Of a stretch of 46,040 nt of DNA, positions 1 to 46,040 are shown piece by piece; positions within the stretch are counted from its first letter, which is position 1; each line of letters begins with the position of its first letter. Below the pieces are notes generated by a model. It saw nothing but the letters and a program-made list of their open reading frames with translations, was not told the origin of the DNA and did no database searches. The position numbers and the translations under genes are program-made. The DNA comes from Defluviitaleaceae bacterium. Lineage in GTDB: Bacteria > Bacillota > Clostridia > Lachnospirales > UBA5962. The stretch spans positions 1-46,040 of the forward strand of contig WRGD01000147.1 in the NCBI GenBank assembly GCA_009787355.1, read 5' to 3'.

Positions 1-66
1 TTTGATTTAGTTTGATTTAGTTTGATTTAGTTTGATTTAGTTTGATTTAGTTTGATTTAGTTTGAT
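1..66. repeat. 10-bp tandem repeat at window edge
   Basis: Six and a half near-perfect copies of the decamer TTTGATTTAG begin at base 1 and end abruptly at about base 66. No gene covers them. The array runs off the left edge, so its true length is unknown. Its position suggests the sequence broke here because the repeat could not be resolved. Confidence 0.95.
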
Positions 67-131
67 GCCAATTATTTTACCATAGGTATATAAATTTGTC
101 AACATAAAATATAGTTTAAATTTATATATTT

Positions 132-230
132 CTAATTTCTCTTTAATTTCTTTAGTTTTTTAGGGTCTCCATTTCCACCCATATTGAAAAAAGAATCCAG
201 CAATTGTACTTTTGTATATTCTTTTTCCAT
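132..230 (-). CDS. Putative 32-residue mini-protein
   Basis: This short ORF starts with ATG at 230, preceded by a strong GGAGG ribosome binding site (about 236-241) at good spacing, and ends in TAG at 132. The peptide is basic at its C-terminus (several Lys-Lys-Leu steps) and has a Met-Gly-Gly-Asn-Gly stretch in the middle. It has no signal peptide or membrane segment and I do not recognise a family. It is transcribed away from the XRE regulator gene at 561, so the two share the 231-560 intergenic region. It could be a regulatory or signalling peptide, a small toxin or antitoxin, or chance. The good ribosome binding site is the main support. Apart from a promoter for the XRE gene I see nothing else in 231-560. 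Confidence 0.45.
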   Translation of the reverse strand: MEKEYTKVQLLDSFFNMGGNGDPKKLKKLKRN

Positions 231-439
231 TATACACCTCCATTTTATTATTTGCTACAAGTTTAAATAAATTTATGTATATAGCATTAAGTATAGACCA
301 TCGAAAAATCTATAAAATTTTATATTGATGTAAAATACAACTATTTATAATAATATTTTACTATTTAATTGTTCTTTTGTCAAGTTTTTTTGAAAAATTT
401 TATAAAAGTGAAGTTAAAAGTTTTTAATTTGTATAAATA

Positions 440-468
440 TTGCATAAATGCAATTGTCTAATTATAAT
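440..468 (+). promoter_or_regulatory. Sigma-A-type promoter for XRE gene
   Basis: TTGCAT (440-445) and TATAAT (463-468) are separated by exactly 17 bases. The -35 element overlaps the inverted repeat TGCATAAATGCA (441-452), a plausible operator for autoregulation by the downstream HTH protein. The leader to the ATG at 561 is about 85 nt. Confidence 0.6.
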
Positions 469-560
469 ATATGTAGTATTATTTTGTTAAATGGAAATTT
501 ACATACTTTAAAAATTTTTGAAAATTTCTATAATTTTTTTAGGGAGGAGGAAGAAAAGCT

Positions 561-851
561 ATGGCTAAAAAAATAAAGCTAAAAAAGATAGAAAAATTAG
601 CTCCAGTAGTTATGAAAAGTGATATTGGAAAAACTCTTGAGAATTTAAGAAATAAAGCAGGAAGAACAATAGGAAGCATTACATATTCGTCTGATGGTCA
701 ATACATTTGCGACCATACTACAATTTGGCGAATAGAAAAAGGTAAAATAAGTCCTAATGTTATTCTTTTAATAAAAATATTAAATGAACTTGGATTTGAT
801 TTAAAAGAATTTGCTATAGAACTTTCAAAAAATATGAATAAAGTTGAATAA
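561..851 (+). CDS. XRE-family HTH regulator
   Basis: A 96-residue basic protein with a Cro/C1-type helix-turn-helix over about residues 22-85. It shows the usual order: LENLRNKAGRTIGSIT, then a recognition helix region ending in TTIWRIEKGKISP, then a helix with ILNELGFDLKEF. The start ATG follows a strong AGGGAGGAGG (541-550). It is probably a DNA-binding repressor. A promoter with an inverted repeat at its -35 lies upstream. Downstream are a tiny ORF in the same frame and a broken MFS transporter gene, so it may have controlled that transporter. After its TAA stop the same frame stays open to 959, which could mean an ancestral longer protein cut by a stop mutation. The regulatory target is inferred from neighbourhood only. 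Confidence 0.8.
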   Translation: MAKKIKLKKIEKLAPVVMKSDIGKTLENLRNKAGRTIGSITYSSDGQYICDHTTIWRIEKGKISPNVILLIKILNELGFDLKEFAIELSKNMNKVE

Positions 852-863
852 ATAAGGTTGAAT

Positions 864-959
864 ATGAAAATAGTCAGGATTTTAAAATATAATGGTTACG
901 ATGTTTATGTAAGTAACTTGTCTAGAAGCGACAATCCTGTAAAAACATTTAGAGTATGA
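864..959 (+). CDS. Possible 31-residue linker ORF
   Basis: A short ORF in the same reading frame as the XRE gene, starting 12 nt after its stop and ending with a TGA that overlaps the ATG of the transporter (ATGA, 956-959). The upstream AAGG is a weak ribosome binding site. The overlap is typical of translational coupling, so it could serve as a coupling leader for the transporter, or be the severed C-terminus of the XRE protein. I recognise no family. Confidence 0.3.
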   Translation: MKIVRILKYNGYDVYVSNLSRSDNPVKTFRV

Positions 960-2037
960 GTATTAAAAGTATAAAAATAAGATATGTAATAACGAAATCG
1001 ACTTATGATATAGCTATAGCTCTATTTTCGGCTATAATATATATTTATATGTCTGATATCGGTTACTCAATTTCCGATATAAATTTTTTTATTTTTTTTA
1101 CTATCTCGTTTCTTTTATAACAGAAATACCAGCAGGACTTTTAGCAGATACTTTTGGAAGACGAAATGTAGAAGTTTTAGGAACTTTTTTAAGAGGGATA
1201 GGTCTTTTAATATTGTTTTTAAGTAGAGGGCATATGTTCACTCTTATAATTTCATCAATTCTAACTTCTATTGGAACATCTTTAAGAGGTCTGGATGCTT
1301 GGTTTGTAGATAGTATTAGAGAAATTGATGGTAATTATAACTTTGAAAGCTTTTTCTCTAAAATTTCTATATTATTCACATTTTTAAATATGATTTTTGT
1401 GTTTTTAGGTGCACAGATTTTAGCTAACTTAAATTTATCACTGCCTATAATTATTTCAAGTATTTTAAAACCATTTATATTATTGGTTATGATTTCTTTT
1501 CTAGGAAGTTCTTTTTTAACTACATTGCCGTCTTATTATTGGCAAATTTTGTTTTTATCTGAAGACGGAAATATTATATCTGGTTATATAAGTGTAATTC
1601 TTTCAATACTTTCTGTTACTGTAGTTTACTATCTCCCTAAAATGAAATTTGACAATAATAAAAGAATTAAGGCATTAATTATAAATGCAGTTATAAGCCC
1701 TATATTTTTAATTTTGAGCGTTATTTTTCAAAATTTTTATATTTCTCTTTTATTTTTTATTATACACGTTGTTTTTTCTGCTGTTGAAAGCTTTATTATA
1801 GGAATATATATAATAGACTTATTTAATAAAGACAATAGGAGAACATTAGGTGCATTTTACGAAACGTTACAAACGATTATTGTAATGCTAGTTTTATTGA
1901 CCAACACAATTTTAATTGAAAGAGTAAGTATGGGAATTTCTTGGATTATTATGTCAATAATGTCTGTTGTCTTTACTGTTCCTTTACTTATTATGGTGTT
2001 AAAAAGACAAAATGAATTTTGGAATGAAAAATCTTGA
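956..2037 (+). pseudogene. MFS transporter, frameshifted near residue 54
   Basis: Two frames together encode one major facilitator protein. The first (956-1120) gives the N-terminus and first membrane helix and ends in TAA right after a T-run. The second continues with the classic MFS loop motif ITEIPAGLLADTFGRR (from about 1119) and further helices to 2037. Adding one T to the run before the TAA (around 1114-1118) joins the frames into about 360 residues, which is short for a 12-helix transporter (about 400). The best canonical start in the second frame (TTG, 1213) would omit helices 1-2 and the signature loop. Substrate unknown. It is either a real disabled gene or a homopolymer sequencing error. 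It follows an XRE regulator and overlaps the DUF2087 gene by 26 nt. Confidence 0.75.
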
Positions 2038-2491
2038 TGAATTTAATTCTATACAGTTTATAAAAAGTTTAAATATTGAATTACATACAGAATATTTGTG
2101 TGATAATTTAATTAAAAATAAAGTACCTAAGTTATACATTAACCAAATTAAAGAAACTATAAATTTTCTAAAAAAGGAGTTATTAATGATAGAATACTAC
2201 GGCAACGATATCTTAACCACAGAATCTGAAAAACAAGAAATAATAAAAAAATATTTTGATACAACATCACCCCTTAAACTAAAAAAAATACCGTCTAAAC
2301 TAAAAAATAAATTAGTTGTATTTTCTGAAATTTCGAAAATTTTTGATTCTAACAAAATTTACACTGAAAAAAATATAAATGAAATTTTAAAAAGCATAAC
2401 AGACGAAGATTATGCACAAATTCGCAGAGACCTTGTAGAATTTGGTTTAATAAAACGTAATAACGAAAATAGTGAGTATATTATTCCTTAG
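2012..2491 (+). CDS. DUF2087 domain protein
   Basis: A 159-residue soluble protein. The C-terminal 70 residues carry the DUF2087 pattern: KKLVVFSEI-like helix, YTEKNINEIL, then YAQIRRDLVEFGLIKR and a final EYIIP strand, resembling a winged-helix nucleic-acid-binding fold. The N-terminal half is helical and unrecognised. The ORF overlaps the end of the MFS gene by 26 nt, so translation is probably coupled. An alternative start is the Met at 2024; no clear ribosome binding site decides between them. DUF2087 proteins are often annotated as transcriptional regulators, but the role here is not known. Confidence 0.65.
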   Translation: MNFGMKNLDEFNSIQFIKSLNIELHTEYLCDNLIKNKVPKLYINQIKETINFLKKELLMIEYYGNDILTTESEKQEIIKKYFDTTSPLKLKKIPSKLKNKLVVFSEISKIFDSNKIYTEKNINEILKSITDEDYAQIRRDLVEFGLIKRNNENSEYIIP

Positions 2492-2505
2492 TGGTTTAAT
2501 ATTAC

Positions 2506-2573
2506 AAAAATTAAACTTATATTACAAATTCATAAATTTTAATTGTATTAAATTTTCAAATGAATTATAATAT
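2506..2573 (+). repeat. Direct repeat copy A (promoter-bearing)
   Basis: This 68-base stretch matches 3753-3820 at a constant offset of 1247 with no gaps and 10 mismatches (about 85% identity). Copy A lies in front of the Dps-like gene, copy B in front of walR. Confidence 0.85.
2543..2571 (+). promoter_or_regulatory. Promoter of the Dps-like gene
   Basis: TTGTAT (2543-2548) and TATAAT (2566-2571) with a 17-base spacer, about 50 nt upstream of the TTG start. It lies inside direct repeat copy A and both hexamers are identical in copy B. Confidence 0.65.
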
Positions 2574-2620
2574 ATGTGTAACACACAATAAAAAAGATAA
2601 ACTTTTTAAAGGAGGCAATT

Positions 2621-3058
2621 TTGAAACTAGAAAAAACATTTAATGAACTTATTTCTGATTTTGCAGTTTTATATTTCAAGCTACACAGGTTCCACTGGTT
2701 TGTAGAGGGTATAGGATTTTATACTTTTCACAAAGTTTTTGAAGATTTATACGACGAAACTACAGATTTAGTAGATAGTTTTGCAGAAAGATTACTATCT
2801 ATAAAAGGTACTCCTGTTTCCACTTTAAAAGAATTTTTAAGCTTAACATCTATTTCTGAAGATGGTAGTGAAACTTGCCCAAAAGAAATATCTAAAACAC
2901 TTATAGCAGATTATGAAAACATAGTAAAAAAACTAAAAGATGGTATAGAACTTGCAGAAGAAGTAAAGGACACAGCTACATCAGACTTATTTACTGTAAC
3001 AATAACAGCAATAGAAAAAAATATATGGATGTTAAGTCAGGTAATAAAACAGAAGTAA
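2621..3058 (+). CDS. Dps/ferritin-like DNA-protection protein
   Basis: A 145-residue four-helix protein of normal Dps length. Dps proteins form dodecamers that oxidise and store iron with peroxide and protect DNA in the cytoplasm. The first helix contains KLHRFHWFVEG and the second FEDLYDETTDLVDSFAER, which supply the His, Asp and Glu residues of the inter-subunit ferroxidase site seen in the family. The start is TTG at 2621, chosen because GGAGG lies at 2611-2615 with ideal spacing. It has its own promoter and a strong terminator, so it is a single-gene unit. It lacks an obvious Lys-rich DNA-binding tail. Confidence 0.85.
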   Translation: MKLEKTFNELISDFAVLYFKLHRFHWFVEGIGFYTFHKVFEDLYDETTDLVDSFAERLLSIKGTPVSTLKEFLSLTSISEDGSETCPKEISKTLIADYENIVKKLKDGIELAEEVKDTATSDLFTVTITAIEKNIWMLSQVIKQK

Positions 3059-3061
3059 ATT

Positions 3062-3095
3062 AAAAATCTTTAGCTATTTAGCTAAAGATTTTTTT
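3062..3095 (+). terminator. Rho-independent terminator of the Dps-like gene
   Basis: A perfect inverted repeat (AAAAATCTTTAGCTA at 3062-3076 against its complement at 3079-3093) followed by further T residues, directly after the stop at 3058. Confidence 0.85.
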
Positions 3096-3140
3096 ATACT
3101 AAATATGTATATGTTCTATAAAAAAGAGGAGATGTAAAGA

Positions 3141-3659
3141 ATGAAAAAAAGGCTTTTTGCCAGCGGATTTATTGCCGGTTGCTTACTGTTGCTCACAGGA
3201 TGCCACGGATATGGCTTTTATGAAACCGATGGCGACGTGCAAAGTGTCTACCTATTTTACTACGACAACCCAGATGTTCCCTTAGTCAGGCATATTTTGT
3301 GGCAACCCAGACGTGAAGATTTCGCCTTCTACCGAATGTTCCCTTTGAACACTGTGAGGCAATTGCCGCCTGAGCAAATCCCCGATTTGGTAGAAGCCAT
3401 TTCTGGGAGTGAGTTTTTTCATACTATGGGTCAAAGCAGTGGACCCGACGGCTGGGTCATCATGGTTCACTATGAAGATGGGAGTTTTGACATTTTATCA
3501 CAGAGATTTGTGGGACACTACACGAAGGAAGGGGAATTCGTCCGCTATTTTGGTAGGGGGGATACATCATTTCGGGGTGATTCTCAAGGCATGTTCGCCA
3601 CTTGGGTCGAACAATTTTTCGATTTAATTATAGAGGAGGGATATGATGGACTACATTGA
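3141..3659 (+). CDS. Lipoprotein of foreign composition
   Basis: A 172-residue secreted lipoprotein: Lys-Lys-Arg N-terminus, hydrophobic stretch, lipobox LLTGC with the lipidated Cys at residue 21. The mature part is rich in Trp, Tyr, Phe and Asp/Glu and matches no family I know. A good AGAGGAG site precedes the ATG. Two sampled 60-base lines inside the gene are 47% and 52% G+C, far above the neighbours, and codon choice (GCC, CCC, GAC, GGC) is unlike the rest of the window. This indicates recent acquisition from a higher-GC Firmicute. It overlaps a second, truncated foreign ORF. Function unknown; it sits just upstream of the walR promoter but is probably unrelated to it. Confidence 0.75.
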   Translation: MKKRLFASGFIAGCLLLLTGCHGYGFYETDGDVQSVYLFYYDNPDVPLVRHILWQPRREDFAFYRMFPLNTVRQLPPEQIPDLVEAISGSEFFHTMGQSSGPDGWVIMVHYEDGSFDILSQRFVGHYTKEGEFVRYFGRGDTSFRGDSQGMFATWVEQFFDLIIEEGYDGLH

Positions 3660-3753
3660 CAGGGTAGACGAACATTGGGACAACGTGCCAGACTTGGACT
3701 TGCTAGATTTAGCACTCTATTTTCATTACGAAATACACTTATATAAATTATAA
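3643..3753 (+). pseudogene. Truncated ORF downstream of the foreign lipoprotein
   Basis: A 36-codon ORF with a strong GAGGAGGG ribosome binding site (3633-3640) whose start overlaps the lipoprotein gene by 17 nt. The first two thirds (MMDYIDRVDEHWDNVP and following Asp/Leu residues) have the same higher G+C as the lipoprotein. The last third drifts into local AT-rich sequence and ends in TAA exactly where direct repeat copy B begins. This looks like the 5' end of a longer gene from the same donor, cut at the island boundary. Confidence 0.5.
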
Positions 3754-3820
3754 AAAATTAAATTTATATTACAATCTCGAGATTTTCAATTGTATTAAAT
3801 TTTTAAATGTATTATAATAT
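3753..3820 (+). repeat. Direct repeat copy B (promoter-bearing)
   Basis: Ungapped partner of 2506-2573 (58 of 68 bases identical). It begins at the stop codon of the truncated foreign ORF and ends at the -10 element in front of walR. Confidence 0.85.
3790..3818 (+). promoter_or_regulatory. Promoter of the walR operon
   Basis: TTGTAT (3790-3795), 17-base spacer, TATAAT (3813-3818). This is followed by a leader of about 115 nt to the walR ATG at 3941. Both hexamers match those in front of the Dps-like gene. Confidence 0.65.
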
Positions 3821-3940
3821 CTATTAGTAGTTTTTTAATTAGGCAAATCTTTTGATAAAGATTTTATACATATCGTAATGAAAATATATAAAATTTTGGT
3901 TACGTAAAAAAGTAAATAAATACAAGAGGTAATAAATATA

Positions 3941-4636
3941 ATGATACTAATAGTCGAAGATGAAAAAGCAATATCTGATATTTTAGCATTTAATTTGAAA
4001 AAAGAGGGTTACAAGGTACATTGTGAATATGATGGTATAGCTGGTTATAATTATGCAGTAGAAAAAAATCCCGACCTTATACTTTTAGACATAATGATTC
4101 CAAAAATGGATGGTTTTACATTTTGCAAAAGATTTAGAAAAACAAGTCAAACACCAATAATAATGCTAACAGCAAGAAGTGAAGAAGCAGATAAAGTTCT
4201 TGGGCTTGATATAGGTGCAGATGATTATGTAACAAAACCTTTTGGAATGCGTGAGCTACTTGCAAGAGTAAAAGCGAATCTTAGAAAAACAAAAATAGAC
4301 GAAGAAGAAAACGGCGATTTTATGAATATAGAAGATTTAACTTTAGACTTCAAAAAATTTATAATAATCAAAGGAGACAAAACTGTAATTCTTACAACAA
4401 GAGAGTTCGAACTTATTACTTTTTTGGCAAAAGAGAGAGGCAAAATATTTTCACGTGAGCAACTACTAAAAAAAGTATGGGGATATGAATATTTTGGAGA
4501 TGCAAGAACAGTAGATGTAACGATAAGAAGAATAAGAACAAAACTAGAAGATGAACCAAATGCACCAAAATATGTTTTAACAAAACGTGGAGTTGGTTAT
4601 TTTTTTGTAGATAAAAATAAAAATGAAGGACAGTAA
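3941..4636 (+). CDS. walR: WalR/YycF response regulator
   Basis: A 231-residue OmpR/PhoB-family response regulator. The receiver domain (1-115) has the acidic pair E6-D7, phosphoacceptor D50 in LLLDIMIP, switch T77 and K99. A winged-helix DNA-binding domain (about 130-228) ends with RGVGYFF. A general OmpR regulator is assigned to WalR because the downstream genes are a WalK-type kinase, YycH and YycI, the canonical set. WalR controls peptidoglycan hydrolase and cell-wall metabolism genes and is essential in many low-GC Gram-positives. A GAGGT-type ribosome binding site precedes the ATG. The usual next gene, walK, is displaced by 1.3 kb because a PARP gene lies between. Confidence 0.9.
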   Translation: MILIVEDEKAISDILAFNLKKEGYKVHCEYDGIAGYNYAVEKNPDLILLDIMIPKMDGFTFCKRFRKTSQTPIIMLTARSEEADKVLGLDIGADDYVTKPFGMRELLARVKANLRKTKIDEEENGDFMNIEDLTLDFKKFIIIKGDKTVILTTREFELITFLAKERGKIFSREQLLKKVWGYEYFGDARTVDVTIRRIRTKLEDEPNAPKYVLTKRGVGYFFVDKNKNEGQ

Positions 4637-4638
4637 TA

Positions 4639-5943
4639 TTGAACACCCCAATACATTTAATTATGATAAACCCCAATACATCTGGTGGAAAAGGAAACAA
4701 TAAATTTTACGATATGATTCCACAGGGTGAGATGTTAATAGTAAGATACGGAAGAATTTTTCCAAATTATAATTTTGGAGAAAGTGGAGCTGTTATTAGA
4801 TACCATATAAGCGAATTTGAAAGACTTAAAAATGGTAAAATAAAAAAGGGATATAACGACATGTCCTATTTAATACAAGAAAAAATAAATAAGATGGAGG
4901 AAGAAAAAAAGGATAATCTTGTTTCTACCCTAAAGCCGACTTCTGTACACAGCACAGAGGTTATAGATGTTTTAAAAAGATTATATGACTTTAGTTTGAA
5001 AAATGTAATAAGAATATATGGAAGAGAAATACAAATAACACCTACACAAAAAGAAAAAGCACAGGAATATTTGAATTTTCTTTCTATGAAATATATAAAC
5101 GAAGAAACAAAATTACAAAAACCTAGAAAAGAAAAATTTAATGAATCGCTGATAGAACTTTTTAAAGTTATACCAAGAAGTATGAACAATGTTGGGGAGT
5201 GGCTTGCAACAAACAAGCAAGATTTTAACAGAATTATAGAACGAGAGCAAAATTTATTAGATTCTTTTGATATAATACAAATAAACAATACAGATAACAA
5301 AGTTATAGAAGATAAAAAAATACATACACCAATTTCGTTATTTGGTTTTGATATTCATTATGCAAGCCTAGATAATAGACAAATAGTATCAGAAAAATTG
5401 AAAGATACCAATTTAAAAGTTTTAAATGTTTTTAAAATTACAACTCCAAAATCTAAAGAAAATTTTGAAAATTTTTTAGAAAAAGAAAATTTAGGAAAAA
5501 AAGAAGTAAATTTATTTTGGCATGGTAGTAGGTCGGAAAATATTTTAAGCATAATGAAACAAGGTTTTTTAATAAGACCTACAAATGCTGTTCATAATGG
5601 TTCTATGTTTGGAGATGGTATATATTTAGCAAATGATGTTATTAAAAGTTTAAATTATACTTCTATAGAAAACAGTTATTGGGCAAAAGGTGAGTACCCA
5701 ACAGGGTTTTTAATACTTGTACAAGCTGCAACAGGTGGTTTCGACAGGGCAAAAACAGTTTACGAATTTAAGCCTGAGTATTATAGATTAAACAAAGATA
5801 ATCTTGGTAATAATCAAAAAGGAAAAAGAAATTTGTACTTATATGCAAGTAGTAAAAAAGGTATGTTAAGAAAAGATGAAATAGTATTTTATAACACAAA
5901 TCAAGTAAATCCTTATTTACTTGTAGAGGTAAAAAGAGAATAA
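4639..5943 (+). CDS. Poly(ADP-ribose) polymerase, WGR-HD-ART type
   Basis: A 434-residue cytoplasmic PARP. Order: WGR-like domain (about 22-80; FYDMI, RYGRI with Tyr replacing Trp, KKGYNDMSYL); helical regulatory domain (about 105-215); ADP-ribosyltransferase catalytic domain (about 230-434). The catalytic H-Y-E triad is intact: H295 in FWHGSRSENI, Y329 in GSMFGDGIYLAN, E414 in KDEIVFYNTNQVNPYLL, which lines up with the human PARP1 catalytic Glu region. Such enzymes transfer ADP-ribose from NAD+ to proteins or DNA ends, usually triggered by DNA breaks sensed through WGR. Start TTG at 4639 lies 2 nt after walR with AAGGA upstream; the stop is 4 nt before walK. The gene is thus embedded in the walRK operon. 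Base composition matches the neighbours. No macrodomain or glycohydrolase gene is in the window. Confidence 0.88.
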   Translation: MNTPIHLIMINPNTSGGKGNNKFYDMIPQGEMLIVRYGRIFPNYNFGESGAVIRYHISEFERLKNGKIKKGYNDMSYLIQEKINKMEEEKKDNLVSTLKPTSVHSTEVIDVLKRLYDFSLKNVIRIYGREIQITPTQKEKAQEYLNFLSMKYINEETKLQKPRKEKFNESLIELFKVIPRSMNNVGEWLATNKQDFNRIIEREQNLLDSFDIIQINNTDNKVIEDKKIHTPISLFGFDIHYASLDNRQIVSEKLKDTNLKVLNVFKITTPKSKENFENFLEKENLGKKEVNLFWHGSRSENILSIMKQGFLIRPTNAVHNGSMFGDGIYLANDVIKSLNYTSIENSYWAKGEYPTGFLILVQAATGGFDRAKTVYEFKPEYYRLNKDNLGNNQKGKRNLYLYASSKKGMLRKDEIVFYNTNQVNPYLLVEVKRE

Positions 5944-5947
5944 TAGT

Positions 5948-7660
5948 ATGCATAAAACTATAAAATTTAAACTAGTATTTCTTTTTCTAACTTTAGTTCT
6001 TATTGTAATGATAAGCACTGGTATTTTTTTAAGATTTAATATACAAAATTCTGAATCTAGACGCATATATGAAGAACTAAGTCTTTTTGCAAATATGATA
6101 AATTCTGAAATAATACAGGTATTTAAAGAACAAGAATATATAGAAAGAGAATTAAGAACTCAAATATTTACCACAAGACCAGATATAAATATTATTATTT
6201 TAGATTCTTCTGGTAGAAATTTTTCAGGTGAATATTTTAGCTCTTCTGTAATAATATCTGCAATGACTGGTGTGTCAAGTTTTAACCCATGGGAACGTGC
6301 AGTAGACCAAATAGGAGAATTTGGTCGTACTGCAACATGGATGAGTTATGCAGTACCAGTATATGTATCCGATACTGGAAAATCTTTTATAATATACCTT
6401 AGACAGAATGTAACAACTCTTATGGAGAGTTTAGAAAATACAACTATTACAATCATTATTTCTATAATTATAGCTATGTTGTTGTCTGCTATTTTAGGCA
6501 TTTTTTTCTCAAGAACACTTACAGAACCAATCAGCATTTTAACCAAAATATCAAAAGAAATAGCAAAAGGAAATTTCGACCAAAATATTCCTATTTTTAG
6601 TGATGATGAAATTGGGCAACTTTCAGAAAGTTTTAATAAAATGTCGAAAAATTTACAAACAACACTTAAAAATATAGAGATAGAAAAAAACAAAATAGAA
6701 ATAATAGTAAATTCTATATCTGATGGAATAATTGCTTTCGATAATACAGGAAAATTGGTGCATGCAAATAATACAGCAATAGAAATTATAGGCATGGAAA
6801 ATATGTATTATGATTATATATTAAAATTAATAAGAAACAGTGAAAATGATTCACTAGATACTTTTAAAATAAATGATATGTTTATAAAAATAAATACTAA
6901 AACATATAATAATAAAGAGGGTTATGTAGATGGAACTGTAATATCTATGCAGGATGTTACAAAGCATATGAAACTAGATAATATGCGTAAAGAATTTGTA
7001 GCAAATGTAAGCCATGAAATAAGAACACCGCTAACAGTTATAAAAACATATACAGAAACTATAATTGATATGGAAGAAGATGAAATGAAAAAGAGTTTCT
7101 TAAATACAATTAATTCTGAAGTGGATAGAATGACAATACTTACATCGGATTTGCTAGAATTATCTCATTTTGATAATAAACAGTTAAAAATAAATAATGC
7201 AAAACAAAATTTAATAGATATATTAAAAAATGCTATAAAATACACAAAAATATCTGCAGAAAAAAAATCTCAAAAAATAATACTAAAAACTGATATAGAC
7301 AAAATAGAATATTTTTGCGATGTAATAAGAATAAATCAAGTTTTTGTAAACATCATATCTAATGCTATAAAATATAGTAAAGAAAATACTGAAATAAATA
7401 TACTAGTTAAGAAAAATGGAAATTATTACGATATATATATATGCGACAAAGGAATAGGAATAAAAAAAGATGATATAGATAGAATATTTGAAAGATTCTA
7501 CAGAGTAGACAAATCTAGAAGCAGAAACGTAGGAAGTACAGGATTAGGACTTTCAATTGTAAAAGAGATACTAGATATTTATAATGGTAAAATAAATGTA
7601 GATAGTACACCAAACGTAGGCACAAAAGTTATTATATCATTCCCTCTGCAATTTATGTGA
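5948..7660 (+). CDS. walK: WalK/YycG sensor histidine kinase
   Basis: A 570-residue membrane kinase with the full WalK layout: TM1 (about 9-29), extracytoplasmic PAS-like sensor (about 35-160), TM2 (about 164-187), HAMP (188-240), cytoplasmic PAS (about 250-340), HisKA with H356 in ANVSHEIRTP, and HATPase with an N box (NIISNAIKYS), G1 (DKGIGI) and G2 (GSTGLGLS). It senses cell-wall status and phosphorylates WalR. ATG is 4 nt after the PARP stop with only a weak ribosome binding site, suggesting that its translation depends on upstream PARP translation. Length and domain content are typical of the family. Confidence 0.9.
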   Translation: MHKTIKFKLVFLFLTLVLIVMISTGIFLRFNIQNSESRRIYEELSLFANMINSEIIQVFKEQEYIERELRTQIFTTRPDINIIILDSSGRNFSGEYFSSSVIISAMTGVSSFNPWERAVDQIGEFGRTATWMSYAVPVYVSDTGKSFIIYLRQNVTTLMESLENTTITIIISIIIAMLLSAILGIFFSRTLTEPISILTKISKEIAKGNFDQNIPIFSDDEIGQLSESFNKMSKNLQTTLKNIEIEKNKIEIIVNSISDGIIAFDNTGKLVHANNTAIEIIGMENMYYDYILKLIRNSENDSLDTFKINDMFIKINTKTYNNKEGYVDGTVISMQDVTKHMKLDNMRKEFVANVSHEIRTPLTVIKTYTETIIDMEEDEMKKSFLNTINSEVDRMTILTSDLLELSHFDNKQLKINNAKQNLIDILKNAIKYTKISAEKKSQKIILKTDIDKIEYFCDVIRINQVFVNIISNAIKYSKENTEINILVKKNGNYYDIYICDKGIGIKKDDIDRIFERFYRVDKSRSRNVGSTGLGLSIVKEILDIYNGKINVDSTPNVGTKVIISFPLQFM

Positions 7661-7756
7661 TTTTTATTTAAAAGTAAACTTAATGTAATATTATTGTAAC
7701 TTTCATAATTTATAATAGAGATAGATTTTATACTAAAACAGAAAGGAGGGTAATAT

Positions 7757-8329
7757 ATGAAAAAAATCTTTGTGTTTTTATCTTTTTTTACATTAATGTT
7801 TACAACAAATATATATGCAAACAACTTTAGAATAACAGGTGGTTTAGAAAATTCTGTTTTTTTAGATTTACAAACGATAACTCCAAAAGTTAATATTAAT
7901 AATTTTGATGAAGATAATTTCGATTTAATCGATATATATGAAGATTCAGAATCAAGATTTTCTTTTGACAGTTTTTTGCAAAACTTAGAATTTGATGATT
8001 TTTTTAGCACACTATTTGTAGAAACAACATTTGACGAAATTAGGACAATAACAGGAACAGCAAATAGTGGAACAACAATTACTGTGTTTTTGTTAAATTC
8101 AAATGAAAATAATATATTATTAGTACATGAAGAAAGTGTTAATGTTGGACCATCTGAAGTATTTAGTTTTGAATTGCTAGTACCACTTGGAGAAAATGTT
8201 GTTTTTATTTTGTTTGAAGATACTAATGGAGAATTTGTAAAAGTAGCAGCAATGCGTAAAATGTCTTCAGATATTAAACAAGATATTTTCGAATTTACTC
8301 CAAGATTTCCTGGTACAGAAACAAGATAG
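7757..8329 (+). CDS. Secreted protein of unknown function in wal operon
   Basis: A 190-residue protein with a signal peptide (MKKIFVFLSFFTLMFTTNIYA, cleavage probably after Ala21). An acidic Asp/Phe-rich middle region follows (about 50-90). The C-terminal half has the rhythm of a beta-sandwich (ITGTANSGTTITVFLL and a later FSFELLVPLGENVVFILF), similar to Big/Ig-like extracellular domains. AAGGAGGG precedes the ATG. It lies between walK and yycH, where the usual operon has no gene, after a 96-nt gap that contains TATAAT at 7711. It may be an exported ligand or accessory factor for WalK or YycH. No family recognised. Confidence 0.7.
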   Translation: MKKIFVFLSFFTLMFTTNIYANNFRITGGLENSVFLDLQTITPKVNINNFDEDNFDLIDIYEDSESRFSFDSFLQNLEFDDFFSTLFVETTFDEIRTITGTANSGTTITVFLLNSNENNILLVHEESVNVGPSEVFSFELLVPLGENVVFILFEDTNGEFVKVAAMRKMSSDIKQDIFEFTPRFPGTETR

Positions 8330-8340
8330 TAAAGGTATAT

Positions 8341-9624
8341 ATGAATAACGGAAAAGAAAGAGAAATAGTAAAATCTATATTTTTAGTTTTTTTAGTGGTT
8401 CTTGCCATTTTCCAAACAGGAGAGTTATGGCTTAGTAATATGAGTCATAACTTTTTTGTATTTTTTACAAATAGAACAAATACATCGTATCATGGGGATA
8501 GGTTTATAGCACCTAGTATTATTTTTACAAGTGGTGGTAGAAATAGATTTGTAGCAGAACATTCTCCTGTTCTATTTTATACAAATTTTTGGGATATTAT
8601 TGTAAATTCTTTTTCAAACGAACCAAGATTTATTGGTAGTTTTAATACAAATATATTAAACAATTCTATTATATACTATTACAATTTTTCGATGCCAGTA
8701 TCAGCTATTTTTGAACATTTTAATATAGATAGCAATAATATATCAGACCATTTAGAAAGTTTTAACAAAATAGTAATAAGACCAAGTACAGACAGCTCAA
8801 ATACTGCCTATATTTATTTTATTTACGATAATATTATGGCTATGTACGAGGCTAACATTTCACAGGGTACACACAACAATTTAACAAGTACAATACAAAA
8901 TGCACATATGACAATTAATAATCAAGATATATATTATGTAAGTTCTGATATTATGGGTTTTAATTTTAGTCGTAATGTGTTTTTGCCAAGGTGGCAAGGG
9001 CAATTTTTTTCTTATAATTTAGTTAAAAGTAATGATATATTGTATAGTGCAAATCTTTCCACTATAAATCAAATATTTAGAGATTTTTTCGACAATTCTT
9101 CTCCTATACTTAGTGATTATATTGGAAATGAATTTATAATAGGGGATAATAATATTGTTGTTAGATATAGAGAAGATGAAAATATAGTTAGGTATACAAA
9201 TCATAGTTTTTTTTCTAGAAATGATAATAATGTTTTATCAGATTTTAGTATAGCTTTTGAATTTATAAATAATCTTAGTTTTAACAATATGAATAGTGAT
9301 AAAAAGATTTCTTTTTCAGGTTTTTACCATGGCTATGATTATAGAATTTTTTACTTTGATTATGTAATAAACAATATACCCATATTTTTGATAAATGATA
9401 GCAAAAGACACTTTATAGAAGTAACAGTGCGTGGGGGCAGTGTTTCAAATTTTAGTCAATTTATGGTTTATTTTAAAAATAGTAACCAAACTTTTAATTT
9501 TACAAAAGATATTATAGACTTAGTAAATGAACAAGGAAATAATATTATACCCGCTCTAGGATATATTTATAACTCTAATATAAATAGAAATGATATAAGT
9601 ATAGAATGGGTTATATTAAACTAA
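8341..9624 (+). CDS. yycH: YycH-type WalK regulator
   Basis: A 427-residue protein with a short cytoplasmic N-terminus, a single TM helix (about 11-31) and a large extracytoplasmic domain. Sequence conservation in this family is low. The assignment rests on length, topology, the EIVKSIFLVFLVV anchor and the position after walK and directly before a clear YycI. In Bacillus and Staphylococcus, YycH and YycI contact WalK in the membrane and tune its activity. A possible AAAGG ribosome binding site lies before the ATG. Confidence 0.75.
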   Translation: MNNGKEREIVKSIFLVFLVVLAIFQTGELWLSNMSHNFFVFFTNRTNTSYHGDRFIAPSIIFTSGGRNRFVAEHSPVLFYTNFWDIIVNSFSNEPRFIGSFNTNILNNSIIYYYNFSMPVSAIFEHFNIDSNNISDHLESFNKIVIRPSTDSSNTAYIYFIYDNIMAMYEANISQGTHNNLTSTIQNAHMTINNQDIYYVSSDIMGFNFSRNVFLPRWQGQFFSYNLVKSNDILYSANLSTINQIFRDFFDNSSPILSDYIGNEFIIGDNNIVVRYREDENIVRYTNHSFFSRNDNNVLSDFSIAFEFINNLSFNNMNSDKKISFSGFYHGYDYRIFYFDYVINNIPIFLINDSKRHFIEVTVRGGSVSNFSQFMVYFKNSNQTFNFTKDIIDLVNEQGNNIIPALGYIYNSNINRNDISIEWVILN

Positions 9625-9641
9625 TAATAGAGGGAAGATAA

Positions 9642-10469
9642 ATGAATTGGTCTAAAGCGAAAACTATATGTATTATCTCTTTTTTGATTTTGAATATAAT
9701 TCTTTTTGTTTTAATAAGCCTTGAAAGTAGACAATATACATTATCCTCAAATGATATAAGGATTATATCATCTGTTTTAAATGAAAATGATATTTCTCTT
9801 AGTGAAAATTTTAGATTTTTAAATCATAGACCACTTAGAAGAATATTGCTTACAATAAATAATTTAAACCAAAATTTTATTGTAAACTTGCTTATGATAA
9901 ATAATACAAATATTTCTGCAAATTTTAGTGATAATATAAATATTTTTGAAACTGAAAGTGAGAGAGTAACTTTTTTTAATGATAGAATAAAATACGAAAA
10001 TTTAACAAACAATGATTTATATTTTGGAAACGAAACAGAAAAAAGAATTTTTGGAGCAAACGTATTACGTTCACTTAATGATAATGCAAGAAATTTTGTA
10101 TTAGACGATATAAATAATTCTGAAGATAAAACTATACTAACATATAGACAAATGTATCAAAATAAAATCATATATACAAATTTTATTTCTTTTACCTTTG
10201 AAAATAACAATATAAGAAATATAGAAATAAATATGAACCCAGTACAAGGTTTTTGGGAAAATAGAAGAGAAATAAGACCATCCAATGAAATATTGCTTAC
10301 AGCAATGAGAAATATTACAGCTCCTGCTATAATCGAAAATATGGATATTGTATATGTAGAAAATAATATGATGGCTACCCCGCACCATAGAATTGTATAT
10401 ACAAAAGATAGAGATACAAATATAATATTAATAAATAGCTATACGAATATTCTGTACAAAATTTACTGA
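9642..10469 (+). CDS. yycI: YycI-type WalK regulator
   Basis: A 275-residue protein that opens with MNWSKAKTICIISFLILNI, the hallmark N-terminal anchor of YycI, followed by an extracytoplasmic domain. It partners YycH in modulating WalK. The ATG has an AGAGGG site. It is the last gene of the wal operon here; the metallo-beta-lactamase gene (walJ) that often follows is absent. No clear hairpin terminator follows. Confidence 0.82.
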   Translation: MNWSKAKTICIISFLILNIILFVLISLESRQYTLSSNDIRIISSVLNENDISLSENFRFLNHRPLRRILLTINNLNQNFIVNLLMINNTNISANFSDNINIFETESERVTFFNDRIKYENLTNNDLYFGNETEKRIFGANVLRSLNDNARNFVLDDINNSEDKTILTYRQMYQNKIIYTNFISFTFENNNIRNIEINMNPVQGFWENRREIRPSNEILLTAMRNITAPAIIENMDIVYVENNMMATPHHRIVYTKDRDTNIILINSYTNILYKIY

Positions 10470-10559
10470 AAAATATACTATCTTTTTTAATTTAATTCAT
10501 TTACCTTGTATATTTTTCACTATAAAACAAAAAATATATTTAGCTATTTTCAAGTTTTC

Positions 10560-10589
10560 TTGACAATTAGAATATATATAAAGTAAAAT
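10560..10589 (+). promoter_or_regulatory. Promoter of the rnf operon
   Basis: TTGACA (10560-10565), a perfect consensus -35, is followed after 18 bases by TAAAAT (10584-10589). The distance to the rnfC GTG start at 10644 is about 55 nt. Confidence 0.55.
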
Positions 10590-10643
10590 GTAATATGTTT
10601 GATTTGTCATAATCGTCAAATTATAAATAAAAGAGGTGATAAA

Positions 10644-11963
10644 GTGGGTTTTTTTAATGGTCAAAACTACATAAAAGTAGATGGACAAAAAAATTTAACA
10701 ATAAGTAAACCCTTATTGGAATATACTAATCCTAAAACTGTTATTATTCCTTTAAAAAACATGGGATACGAAGATTTTGATGTACATGTAGAAGTTGGGA
10801 GCAGTGTTAAAATAGGTACAAAACTTGCAACCGGAAAAGATCACAATAAACTACCTTTATTTTCGAGTGTATCTGGTGTTGTAAAAGCAATAGAAAAAAG
10901 AGACCATATATCTTTAAAAAAGACAAATCATATTGTAATAGAAAATGATTTTAAAGATGAAAAGGAGCTATTGTTTGAGCCAGTAGCAGATTTTAGTATA
11001 CTAACCGACATAGTAGTAAAAGAGCATTTGAAAAATGCAGGCGTACTCGGACTTGGTGGTAGCGGAATACAAACTTTTACAAAATTTAGAAATACAAAGA
11101 ATGTAGATACAATACTTATTAATGGTCTTGAATCCGATATGTTTATGTCTTCGGATGAATATAATATGGCACATAACACAGAACTTTTAATAAAAGTTGC
11201 AAAATTATTTTTAAAAGTGGCAGATGCACAAAAATGTGTCATAGCGGTAGCAGAAACTAAAAATTCTATAGTAGAAAATTTAATAAAATTAGCAAAAGAC
11301 AATTCAGAAGAAAATTCTACAATAGAAATAAAAGCTCTACCAGATGAATATCCCGCAGGGGTCGAAAAGTTATTAATAAAGAGGTTGTTTGATAAAACAT
11401 ATAAAATGCTACCTTTAGAGGCTGGTATAATAAGCCTTAATGTTTCTACTGCTATAGAATTTGCAAAAACTTTAAATACAGGATTACCATTATATGAGAG
11501 AGTAATAACACTTGCAGGAGATGGCTTTGCAAATTCACAAAATGTAAAAGTTAGAATTGGTACATTACTTACAGATATTTTATCTGAAATTGGTGGTTAT
11601 TCTTCTTCTGTTACATCTGCTCCAAAGGAGGCTAGGCTTGTACATGGTGGTCCACTTCGTGGTGATTCTGTTATTACAGACAATCTTTGTGTAACACCTA
11701 TTACAGCTGGCTTTACTTGTTTAGCAAATGCTATTTATGAAGAAACTGCTTGTTCTAGATGTTCTGCTTGTATAAATTCTTGTCCTGTAGATATACAACC
11801 AATACAAATACTTCGTGCATTTTCCTTGAAAAGCAAAGAAAGTCTTATATCACTTTCTGCAGCTAATTGTATAGAATGTGGGATTTGTTCTTATGTTTGT
11901 CCGTCTAATATTGATGTTTCCGATGCTACTAAAAAAGGTCGTGCATTAGCTTTACAAAAATAA
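10644..11963 (+). CDS. rnfC: Rnf complex subunit RnfC
   Basis: A 439-residue peripheral subunit of the Rnf ferredoxin:NAD+ oxidoreductase, which couples electron transfer to Na+ or H+ export. It has the Rossmann-like FMN/NADH-binding region with GLGGSGIQTFTKF, and two [4Fe-4S] motifs near the C-terminus: CSRCSACINSCP and CIECGICSYVCP. The start is GTG at 10644 because AGAGGTG lies just upstream. An in-frame ATG at 10599 would add 15 unlikely residues and overlap the promoter leader. It is the first gene of the cluster rnfC-D-G-E-A-orf-B. Confidence 0.93.
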   Translation: MGFFNGQNYIKVDGQKNLTISKPLLEYTNPKTVIIPLKNMGYEDFDVHVEVGSSVKIGTKLATGKDHNKLPLFSSVSGVVKAIEKRDHISLKKTNHIVIENDFKDEKELLFEPVADFSILTDIVVKEHLKNAGVLGLGGSGIQTFTKFRNTKNVDTILINGLESDMFMSSDEYNMAHNTELLIKVAKLFLKVADAQKCVIAVAETKNSIVENLIKLAKDNSEENSTIEIKALPDEYPAGVEKLLIKRLFDKTYKMLPLEAGIISLNVSTAIEFAKTLNTGLPLYERVITLAGDGFANSQNVKVRIGTLLTDILSEIGGYSSSVTSAPKEARLVHGGPLRGDSVITDNLCVTPITAGFTCLANAIYEETACSRCSACINSCPVDIQPIQILRAFSLKSKESLISLSAANCIECGICSYVCPSNIDVSDATKKGRALALQK

Positions 11964-12025
11964 AATTAATTTTTTGCTAAAATTAATATATAAATAACAA
12001 ATAAACAAGGAAGGAAATTTTGAAA

Positions 12026-13126
12026 ATGAATTTTCCCTTAAAATCAGCTCCCCATGTAAGAGGGAAGAGAACAAACGCAGATATTTTAAGTGTTGTTATA
12101 AAAGCTGCTTTATTCGTTGCTGTTTGGGCTATATATAACCGATTTGCTATTTTCGGAATAGAAGTTGGGGTACACATTGTTCTTATGATAATAACAGCGT
12201 GTACTGCTGGTACTTTTGCTCATTACATTTTCGATGTTGCTATTGCAGCCATAGAAAAGAGGAAATTTGACAAAACTCCATTTGTAAAAAGATTTAAAAA
12301 TGGAGAAACAATTATAACAGGTCTTATACTTGCACTTGCAATGCAGCCTACTGTACATTTATATGTTGTTGCTATAGTTGCAATTTTTGCAGAAATATTT
12401 GGCAAACTTATATATGGTGGTTATGGTCAAAATATATTTAATCCTGTTGCTGTAGGTCTTATATTTAACGCATTAGCTTTTGGTGGTACTGCATTAGCTA
12501 TGCCATATTTAGCAGATGTTGTAACGGGTCCTACGCCGCTAGTTGGGCTAAACGCTGTAAATTGGACAATGAATCCTATGGAGGCAAGTAATTTTTTATC
12601 ATCTGTTGGTGGTGCTGGTAGAATGCTACTTGGACTTGTGCCTGGGGCTATAGCCGAAACATCTAGGCTTGCATTAATACTTGCACTTATATATATGTGC
12701 TACAAAAGGGTGGCAGATTGGGTTACTCCTGTTGTTTATATTGGAACAATATTTATTATTACTACTATATATGGCTTTATTATTGGTGCTGGCTTTTGGT
12801 ACCCGCTCATACATTTGCTTACTGGTGGTATAATATTTGGTGCAACATTTCTTGCAACAGACCCTGTTACAATACCTATTACACGCCAAGGTAAGGTAAT
12901 GTTTGGTATATTACTTGCAATGTTTACTCTTCTTATCAGATTTAATTCTTCTCATGGAGAAGCAGTTGCTTTTTCCATACTACTAATGAATATAGTAGTA
13001 GGTATAATAGATGTAAAATCTTATGGCATTACGTCCGATAATATAAAAAAGAAGAAAATATCTTTGGGTATAACATTTGTAGCAGCTAGTATAATTGTTA
13101 TTGGCTTTACTTTGATAATGTCTTAA
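12026..13126 (+). CDS. rnfD: Rnf complex subunit RnfD
   Basis: An integral membrane subunit of about 366 residues with ten or so TM helices, homologous to NqrB. The covalent FMN site is visible as TGPTPL (Thr at about residue 170), where most relatives have SGATPL; the Ala-to-Pro change is unusual. ATG at 12026 has ideal spacing (10 nt) from GGAAGGA at 12009-12015. TTG at 12020 is an alternative start in the same frame. Confidence 0.92.
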   Translation: MNFPLKSAPHVRGKRTNADILSVVIKAALFVAVWAIYNRFAIFGIEVGVHIVLMIITACTAGTFAHYIFDVAIAAIEKRKFDKTPFVKRFKNGETIITGLILALAMQPTVHLYVVAIVAIFAEIFGKLIYGGYGQNIFNPVAVGLIFNALAFGGTALAMPYLADVVTGPTPLVGLNAVNWTMNPMEASNFLSSVGGAGRMLLGLVPGAIAETSRLALILALIYMCYKRVADWVTPVVYIGTIFIITTIYGFIIGAGFWYPLIHLLTGGIIFGATFLATDPVTIPITRQGKVMFGILLAMFTLLIRFNSSHGEAVAFSILLMNIVVGIIDVKSYGITSDNIKKKKISLGITFVAASIIVIGFTLIMS

Positions 13127-13195
13127 TTTTTTAATCTATAATCTACAAGAAATTGTGAAAAAATAAATATAAAATAAAAGAGAGGGGTAATATTT

Positions 13196-13723
13196 ATGAA
13201 AAAGGCTATTCGTTTAAGTATTTTTCTAGGTTTAGTAGCTTGTATATCAACTATTGCACTAGCAGCAGTTAATTATGTTACGTCTCCTATTATACGAGAA
13301 TTTCAAGATGCTGCTTTTAGAGCTGCTGTAGAACTTGCATTTCCAGAAGCAGGCTCTTTTGAAGTTATAGCCACAGAAGAAGATGTTTATTCAAATTATA
13401 TAGTAAGTGTACTACAAATTTTTGATAATGATGGAGAAACGATAGGTTATATTTATGAAAAATCTGTACCAGGTTTTGGTGGAGCTATATCATATGTAAT
13501 GGGAATAGATATAGATGGTGTATTTACAAGTTTCAATGTTTTGTCTCATAGTGAAACACCGGGCTTTGGTGCTAGGATAGTAACTGAAACAGAATTTGAA
13601 GAAAGGCTTGTAAATAATTATGCAGGTAACCCAGTAGATATTCTTACAGGTGCAACAGCAACTACAACACCAATAATAAGAGCTGTTGGTGATCTTTATC
13701 AAGATTTTTTAACTAGGAGGTAA
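13196..13723 (+). CDS. rnfG: Rnf complex subunit RnfG
   Basis: A 175-residue subunit with one N-terminal TM helix (about 5-27) and an extracytoplasmic FMN-binding domain. The ApbE flavinylation motif Dxx[ST]GAT is present as DILTGAT with Thr154 as the FMN acceptor. GFGGAISYVMGID and ETPGFGARI are typical of the family. GAGGGG precedes the ATG. It is followed at 2 nt by rnfE. No apbE flavin transferase gene is in the window. Confidence 0.93.
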   Translation: MKKAIRLSIFLGLVACISTIALAAVNYVTSPIIREFQDAAFRAAVELAFPEAGSFEVIATEEDVYSNYIVSVLQIFDNDGETIGYIYEKSVPGFGGAISYVMGIDIDGVFTSFNVLSHSETPGFGARIVTETEFEERLVNNYAGNPVDILTGATATTTPIIRAVGDLYQDFLTRR

Positions 13724-13725
13724 TT

Positions 13726-14430
13726 ATGTCATCAAATGTTAAGGCAGAGGCTTTAGCTCCAGAAGCAGTCTCAAAACAAAAGTATAACTACAAAGAAATT
13801 ATATCTGTAGGGATGTTTAAAGAAAACCCAGTTTTTACTCTTCTTTTATCCTTGTGTTCTGCACTTGGTGTAACATCTAGTACATTCAATTCTATAGCTT
13901 TTGGTTTTATGGTTTTGGTTTGCTTAATAATAACAAATACTGCTATATCTTTAATTGGAAAATATACACCATCAGAAATTCGTATTCCTGTTTATATAAC
14001 AGTTATAGCTGCTGTTGTAACAATTATAGAAATGCTTATACAAGCCTTTTTTCCAGATTTATTTGCAGCATTAGGTTTATTTATAGCATTAATAGTTGTA
14101 AACTGTATAATACTTGGACGTGCAGAGTCTTTTGCTGGTAAAAACCCAGTATTACCATCTATAGCAGATGCTATAGGTTCTGGTACAGGTATACTTATAG
14201 CATTATCTACAATTGCTGTAGTAAGAGAGCTGATAGGTACTGGTGGTATCAACTTGCAATTTTTTAGTTTAAGATTATTTCCACAACAATTTGGTATAGG
14301 ATTTTTTGTACAGCCAATGGGTTCCTTTATTGTGCTTGGTATGATAGTAGGCATTATTACATCTACTAGGCTTGCAAAAGCTAGAATAGAAAAAACTAAA
14401 CCAAAAGCTCCTGTAGCTGCAAAAGCATAG
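13726..14430 (+). CDS. rnfE: Rnf complex subunit RnfE
   Basis: A 234-residue six-helix membrane subunit (NqrD family). After a hydrophilic N-terminal extension of about 25 residues come FKENPVFTLLLSLCSALGVT and ALIVVNCIILGRAE with the Cys that helps hold the intramembrane Fe-S centre shared with RnfA. AGGAGG lies at the end of rnfG. The C-terminus is Lys/Ala-rich. Confidence 0.93.
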   Translation: MSSNVKAEALAPEAVSKQKYNYKEIISVGMFKENPVFTLLLSLCSALGVTSSTFNSIAFGFMVLVCLIITNTAISLIGKYTPSEIRIPVYITVIAAVVTIIEMLIQAFFPDLFAALGLFIALIVVNCIILGRAESFAGKNPVLPSIADAIGSGTGILIALSTIAVVRELIGTGGINLQFFSLRLFPQQFGIGFFVQPMGSFIVLGMIVGIITSTRLAKARIEKTKPKAPVAAKA

Positions 14431-14440
14431 GAGGTATATA

Positions 14441-15013
14441 ATGCATTTATTTAGTCTTTTTATCGGTGCTACACTTGTTACAAATATTATACTTTCTAGC
14501 TTTTTAGGACTATGTTCTTTTATAGGTGTTAGTAAAAAATCTAGTGCGGCTATTGGTATGGGTGGGGCTGTTTTAGTTGTAATAACTCTTAGCTCTGCTA
14601 TTACATGGCTTGTTTTTAACTTTATACTTGTACCATTCGAAATAGAGTTTATGCGTACTATAGTGTTTATACTACTTATAGCTAGTTTGGTACAATTTGT
14701 AGAAATGGTTATGAAAAAACATATGGTATCTTTGTACAAGGCACTTGGTGTTTATTTACCACTTATAACTACAAACTGTGCGGTTCTAGGTGCAGCACTT
14801 ATGAATATAGACCGTGGTTTTGATTTTGCTACGACTATGGTTAATGCACTTGGTATTTCCGTTGGTTTCTTTATTGTTATATATCTTTTTTCTACAATAA
14901 GGGAAAGATTAGACCTTGCAAAAACTCCAGAAGGATTCAAAGGTGCACCAATAGCACTTATTACAGCATCTCTTATGGCCATGGGATTCTTTGGTTTCCT
15001 TGGTCTTGGATAA
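14441..15013 (+). CDS. rnfA: Rnf complex subunit RnfA
   Basis: A 190-residue six-helix subunit (NqrE family), inverted in topology to RnfE. It shows NIILSSFLGLCSFIGVSKK near the N-terminus and YLPLITTNCAVLGAALM in the middle, with the two Cys residues that ligate the [2Fe-2S] centre in the membrane. GGAGG precedes the ATG by 7 nt. Length and motifs are normal. Confidence 0.94.
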   Translation: MHLFSLFIGATLVTNIILSSFLGLCSFIGVSKKSSAAIGMGGAVLVVITLSSAITWLVFNFILVPFEIEFMRTIVFILLIASLVQFVEMVMKKHMVSLYKALGVYLPLITTNCAVLGAALMNIDRGFDFATTMVNALGISVGFFIVIYLFSTIRERLDLAKTPEGFKGAPIALITASLMAMGFFGFLGLG

Positions 15014-15052
15014 TAAAGTAATATAGGTAATATCTAAAAAGGGGGTATTAGT

Positions 15053-15217
15053 ATGATTAGTTTTATAGTTGGAGCAACTGTGTTTCTATCTATGTTTGGA
15101 TTTTTTCTATTTGCATATAAAGGAAATAAAAGTACACCAGTACCAGAAGGTGTAGATGTAGAAGCTGCATTATGTGATAGTTGTAGATCTACTGGTGGTT
15201 GCAAATTTACTTTGTAG
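15053..15217 (+). CDS. 54-residue Cys-containing membrane protein in rnf operon
   Basis: A small ORF with ATG at 15053 and an AAGGGGG ribosome binding site, lying between rnfA and rnfB. One TM helix (about 3-22) is followed by a short linker and a Cys cluster, C41-x2-C44-x5-C50, at the C-terminus. The layout resembles FeoB-associated Cys-rich small membrane proteins but I do not recognise the family. Its place in the operon and its cysteines suggest a metal- or Fe-S-binding accessory of the Rnf complex, possibly compensating for the reduced RnfB. That role is inferred. Confidence 0.7.
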   Translation: MISFIVGATVFLSMFGFFLFAYKGNKSTPVPEGVDVEAALCDSCRSTGGCKFTL

Positions 15218-15290
15218 ATTTGCTTTTTCAAAAAAATCAAAAATATAACAAATTTTTTTTAATAAATCACAAATACGAAGGGGAAATATT

Positions 15291-15611
15291 ATGATAGCTA
15301 TGATGATAACACCTACTATAATATTACTTATTATGGGTGTAGTTTTTGGTTTTGGTATAGGAATTGCAGATAAATTTTTAAAAGTTGAAGAAGATTCTCG
15401 TTTAGAAACACTTATTTCTCTATTACCGGGTTTCAATTGTGGTGCTTGTGGTAATCCTGGTTGCGCAGGACACGCAGCTACAATACTTGCAGGTACTGGT
15501 AAAATAAGAGGTTGTAAACCAATGAAAGATACCCATGAAAAAAATATAAGAGAATTTTTAGCAAATGCACCTGACCCAGAAGGTAATCTGCTAGATTTAT
15601 CAAAATTGTAA
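15291..15611 (+). CDS. rnfB: Minimal RnfB, lacking ferredoxin domains
   Basis: A 106-residue protein with the RnfB N-terminal TM helix (about 7-27) and the conserved four-Cys [4Fe-4S] module: C50-x2-C53-x4-C58 and C75 in NCGACGNPGCAG and GCKP. It stops shortly after this module. Typical RnfB proteins are about 260-330 residues and continue with two or more 8-Cys ferredoxin-like clusters that accept electrons from ferredoxin. Nothing resembling the missing part follows: a terminator begins 7 nt downstream, so a simple frameshift is excluded. AAGGGG precedes the ATG. Electron input must use another subunit or a partner. Confidence 0.85.
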   Translation: MIAMMITPTIILLIMGVVFGFGIGIADKFLKVEEDSRLETLISLLPGFNCGACGNPGCAGHAATILAGTGKIRGCKPMKDTHEKNIREFLANAPDPEGNLLDLSKL

Positions 15612-15617
15612 TTTTTA

Positions 15618-15678
15618 TAGTTTTATTTTATAATAAAACTACTAAAATCAAAGCCTTTCCAATGTGGAAAGGCTTTTT
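15618..15678 (+). terminator. Tandem hairpin terminator of the rnf operon
   Basis: The first hairpin pairs TAGTTTTATT (15618-15627) with AATAAAACTA (15632-15641). The second pairs AAAGCCTTTCC (15650-15660) with GGAAAGGCTTT (15666-15676) and runs into a short T-tract. The second is a classical terminator. Confidence 0.85.
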
Positions 15679-15704
15679 AACTATAATTTTAAAAAGGAGA
15701 TGAA

Positions 15705-17435
15705 ATGTCATTTGAAGAAGAGCTAAAGAAACTCGAAAAAGAAAAATCCAATTTACAAAGTTCCATGCAAAATTACGTAAGATACAGAAGTATCGTTACC
15801 TTAGCTACTATTATACTATATTTTTATGTAGATTTTGTCTTTCTTTTTGTACCTGTTTTATTGTTCATTTACTTGGTAATAAAGCATATACAAATAAAAA
15901 ACAAGGCTATAAAAACGCTATATAAGTTAGAATCTATAAAAAGATTTATATCAAGACAAAAAGGAGAATGGGGAAATTTTGAATACAATAACGAACATTT
16001 AGAAAGTATAAATGATACACATCCCTACACAAAAGATTTGGATATTTTTGGTAAAAATTCACTATACCAATTTGTAAATGAAACAAATACTTATTTTGGT
16101 AGTAAAATTTTAACAAATATATTGTCTAACACAGTAATTATAGAAGAAATAAAACAAAGGCAAGAATCTGTAAAAGAAATTAGTAGTAAATTTGATTTTT
16201 TAGAAGAATTTAAATCTATAGCGAAAACTACAAATTCATCTTACAACCCCAAAGTATTGATAGATTATTTGGAAAATAAAACAGAAAAAAAATACTTTTT
16301 TGAATATTTATCAGGATTGCCTATTTTGTTAATTACAAGTATATTAATAAATTTTATATTTCCGAGTGTTTTTTTAATATGGATAATATTTTCTATACTT
16401 TTTTTACAATTAATTGTATTTGCTGTATCACTTCCTATTACTCAAAATATTATTTCTGGTGTTTCAGATTCGAATAATAGCCTTAGAAATTTTAAAAATC
16501 TTATAAAATTAATACAAAATGAACCTTTTAATGCAAAACTAAATAAAGAAATGCAAAGTCATTTACAAAAAAATGACAAATACGACTCTGTAGATTTTAT
16601 AAAAAAACTTGGTTTTATAGAGGGTGCTGCTAGTTTTCGTAAAATGGGGATATTTTTATTTTTACTAAATATACTATTTTTATATGATATACAACTTGTA
16701 ATTATTTTAAAAAAGCTGAAAGGTAAAGGAGATGTAAAAAATTGGCTAGAAACTATAGGTTTTTTTGAAGCGTTTATTAGTATTTCTACTATCCCTATAA
16801 CTTTTGAAGATTGGGAATATCCTGTTTTTACAAATAATTTAGAAATAAAATTTGAAAACATGGGACATCCATTACTTCATAATCCTATAAAAAATAATTT
16901 TAACGAAAAAAATATATCTATAATAACAGGTTCGAATATGAGTGGAAAAACTACATTTCTAAGAGCCATTGGTGTAAATCTTGTACTTAGTTATGCTGGT
17001 AGTTCCGTAAATTCTAAAAACTTTGAAGTTCCTATTTTAGATATATATACATCTATGCGTACTGTAGATAATTTGTCTGAAAACATATCTACATTTTATG
17101 CAGAACTACAAAGAATAAAATTAATAATAGATAGAGCAAAAGAAAAAAGACCCATGTTATTTTTAATAGATGAAATATTTAGAGGTACAAACTCAGAAGA
17201 TAGGGTAGATGGTGCAAAAATGGTGCTTAGACAACTCCAAAAAGAACATATTATTGGTTTTATAACTACTCATGACTTGGCATTATGTGAAATTGAAAAT
17301 GAGGGCAGTTTTGAAAATTATAATTTTAAAGAATATTACGAAGATGGAAAAATAAAATTTGACTATAAAATAAATAAGGGAGTAAGTAAAACTAGAAATG
17401 CAAAATATCTTATGAAAATGGTAGGTATAGAGTAA
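15705..17435 (+). CDS. Membrane-anchored MutS-like ATPase
   Basis: A 576-residue protein with an N-terminal coiled coil, a TM hairpin (about 30-65), a second hydrophobic pair (about 205-245), and a C-terminal MutS-type ATPase domain. The Walker A is GSNMSGKTTFLRA; the Walker B and signature lie in LFLIDEIFRGTNSEDR; a later HDLAL matches the H-motif. It lacks the mismatch-recognition domain of MutS, so it is not the classical repair protein. The family is widespread in Firmicutes and Bacteroidetes and poorly characterised. ATG follows AAGGAGATGAA. Its stop abuts the ATG of the deacetylase gene, so the two are co-translated. Confidence 0.88.
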   Translation: MSFEEELKKLEKEKSNLQSSMQNYVRYRSIVTLATIILYFYVDFVFLFVPVLLFIYLVIKHIQIKNKAIKTLYKLESIKRFISRQKGEWGNFEYNNEHLESINDTHPYTKDLDIFGKNSLYQFVNETNTYFGSKILTNILSNTVIIEEIKQRQESVKEISSKFDFLEEFKSIAKTTNSSYNPKVLIDYLENKTEKKYFFEYLSGLPILLITSILINFIFPSVFLIWIIFSILFLQLIVFAVSLPITQNIISGVSDSNNSLRNFKNLIKLIQNEPFNAKLNKEMQSHLQKNDKYDSVDFIKKLGFIEGAASFRKMGIFLFLLNILFLYDIQLVIILKKLKGKGDVKNWLETIGFFEAFISISTIPITFEDWEYPVFTNNLEIKFENMGHPLLHNPIKNNFNEKNISIITGSNMSGKTTFLRAIGVNLVLSYAGSSVNSKNFEVPILDIYTSMRTVDNLSENISTFYAELQRIKLIIDRAKEKRPMLFLIDEIFRGTNSEDRVDGAKMVLRQLQKEHIIGFITTHDLALCEIENEGSFENYNFKEYYEDGKIKFDYKINKGVSKTRNAKYLMKMVGIE

Positions 17436-18536
17436 ATGAAAGAAACATCATTTATATATGATGAAAGTTATTTTTGGCACAATTCTGGTGATGGTGCATT
17501 GTTTGAACCTGCAGGGGGATATTTGCAAGCAAATGGTTCTGTAGAAAGTCCAGAAAGTAAAAGAAGATTTAAAAATTTGGTAGAACGCTCTGGTCTTTTA
17601 AGCAAACTTGTGCAAACAAAACCGATAACAGCTACAAATGAACAACTCGAATATTTTCATACAAAAAAACATATAGAAAATGTAAAAAGATTAAGTGATA
17701 CAACAGGTGGAGATTGTGGAGATTCTGCAATTGTAGGCATTGGTTCTTTTGAGATAGCAAAACTAGCTGTTGGTGGTGCTATAACAGCTGTAGAAACTGT
17801 AGTAAAAGATAAAGCAATAAAAACGGCATACGTATTAACAAGACCACCAGGGCATCATGCAGTTTCAGATATGGGCATGGGATTTTGTATATTCAATAAT
17901 GCTGTAATAGCTGCAAAACATGCACAAAAAATTTTGGGAATAAAAAAAATACTTATATTAGATTGGGATGCACACCATGGAAATGGAGTAGAAGACGCTT
18001 TTTATAAAGATAATACAGTAATGTATATATCGATACATCAAGATGGTTTAGAGCCTATAGATAGAGGCAAAAAAGAACATATAGGAGAGGGAACAGGAAA
18101 AGGTTATACAATAAACATACCATTATACGCAGGCTCTGGAGATGCTGTCTATGATTATGCTTTTAGTTCTATTGTAGAACCAAAAGTAGCAGAATTTGAA
18201 CCAGAACTAATACTAATATGTGCAGGACAAGATGCAAGTATTTTCGACCCACTAGCTAGAATGATGCTATCTTGTGAGGGATATAGAAAAATGACCAAAA
18301 GGATAAAAAAATTAGCGAATAAATATTCACAAGGAAGAATTGTTTGCCTGCATGAAGGTGGTTATTGTCCTGTATATGTGCCTTTTTGCTCTCTTGCTAT
18401 AGTGGAAGAATTAAGTGAAATATATACAGATGTAAAAGACCCATTTATATATGCAATGGCTGGTACTGGTTATGATAAAATGCTAGAACATCAAAAAGAG
18501 AAAGTTGATGAAACTAGGAGATATTTGGGACTTTAA
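17436..18536 (+). CDS. Histone-deacetylase-family (AcuC/HdaH-like) amidohydrolase
   Basis: A 366-residue zinc-dependent deacetylase of the class II HDAC fold. Catalytic elements are visible: RPPGHHAV (general-base histidines), DWDAHHGNG (Asp and His zinc ligands), SIHQDG, and a late GGYCP loop. Bacterial members act on acetyl-lysine, acetylpolyamines or acetoin metabolism; the substrate cannot be told from sequence. It begins immediately after the MutS-like gene stop and is the last gene of that two-gene unit. Confidence 0.88.
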   Translation: MKETSFIYDESYFWHNSGDGALFEPAGGYLQANGSVESPESKRRFKNLVERSGLLSKLVQTKPITATNEQLEYFHTKKHIENVKRLSDTTGGDCGDSAIVGIGSFEIAKLAVGGAITAVETVVKDKAIKTAYVLTRPPGHHAVSDMGMGFCIFNNAVIAAKHAQKILGIKKILILDWDAHHGNGVEDAFYKDNTVMYISIHQDGLEPIDRGKKEHIGEGTGKGYTINIPLYAGSGDAVYDYAFSSIVEPKVAEFEPELILICAGQDASIFDPLARMMLSCEGYRKMTKRIKKLANKYSQGRIVCLHEGGYCPVYVPFCSLAIVEELSEIYTDVKDPFIYAMAGTGYDKMLEHQKEKVDETRRYLGL

Positions 18537-18566
18537 ATTTTAGAAAAATGAATTTATTTAATTATC

Positions 18567-18606
18567 AAAAAAGACTGCTTAGTTTTCTTTCTAAGACAGT
18601 CTTTTT
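18567..18606. terminator. Bidirectional terminator between deacetylase and RtcB genes
   Basis: An imperfect hairpin with arms around AAAAAAGACTGCTTAG and CTAAGACAGTCTTTTT (one bulged base) between convergent genes. It has A/T tracts on both sides and so can serve both strands. Confidence 0.8.
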
Positions 18607-18612
18607 AATTCA

Positions 18613-19803
18613 TTAACTAGATTTAAAATTGTAAATTGGTTTTATAATATCAACAATATCAACTGTTTCATGTATATTGTCTATTATTTCTTGCATAGGT
18701 TTATAAACAAAAGGCGATTCATCCAATGTGTTTTTTGTTACAGATGTTGTCCAAACGTCTTTCATAGAATCTTTAAAATCTCTCAAATTTACTATATTTT
18801 TTGCAGCCGACCTACTCATTAGCCTACCTGCACCGTGTGGGGCAGAAAAATTCCAATCTTCGTTACCTTTACCTATTGCTATTATGGAACCATCTCTCAT
18901 ATTTATTGGAATAAGTAGCTTTTCATTTTGTTTTGCCGATGTTGCTCCTTTTCTTAGAATCATGTTTTCAGTATCTATAAAATTATGTATACTTTCCCAT
19001 TCATCTTCTATTTTCCAGTTCATATTCTTTGTTATTTCTTCTATCATAGCTTTTCTATTTAGGCTAGCAAATTTTTGTGCTATATTCATATCGTTTAGAT
19101 AATCATCGAAACTTTGCCCTTGTAAATATGCAAGTTCTTTTTTTACATATGGTAGGTCTAGTTTTTCTATTTCTTCTTGTATATCTTTTGTTTTACCACT
19201 TTGCATAAGTTTATTTATTGTATTACTTCTTATACTTTCATTTTTGAAAAAAAGCTCGTCATATGCAAGTTTTTGATAATGTAAAGCTACTTCTTTTCCT
19301 AAACTTCTAGAGCCACTGTGTATAACAAGATATATACTACCATTACTACTACAGTTTAGTTCTATAAAATGATTTCCCCCACCCAAAGTACCAATACTTT
19401 TTTTTGCTCTATCAAAATTTATTTGAAGTATTATATCTTTAAATTTGATATTTTTAACAAATGGATGTTCTTTTTTTCTTACACTAAAACCATGTGGTAT
19501 ATGTGTTCTTATTGTTTTATCTAATTCTTCAAAATTTATATTATCTTTGTCTACGTTTATTTTGGCAACAGACATACCACATCCAACATCTACACCAACT
19601 AGATTTGGTACAATTTTATCTTTTATTGTCATAGTTGTACCTATTACAGCACCTTTTCCAACATGTGTATCTGGCATTATACGAATAGTAGATTCTTTGG
19701 TGAAAACACTATTTAAAACTTCTATTATTTGAGATATTGTACTTTCTTCAATATTGTTTGTAAAAACTTTTGCAGTTCCATACTTTCCGTTTAATTCCAA
19801 CAT
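18613..19803 (-). CDS. rtcB: RtcB-family RNA ligase
   Basis: A 396-residue RtcB homologue. RtcB joins 2',3'-cyclic phosphate (or 3'-phosphate) ends to 5'-OH RNA using GTP and Mn2+. Visible motifs: RIMPDTHVGKGAVIG, GVDVGCGM (metal-ligand Cys), GTLGGGNHFIE, IHSGSRSLG, and SAPHGAGRLMSR with the His that becomes guanylylated. At under 400 residues it belongs to the short bacterial group (classical RtcB is about 400-480). It is preceded by the M23-like gene with a 90-nt gap. No archease or RtcA gene is nearby. Only a weak, distant AAAGGA site precedes the ATG. Confidence 0.88.
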   Translation of the reverse strand: MLELNGKYGTAKVFTNNIEESTISQIIEVLNSVFTKESTIRIMPDTHVGKGAVIGTTMTIKDKIVPNLVGVDVGCGMSVAKINVDKDNINFEELDKTIRTHIPHGFSVRKKEHPFVKNIKFKDIILQINFDRAKKSIGTLGGGNHFIELNCSSNGSIYLVIHSGSRSLGKEVALHYQKLAYDELFFKNESIRSNTINKLMQSGKTKDIQEEIEKLDLPYVKKELAYLQGQSFDDYLNDMNIAQKFASLNRKAMIEEITKNMNWKIEDEWESIHNFIDTENMILRKGATSAKQNEKLLIPINMRDGSIIAIGKGNEDWNFSAPHGAGRLMSRSAAKNIVNLRDFKDSMKDVWTTSVTKNTLDESPFVYKPMQEIIDNIHETVDIVDIIKPIYNFKSS

Positions 19804-19894
19804 TCTGTTTAATTATTTAATCCTTTAAATTTTTATTTTGATAGATTATTATACACGCATTTTACAAATGTTAGTATTGTGTTTGTTGCACATT

Positions 19895-20572
19895 TTAAAG
19901 ATATAGCATTGGATTTGGACAATATTGGTCTAAACATTCTATTTCTTTTTTGCTACAGTATCCTTTATTTATCCAACCATTATCAAAGGCTTTTTGTGTT
20001 AATATTTGTATATGAACATGGTAGAACCAATTTCCATTTTGATGAAAATCACCAAATCTAGCAAAGTAATCTCCTTTTTTTAGTTTAGTATAAATATTTG
20101 GCAAATTATCATTGTCTAGATGTCCGAATAAAATATAAATATATTCATCTTTTTTATTTATATTTTCTTTTTTTATTTCTGTTTTAGATTTTAATACGCA
20201 TAAACCACCGTAATTTCCAATTCCTGATTCAAATGTGCTTATTACAACTTCGCTATCATGTGGAGCATATAATTTTGTATACACAGGTGCATTTATATCT
20301 ATACCTAAATGAAAAAACCTTTTGGATGCAGCCATTTGTGGGTATTTTATTAAACCGCTTTCTCTATTTTCTAAATATTCACTATAAGACCATTTTACGT
20401 TGCTTTGTTTATGTATTTTTTCTAATTCTTTTTGCCACTGTTTTTGGGTTATATCGTCGAATATTTTTCTGTAAGGGCTATCATCTGCAAGTGATACATA
20501 TATTGGCTTGTTGTCAAAATCATTACCTAGTATTTTTGTTATTTTTTTATAGTCAAAATTGTTTTTTGCCAT
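19895..20572 (-). CDS. M23 (LytM-type) metallopeptidase-like protein without signal peptide
   Basis: A 225-residue protein with the zinc-site pattern of M23 endopeptidases: HLGIDINAP (HxxxD, about 97-101), YILFGHLD, and YHVHIQI (HxH). M23 enzymes usually cut peptidoglycan cross-links outside the cell. Here the N-terminus (MAKNNFDYKK) is hydrophilic and there is no signal peptide or TM, so it either acts in the cytoplasm or leaves by lysis or another route. The C-terminus has three Cys. The ATG follows GAAAGGA. It is upstream of rtcB on the same strand and separated from the chemoreceptor gene by a terminator. Confidence 0.75.
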   Translation of the reverse strand: MAKNNFDYKKITKILGNDFDNKPIYVSLADDSPYRKIFDDITQKQWQKELEKIHKQSNVKWSYSEYLENRESGLIKYPQMAASKRFFHLGIDINAPVYTKLYAPHDSEVVISTFESGIGNYGGLCVLKSKTEIKKENINKKDEYIYILFGHLDNDNLPNIYTKLKKGDYFARFGDFHQNGNWFYHVHIQILTQKAFDNGWINKGYCSKKEIECLDQYCPNPMLYL

Positions 20573-20592
20573 CTTAGTCCTTTCAAAAAATA

Positions 20593-20626
20593 AAAGCTAA
20601 ATAGAAAATATTTTCTATTTAGCTTT
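20593..20626 (-). terminator. Terminator of the chemoreceptor gene
   Basis: A perfect 17-bp inverted repeat (20593-20609 against 20610-20626, centre AT) between the chemoreceptor stop and the M23-like gene start. The minus-strand continuation includes a T-rich stretch. Confidence 0.75.
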
Positions 20627-20635
20627 ACTTTTGGA

Positions 20636-22879
20636 TTATCTAATTTTAAATTCACTTACAATAGTTCTAAACATATCTGTTTGTGCGTTTAGTTCCTGTG
20701 ATACAGATGCACCTTCTTCTGCAAGTGCTGTATTAGAACTAACAACTTCGGAAATTTTATTTACATCTGTACTTATTCTATTTACAGCTTCTAATTGTTC
20801 GTTTGAAGATTCGGAAATAGAAGATACAAGTGTTGATATTTTATTTATTTCTTCTACCATTTTGTTTAGTGCAATTGCTGTTTTATTTGCTATTTTGTAA
20901 CCATTTTCTGTTTTTTCTATCGATGCCTCTATTAAATCTGTAGTTTCTTTTGCTGCTGCTTTACTACGTCCTGCAAGTGCTCTTACTTCTTCGGATACTA
21001 CGGCAAAACCACGTCCATGTTCTCCTGCTCTTGCTGCCTCTACTGCTGCATTTAATGCAAGTAAGTTTGTTTGGAAAGCGATGTCATCTATTACTTTTAT
21101 TATTTTCTGTATACTATTAGAAGATTCATTTATCTCATCCATAGCTTTTAACATTTCTTTCATATCTTCGTTTCCTTGGTTTGCAGATTCTGCAGCTACT
21201 ATAGATAATTCATTTGTTTCATTTGCGTTTTTAGAACTTTGGTCTGTTTTTTGCTTTATAATATTTATAGCATCATTTAAGGAGCTAATAGAATTATTTT
21301 GCTCGGTAGAACCTTGTGCAAGGCTCATATTCGTAGTTGTAATATGATTTACACCATTTGCTATTTCAGCAGATGAACTTTCTATTTCTTTTACTATTTT
21401 GTTTAAATTTTCAGATATTAACGAAATAGAAGTTTTTATTGAAGAAAAATCTCCGAAATATTCCTTCTCTATTATGGATGTTAAATCTTTTTTAGATATA
21501 GATTTAAGTATTGTACTTATTTCTTGTATATATGCATTTAATACATCTACAGTATTATTTATGGATATTTTAATTTTTTCAAAATCTCCTAGATAATTTC
21601 CTTCTACGTATACTTTTAAATTACCTTGTGAGATTTGGTTTAATACATCTGAAGCTTCGTTTATAGGTATTGTAAATGCTTCTAAAACATTATTTAATGA
21701 GATTAATAAATCCCTCCAGCCTCCTTTGTGCCTGCTTGTATCTAGCCTAAAGTTTAAGTTACCATCTTTTATACTATTTATAATATCTGAAATATCTTTG
21801 TGTACATTTAGTAGTTCTTCCTGCATTTTATCTGCAACTTGGTTAAAAATTATCGACTCTCCTGGTAGTGGTGCAAGTTTTTTATCAAAATCACCATCTG
21901 CATAATCTTTAAAAATTGTTAAAAGTGCAATATTGTCGTCTATAACCACATCCAATGAATGGTTTATAGATTTTACTGTTGTTAAATAATCACCTTTATA
22001 ACCTTCTTCGGGTAAACGAATACTAAGTGCTCCATTGTCTATTTCTTTCTCTAAATCTTTCAAGTCTTTAATTAATTTCATTAATGGTTCTATCATATCT
22101 GCTATAGAATTAGAAAGCGAAGATATTTCGTCTTTTTTATTTGTACGCAAATTTGCATCAAAATTTCCTTTAGAAATTTCTTTTATATTATTTATAATTT
22201 TAAGTATAGGAGAATAAGACATTTTGTAAATAATGCTAGACCCTAAAATACTTACAGCAAGATATAAAACAATTAAAACTATTATTAATATAATTTGATT
22301 TGTAATATAATTTGTAACACTATCTAGTATACCTGCTCTTCTTTGTGCTGAAAATTCGGAAACACTATGTGTTAGAGTAAATAAATCGTTGTATATTTGA
22401 TTAAATTGTAGAAAACCTATATTTATTTCTTGTTGATTATTACTTAACAGAAGAGAAATGATACTTTCTACTTGAGCTTCATAATTTCGGAAAATTTGTC
22501 TATAATTATTTATAAAATTAGTTAAAAAAGCTCTACCATCGCTATCTATCCTATCGTCCGATTCTAAATTTATAATATATGTATCTATAGCATTACCCAT
22601 GCGATTTACATAATTAGATATAAAATCACTCATTTCCATTATTTGACTTTGATTTTGAGATGGTATTACTCTTGCAGAATTAATTGCTGCATTAATTTTA
22701 GCTGAAGATGTTTCCAGCTCAGATATTAAAAAATCTCTTTGTATTCCTATATAAGAATTTTGAAAGATACTATTCATACGTATAACAATGTCATAAGCAC
22801 TAAAACCTATTATTATTGTTATTATTGTTGTAATTGTAAATACAAGTACTTGTTTGCTTTTAATAGTGGAAAACCCCAT
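20636..22879 (-). CDS. Methyl-accepting chemotaxis protein
   Basis: A 747-residue chemoreceptor: TM1 (about 9-30), an all-helical periplasmic-type four-helix sensor (about 31-195), TM2 (about 193-215), HAMP, then additional HAMP-like repeats (about 265-480), and a cytoplasmic signalling coiled coil. The hairpin tip is visible as [21 protein letters not shown], followed by [15 protein letters not shown]. It relays ligand or redox signals to CheA/CheW. No che gene is in the window and there is no CheR-binding pentapeptide at the C-terminus (ends EFKIR). AGGAG precedes the ATG. The ligand cannot be inferred. Confidence 0.92.
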
Positions 22880-23032
22880 TATAATTATACTCCTCTTTTA
22901 TATCATACTTTAAAATATTTATCGTAAATTATACCTTACTTATGTAGTTTATTTTTAGCATATATAATTGAATTGATACATAAAATTGATATTGAAAAAA
23001 TGATTTTGATAAGGATACGTATGGTAATATTG

Positions 23033-23068
23033 TGTGTTTACTCTATACATTTTTACAAAGTAAACACA
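23033..23068. other. Orphan inverted repeat
   Basis: TGTGTTTACT (23033-23042) and AGTAAACACA (23059-23068) form a perfect 10-bp stem with a 16-base loop, in the gap between the chemoreceptor start and the tRNA. It could be an operator for the chemoreceptor promoter, or a terminator on the minus strand for the tRNA transcript. The rest of 22880-23124 holds only this, the tRNA terminator and AT-rich sequence. Confidence 0.5.
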
Positions 23069-23088
23069 TTTTACCTAAAAAACTAATA

Positions 23089-23118
23089 AAACTAAATGAA
23101 AGAATTTTCATTTAGTTT
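23089..23118 (-). terminator. Terminator of tRNA-Leu
   Basis: AAACTAAATGAAA (23089-23101) pairs with TTTCATTTAGTTT (23106-23118). On the minus strand the stem lies 6 nt after the tRNA 3' end and is followed by T-rich sequence. Confidence 0.8.
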
Positions 23119-23124
23119 AATAAA

Positions 23125-23207
23125 TGCCCAAGAAGGGACTTGAACCCCCACGCTGTTACCAACTGCGGATTTTGAGTCCGCCGCGTCTGCCATTCCGCCA
23201 CTTGGGC
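23125..23207 (-). tRNA. tRNA-Leu (anticodon CAA)
   Basis: On the minus strand the acceptor stem GCCCAAG pairs with CTTGGGC, discriminator A at 23125. The D arm TGGCGGAATGGCAGACGC, anticodon stem GCGGA/TCCGC with loop CTCAAAA, a long variable arm and the T arm with GTTCAAGTC make a class II tRNA. The anticodon CAA reads TTG leucine codons. CCA is not encoded. Confidence 0.95.
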
Positions 23208-23314
23208 AATTTTTTTGTTTTATTTAAAAACTACGTAATTTTTTGCAACAAAAACATTATATTATAGAATTTAACTCTTGTCAAGTTTTTTATTGTTTTT
23301 TGGAGATAATTGAA

Positions 23315-24280
23315 ATGTTTGATATTATTAAGAATGTGTTAGAAAAAATAAAGAAAATAAAGGATTTAAAGGAGAAACTAATAATAGGGATACTTTTGAA
23401 AGTTTTAGCTACTTTAATATTTCCATTAATTTTCAATTTTTTTACTGTTGAAAATAATGAAGATAATAAGGAATACAATATATTAGATAAAGAAAATTTC
23501 ATTCCCACATTTAAAAATATAAATCATATTGTAACATTGGAAGATATAAAAAAGCATATTTTTTACATAGATAATACAGCATATGTACGTATAGAGGATT
23601 TTCCTATCGATGAACTTTTAAATATAGACCTTAGAATAAACCTATATGGAGAATCACCACGTATTTTAATAACTCATACACATTCGCAAGAATATTTTAT
23701 AGATAGCGAAGAGGGAAATGAAGCTGATTCTATAGTTGCTGTGGGTCGTTACTTAGCAAATATATTTACGAATAATGGAATAAATGTTGTGCATGACACA
23801 TCTATATATGATGTGGTAGATGGAAAATTAGCAAGAGCCACAAGCTATGAGCGTGCAGAAGCAGGAATACGACGAATATTAGAAGAACACGAAGATATAG
23901 AGGTCTTAATAGACTTACATAGAGATGCTTCAGATACAAAGTTAGTTACAGAAATAAATGGAGCAGAAACAGCACAGATTATGTTTTTTAATGGAATAAC
24001 AAGAAGAAATATAGATGGAGAAGCTGTTGATTTGTACGATTTTTTCAATCCATATATAAAAGAAAATTTAGCCCTTAGTTTACAAATGTTTTTAACAGCA
24101 AATGAATATTATCCAAATTTTGTAAGAAAAAATTATATAAAAGCTTACAGGTACAGTCTTCATATTTTACCTCGTAGTATGCTTGTAGAAGTTGGAGCAA
24201 ATACAAGCACTCTTGAAGAAGCAAAAAATGCTATGTACCCATTAGCTAGAATAATTATGTCTGTTTTGTCTTTAAACTAG
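23315..24280 (+). CDS. spoIIP: Stage II sporulation protein P (SpoIIP)
   Basis: A 321-residue peptidoglycan amidase/endopeptidase that, with SpoIID and SpoIIM, drives engulfment during sporulation. N-terminal TM (about 20-42), then the SpoIIP domain: ILITHTHSQEYF with zinc-ligand His, AVGRYLANIF, DTSIYDVVDG, LIDLHRDAS, and a late LVEVGANTSTLEEAKNA. The start is taken at ATG 23315, preceded by GGAG; the longer in-frame start at 23243 has no ribosome binding site. It is monocistronic, next to tRNA-Leu. Its presence suggests the organism sporulates or descends from spore formers. Confidence 0.92.
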   Translation: MFDIIKNVLEKIKKIKDLKEKLIIGILLKVLATLIFPLIFNFFTVENNEDNKEYNILDKENFIPTFKNINHIVTLEDIKKHIFYIDNTAYVRIEDFPIDELLNIDLRINLYGESPRILITHTHSQEYFIDSEEGNEADSIVAVGRYLANIFTNNGINVVHDTSIYDVVDGKLARATSYERAEAGIRRILEEHEDIEVLIDLHRDASDTKLVTEINGAETAQIMFFNGITRRNIDGEAVDLYDFFNPYIKENLALSLQMFLTANEYYPNFVRKNYIKAYRYSLHILPRSMLVEVGANTSTLEEAKNAMYPLARIIMSVLSLN

Positions 24281-24317
24281 TTTTCTATTAAAAAAATAAA
24301 TTGAAATATAGAAGTTT

Positions 24318-25304
24318 TTATAAAGTAGCAACAAGAACAGCTTTTATTGTATGCAGCCTATTTTCTGCCTGGTCGAAAACCTTGCTATTTTTACTTCTAA
24401 AAACTTCGTCTTCTACTTCACAAATATCTATACCTTGTCCTATACATTCTTTTGCCATATCGGTTTTAAAATCGTGAAAAGCAGGTAAGCAATGCAAAAA
24501 TAAAATATCTGTATTATTTGTAGCTTCTAGCATTTGTCTTGTAACTTTATACGGAGATAAAAGTTCTACACGTTCTTTTATCTTGTCTTCTTCTCCCATA
24601 CTTACCCAAACATCTGTGTATATTACATCTGCATTTTTTAAACAATTGGGATTGTCAGTTATTTCTATTACTGCACCTGTTTGTTTTGCCAATTTGGTTA
24701 CGTAATTTAGTGTATTAATATCTAATACAAGTTCTTTTGGACCATAGCAGACATAGTGCATACCCATTTTTGCAGCACCAATCATTAATGCGTTTGACAT
24801 ATTATTTCGTATATCACCACAAAAAATTAGTTTTATCTTATTTAAAGGTTTGTTTATATGTTCTTCCATTGTTAGCATATCTGCCAAAACTTGAGTTGGA
24901 TGGTCTGTATCCGTAAGTCCATTGTATACTGGTACACCAGAATATTTTGCTAAATCTTCTACTATTGATTGTTCAAAACCTCGATATTCTATACCATCGT
25001 AGAATCTACCTAAAACTTTTGCACTATCTTCTATCGATTCTTTTTTTCCTATTTGCGAACTTTTTTGGTCTAAAAATGTTATACCAGCTCCTTCATCTAA
25101 TGCAGCAACTTCAAATGCACATCGTGTTCTTGTGGAGGCTTTTTCAAAAAGTAGGACAATGTTTTTTCCTATTAATGTTTTATTTGTATCCCCTCTTAGT
25201 TTTTTTGCTTTCAATTCATGTGATAAATCTAGCAAATATCGTATTTCTTTTTGTGTAAAATCTTTTAGCGTTAAAAAACTTCTACCTTTTAAATTTATTG
25301 GCAA
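24318..25304 (-). CDS. argF: Ornithine carbamoyltransferase
   Basis: A 328-residue OTCase making citrulline from ornithine and carbamoyl phosphate (or running in reverse in the arginine deiminase pathway). Motifs: FEKASTRTR (carbamoyl-phosphate loop), DHPTQ, and FLHCLPAFHD (ornithine loop). The start is TTG at 25304, since GAAGGAG lies just upstream and the protein then begins with the family-typical PINLKGRSFLTLKDFT. An upstream TTG at 25328 would include the ribosome binding site. No other arginine gene is adjacent, so the direction of flux cannot be told. It follows alr on the same strand. Confidence 0.93.
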   Translation of the reverse strand: MPINLKGRSFLTLKDFTQKEIRYLLDLSHELKAKKLRGDTNKTLIGKNIVLLFEKASTRTRCAFEVAALDEGAGITFLDQKSSQIGKKESIEDSAKVLGRFYDGIEYRGFEQSIVEDLAKYSGVPVYNGLTDTDHPTQVLADMLTMEEHINKPLNKIKLIFCGDIRNNMSNALMIGAAKMGMHYVCYGPKELVLDINTLNYVTKLAKQTGAVIEITDNPNCLKNADVIYTDVWVSMGEEDKIKERVELLSPYKVTRQMLEATNNTDILFLHCLPAFHDFKTDMAKECIGQGIDICEVEDEVFRSKNSKVFDQAENRLHTIKAVLVATL

Positions 25305-25346
25305 AATATTATCTCCTTCTAAGTACAAAAAATCAAAAAGTATATA

Positions 25347-26453
25347 TTACTTTTTATATATCCTTTGTAGTCTGTTACCTGTTGTAGTAAGACATTGTAT
25401 TTCTCTTGCATTTATATTTCCAAGTTTAGATAATTCTAAAATGCTAGGTCCATCATCTTCTATTACATGGACTATGTCTCCTACTTTTATATCTTTTACA
25501 TTTGTTACATCTATTATAATTTGGTCCATACAAATACGACCGATAATATTACATTTTTTTTTGTTTATGGATACATAAGATTTATTACTAAAATTTGTTA
25601 AGTAACCATCTGCATAGCCGTACATAATAATAGCTGTAGTAGTAGGTACTTTTGCAAAATATGTACGATTGTAACCTATGCTTTCTCCTACATGTATATG
25701 ATTAATGAAAACAACTCTAGCTTTTACACTCATGGCAGGCTTTATATTTAGTGGATTTTTTATTTCAAAGCTTGGAAATATACCGTATAGTAAAGCTCCG
25801 GGTCTAACAATGTCTAGATGCATATCCTTACAATTTATAATAGTTCCACTTGCACATATATGTTTTTCGAAATATTCTATATGTTTTTGTATTTCATTTG
25901 TAATAAATTCGAATTTTTGATACTGTAACTTTGTAAAAGATGTATCTAAGTCTTCTCCTTGTGCAAAATGAGAGAAAACACCTTTTATATTTATATTTGC
26001 AAGCTTATTTATTAGCAAAATTTGATTTATAGTATCTTCAGAAATATTAAAACCAATACGACCCATACCCGTATCTAGTTTTATATGAATATTTGCTTTT
26101 TTATCTAATTTTAAAGCTACATTGTTTAAAGTTACTGCGTCTTCAAAAGTTGCTATTGTACATATTATATTATTTTGTATAATTTCTTCTAAATCATAGT
26201 TCATACTTGGTGCTAATATTAAAATATCGTTTTTTATATTAAAATTTCTAAGTTTCATTGCTTCACAAAGAGTTGCAACGCCAAATATAGATGCTTTGTC
26301 TTTTAAAATATTTGCAATTTCTACTATTCCGTGTCCATAGGCATCTGCTTTTATTATTGGCATAATTTTAACACCTACAAATCTTTGTATTTCATCAAAA
26401 TTATGAAGTATGTTACTTAAATTTATTTCTACCCATGCTTTTAAATTTTCCAT
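25347..26453 (-). CDS. alr: Alanine racemase
   Basis: A 368-residue PLP enzyme producing D-alanine for peptidoglycan. The catalytic Lys is in IIKADAYGHG; the second base Tyr is in SIGYNRTYF; YGYADGY and GRICMDQIIIDVT are typical. Five nt separate its start from the lepB stop, so lepB and alr, probably with argF, are one transcript. Length is normal. Confidence 0.94.
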   Translation of the reverse strand: MENLKAWVEINLSNILHNFDEIQRFVGVKIMPIIKADAYGHGIVEIANILKDKASIFGVATLCEAMKLRNFNIKNDILILAPSMNYDLEEIIQNNIICTIATFEDAVTLNNVALKLDKKANIHIKLDTGMGRIGFNISEDTINQILLINKLANINIKGVFSHFAQGEDLDTSFTKLQYQKFEFITNEIQKHIEYFEKHICASGTIINCKDMHLDIVRPGALLYGIFPSFEIKNPLNIKPAMSVKARVVFINHIHVGESIGYNRTYFAKVPTTTAIIMYGYADGYLTNFSNKSYVSINKKKCNIIGRICMDQIIIDVTNVKDIKVGDIVHVIEDDGPSILELSKLGNINAREIQCLTTTGNRLQRIYKK

Positions 26454-26458
26454 TTTTG

Positions 26459-27067
26459 TTACCTCAAAATTTCAAAGCCTCTAAAATATTTAAAAATAGC
26501 ACGTCCTAAAATAGCATTTCTACCTACAAAGGGGTTGTCCCAAGCTCTGGAATCTTCAGAATTATTTCGGTTATCTCCTAGTACAAAATATTCATCTTCT
26601 CCTATTACAAATGGTCCAAATGTTCCAAAAAAATTGTCTTTTATAAATTCATCGTCTTCATATAGTCTTTCTCCATCTATATAAACTCGTCCATTTGCAA
26701 TCATGAGTGTTTCACCCGGCATACCTATAATTCTTTTTATATATAGTACAGATTCATCATCTGGGTTTCTAAAAACAACTATGTCAAACCTAGATGGAGA
26801 GTTAAATAAATAGCTAAGACGAAATGCAATAATTCTGTCGTTTGTCATAATTGTAGATTCCATGCTTCCTGTTGGTACCATGGCATTTACAATTACAAAA
26901 TTGTTTACAATTAAAGCAATTATTCCTGCTGTTACAATGGCTTTTATCCAACTAAAGAGTTCACTTATAAAACTTGTTCTATTAGAATTACCATTTTTTA
27001 TTTTATTTTCTGTACTTTTTTCTAAATCCAAAACTTTAGAACCTCCATATTTTTTTAGGGGATGCAT
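26459..27067 (-). CDS. lepB: Signal peptidase I
   Basis: A 202-residue membrane protease that removes Sec signal peptides. One TM (about 38-60), nucleophile Ser in VPTGSMEST, general-base Lys in YIKRIIGMPGE, and the C-terminal GDNRNNSEDSR box. ATG at 27067 follows GGGGG closely. A TTG at 27031 with GGAGG at 10 nt spacing is an alternative that would shorten the protein by 12 residues. It is first of lepB-alr-argF. Confidence 0.93.
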   Translation of the reverse strand: MHPLKKYGGSKVLDLEKSTENKIKNGNSNRTSFISELFSWIKAIVTAGIIALIVNNFVIVNAMVPTGSMESTIMTNDRIIAFRLSYLFNSPSRFDIVVFRNPDDESVLYIKRIIGMPGETLMIANGRVYIDGERLYEDDEFIKDNFFGTFGPFVIGEDEYFVLGDNRNNSEDSRAWDNPFVGRNAILGRAIFKYFRGFEILR

Positions 27068-27086
27068 AGCACCCCCTTAAGTTTTT

Positions 27087-27506
27087 TTATTTATTATTGT
27101 TTTCTTTTTCGTTTTCTACAGCTTCTTTTATTCTTACAATAGTTGTTTCGGTTTTGTCTTCTATTTTTTCTTCTGTTTCTTCCAATTTTTTTACGCCTTC
27201 GTTTAATTTTTTAGAAAGCTCTTCTACCATATTTGCAGTTTTTTCTACTACTTTTTTTGTAGCATCTTTTACTTTTGGTTCTGCACTATGGTATGCAGAA
27301 TCTATTTTTGATTTTACTTCTTTTGCAAAACTGTCTATAGATGAATGAAATTTACTAAATTTTTCTTCGATACTATCTGAAGAATAAAAAGCTCCTTTAC
27401 TTTCGTTTAAAGAGTTTAATAATTTTACCCCATCATCTGGACCAATTTTGTTTTCTTTAACCATTTCTAGTATCATGATTCTTTCTTCTTTTAGATTATC
27501 TTTCAT
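27087..27506 (-). CDS. SHOCT-like domain protein with amphipathic helical tail
   Basis: A 139-residue soluble, highly charged protein. Residues 5-32 (KEERIMILEMVKENKIGPDD and following) form the SHOCT-like module found in YvlB-type and other envelope stress proteins, a likely oligomerisation element. The rest is a long amphipathic Lys/Glu-rich helix resembling LEA/apolipoprotein repeats. There is no signal peptide or TM. GGAGGG precedes the ATG. It lies between lepB and the TPM gene on the same strand. The function is unknown; an envelope stress role is a guess from the neighbours. Confidence 0.65.
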   Translation of the reverse strand: MKDNLKEERIMILEMVKENKIGPDDGVKLLNSLNESKGAFYSSDSIEEKFSKFHSSIDSFAKEVKSKIDSAYHSAEPKVKDATKKVVEKTANMVEELSKKLNEGVKKLEETEEKIEDKTETTIVRIKEAVENEKENNNK

Positions 27507-27597
27507 AATTCCCTCCTATATATTGAGTAATAAGAAATCGTTTAACTTTTATTTTTGTATAATTTAATTATAAATCATTTTCCCTACGTTGTAAATA

Positions 27598-28536
27598 TTA
27601 TCTTCTTCTACCTACTCCACCGCCACTACTTCGACCACCGCCTCCACTTCGTCCTATATTTCTACCCATTCCCATACCACTACTACGTCCACCACCTGGT
27701 GTAAATGGTGAGCCAGATGGTTTTGGTTTTGGAGATGGAGGAGGAGTATACGGTCTATTCCAGCTACTGCTAGGTGGTCTATGGTGATGATGTCTCCTTC
27801 TTCTACTAAGTGGGCTTGGCATAAGCCACCAAAACATGGAGCTACCAAAAGAGCGTCTACCGCCTGTTACAATTGTAGTACCTCCTCTACGAGAGCCACC
27901 ACTAAAAATTATCAAAACTAATAATATTATTACCAATATAACAATAATACTAGCAAAATTATTACTAGAATTGTCAGGAGAAGGAGTAGCTATAGGCTGT
28001 GGCATATTTGTAGCTACTGGGCTTTGTTGCACAGGAACATTTGTTACTTGTGGTATACTAGCATCTAATATATTAAAAACACTATCGAAAGCTACTCTAG
28101 CAGCCATATCGAATTCGCCACGGTCAAAATAAGATTCCACCTGATTAAATAATATGTTGTCTACTACTTCGGGAGATAAAATATTTAGTATTCCATCTCC
28201 AACCATTACATAATAATCTTCTTGTTCTATTACAAATAATATCAAAACACCATTGTTTTCGGTTGCGGAGCCTATTCCCCATGTGTTAAACATATTTTGT
28301 GCATACTGCACTATGTCAAGACCATCTGTGAAATTTACAGTAGTAAGAACAACTTGTGTACTACTTCTATTTGATAGTGTTACGTTTCTTTCTATTATAT
28401 GTCCTGTTGTACTAGAACTAAGTACATTTGCAAAATCGTTCACAAAAAAACTATTTGTGTGATTTGGTACATTTGCAAAAATAATATTTGGCATTAAAAC
28501 AAATATTATAGTCATAAATAATACTATTTTTTTCAT
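27598..28536 (-). CDS. TPM domain membrane protein (YgcG-like)
   Basis: A 312-residue protein: signal peptide (about 1-21), extracytoplasmic TPM domain (about 25-145; VNDFANVLSS, LTTVNFTDGLDIVQYAQNMF, GVLILFVIEQEDYYVMVGDG), a Pro/Thr linker, one TM (about 197-212), and a low-complexity basic tail with Arg/His, Pro and Gly/Ser runs. The start is taken at ATG 28536 because AGGGG lies upstream; the longer ORF to 28557 overlaps LemA without a ribosome binding site. TPM proteins pair with LemA proteins, as here, and are linked to envelope or photosystem maintenance. The biochemical role in Firmicutes is not settled. Confidence 0.85.
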   Translation of the reverse strand: MKKIVLFMTIIFVLMPNIIFANVPNHTNSFFVNDFANVLSSSTTGHIIERNVTLSNRSSTQVVLTTVNFTDGLDIVQYAQNMFNTWGIGSATENNGVLILFVIEQEDYYVMVGDGILNILSPEVVDNILFNQVESYFDRGEFDMAARVAFDSVFNILDASIPQVTNVPVQQSPVATNMPQPIATPSPDNSSNNFASIIVILVIILLVLIIFSGGSRRGGTTIVTGGRRSFGSSMFWWLMPSPLSRRRRHHHHRPPSSSWNRPYTPPPSPKPKPSGSPFTPGGGRSSGMGMGRNIGRSGGGGRSSGGGVGRRR

Positions 28537-28546
28537 CAATCTACCC

Positions 28547-29089
28547 CTACTCTCCAAAGTATTCTATGTTTCTTACACCTCTAAAGATACTAATAATATT
28601 TGCTGGGAACATATTTCTTGTTTCATTAAAAGCATTTGACATATTATTAAAACTGCTGTTTCTTATTATATTATATGAAGAGTTTACATTTGCAATTATA
28701 CCATCCATACCAGAGTGTACAGATTCTATATTTAGTGTATCCCTAGTTCTATTTAATATGTTTATTTCGTTTATAACATCTGTGAGTTTTTCGTACAAAA
28801 TTGCAAAATTAGTATTGTTATCTATATTTTTCAATTTTGTATCTAAAACATTTAGTGCATTACTTAAATTTTCTGTTATATTTGTATTATTTGTAGCTCT
28901 ATTAATTAAAACTATAAGATTATGACCTTGACCCCATATATCGGTAGCCCTACTATAAATAGAAATCTCTCCTGCTATATGTTTAAAATTGTTTATATAT
29001 TCACTTCTTAAACTAATTAGTCTATTTCCACCAAATACAAAAATACTAATAAATATGAGAATTATGCTAAAAATTATACCTTTTATCAT
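28547..29089 (-). CDS. LemA-like protein
   Basis: A 180-residue protein with an N-terminal TM (about 3-20) and an antiparallel helical domain. The C-terminal AFNETRNMFPANIISIFRGV matches the conserved end of LemA proteins (NxxRxxFPxxxxxxFxG). The middle is more diverged than usual, so the call rests on this motif and on the neighbouring TPM gene. Start and preceding stop overlap in TAATG with the XpaC-like gene. Confidence 0.7.
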   Translation of the reverse strand: MIKGIIFSIILIFISIFVFGGNRLISLRSEYINNFKHIAGEISIYSRATDIWGQGHNLIVLINRATNNTNITENLSNALNVLDTKLKNIDNNTNFAILYEKLTDVINEINILNRTRDTLNIESVHSGMDGIIANVNSSYNIIRNSSFNNMSNAFNETRNMFPANIISIFRGVRNIEYFGE

Positions 29090-29706
29090 TATAGACCCTC
29101 ACTTTTTATTAAATCGTTAAGAACTGATATTTCGGCTGTTATATCCATAGCTTTATCATAAAAGAGAGAGTCAAGTTGTTTTTCGAATACTTTTACCATG
29201 TTCGGTAACGTTTGTTCTATATTATTTTTAGAGTTTTTTATATTTTCACTAGATTGATTTTGCTCTATCAAATATTTATAATTTGCAACAAGTGTAACAG
29301 TTGTTGGCAAGTAATATTCAATAAAATTGTCTAAATTTCTTGCCTTTTTCGGATATTTAGAAATAAAATCTATTATTTTTTCTGTTATATCATATATTTT
29401 TGTTAAATCATTTCCTATAGTTGTTTTTTCTAAATCTAATGTTAAAGCTCTTAAATTTTTCAAAATTTCAGTACCAGATACTATGTATTTGTCTGCTCGC
29501 TCTTCACCTGTTTTTTGTATTTGTTTTTCTACCATAATAATTTTGTTTGGCATTATTTTGTAGAACAAATAAAATACTATAGCAGATATTATAGTAGCTA
29601 AAATCAGATTAATAATAGTATACATAGGAAAAATAAGGCTATACAGAAGCCATACCACACCTATTGTATAGTATGGAACAACTGATTTCACGATTTTTTC
29701 TTCCAT
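29089..29706 (-). CDS. XpaC-like (5-bromo-4-chloroindolyl phosphate hydrolysis) protein
   Basis: A 205-residue protein with two N-terminal TM helices (about 13-28 and 31-48) and a cytoplasmic helical domain containing a PDxxx-free KYPKKARNLDNFIEYYLPTT segment followed by LPNMVKVFEKQLDSLFYDKAMD. This layout is typical of XpaC/YceG-associated proteins, often encoded near toxic anion resistance (TelA) genes. TelA is not present here. Biochemical function unknown. It is first of an XpaC-LemA-TPM unit with 1-nt overlaps or short gaps. Confidence 0.7.
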   Translation of the reverse strand: MEEKIVKSVVPYYTIGVVWLLYSLIFPMYTIINLILATIISAIVFYLFYKIMPNKIIMVEKQIQKTGEERADKYIVSGTEILKNLRALTLDLEKTTIGNDLTKIYDITEKIIDFISKYPKKARNLDNFIEYYLPTTVTLVANYKYLIEQNQSSENIKNSKNNIEQTLPNMVKVFEKQLDSLFYDKAMDITAEISVLNDLIKSEGL

Positions 29707-29724
29707 ATTTATCCTCTTGGGTTC

Positions 29725-31833
29725 TTATTGATTTATAATATTCCACGATAGTTTATGTTCATAACTTAGTTCTTCATTTTTTTGTAAATTTTCAACATAA
29801 TTGTTTATAAATAAATCTGTATTTTCTAACAATCTTAGATAATATGCTATTGTTTCAAAAATACCATTAACAATTATTTGACATCCGTGTTCCCTTTTTA
29901 CTTCAGATATAATTTTATTTATTTCTTCTATTTCTATATCATCGGTAGTAACTGTACTAAGTATGTAGTACCTTTGTAATTTAGTATTTTTTATTTTGTT
30001 ATAAGCATCTAAAATCATTATTTTATTAGGTTTTATATCAAATTTTATTTCTATAGCTTCAAAAACTTCACCACTAACTATATCGACTATAGATATATCT
30101 CCAGTTTTTCCACTACTTCTATCACTAGAATTATGAGATTCTAAAATTTCTAATTTTTTATCTTTAAATCTATTCAATTCACTTATAAGGCATTCATATA
30201 AGCTGTAAAAAGCTATAACTGGTAGGATAGATGCTCCTCTTGAGGAATATTTATAATAAAAATGTTTTTTAAGTAAATTTATTATATCATCGATATTTAG
30301 TTTACTTTCTCTATTAATAGGATTTGTTATATTTACAATTTTTTTTGATTTTTCTCTTATACTTAAAACCATCAATTCTAGTAAATATATTTTTGGATTT
30401 ACTTTATTTTCTTCAACATCGTTTAATATTGATAAAAATGCTTCTTTAACATTTTTATCATTTATTTTTCCAGGAAAATCAAAAGTAAACGGATGTACTT
30501 GCTCTAAACTTCTAGTAAGCCAACCCGATTCTTTCATAGCACCTAGAAACCTTTTTACTTTTAAAAAAGGTGTAATATATTTAGTATCGAAACTACGACC
30601 ACTATATCCATTTTGTAATTCTTTTTTATGATAACGAACATCTTGATTTGGATATAAACATTTATAAACTAAACTTGTAATTAGTACAGTAAAAACTCCT
30701 TTAAAACTTTCTTCTTTTTCTACAATAATTTTTAGCCATAGTCTTTGTGTTTCTGTAAGTTCTGTTTCATATAATTCTAATTTTGAAATAGCCAAATTAT
30801 AAATATTTTCTAAAAATTGTGTAACTTCATATTCTTTAGTGTTTTCATTAAAAATTTGATTTTTCATTTCTTCACCCACAGATTTAATCATACTTATACA
30901 AACGCTATTGCCTATACGCTCGTATAATTTAGATTTTAAACCAATTTTTTTAAATTCTTTTGGAAATCCCATAAATAAAAAACATTCATCTAATGTTAAT
31001 TTCCTAACAACTCCATCATTTAGAATGAAATATCTACCGCTAGTTTCCTGAGAAGCTATTGTTGGATGAGTTCCATCAGAAGAATATATTCTATTTGGTT
31101 GTTTGTGTACCCTTGACAAATGTTCAGTACCTTGTCTAACCCCAGTAGTTCTTATTTTTTTATTTCTATAGCCAACAAATATTAGACCAGATTTTTTTTG
31201 TTCTTTTATATATTTTTCATCAATTAAAGTATACTCATCTTCATTTAACACTTCAAAATTTGAATTATTTTTTAAATATTCTTTCATAGGTTTAGATTTA
31301 AATTTTTTGATTTTTTCAAAATCAAAATAAATTCCTTTTGTATTACCAACAATAATCACACGCTCTCTATTTTGAGGAGAGTCAAAATCTTTTGCATTTA
31401 ATATTTCATATGATACAGAGTAACCCAACTTGTGTAACATATCTAACATAACAGATAAAGTTTTACCATTATCATGTTTTTCTAAATTTTGAACATTTTC
31501 AAGTATGAATGCTTTTGGCTTTTTAATTTCTAATATTCTACATATATCAAAAAACAAAGTTCCACGAACTTCATCTAAAATACCTTTTTGTTTTCCAGAT
31601 ATAGAAAATGACTGGCAAGGGAAGCCTGCACAAAGCAAATCAAAATATGGTAAAATATTTGGGTCTAATTTTGTTATATCTTGATATGGATTTTCATTAA
31701 AATTAGCTTCATAAACTTCACAAGCGTGTTTATCTATTTCTGAACTAAATACACATTTAAAACCTAAATTTTCAAAAGCAATTCTAAAACCGCCAATTCC
31801 AGCAAATAAATCTATAAATTTAATCGGTTGTAT
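29725..31833 (-). CDS. Cytosine-C5 methyltransferase fused to putative endonuclease; ATA start
   Basis: A 702-residue single-chain restriction-modification candidate. Residues 1-325: m5C methyltransferase with motif I (FIDLFAGIGGF, 6-16), motif IV (GFPCQSFS, catalytic Cys73), ENVQN, QNRERVIIVG, and a final RIGNSV helix. Residues 335-702: helical region, GYSGRSFDTKYITPFLK (409-425), and a PD-(D/E)xK-like core, D579 in GDISIVD and E595-I-K597 in AIEIKF, suggesting nuclease activity. No ATG, GTG or TTG lies between the in-frame TGA upstream and motif IV. AGAGG (31840-31844) is 6 nt from ATA at 31833, the best-placed start; ATT at 31836 is next. A TTG at 31638 would remove motif I and kill SAM binding. 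Target sequence unknown. Confidence 0.8.
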   Translation of the reverse strand: MQPIKFIDLFAGIGGFRIAFENLGFKCVFSSEIDKHACEVYEANFNENPYQDITKLDPNILPYFDLLCAGFPCQSFSISGKQKGILDEVRGTLFFDICRILEIKKPKAFILENVQNLEKHDNGKTLSVMLDMLHKLGYSVSYEILNAKDFDSPQNRERVIIVGNTKGIYFDFEKIKKFKSKPMKEYLKNNSNFEVLNEDEYTLIDEKYIKEQKKSGLIFVGYRNKKIRTTGVRQGTEHLSRVHKQPNRIYSSDGTHPTIASQETSGRYFILNDGVVRKLTLDECFLFMGFPKEFKKIGLKSKLYERIGNSVCISMIKSVGEEMKNQIFNENTKEYEVTQFLENIYNLAISKLELYETELTETQRLWLKIIVEKEESFKGVFTVLITSLVYKCLYPNQDVRYHKKELQNGYSGRSFDTKYITPFLKVKRFLGAMKESGWLTRSLEQVHPFTFDFPGKINDKNVKEAFLSILNDVEENKVNPKIYLLELMVLSIREKSKKIVNITNPINRESKLNIDDIINLLKKHFYYKYSSRGASILPVIAFYSLYECLISELNRFKDKKLEILESHNSSDRSSGKTGDISIVDIVSGEVFEAIEIKFDIKPNKIMILDAYNKIKNTKLQRYYILSTVTTDDIEIEEINKIISEVKREHGCQIIVNGIFETIAYYLRLLENTDLFINNYVENLQKNEELSYEHKLSWNIINQ

Positions 31834-31865
31834 AATATACCTCTTTTCTCAAGTAATAAATAATT

Positions 31866-33932
31866 TTAGTATTTTAATATAATTCCGTTTTTAGCTCCAA
31901 TACAAATTTCTACAAATCCATCGCAAACTTCATATTTATCATTATTTATACTAAAACCATCATACCCAGTTTTTATTAAAGTATTCAGGTTACCATCTTT
32001 AATATCAAGTTTCCAAACAGGTATTTTTACTGTTTTTTCATACTCATTATTATTTAGAACTATAACAATTTTTTCATCTGTTGTAAACCTACCAAAAGAA
32101 ATAAAACCATGTTCGTTGTGTAGATACGTCAAAGAACCTTTTTTTAGCGATATATTAGTTTTTCTTATTTTTATTAGTTCTTTGTGTAAATTTAGCATTG
32201 TTTTATCTTCTTTTCCCCATGGATAACTGCGTCTATTATCTGGGTCGGTAAAACCACAAAGCCCTGCTTCGTCGCCATAATATATTGTAGGTGCACCTAT
32301 CCATGTAAACTGAAACACTACAGCTAAATACATTACAGCTTTATTAATACCATTTTCTGCTTCTTTGTAATGTGTATTGTGTAACCTACCTATTTTTTGG
32401 TTTGTTCTTGTTAAAAATCTTGAATGGTCATGATTCGATAGTTGATTCATAGAAGTATACAAAGATGGAAAAGTAAGTTTGGAATTATGAAAAAGCATTG
32501 CTTCTTCAAATGCAAATGTGTTATTTAGCAAATCAAAATTTGATACTTCGCTATGTTTGTTTATTCCTGTCAAAAACCATGTAATAGGTTCCATAAAAGC
32601 GTCGTAGTTCATAATAGTATCCCATTCATCACCTAAAAGCCAGCTAGAGGGGTCGCCGTAATGTTCGCTTAAAATAAGAGAGTTTGGATTTTCTTTTTTT
32701 ACTGCTTCTCTAAAATCTTTCCAAAATTTATGATTAAATTCTTCACTCTGCCCTAAATCTGCAGCAACATCTAATCTCCATCCGTCAGCATTGTACGGAT
32801 GTGATAGCCATTTTTTGCCTATATTTAAAATATAGTCATACAGTTCTTTAGAATTTTCGTAATTAAGTTTTGGATGATTAGAATGACCCCACCAACCATC
32901 ATATGCTATATTGTCAGGCCAATTATTGTCGTACCATTTAAAAAAGTCTTTATATTTGCTTTCTTCTGATTGGTATGCTCCAGACTCTTTATATATTTTT
33001 TCTTTGTTTAGCCATTTGTGAAAAGCACCACAATGATTAAAAACACCATCAAGTATAACTTTTATTCCCTCTCCATGTGCTTTAGAAACTAAATTTTCAA
33101 ACAGTTTATTACTTTTTTCTAAATTTTCTTTAGATGTAGTACGTTTTATATACATTGTTGCTTTTTGGTTGTCAAACTCATTTGGAGATAGTCTTTTACC
33201 ACCATCTTCTGTTATTATTCCAAAATGTGGGTCTATATGTTCATAATCTGAAATATCGTATTTATGATTGCTTGGAGACACAAAAATAGGAGTAAGGTAT
33301 ATAGCCTCTATTCCTAAATCTTTTAAATAAGGTATTTTATCTATAATACCTTGTAAATCTCCACCGTAAAAAGTACAAAAATCATTATTTTCTACTGGAG
33401 CATTCCAATCTTCTTGTTTTTTTGATACTGTTCCAAGGTAGCTATATTCTTTCGTTAAAACATCGTTGGACTTATCGCCATTGTAAAATCTGTCTACAAA
33501 GATTTGATACATAACAGCACCTTTTGCCCAGTTCGGCGTTGAAAAATTCGGTATTACTTTGAAATTGTAGCTTATATCTATATTTTCTGAAAGACCTTTT
33601 TTGTTATAAAAATAAACGTAATCACCTTTTATTAGTGTAAAGTAATAATCATATTTTTGTGTTATTCTAAGTTTAAAGCTGTAAATACTAAAAATGCTAT
33701 TTTCAGTATTTTTCTTTTTCATTAGATATTTGTCGTTGTTTATGTTTAAATATACTGCCCCAATATTGTCTTTTACAGTTCGTATATAAAAAGTTACAAA
33801 ATCATTTATTTTTGATTCTGGTGGGTACTGAAAAAACTCCGTTTCATCGCTATAAATTCCATCAAAAATTATTTTATCTATTTTTGTATAATCCTTTTCC
33901 CTTATATTCTTGGGTGTCATTGCAACAGTCAT
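31866..33932 (-). CDS. Neopullulanase/cyclomaltodextrinase-type GH13 enzyme
   Basis: A 688-residue cytoplasmic alpha-amylase-family hydrolase. N-terminal beta domain (about 1-130, CBM34-like), then the GH13 barrel. Visible motifs: VILDGVFNHCG, DGWRLDVAADLG (nucleophile Asp), LILSEHYGD (acid/base Glu) and SNHDHSRFL (transition-state Asp). MPDNRRSYPWG is represented as FTDPDNRRSYPWG, typical of cyclomaltodextrinase, neopullulanase and maltogenic amylase. No signal peptide, so it acts on imported maltodextrins. The ATG follows AAGGGA. It is separated from upstream lysA by a terminator. Confidence 0.9.
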   Translation of the reverse strand: MTVAMTPKNIREKDYTKIDKIIFDGIYSDETEFFQYPPESKINDFVTFYIRTVKDNIGAVYLNINNDKYLMKKKNTENSIFSIYSFKLRITQKYDYYFTLIKGDYVYFYNKKGLSENIDISYNFKVIPNFSTPNWAKGAVMYQIFVDRFYNGDKSNDVLTKEYSYLGTVSKKQEDWNAPVENNDFCTFYGGDLQGIIDKIPYLKDLGIEAIYLTPIFVSPSNHKYDISDYEHIDPHFGIITEDGGKRLSPNEFDNQKATMYIKRTTSKENLEKSNKLFENLVSKAHGEGIKVILDGVFNHCGAFHKWLNKEKIYKESGAYQSEESKYKDFFKWYDNNWPDNIAYDGWWGHSNHPKLNYENSKELYDYILNIGKKWLSHPYNADGWRLDVAADLGQSEEFNHKFWKDFREAVKKENPNSLILSEHYGDPSSWLLGDEWDTIMNYDAFMEPITWFLTGINKHSEVSNFDLLNNTFAFEEAMLFHNSKLTFPSLYTSMNQLSNHDHSRFLTRTNQKIGRLHNTHYKEAENGINKAVMYLAVVFQFTWIGAPTIYYGDEAGLCGFTDPDNRRSYPWGKEDKTMLNLHKELIKIRKTNISLKKGSLTYLHNEHGFISFGRFTTDEKIVIVLNNNEYEKTVKIPVWKLDIKDGNLNTLIKTGYDGFSINNDKYEVCDGFVEICIGAKNGIILKY

Positions 33933-33953
33933 ATTTCCCTTTCTAAAAAAATT

Positions 33954-33987
33954 AAAAACCTTGGGGCAACGCCCCCAAGTTTTTTTA
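33954..33987 (-). terminator. Terminator of the lysA transcript
   Basis: A GC-rich stem (CTTGGGG with CCCCAAG around a five-base loop) flanked by A and T tracts, between the lysA stop and the amylase start. On the minus strand it ends in a T-run. Confidence 0.85.
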
Positions 33988-33992
33988 ATATT

Positions 33993-35255
33993 TTATTCGT
34001 TTAATGTTTTTTGAAATTGTACTAGGCTTTCTAGTGTGTCTCTTTTTCTTATTATTTGTGTTGTTTCATCTGTTCTTATTAAAATTTCGGCAGGTCTTAG
34101 CATATTATTATAATTGGAAGACATTACATGACCATATGCCCCAGTATCCATAATAGCCAAAATATCACCTTCGTTTATTTTTGGCATATTTCTGTCTACT
34201 GCTATACTATCACCATTTTCACATACATTACCAACTATTGTTACTTTTTCTATATATTCTCTTTGCAAAATATTATCCCTAAAAACAGAAATATCATGAT
34301 GTGCATCGTATAAAACAGGTCTTATAAAAGAATTAAAACCTATATCCGTTCCAATATACGATTTGCCGTAATTTTCTTTTTTAGAAATAACAGTTCCAAG
34401 TAAAACTCCAGCTTCGGCGACTATAAAACGACCTGGCTCTATTTTGAATTTTAGCTCCTTGCCATAATCAGCTATAAAATTTTGTATAAACTCGTCTATT
34501 TTTTTACTTGTATATTCAAAATTAAGAGGGGTTTCTCCATCTTGCTTTTTATACGGAATACCAAATCCCCCACCAAGGTCTATAAATTCTAAGTCTTCAA
34601 AATATTTTGCTATTTTTAATATATTATTGCCACTTTCTAAAAAATTTACAATATCTAGAAAAAGAGAACCAATATGCATATGCAAACCAACAATTTTTAT
34701 ATTATATTTTTTACAAATCTCATTTATTTCTTTTATATTTTTTTCAGTTATTTCTATTCCGAACTTTGTGTATTCTCCTGCTGTTATCGTTTGTTTGTGA
34801 TGCCCATCTCCAAAGCCCGGGTTAAACCTTATTACTACATTTGTACCCATAAAGTTTTCTGCATATTTGTACAGTTGTGATATAGAATCTAGAGCTACTA
34901 TAATACCTTTATGGACAGCAAATTTCATGTCGTCTATAGGTATATTGTTAGAAACAAACATTATTTGATTTGGTAAAAAACCAGCCAAAAGTTCCGAATA
35001 TATTTCTCCAATACTCATAGCATCTATATTTAAACCCTGATTTTTTATAATTTGTAAAATTGCTAAGTTGCTATTTGCTTTTGCAGAATAATGTACATCG
35101 AAATTTTTATATGACGAAATCGACTTCATTTTTTTGCAATTTTCTATTATAATACTCTCTTTGTATACGTACAATGGGCTTCCATATTCTTTTATTAGAT
35201 TTTGTACTGATATTTTATCAAAAAAATCTTCTGTTTGTTTCAAGTTCTTACTCAT
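33993..35255 (-). CDS. lysA: Diaminopimelate decarboxylase
   Basis: A PLP enzyme of about 420 residues making L-lysine from meso-diaminopimelate. The PLP Lys lies in HYSAKANSN; HMHIGS, DLGGGFGIPY and EPGRFIVAEAG line the cofactor phosphate and active site; CENGDSIAVDR supplies the substrate-site Cys. ATG 35255 is chosen for spacing from a GAGA element; TTG at 35261 is an in-frame alternative. The start overlaps or abuts the end of the hybrid kinase gene, so lysA is the last gene of the kinase operon, an unusual partner. Confidence 0.92.
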   Translation of the reverse strand: MSKNLKQTEDFFDKISVQNLIKEYGSPLYVYKESIIIENCKKMKSISSYKNFDVHYSAKANSNLAILQIIKNQGLNIDAMSIGEIYSELLAGFLPNQIMFVSNNIPIDDMKFAVHKGIIVALDSISQLYKYAENFMGTNVVIRFNPGFGDGHHKQTITAGEYTKFGIEITEKNIKEINEICKKYNIKIVGLHMHIGSLFLDIVNFLESGNNILKIAKYFEDLEFIDLGGGFGIPYKKQDGETPLNFEYTSKKIDEFIQNFIADYGKELKFKIEPGRFIVAEAGVLLGTVISKKENYGKSYIGTDIGFNSFIRPVLYDAHHDISVFRDNILQREYIEKVTIVGNVCENGDSIAVDRNMPKINEGDILAIMDTGAYGHVMSSNYNNMLRPAEILIRTDETTQIIRKRDTLESLVQFQKTLNE

Positions 35256-35257
35256 TT

Positions 35258-37648
<2,391 letters not shown>

Positions 37649-37664
37649 GTTGGTACCAAAGGAT

Positions 37665-37692
37665 GTGGGGGTGTTTAAGCAACAAACCCCCA
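37665..37692 (-). other. G/C-rich inverted repeat between TPR and kinase genes
   Basis: TGGGGGT (37666-37672) pairs with ACCCCCA (37686-37692), a rare GC-rich stem in this DNA. No T-run follows on the minus strand, so it is not a standard terminator. It could be an RNA processing or stability element setting different TPR and kinase levels. Confidence 0.5.
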
Positions 37693-37698
37693 ACGCTT

Positions 37699-39942
37699 CT
37701 AATTTGATTTTTTGTTAAAAAATGATAACACATTACCTTTTTTATAATTATCTATTTGCGATTTTAATTCTTTATTTCTATCTGAATTTTCCATAGATAT
37801 TGCAACATCTATATATTTTGTTGCCTCTTTTTTGTTGCCAAGCCCTATATAATAATATGCTAGAGTAGAATAAAGATTTGGGTCGTTCCCTATATGAGCT
37901 TTTGCATCCTCCAATATAGATATTGCTTCTGCTATTTTACTTTGACTTTCTAACATTTTTACTACATTTGCATATGCCATTGCATCTGTAGGATATACTT
38001 TTATTATATCTTTCCATGTTTCTATAGATTTTAATGGTTCCTTTTCACTATAGTAAAAAGCAAGCTCTTTCATAAGCAAGTTGTTATTTTTGTGGTTTAG
38101 CAATCCCTTTTGTAATGTTTCAAAATCTTTTAGGCTATCACCCATTTTGTTATATAGCCTACTAAGTGTAAGGTAATATACTGGTTCTGGCATTCTGTTA
38201 AATTCTTTTGCTATTTCAAGTGCTTCTTCCAAATATTCTAGCGATTTTTTTAAATCGTCTTTTTCAAAATATATACCTGCCAGCTCGTATAGAGATTTCT
38301 CTTCCCAATCTTTTATATTTGCTTTTTGTATTAGTGTTTCAAAAACTTCTGTAGATTCTGCTATTTTTCCAAGCCTACGTAGTGTAGCACCTTTGTAAAA
38401 AGATATTGCTGGGCTAGACATACCATTTTGTTCTACTTGATTTATTATATTATTTAACACATCAAAACTTGACGTTTTAAAAAATATTTCCATTAAAATT
38501 TCTTGGTATGTTATATTTTGAGGGTTTAAAGTTATCGCTCTTCTTATATTTTCTAGAGCCTCTTCAAAACGCCCCAAGTCTATCAAAATAGCTGTTTTTA
38601 ATGCAAATGAATCTGCCCATTCTCTGTTTATTTCCAAAGATTTATTTATAGCTTTTAGTGCATTTTCACTATCATATTTTGAATAGTATGCATTAGCTAC
38701 AAATTCATATATTCTCCCTCTGCTAAATATTTCAAGTGGGATAGTTGGTTCTTCTAATCCTTTTATTTTATTCTCTATCTCTATTACGTCGTCTGGTGTA
38801 CCTGTAGATAGTTTTATTAGTGCTAGTATATTATAATTTTCAAAACATGGCATTAAATCGATAGATTTTAGTATCATAACTTCAGCTTCCCCAGTATTAC
38901 CAAGAGATACGTTCGAAAATGCTAAATAGTTGTAGTATCTATAATCGTTTATGCTATGGTTTTCTAAAAGTTTTCTACATTCTTCGTATCTTGCAGAAAG
39001 TAAATAATAATGACCTAGTTTAAGTATTATATCATTATTTGTATTATCTTTATTATACTCCTCTTTCAATTCTTCTATTGCAGTTGGTAATGTAATATTT
39101 AGATAATTCAGTATTATTTGACTAGATGGAAAATCGTTTAAAGTTTCTATAGCTATTTCTAATGCCTTGTTTTTGTCAAGTCTATCTATAGCAAATATAA
39201 GACCTACTCTAGCCCAGTAGTGATTTTTATTTTCTGCTACTAGTTCTTCATAAATACGTGCAGATTCTTTTACATCTGTGATTTCATTTGAATTTAATAA
39301 TATAAATGCTTTTGTTTCGTCTGATATCGCAGTATTTTTGTATTCATTTGGATATTTTTCTAAAACAGAATCGAAAAGTTCAAGTGCTTCTTTTATATTT
39401 TTATTTAAAGAAGCTATTCTAGCTTTTTCTAAAGTAAGCATTGGATGCTCTATATTTAGTTTTTCTATTTCTGTTAAAGTTTTTGTAGCGTTTATAACAT
39501 CTTTAGCATTTACTCTGTCTATCAGTAATGAGAAAATATCAAAAAATTTATCAAACTCTTTATCTACACTTGTGTCGAATAGGTGAAAATGAAAGTCGAA
39601 TTTTTTATCACTTGCCATATTCTGTATAAATCTTAAATACGCTACTGGGTATCTCTGTGCTAGCTTTTCGTAGTTTTCTTGCCATTCAAACATGTTATTT
39701 AAAAATGCCCAAACATTAGATGGTAAATGTTTAGAAAAAGACAAATAATCCAAAAGCTTTATACTTAGCATGTCATTTGTTTCTTCATTTTTTAGTAAAT
39801 CATTCTCGAACAATTTTTGCCAATTTTCTACTTCTATACGATTTTTAAAATTGCTGTATAGCTCTTCTACTTTTTTAAAAAAATCATCTACTTCTTTGTT
39901 ACCTTTTTGTATTGACTGTATTGCTTTTATATAATCTGCCAT
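37699..39942 (-). CDS. Large TPR-repeat protein between two hybrid kinases
   Basis: A 747-residue soluble protein of helix-turn-helix TPR units, dense from about residue 150 onward. Examples of the repeat consensus: EKYPNEYKNTAISDE, ALKAINKSLEINREWADSFALKTAILIDLGRFEEAL, and AYYYIGLGNKKEATKYIDVAI. There is no signal peptide, TM or enzymatic motif. It is encoded between two hybrid histidine kinase genes, 8 nt from the upstream one, and probably co-transcribed. It most likely serves as a scaffold or adaptor, for instance bringing the kinases together. That role is inferred from position. Confidence 0.85.
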   Translation of the reverse strand: MADYIKAIQSIQKGNKEVDDFFKKVEELYSNFKNRIEVENWQKLFENDLLKNEETNDMLSIKLLDYLSFSKHLPSNVWAFLNNMFEWQENYEKLAQRYPVAYLRFIQNMASDKKFDFHFHLFDTSVDKEFDKFFDIFSLLIDRVNAKDVINATKTLTEIEKLNIEHPMLTLEKARIASLNKNIKEALELFDSVLEKYPNEYKNTAISDETKAFILLNSNEITDVKESARIYEELVAENKNHYWARVGLIFAIDRLDKNKALEIAIETLNDFPSSQIILNYLNITLPTAIEELKEEYNKDNTNNDIILKLGHYYLLSARYEECRKLLENHSINDYRYYNYLAFSNVSLGNTGEAEVMILKSIDLMPCFENYNILALIKLSTGTPDDVIEIENKIKGLEEPTIPLEIFSRGRIYEFVANAYYSKYDSENALKAINKSLEINREWADSFALKTAILIDLGRFEEALENIRRAITLNPQNITYQEILMEIFFKTSSFDVLNNIINQVEQNGMSSPAISFYKGATLRRLGKIAESTEVFETLIQKANIKDWEEKSLYELAGIYFEKDDLKKSLEYLEEALEIAKEFNRMPEPVYYLTLSRLYNKMGDSLKDFETLQKGLLNHKNNNLLMKELAFYYSEKEPLKSIETWKDIIKVYPTDAMAYANVVKMLESQSKIAEAISILEDAKAHIGNDPNLYSTLAYYYIGLGNKKEATKYIDVAISMENSDRNKELKSQIDNYKKGNVLSFFNKKSN

Positions 39943-39950
39943 TCTACCTC

Positions 39951-42860
39951 TTACAGCTCGAAAATATCGTACATTACGTCTAATGTTACAAGTGCTGCCT
40001 CGTTTTCAAAATTTTCTATTTGTTTTTGTAAAACTTTTGCTTCTGGTATATTTAACTTTTTCGATATTTCGACTGTTTTCGCATTATTTTTTTGTAAATT
40101 TTCTTTTAAGGTATCAAAAATTTGCCTTAATTCTTCTTTTGTTTCACTTTCTTTTTGTATTTCATTTTCTGTATCTATTTTTTTTAAAACATTTTTTAGC
40201 TCCAAAAAAATTTCTTCAAAACAATTTGGAGTAGCTTCATTTTTTAATATTTTTTGTTCTAGAACAGTAGCTATATTATATAATTTATTTTCAGAAATAA
40301 GTCCACTTGTTCCTTTTAAATTGTGAACTGGTCCTAGACATTTTTTTATATCACCTTTTGCCAAAAAATTTTCTATACTAGCTATTGTGTTTTTTTGCTC
40401 TTGAAAGAATGTTTTTCTTATATCTTTTAAATTATCAAAATCAAAACTTTTATTATTTGATTTTAACATATTTTTGTTATTTTTACTACGGATATATTTA
40501 TTTAATAATTTGTCCAGTTCTTTTTGATTTATTGGTTTTTCAATAATATCATCGAAACCATTTTTTAAAAAATCAGTTCTATACTCTGTAGATGTTGTAG
40601 CTGTAAAAGCTATTATAATACCTTTGTAATTTTTACTACGTATTATTTTTGTTGTTTCTATTCCGTCCAAATTTGGCATCATATAGTCCATAAAAATAAT
40701 ATCGTATACTTTTCCATTTTTGATTTTATTTATTACTTCTTCTCCAGAAGTGCACATTTCCAAATTTATGTTATATTTTTTTAAATATCCAATCATAACA
40801 TATAAATTCGTTTCCAAATCGTCGCAAATTAAAAATGTCCCATTTTGTATTGTAGAAAAATTCAAATCTACTTTTTGACTTTTTGCTATATACGATATAT
40901 TTTGTAAATTTTTAGCTTTATTTATGCCAATAGGAACATATTTTTCTATAAATTGTGGTATTTTAAGTTTAACTCTAGTACCTTCATTTATTTTACTTTC
41001 AATACTCATGGTTCCATTCATTAGTTTTAAAATATCTGAAACTATGTTTAATCCAAGTCCTGTACCTTCTATGTTTTTGTGTATATTTTCATTAAATCTT
41101 ATAAAATCATTTTTGATAGATTTTATTTGAAAATTTGTCATACCGTATCCAGTATCTTCGATAGTTATTACTAATAATATTTTTTCTGGAAAGCCTTTGT
41201 TTCTTTCATATCTTATTAGTAATTTTACATGACCTTCTTTTGTATATTTAAAAGCATTTGTAAGAATATTTGTAATACACTGTATATTTCTTTGATAGTC
41301 GCCTATCATCTCTGTTGGTAAGTCTGGGTCTATTTGTATTTCAAAATTTAAAGGTTTTGATTTTATAGTTATTATGTTTGTTTGTATCGCTTCGTTTATA
41401 AAAATTTCGGTGCTATATTTTTGGTTGTATATATTTAATTTACCTGCTTTAATACGACTAAAATCCAAAATATCATTTACAAGTCTAAGCAGTATTTTAG
41501 AAGATGTATTGATTCTTTGAAAAGAGCCTAAAATTTCTGGGTCTAGGTTCTTTTGCATACATTGGTCGCTTATTCCTAGAACAGAGCTTATAGGAGTTCG
41601 TATTTCGTGGCTTACTCTTGCAAAAAATCTTGACTTTATTTCACTTTCTTCTTTCAAGTTTTTTATATTTTCTTTATTTTTTAGTATTTGATGTACCAGA
41701 CTTAAATCTTGTATATAAGTAATCAAAACAGAATTATTAGAATCAGGAATAGATACAAGAGAAATTTCTACTGGTATTGTTGCTTTATTAAAGTTTACAT
41801 TTTTGTTTACAGAATATTTACCACTGTCAAAAGCTATTTCGAAATTTTTTTGTTCTAAAATAGGATTTATGCTTTTTAAATTTTCGTTTAGGCTATCTAT
41901 TGCATCTCTTTTTTTATCAAAACCAAACAATTTTAAAAATTCTCTGTTGCAATCTTTTACTATATAATTTTTGTCTATCGTAAAACAGGAAATAGGCATA
42001 TTTTCGACGATTTTATTTACACGTTTGTACGAAGTTTTTAATTCTTTAAAAATTTTTTTTAGATATGTTATGTCATTGGAATACGCAATTATTATGGTTG
42101 ATTTTTCTATTACCATTCGTACTGCAGTAATATAGAGATATATAGTTTCTCCGTTCTTTTTTTTACAAACAAATTCAAATTTGCATTTTCCATTTTGCAG
42201 AGCAAATTTTAAGCTCTTTTCAAAATGACTTTTGGAAGATACTCCACGTACAGTATTAAAAAATACATTATCATAATTTTTTATATATTCTTCTTTGTTT
42301 TCAAAACCGAATGTTTTTACACCATGCATATTTACGTCTAAAATATTTAAATCTTTATCATAATATTCTATTATGGTTGGGCTAAACTCGAAGAGGTGGC
42401 GTATATGTTCTTGCCATCTTTTAGTTTCTTCATAATGTTTTGTTATATTTCTATGGTCTATGGCATATGTTATTATTACATCTACGCTCTTTATTCTATA
42501 TTTATAACAATGTACCTCACTTGGTATTACTTCATTTGTTACTATATTTCTATGTAACCATTCGAAATACAAAGTACCAATTTTCAAAGCTTCGCTTAGG
42601 TAAAATATTGCTAAATCTTTTGATGCTCTTCCGCATTTTTGAAATTTCGGAGAAGATTTATCGAAATTTGCAATATACTCATCTGTACTAGAAAAACCAT
42701 ATCTTTTTATAACCTCTTCACTTGCGTACAAAAGCTCAAAATTACTACTCCAAACAGATATAACAAGCGAAGATTTTCTAAAAACAAATTCCATAATATT
42801 TTTTATATCTTCAGAAGATTCCAAATATTTATTCAGTTTTTGTAATCCATAATTGTCCAT
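39951..42860 (-). CDS. Cytosolic multi-PAS hybrid histidine kinase with receiver and HPt
   Basis: A 969-residue protein without TM helices. Three PAS-like domains (about 20-135, 145-270, 278-395), a short coiled coil, HisKA with ARVSHEIRTP, HATPase (NILTNAFKYT, DTGYGM, GTGLGLNI), receiver (CDD and phosphoacceptor Asp in FMDYMMPNLDG), HPt (VHNLKGTSGL), and a helical tail similar to the one in the other kinase of the locus. It probably senses an internal cue through its PAS domains. It is the first gene of the kinase-TPR-kinase-lysA operon. No dedicated output regulator is nearby. Confidence 0.9.
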   Translation of the reverse strand: MDNYGLQKLNKYLESSEDIKNIMEFVFRKSSLVISVWSSNFELLYASEEVIKRYGFSSTDEYIANFDKSSPKFQKCGRASKDLAIFYLSEALKIGTLYFEWLHRNIVTNEVIPSEVHCYKYRIKSVDVIITYAIDHRNITKHYEETKRWQEHIRHLFEFSPTIIEYYDKDLNILDVNMHGVKTFGFENKEEYIKNYDNVFFNTVRGVSSKSHFEKSLKFALQNGKCKFEFVCKKKNGETIYLYITAVRMVIEKSTIIIAYSNDITYLKKIFKELKTSYKRVNKIVENMPISCFTIDKNYIVKDCNREFLKLFGFDKKRDAIDSLNENLKSINPILEQKNFEIAFDSGKYSVNKNVNFNKATIPVEISLVSIPDSNNSVLITYIQDLSLVHQILKNKENIKNLKEESEIKSRFFARVSHEIRTPISSVLGISDQCMQKNLDPEILGSFQRINTSSKILLRLVNDILDFSRIKAGKLNIYNQKYSTEIFINEAIQTNIITIKSKPLNFEIQIDPDLPTEMIGDYQRNIQCITNILTNAFKYTKEGHVKLLIRYERNKGFPEKILLVITIEDTGYGMTNFQIKSIKNDFIRFNENIHKNIEGTGLGLNIVSDILKLMNGTMSIESKINEGTRVKLKIPQFIEKYVPIGINKAKNLQNISYIAKSQKVDLNFSTIQNGTFLICDDLETNLYVMIGYLKKYNINLEMCTSGEEVINKIKNGKVYDIIFMDYMMPNLDGIETTKIIRSKNYKGIIIAFTATTSTEYRTDFLKNGFDDIIEKPINQKELDKLLNKYIRSKNNKNMLKSNNKSFDFDNLKDIRKTFFQEQKNTIASIENFLAKGDIKKCLGPVHNLKGTSGLISENKLYNIATVLEQKILKNEATPNCFEEIFLELKNVLKKIDTENEIQKESETKEELRQIFDTLKENLQKNNAKTVEISKKLNIPEAKVLQKQIENFENEAALVTLDVMYDIFEL

Positions 42861-42890
42861 AACAAATCCTTTTCACTTAATTTTTGTATC

Positions 42891-44633
42891 TTAAAGAGGA
42901 TACGTAACTTGACGGAGCCAATTTTCTTCCTCTGTTGTAAGAGAATCTTTTAAATTGTTATACACTGTTTCATGGTATTTATTTATCCACTGTTTTTCTT
43001 CATCTGTAAGAAGCTCAGTAAGAATTGCATCTATTTCAAATGGTACAAATGTTACAGTTTCAAAAGATAGAAAATTGCCAAAATACGTACTATCATCTTT
43101 TTTTATAAATACAGAATTTTCAATTCTTATGCCATATTGCTCATTTATATAAATTCCCGGCTCATTAGATAGTAGCATATTTTCTTCTAAAACAATAGAA
43201 TTTATATTTTGCGACATACTATTTGGTCCTTCATGCACATTTAACATATGTCCTATACCATGACCGGTTCCGTGTGGATAATTTAGTCCTAGCTTCCAAA
43301 GTGGCATTCTTGCTATAGTGTCTATATGTGTACCACGTGTTCCATATGGAAATTTAGAAGTAGATAGAGCAATATTTCCTTTTAAAACAGCTGTATAATT
43401 TCTTTTCATTTCAAAAGTAAGCTCGCCTAATGCAATTGTTCTTGTAATATCTGTTGTTCCCTCTATAAAATTTGATCCAGAGTCTACAAGTACAAATCCA
43501 TTTGGTTCTAATATTTTCGATGTTTCTATCTCTGGTTTGTAGTGAATAATAGCACCATTTTTTCCGTAACCACATATTGTTTCGAATGATTTACAAAAAT
43601 AACTTGGAATTTTCCACCTTAATTCTTCCAATTTTTCCACTATATCTATTTCCGATATTTTAGATACATTTACATTTGTTTTTATCCAATATATCAACTT
43701 TGTAAATACTATAGCATCTTTTTCATTCGCAGTCTTTATATTGTTTTTTTCTGTGCTATTTTTTATCATTTTTAAATTTGTTGTTATATCATGCTTTATT
43801 AATATTTGTTTTTTGTCTTTAAATGCATTATAAACTTTGAAATTTGTTCTTGGTTCACAGTACATTACTTTTTGCATATTTTCCAAATATTTAAAAATGT
43901 CATTATACGGAAAAATATTTATATTGTTTTTTTCCAAATACTCGATTGCTTCTTTATCTTCTGGTATGGTATCAATAAACAAATTTGTGCCAAAATGTGT
44001 TACAACAACATATGCAAAAATGTTAAACGGATTTGTATCGGAAACAGAGCGTATATTTAAAAACCAACAAATATCATCCAAAGATGATATTATATAATAC
44101 GAAGCTCCAGCTTGTAACATTTCTTTTTTTACTTTTGTAAGTTTTTGCTCGAAACTTTCACCCGAATAGTTTTCACCATATGCAAAAATTTTATTACGAG
44201 AAAATTTTGGTCTGTCTTTCCATATCCTAGACACGAAATCTATATTGCTATTTATTTTTATGTTTGGTTTTTTTAGTAGTATTTTTGCCAAAGTAGTATT
44301 TAATCTTTCCCCATTAAAGCCTATAACACCATCTTCTTTTGTAATATTTAAAGCGTAATTTATATAATTTGATGCCCCGACCAAGATGTCTTTGTGTAGT
44401 TCAAAGTCCTCTGCCATTTGCATTTGTGCTTGTAAAAAATACCTTGGGTCTGTCCAAAGACCAGCTTTATCTTTAGTTATTACAATATTACCATTAGAAC
44501 CAGTAAAACCAGATACAAAAGCAACTTCACCATACATTTCGTGAGAATATTCACTTTGATGTGGGTCCATTTTTGTTACAATATATGTATCTATACCTTC
44601 TTTTAACATCAACTCTCTTATTTTTGTAAGCAT
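42891..44633 (-). CDS. pepP: Xaa-Pro aminopeptidase (M24B)
   Basis: A 580-residue cytoplasmic metalloaminopeptidase removing N-terminal residues that precede proline. Two N-terminal creatinase-like domains (about 1-300) precede the pita-bread catalytic domain. Metal ligands are visible in DSGSNFIEGTTDITRT (two Asp), GTGHGIGHMLNVHEGP (His), and later SNEPGIY and RIENSVFI (two Glu). The long three-domain form is common in Firmicutes. It is downstream of rdgB with a hairpin between. Confidence 0.92.
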   Translation of the reverse strand: MLTKIRELMLKEGIDTYIVTKMDPHQSEYSHEMYGEVAFVSGFTGSNGNIVITKDKAGLWTDPRYFLQAQMQMAEDFELHKDILVGASNYINYALNITKEDGVIGFNGERLNTTLAKILLKKPNIKINSNIDFVSRIWKDRPKFSRNKIFAYGENYSGESFEQKLTKVKKEMLQAGASYYIISSLDDICWFLNIRSVSDTNPFNIFAYVVVTHFGTNLFIDTIPEDKEAIEYLEKNNINIFPYNDIFKYLENMQKVMYCEPRTNFKVYNAFKDKKQILIKHDITTNLKMIKNSTEKNNIKTANEKDAIVFTKLIYWIKTNVNVSKISEIDIVEKLEELRWKIPSYFCKSFETICGYGKNGAIIHYKPEIETSKILEPNGFVLVDSGSNFIEGTTDITRTIALGELTFEMKRNYTAVLKGNIALSTSKFPYGTRGTHIDTIARMPLWKLGLNYPHGTGHGIGHMLNVHEGPNSMSQNINSIVLEENMLLSNEPGIYINEQYGIRIENSVFIKKDDSTYFGNFLSFETVTFVPFEIDAILTELLTDEEKQWINKYHETVYNNLKDSLTTEEENWLRQVTYPL

Positions 44634-44655
44634 AATATACTCCTTTAAAAATTTG

Positions 44656-44693
44656 AAAACCGTCTGACGCTATACCACACATCCCACGGTTTT
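44656..44693. terminator. Hairpin between rdgB and pepP
   Basis: AAAACCGT (44656-44663) pairs with ACGGTTTT (44686-44693) around a 22-base loop. T-rich sequence follows on both strands, stronger on the plus strand. It probably terminates hpf-rdgB on the minus strand. Confidence 0.6.
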
Positions 44694-44725
44694 TTATTTT
44701 TTAGGTAAATTTGAGTGCAAACAAA

Positions 44726-45343
44726 TTAAACCGGTTTAATTTGTTTTATTTGTACTTTTTTCGAGCCATTTTCTAAAAAACTATCATTAATAATAATCTT
44801 CATTTTTTGAAGTGCTTCGTTTCTGTGGCTTATTTTGTTTTTTTCATTTAAGCTAATTTGTGCTAAAGTTTTTTTTAGCTTAGGGATATAAAAAATTTCA
44901 TCGTAAGCAAAACCGTTTGTGCCTGCTGGAGTAGTTGCTATTTCTCCTTCTAGAGTGCCAGTTGTAAAAAAATATTCTCCACTAGGTAAAAAAAGGCAAA
45001 TTGTACAAACATAAATTGCATATCTATTTGTACAATTTTTCATTAGTTCTAAAATTTTTTTGTTACGTTCTTTGTATTCCTTGTTTGAAAACAAAAAATT
45101 AGCTGTATCCACACCCGGTTTTTTATCAAAAAAATCTATCTCTATACCAGAATCATCTGAAAGGGTAGCATATCCACTTGCAAGCATTACCGTTTTTGCT
45201 TTTTTTACTGCATTTTGCTCGTATGTTGTACCATCTTCTACTATATCTTCGTAAAACCCTGCCTCTTTCATAGAAACACATTCAGGTATTATTTTTTTTA
45301 TCTCTTTTAATTTATCTTCATTACATGTTGCGAAAATTAACAT
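44726..45343 (-). CDS. rdgB: RdgB/HAM1 non-canonical purine NTP pyrophosphatase
   Basis: A 205-residue enzyme that hydrolyses dITP, ITP and XTP to monophosphates and keeps them out of DNA and RNA. Motifs: FATCNEDKLKEI at the N-terminus, EDGTTYEQNAVKKA, LSDDSGIEID, GTNGFAYDEIFYIP, and KISHRNEAL. The ATG overlaps the hpf stop by one base (TAATG), so translation is coupled. Confidence 0.93.
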   Translation of the reverse strand: MLIFATCNEDKLKEIKKIIPECVSMKEAGFYEDIVEDGTTYEQNAVKKAKTVMLASGYATLSDDSGIEIDFFDKKPGVDTANFLFSNKEYKERNKKILELMKNCTNRYAIYVCTICLFLPSGEYFFTTGTLEGEIATTPAGTNGFAYDEIFYIPKLKKTLAQISLNEKNKISHRNEALQKMKIIINDSFLENGSKKVQIKQIKPV

Positions 45344-45879
45344 TAACTCGGGTCTAAAAGTCCGTATTTATTTTCTCCTTTACTTTTAAAAACAACATTT
45401 ACTTCGTTTGTAATTGTATTTCTAAACAAGTAAAATTGATGACCAGAAAGCTCCATCTCCATTATAGCATCTTCCACTTCCATGGGTTCAACTACAAAAC
45501 TTTTTCTTGTAATAGTAAGAGGGGAAGTGTAAATTTCGTCTTCATAGCTTTCTTCGATTTCTGGTATGTTTAAGTCTTTACCAGCTCTCTTATGTTTGTC
45601 TTGTATACGACTTTTTAGTCTTCTTAGTTGTTTTTCTATCATTTCTGTAACTAAATCTATTGCTGTGTACATATCTGTAGACTTTGCTTCTGCACGCAGT
45701 GGCTTTTTGTATGCTGTAAAATGTACTTCTATTTTGTTTGTAAGGTTTGTTACCTTATATGTTACATTTATTTGTGTATCTTCTGTCAAAAATTTTTCTA
45801 ATCTTTGCATTTTATCTATTGTTTTTTGTTTAAGTGAATCTGATACTACATTTTGTTTTCCAACAAATGAAAATTTCAT
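45343..45879 (-). CDS. hpf: Ribosome hibernation promoting factor, long form
   Basis: A 178-residue HPF of the long type: N-terminal RaiA-like domain (1-100, KMQRLEKFLTEDTQINVTYK, MYTAIDLVTEMIEKQLRR), linker, and C-terminal dimerisation domain (about 120-178, PMEVEDAIMEMELSGHQFYLFRN). It pairs 70S ribosomes into 100S dimers under starvation. GGAGAT precedes the ATG. Own promoter upstream, rdgB directly downstream. Confidence 0.95.
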   Translation of the reverse strand: MKFSFVGKQNVVSDSLKQKTIDKMQRLEKFLTEDTQINVTYKVTNLTNKIEVHFTAYKKPLRAEAKSTDMYTAIDLVTEMIEKQLRRLKSRIQDKHKRAGKDLNIPEIEESYEDEIYTSPLTITRKSFVVEPMEVEDAIMEMELSGHQFYLFRNTITNEVNVVFKSKGENKYGLLDPS

Positions 45880-45911
45880 GGTTTATATCTCCTTAATTTT
45901 TTCATATTCAA

Positions 45912-45940
45912 ATTGTAACATTAATTTAAGGAAATTACAA
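45912..45940 (-). promoter_or_regulatory. Promoter of hpf
   Basis: On the minus strand TTGTAA (45935-45940) and TACAAT (45912-45917) are 17 bases apart, about 33 nt upstream of the hpf ATG at 45879. Confidence 0.6.
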
Positions 45941-45941
45941 T

Positions 45942-45985
45942 AATAAAAAAAGACCATTGGTTATAACCCTTGGTCTTTTTTTATT
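45942..45985. terminator. Bidirectional terminator at right end
   Basis: A perfect 15-bp stem (45942-45956 against 45971-45985) with A and T tracts on both arms. On the minus strand it would end a gene beyond the window and insulate hpf. Confidence 0.85.
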
Positions 45986-46004
45986 ATTCGTAATGACCTT
46001 CTCT

Positions 46005-46040
<36 letters not shown>

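Follow-up and report, generated by a model that had tools for sequence, protein, structure and literature searches.

A divergent WGR-PARP gene lies between the walR- and walK-like genes of a Defluviitaleaceae bacterium

PARP is an enzyme that signals DNA damage and is best known from animals. Among bacterial PARPs, HaPARP and CdPARP have been reported to be active, and horizontal gain has been proposed as the origin (PMC5966428, PMC4245714). A helical domain without a PARP_reg match has been reported for the bacterial PARP clade of Cytophagales and Clostridiales (PMC5966428), and the cellular roles of bacterial PARPs have been described as unknown (PMC4245714). DarTG is a known writer-eraser pair, in which the macrodomain of DarG is structurally closest to TARG1 (PMC5179494). 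The walRKHI genes of S. aureus form a single transcript with a gap of 12 bp between walR and walK, and the corresponding gap in Listeria measures 184 bp (PMC4801191).

The locus examined here lies in a 46,040-nucleotide stretch of Defluviitaleaceae DNA (hereafter the window). The original prediction placed a complete PARP gene inside the walRK operon, and the coordinates bear this out. The gene begins 2 nt after the walR-like gene (4637-4638) and ends 4 nt before the walK-like gene (5944-5947), with all three genes on the + strand (Table 1). The proposed domain composition of the 434-aa protein (WGR-like, helical and PARP catalytic) is likewise upheld by its PF00644 match, WGR motifs and AlphaFold model, and the intactness of H295-Y329-E414 by the invariance of these residues in alignments of 14 and 33 sequences.

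Table 1. Features of the PARP gene and its flanking walRK-type operon (window coordinates)
Feature	Position	Strand	Evidence
walR-like gene for an OmpR/PhoB-type response regulator with intact receiver and DNA-binding domains	3941..4636	+	Pfam Response_reg, Trans_reg_C; NCBIfam YycF
Shine-Dalgarno GAAGGA of PARP, within the last walR codons	4625..4630	+	duplex energy scan, sequence
PARP (WGR-helical-ART) gene, 434 aa	4639..5943	+	PF00644, PDB phmmer, AlphaFold/Foldseek
WGR domain, about residues 1-92, approximate boundary	4639..4914	+	sub-threshold Pfam WGR; NNKFY, YGR and KGY motifs; beta-rich model
Helical (regulatory-like) domain, about residues 104-240, approximate boundary	4948..5358	+	model helices
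ART catalytic domain, residues 256-432	5404..5934	+	Pfam, alignment, sequence
Catalytic H295	5521-5523	+	codon CAT at 5521
Catalytic Y329	5623-5625	+	codon TAT at 5623
Catalytic E414	5878-5880	+	codon GAA at 5878
walK-like sensor kinase (HAMP, PAS, HisKA, HATPase)	5948..7660	+	Pfam; NCBIfam WalK
190-aa protein 3' of walK	7757..8329	+	tblastn matches in family loci L004, L005, L008
walH-position protein, 427 aa	8341..9624	+	tblastn in five relatives
walI-position protein, 275 aa	9642..10469	+	position only

The PARP frame opens with TTG. This start is favoured because a Shine-Dalgarno sequence lies in the 3' end of walR, whereas an alternative ATG at 4663 has none in the duplex energy scan. No terminator was predicted between walR and walK, and promoter-like matches are present within the genes of this stretch. 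Given the lack of a predicted terminator and the 4-nt gap, walK is plausibly expressed via the PARP cistron, with an internal promoter as a possible other route. Codon use of the PARP gene (0.351) is host-like beside walR (0.366) and walK (0.362). Hence, the gene is either old in this host or came from an equally AT-rich donor, two histories that the codon match cannot separate. A search for direct repeats flanking the gene or a target-site duplication revealed none. At its 5' end, the gene carries a 12-nt exact direct repeat, ACCCCAATACAT, at 4645-4656 and 4670-4681 (spacing 25 nt).

Pfam assigns the protein to PF00644 with a score of 85.6 bits (E 4.3e-24), where the cut-off is 26.7, and a phmmer search of the PDB matches it to PARP1 (E 1.5e-12). 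The Pfam WGR score is sub-threshold (17.6 against a cut-off of 22). The NNKFY, YGR and KGY motifs nonetheless align with those of 32 relatives, 14 of 17 strongly conserved WGR columns are retained, and the AlphaFold model (pLDDT 83, pTM 0.81) has a beta-rich N-terminal domain. The model further shows helices at residues 106-127, 135-157, 164-177 and 193-218, and Pfam PARP_reg did not match this helical domain. Among solved structures, Foldseek returned human PARP1 and PARP2 on DNA breaks as the best matches, and the best viral model was a phage ADP-ribosyltransferase (TM 0.83). The alignments show that the residues of the NAD/nicotinamide site are kept (H295, G296, Y329, S337, Y340 and E414). 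The catalytic residues persist although 22 of the 56 strongly conserved columns of the catalytic domain have changed; these changes, together with a long branch in the trees, could reflect relaxed constraint or loss of activity.

The flanking genes define a walRK-type operon. The best NCBIfam model of the walR-like protein is YycF (306.9 bits, equivalog cut-off 340) and that of the walK-like protein is WalK (383.7 bits, cut-off 725). Both scores fall under the equivalog cut-offs, so best match, architecture and synteny are the grounds for calling the pair walRK-type. The walR-like protein is 59-70% identical to WalR of six family genomes, and the walK-like protein is the sole match at E <= 1e-60 within its own genome. 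Inspection by eye shows an intact phospho-acceptor Asp in WalR and intact H, N and G boxes in WalK. Downstream of walK, the walH-position gene is conserved in five family relatives by tblastn. Its product has no Pfam YycH or other convincing Pfam family and no PDB match, and family searches with the walI-position protein gave no match; Pfam and PDB provided no basis for naming these two genes walH and walI. Neighbours elsewhere in the window are ordinary chromosomal genes (MutS-like, SpoIIP, RtcB and, by eye, Rnf-like), for which reason a plasmid or prophage location was rejected. Just 5' of walR, a 172-aa lipoprotein-like ORF (3141-3659) has a G+C content of 45% and a third-position GC of 0.47, where the corresponding values around it are about 25-30%. 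On composition, this ORF is possibly a recent foreign gene.

The layout itself looks private to the source genome, whose genus is represented by one genome. In all six of the other family genomes sampled, each from another genus, walR and walK are adjacent, and none of these genomes has a PARP. In the closest family member (L003, G006), the walR-walK gap is 155 nt; walK is followed there by a convergent peptidase-U32-like gene (by eye), with no walH-position gene nearby. The order, the class and the phylum were each sampled at about 390 genomes, with overlap between the samples, and profile searches of these revealed no other full-length PARP. A first search of genome contigs with the single PARP protein gave no match, and a 14-row PARP alignment was too diverse for profile scans. 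The window PARP is the only PF00644 match in its own genome. Weak PF00644 matches in eight other members of the order are short and partial and fall below the full-length profile, and were therefore rejected as full PARPs. In about 110 related loci, no WalR or WalK orthologue lies beside the PARP, and the open-access literature searched yielded no paper joining walRK with ADP-ribosylation in one operon. The view that no such layout had been described therefore holds for the relatives and the literature covered. The accompanying claim that bacterial PARPs are rare stands for the bacterial genomes sampled but does not extend to phages, where 80 viral relatives were found (IMG/VR loci L066-L145).

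Relatives were drawn from annotated phages, megaplasmids, GTDB genomes and IMG/VR, and none exceeds 37% identity to the window PARP. In two trees, with support of 97/98 and 96/98, the protein falls in a clade with PARPs of viral (large-phage) contigs, Anaerofilum, Oscillospiraceae and the Butyrivibrio megaplasmid pCY360, the viral contigs being nearest. Its branch is long (2.5-3.1 changes per column), which leaves its exact place in the trees unsure. The Anaerofilum PARP locus also carries genes for an HNH nuclease, a PemK toxin and a topoisomerase. Near Bacteroidota and phage PARPs, a protein of about 90 aa with a TTLEVK-like motif recurs, alone or as a domain of larger proteins (L045 7267-7563, L049 7255-7518, L058 7206-7484, L033 9602-10051 and about 16 more loci); two members examined had no Pfam family.

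Many of the viral loci share a further element. Of the 77 viral loci from which a PARP was recovered, some of them near-copy contigs, 43 have a TARG1-like macrodomain gene upstream on the same strand, mostly at a distance of 15 nt or less. When the tree is limited to distinct proteins, the gene accompanies 30 of its 67 rows, with several gains or losses. One viral contig among the nearest has, directly 5' of its PARP, a gene whose product matches human TARG1/OARD1 at E 6e-30. These phage gene pairs constitute a putative writer-eraser cassette, exemplified by L067, with a TARG1/OARD1-like gene at 3541-3978 and a WGR-PARP at 3980-5203. In the L069 and L103 copies, the catalytic region looks altered by eye. 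No TARG1-like gene stands directly 5' of the window PARP, where walR is found, or elsewhere in the window. Searches of the window genome, which is 96% complete, detected no Macro, TARG1-like, microbial PARG or ARH gene. This absence is likely rather than proven, because a positive control was lacking for the PARG and TARG1 searches. DarTG identity was rejected, since Pfam gives PARP and not DarT (DUF4433) and the genome has no Macro match.

Taken together, the evidence makes it reasonably probable that a phage-type PARP was captured, became ameliorated to its host, is active and is co-expressed with the walRK-type operon. A WGR-PARP of phage or mobile-element type would have been acquired horizontally and become the second cistron of the operon (walR-PARP-walK-...-walH-like). 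Transcription would probably start from the walR promoter, and translation from the ribosome-binding site lying in walR. The enzyme would then work like other bacterial PARPs: the WGR domain would detect nicks or breaks in DNA, relief of the helical domain would follow, and NAD+ would be used to ADP-ribosylate the protein itself and nearby molecules. This reading names neither WalR nor WalK as a target. Its place in the operon would provide steady expression in step with essential genes. The intact gene, its position and family, its absence from the relatives sampled and its host-like codon use are observed; acquisition, activity, DNA dependence and co-transcription are all steps that we infer. 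Because the PARP is a singleton and is closest to PARPs of phages and mobile elements, its position can be put down to hitch-hiking in a reliably expressed operon just as well as to a functional tie with WalRK.

Alternative readings differ in what they ask of the enzyme; their probabilities are not exclusive and some of them overlap. The PARP could be functionally coupled to its neighbours, modifying WalR, WalK or wall enzymes, or linking DNA damage to wall-growth arrest via WalRK. The precise location of the PARP gene between those of the two partners, the intact catalytic residues and the rapid divergence from relatives with a preserved active site fit such a new role. We nevertheless regard this coupling as unlikely, as the pairing appeared in no second genome among those sampled and in none of the related loci, and operon position in one case is weak evidence. 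A phage-type writer might instead have been kept for defence after parting from its macrodomain: triggered by phage or damaged DNA, it would irreversibly stop the cell or the phage. The frequent upstream TARG1-like gene of the viral relatives and the eraser searches of the host genome are consistent with this scenario. On the other hand, those searches were of limited reach, other erasers may exist and no defence genes were recognised beside the PARP, which renders an orphaned defence writer improbable.

It is similarly improbable that the gene is a neutral passenger on its way to decay, a transferred PARP tolerated because its insertion left walRK unbroken, with weak or no activity. The long branch, the altered catalytic-domain columns and the singleton status would agree with decay. 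Yet the frame is open over 434 codons, the triad and NAD-site residues are complete, the ribosome-binding site is usable and codon use is host-like. An assembly artefact appears highly improbable. The genome is a draft of 152 contigs and its layout was seen in no second genome, but the inserted gene is complete and fits precisely from the walR stop codon to the walK start codon. Its ribosome-binding site falls inside walR, its composition is that of the host, and the surroundings are those of a normal chromosome. A chimera would fuse two pieces and not place one gene scarlessly. The original prediction had named absence from close relatives together with read evidence of misassembly as one ground for abandoning it. 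The layout is indeed absent from the relatives, but a misassembly that inserts an exact, scarless gene is unexpected, and misassembly at the locus was rejected on that basis.

The most far-reaching interpretation is that ADP-ribosylation has become part of the essential two-component system that governs the cell wall, with a DNA-activated PARP made together with WalR and WalK and modifying either of them or their targets. We consider this rather doubtful. If true, DNA damage or phage entry would halt wall growth, with no known eraser in the cell. Position in a walRK-type operon offers a concrete pathway in which the role of a bacterial PARP can be tested. A larger pattern lies in the many large phages with a TARG1-like macrodomain gene directly 5' of the PARP; the two form a putative writer-eraser pair that can be tested for a role in infection.

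Judged by its sequence, the window PARP is a member of the known, horizontally spread WGR-PARPs of bacteria and phages (PMC4245714, PMC5966428, PMC7824862). It shares with the clade-1 bacterial WGR-PARPs of Cytophagales and Clostridiales (PMC5966428) the WGR and ART domains, the helical domain without PARP_reg, the H-Y-E triad and a scattered occurrence for which horizontal gain is proposed, but differs in its divergence and its site in a walRK-type operon. The PARPs of large phages (Cellulophaga phi4:1, Xanthomonas XacN1 and IMG/VR contigs) are homologous to it over all three domains; those of the nearest phage clade usually have a TARG1-like macrodomain gene upstream, where the window has walR. 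Its fold and catalytic triad resemble the catalytic and WGR domains of human PARP1 and PARP2, although identity is about 20% and zinc fingers and BRCT are missing. As in DarTG (PMC5179494), its phage cousins place an ADP-ribosyltransferase beside a TARG1-type macrodomain. They use a WGR-PARP instead of DarT, however, and the macrodomain gene stands first; in the window genome no macrodomain was found. Compared with the walRKHI(J) operon of Bacillota, walR, walK and the walH-position gene keep the same order, whereas a PARP cistron occupies what in relatives is only a short gap. The novelty lies in the place of this PARP; its kind is already known.
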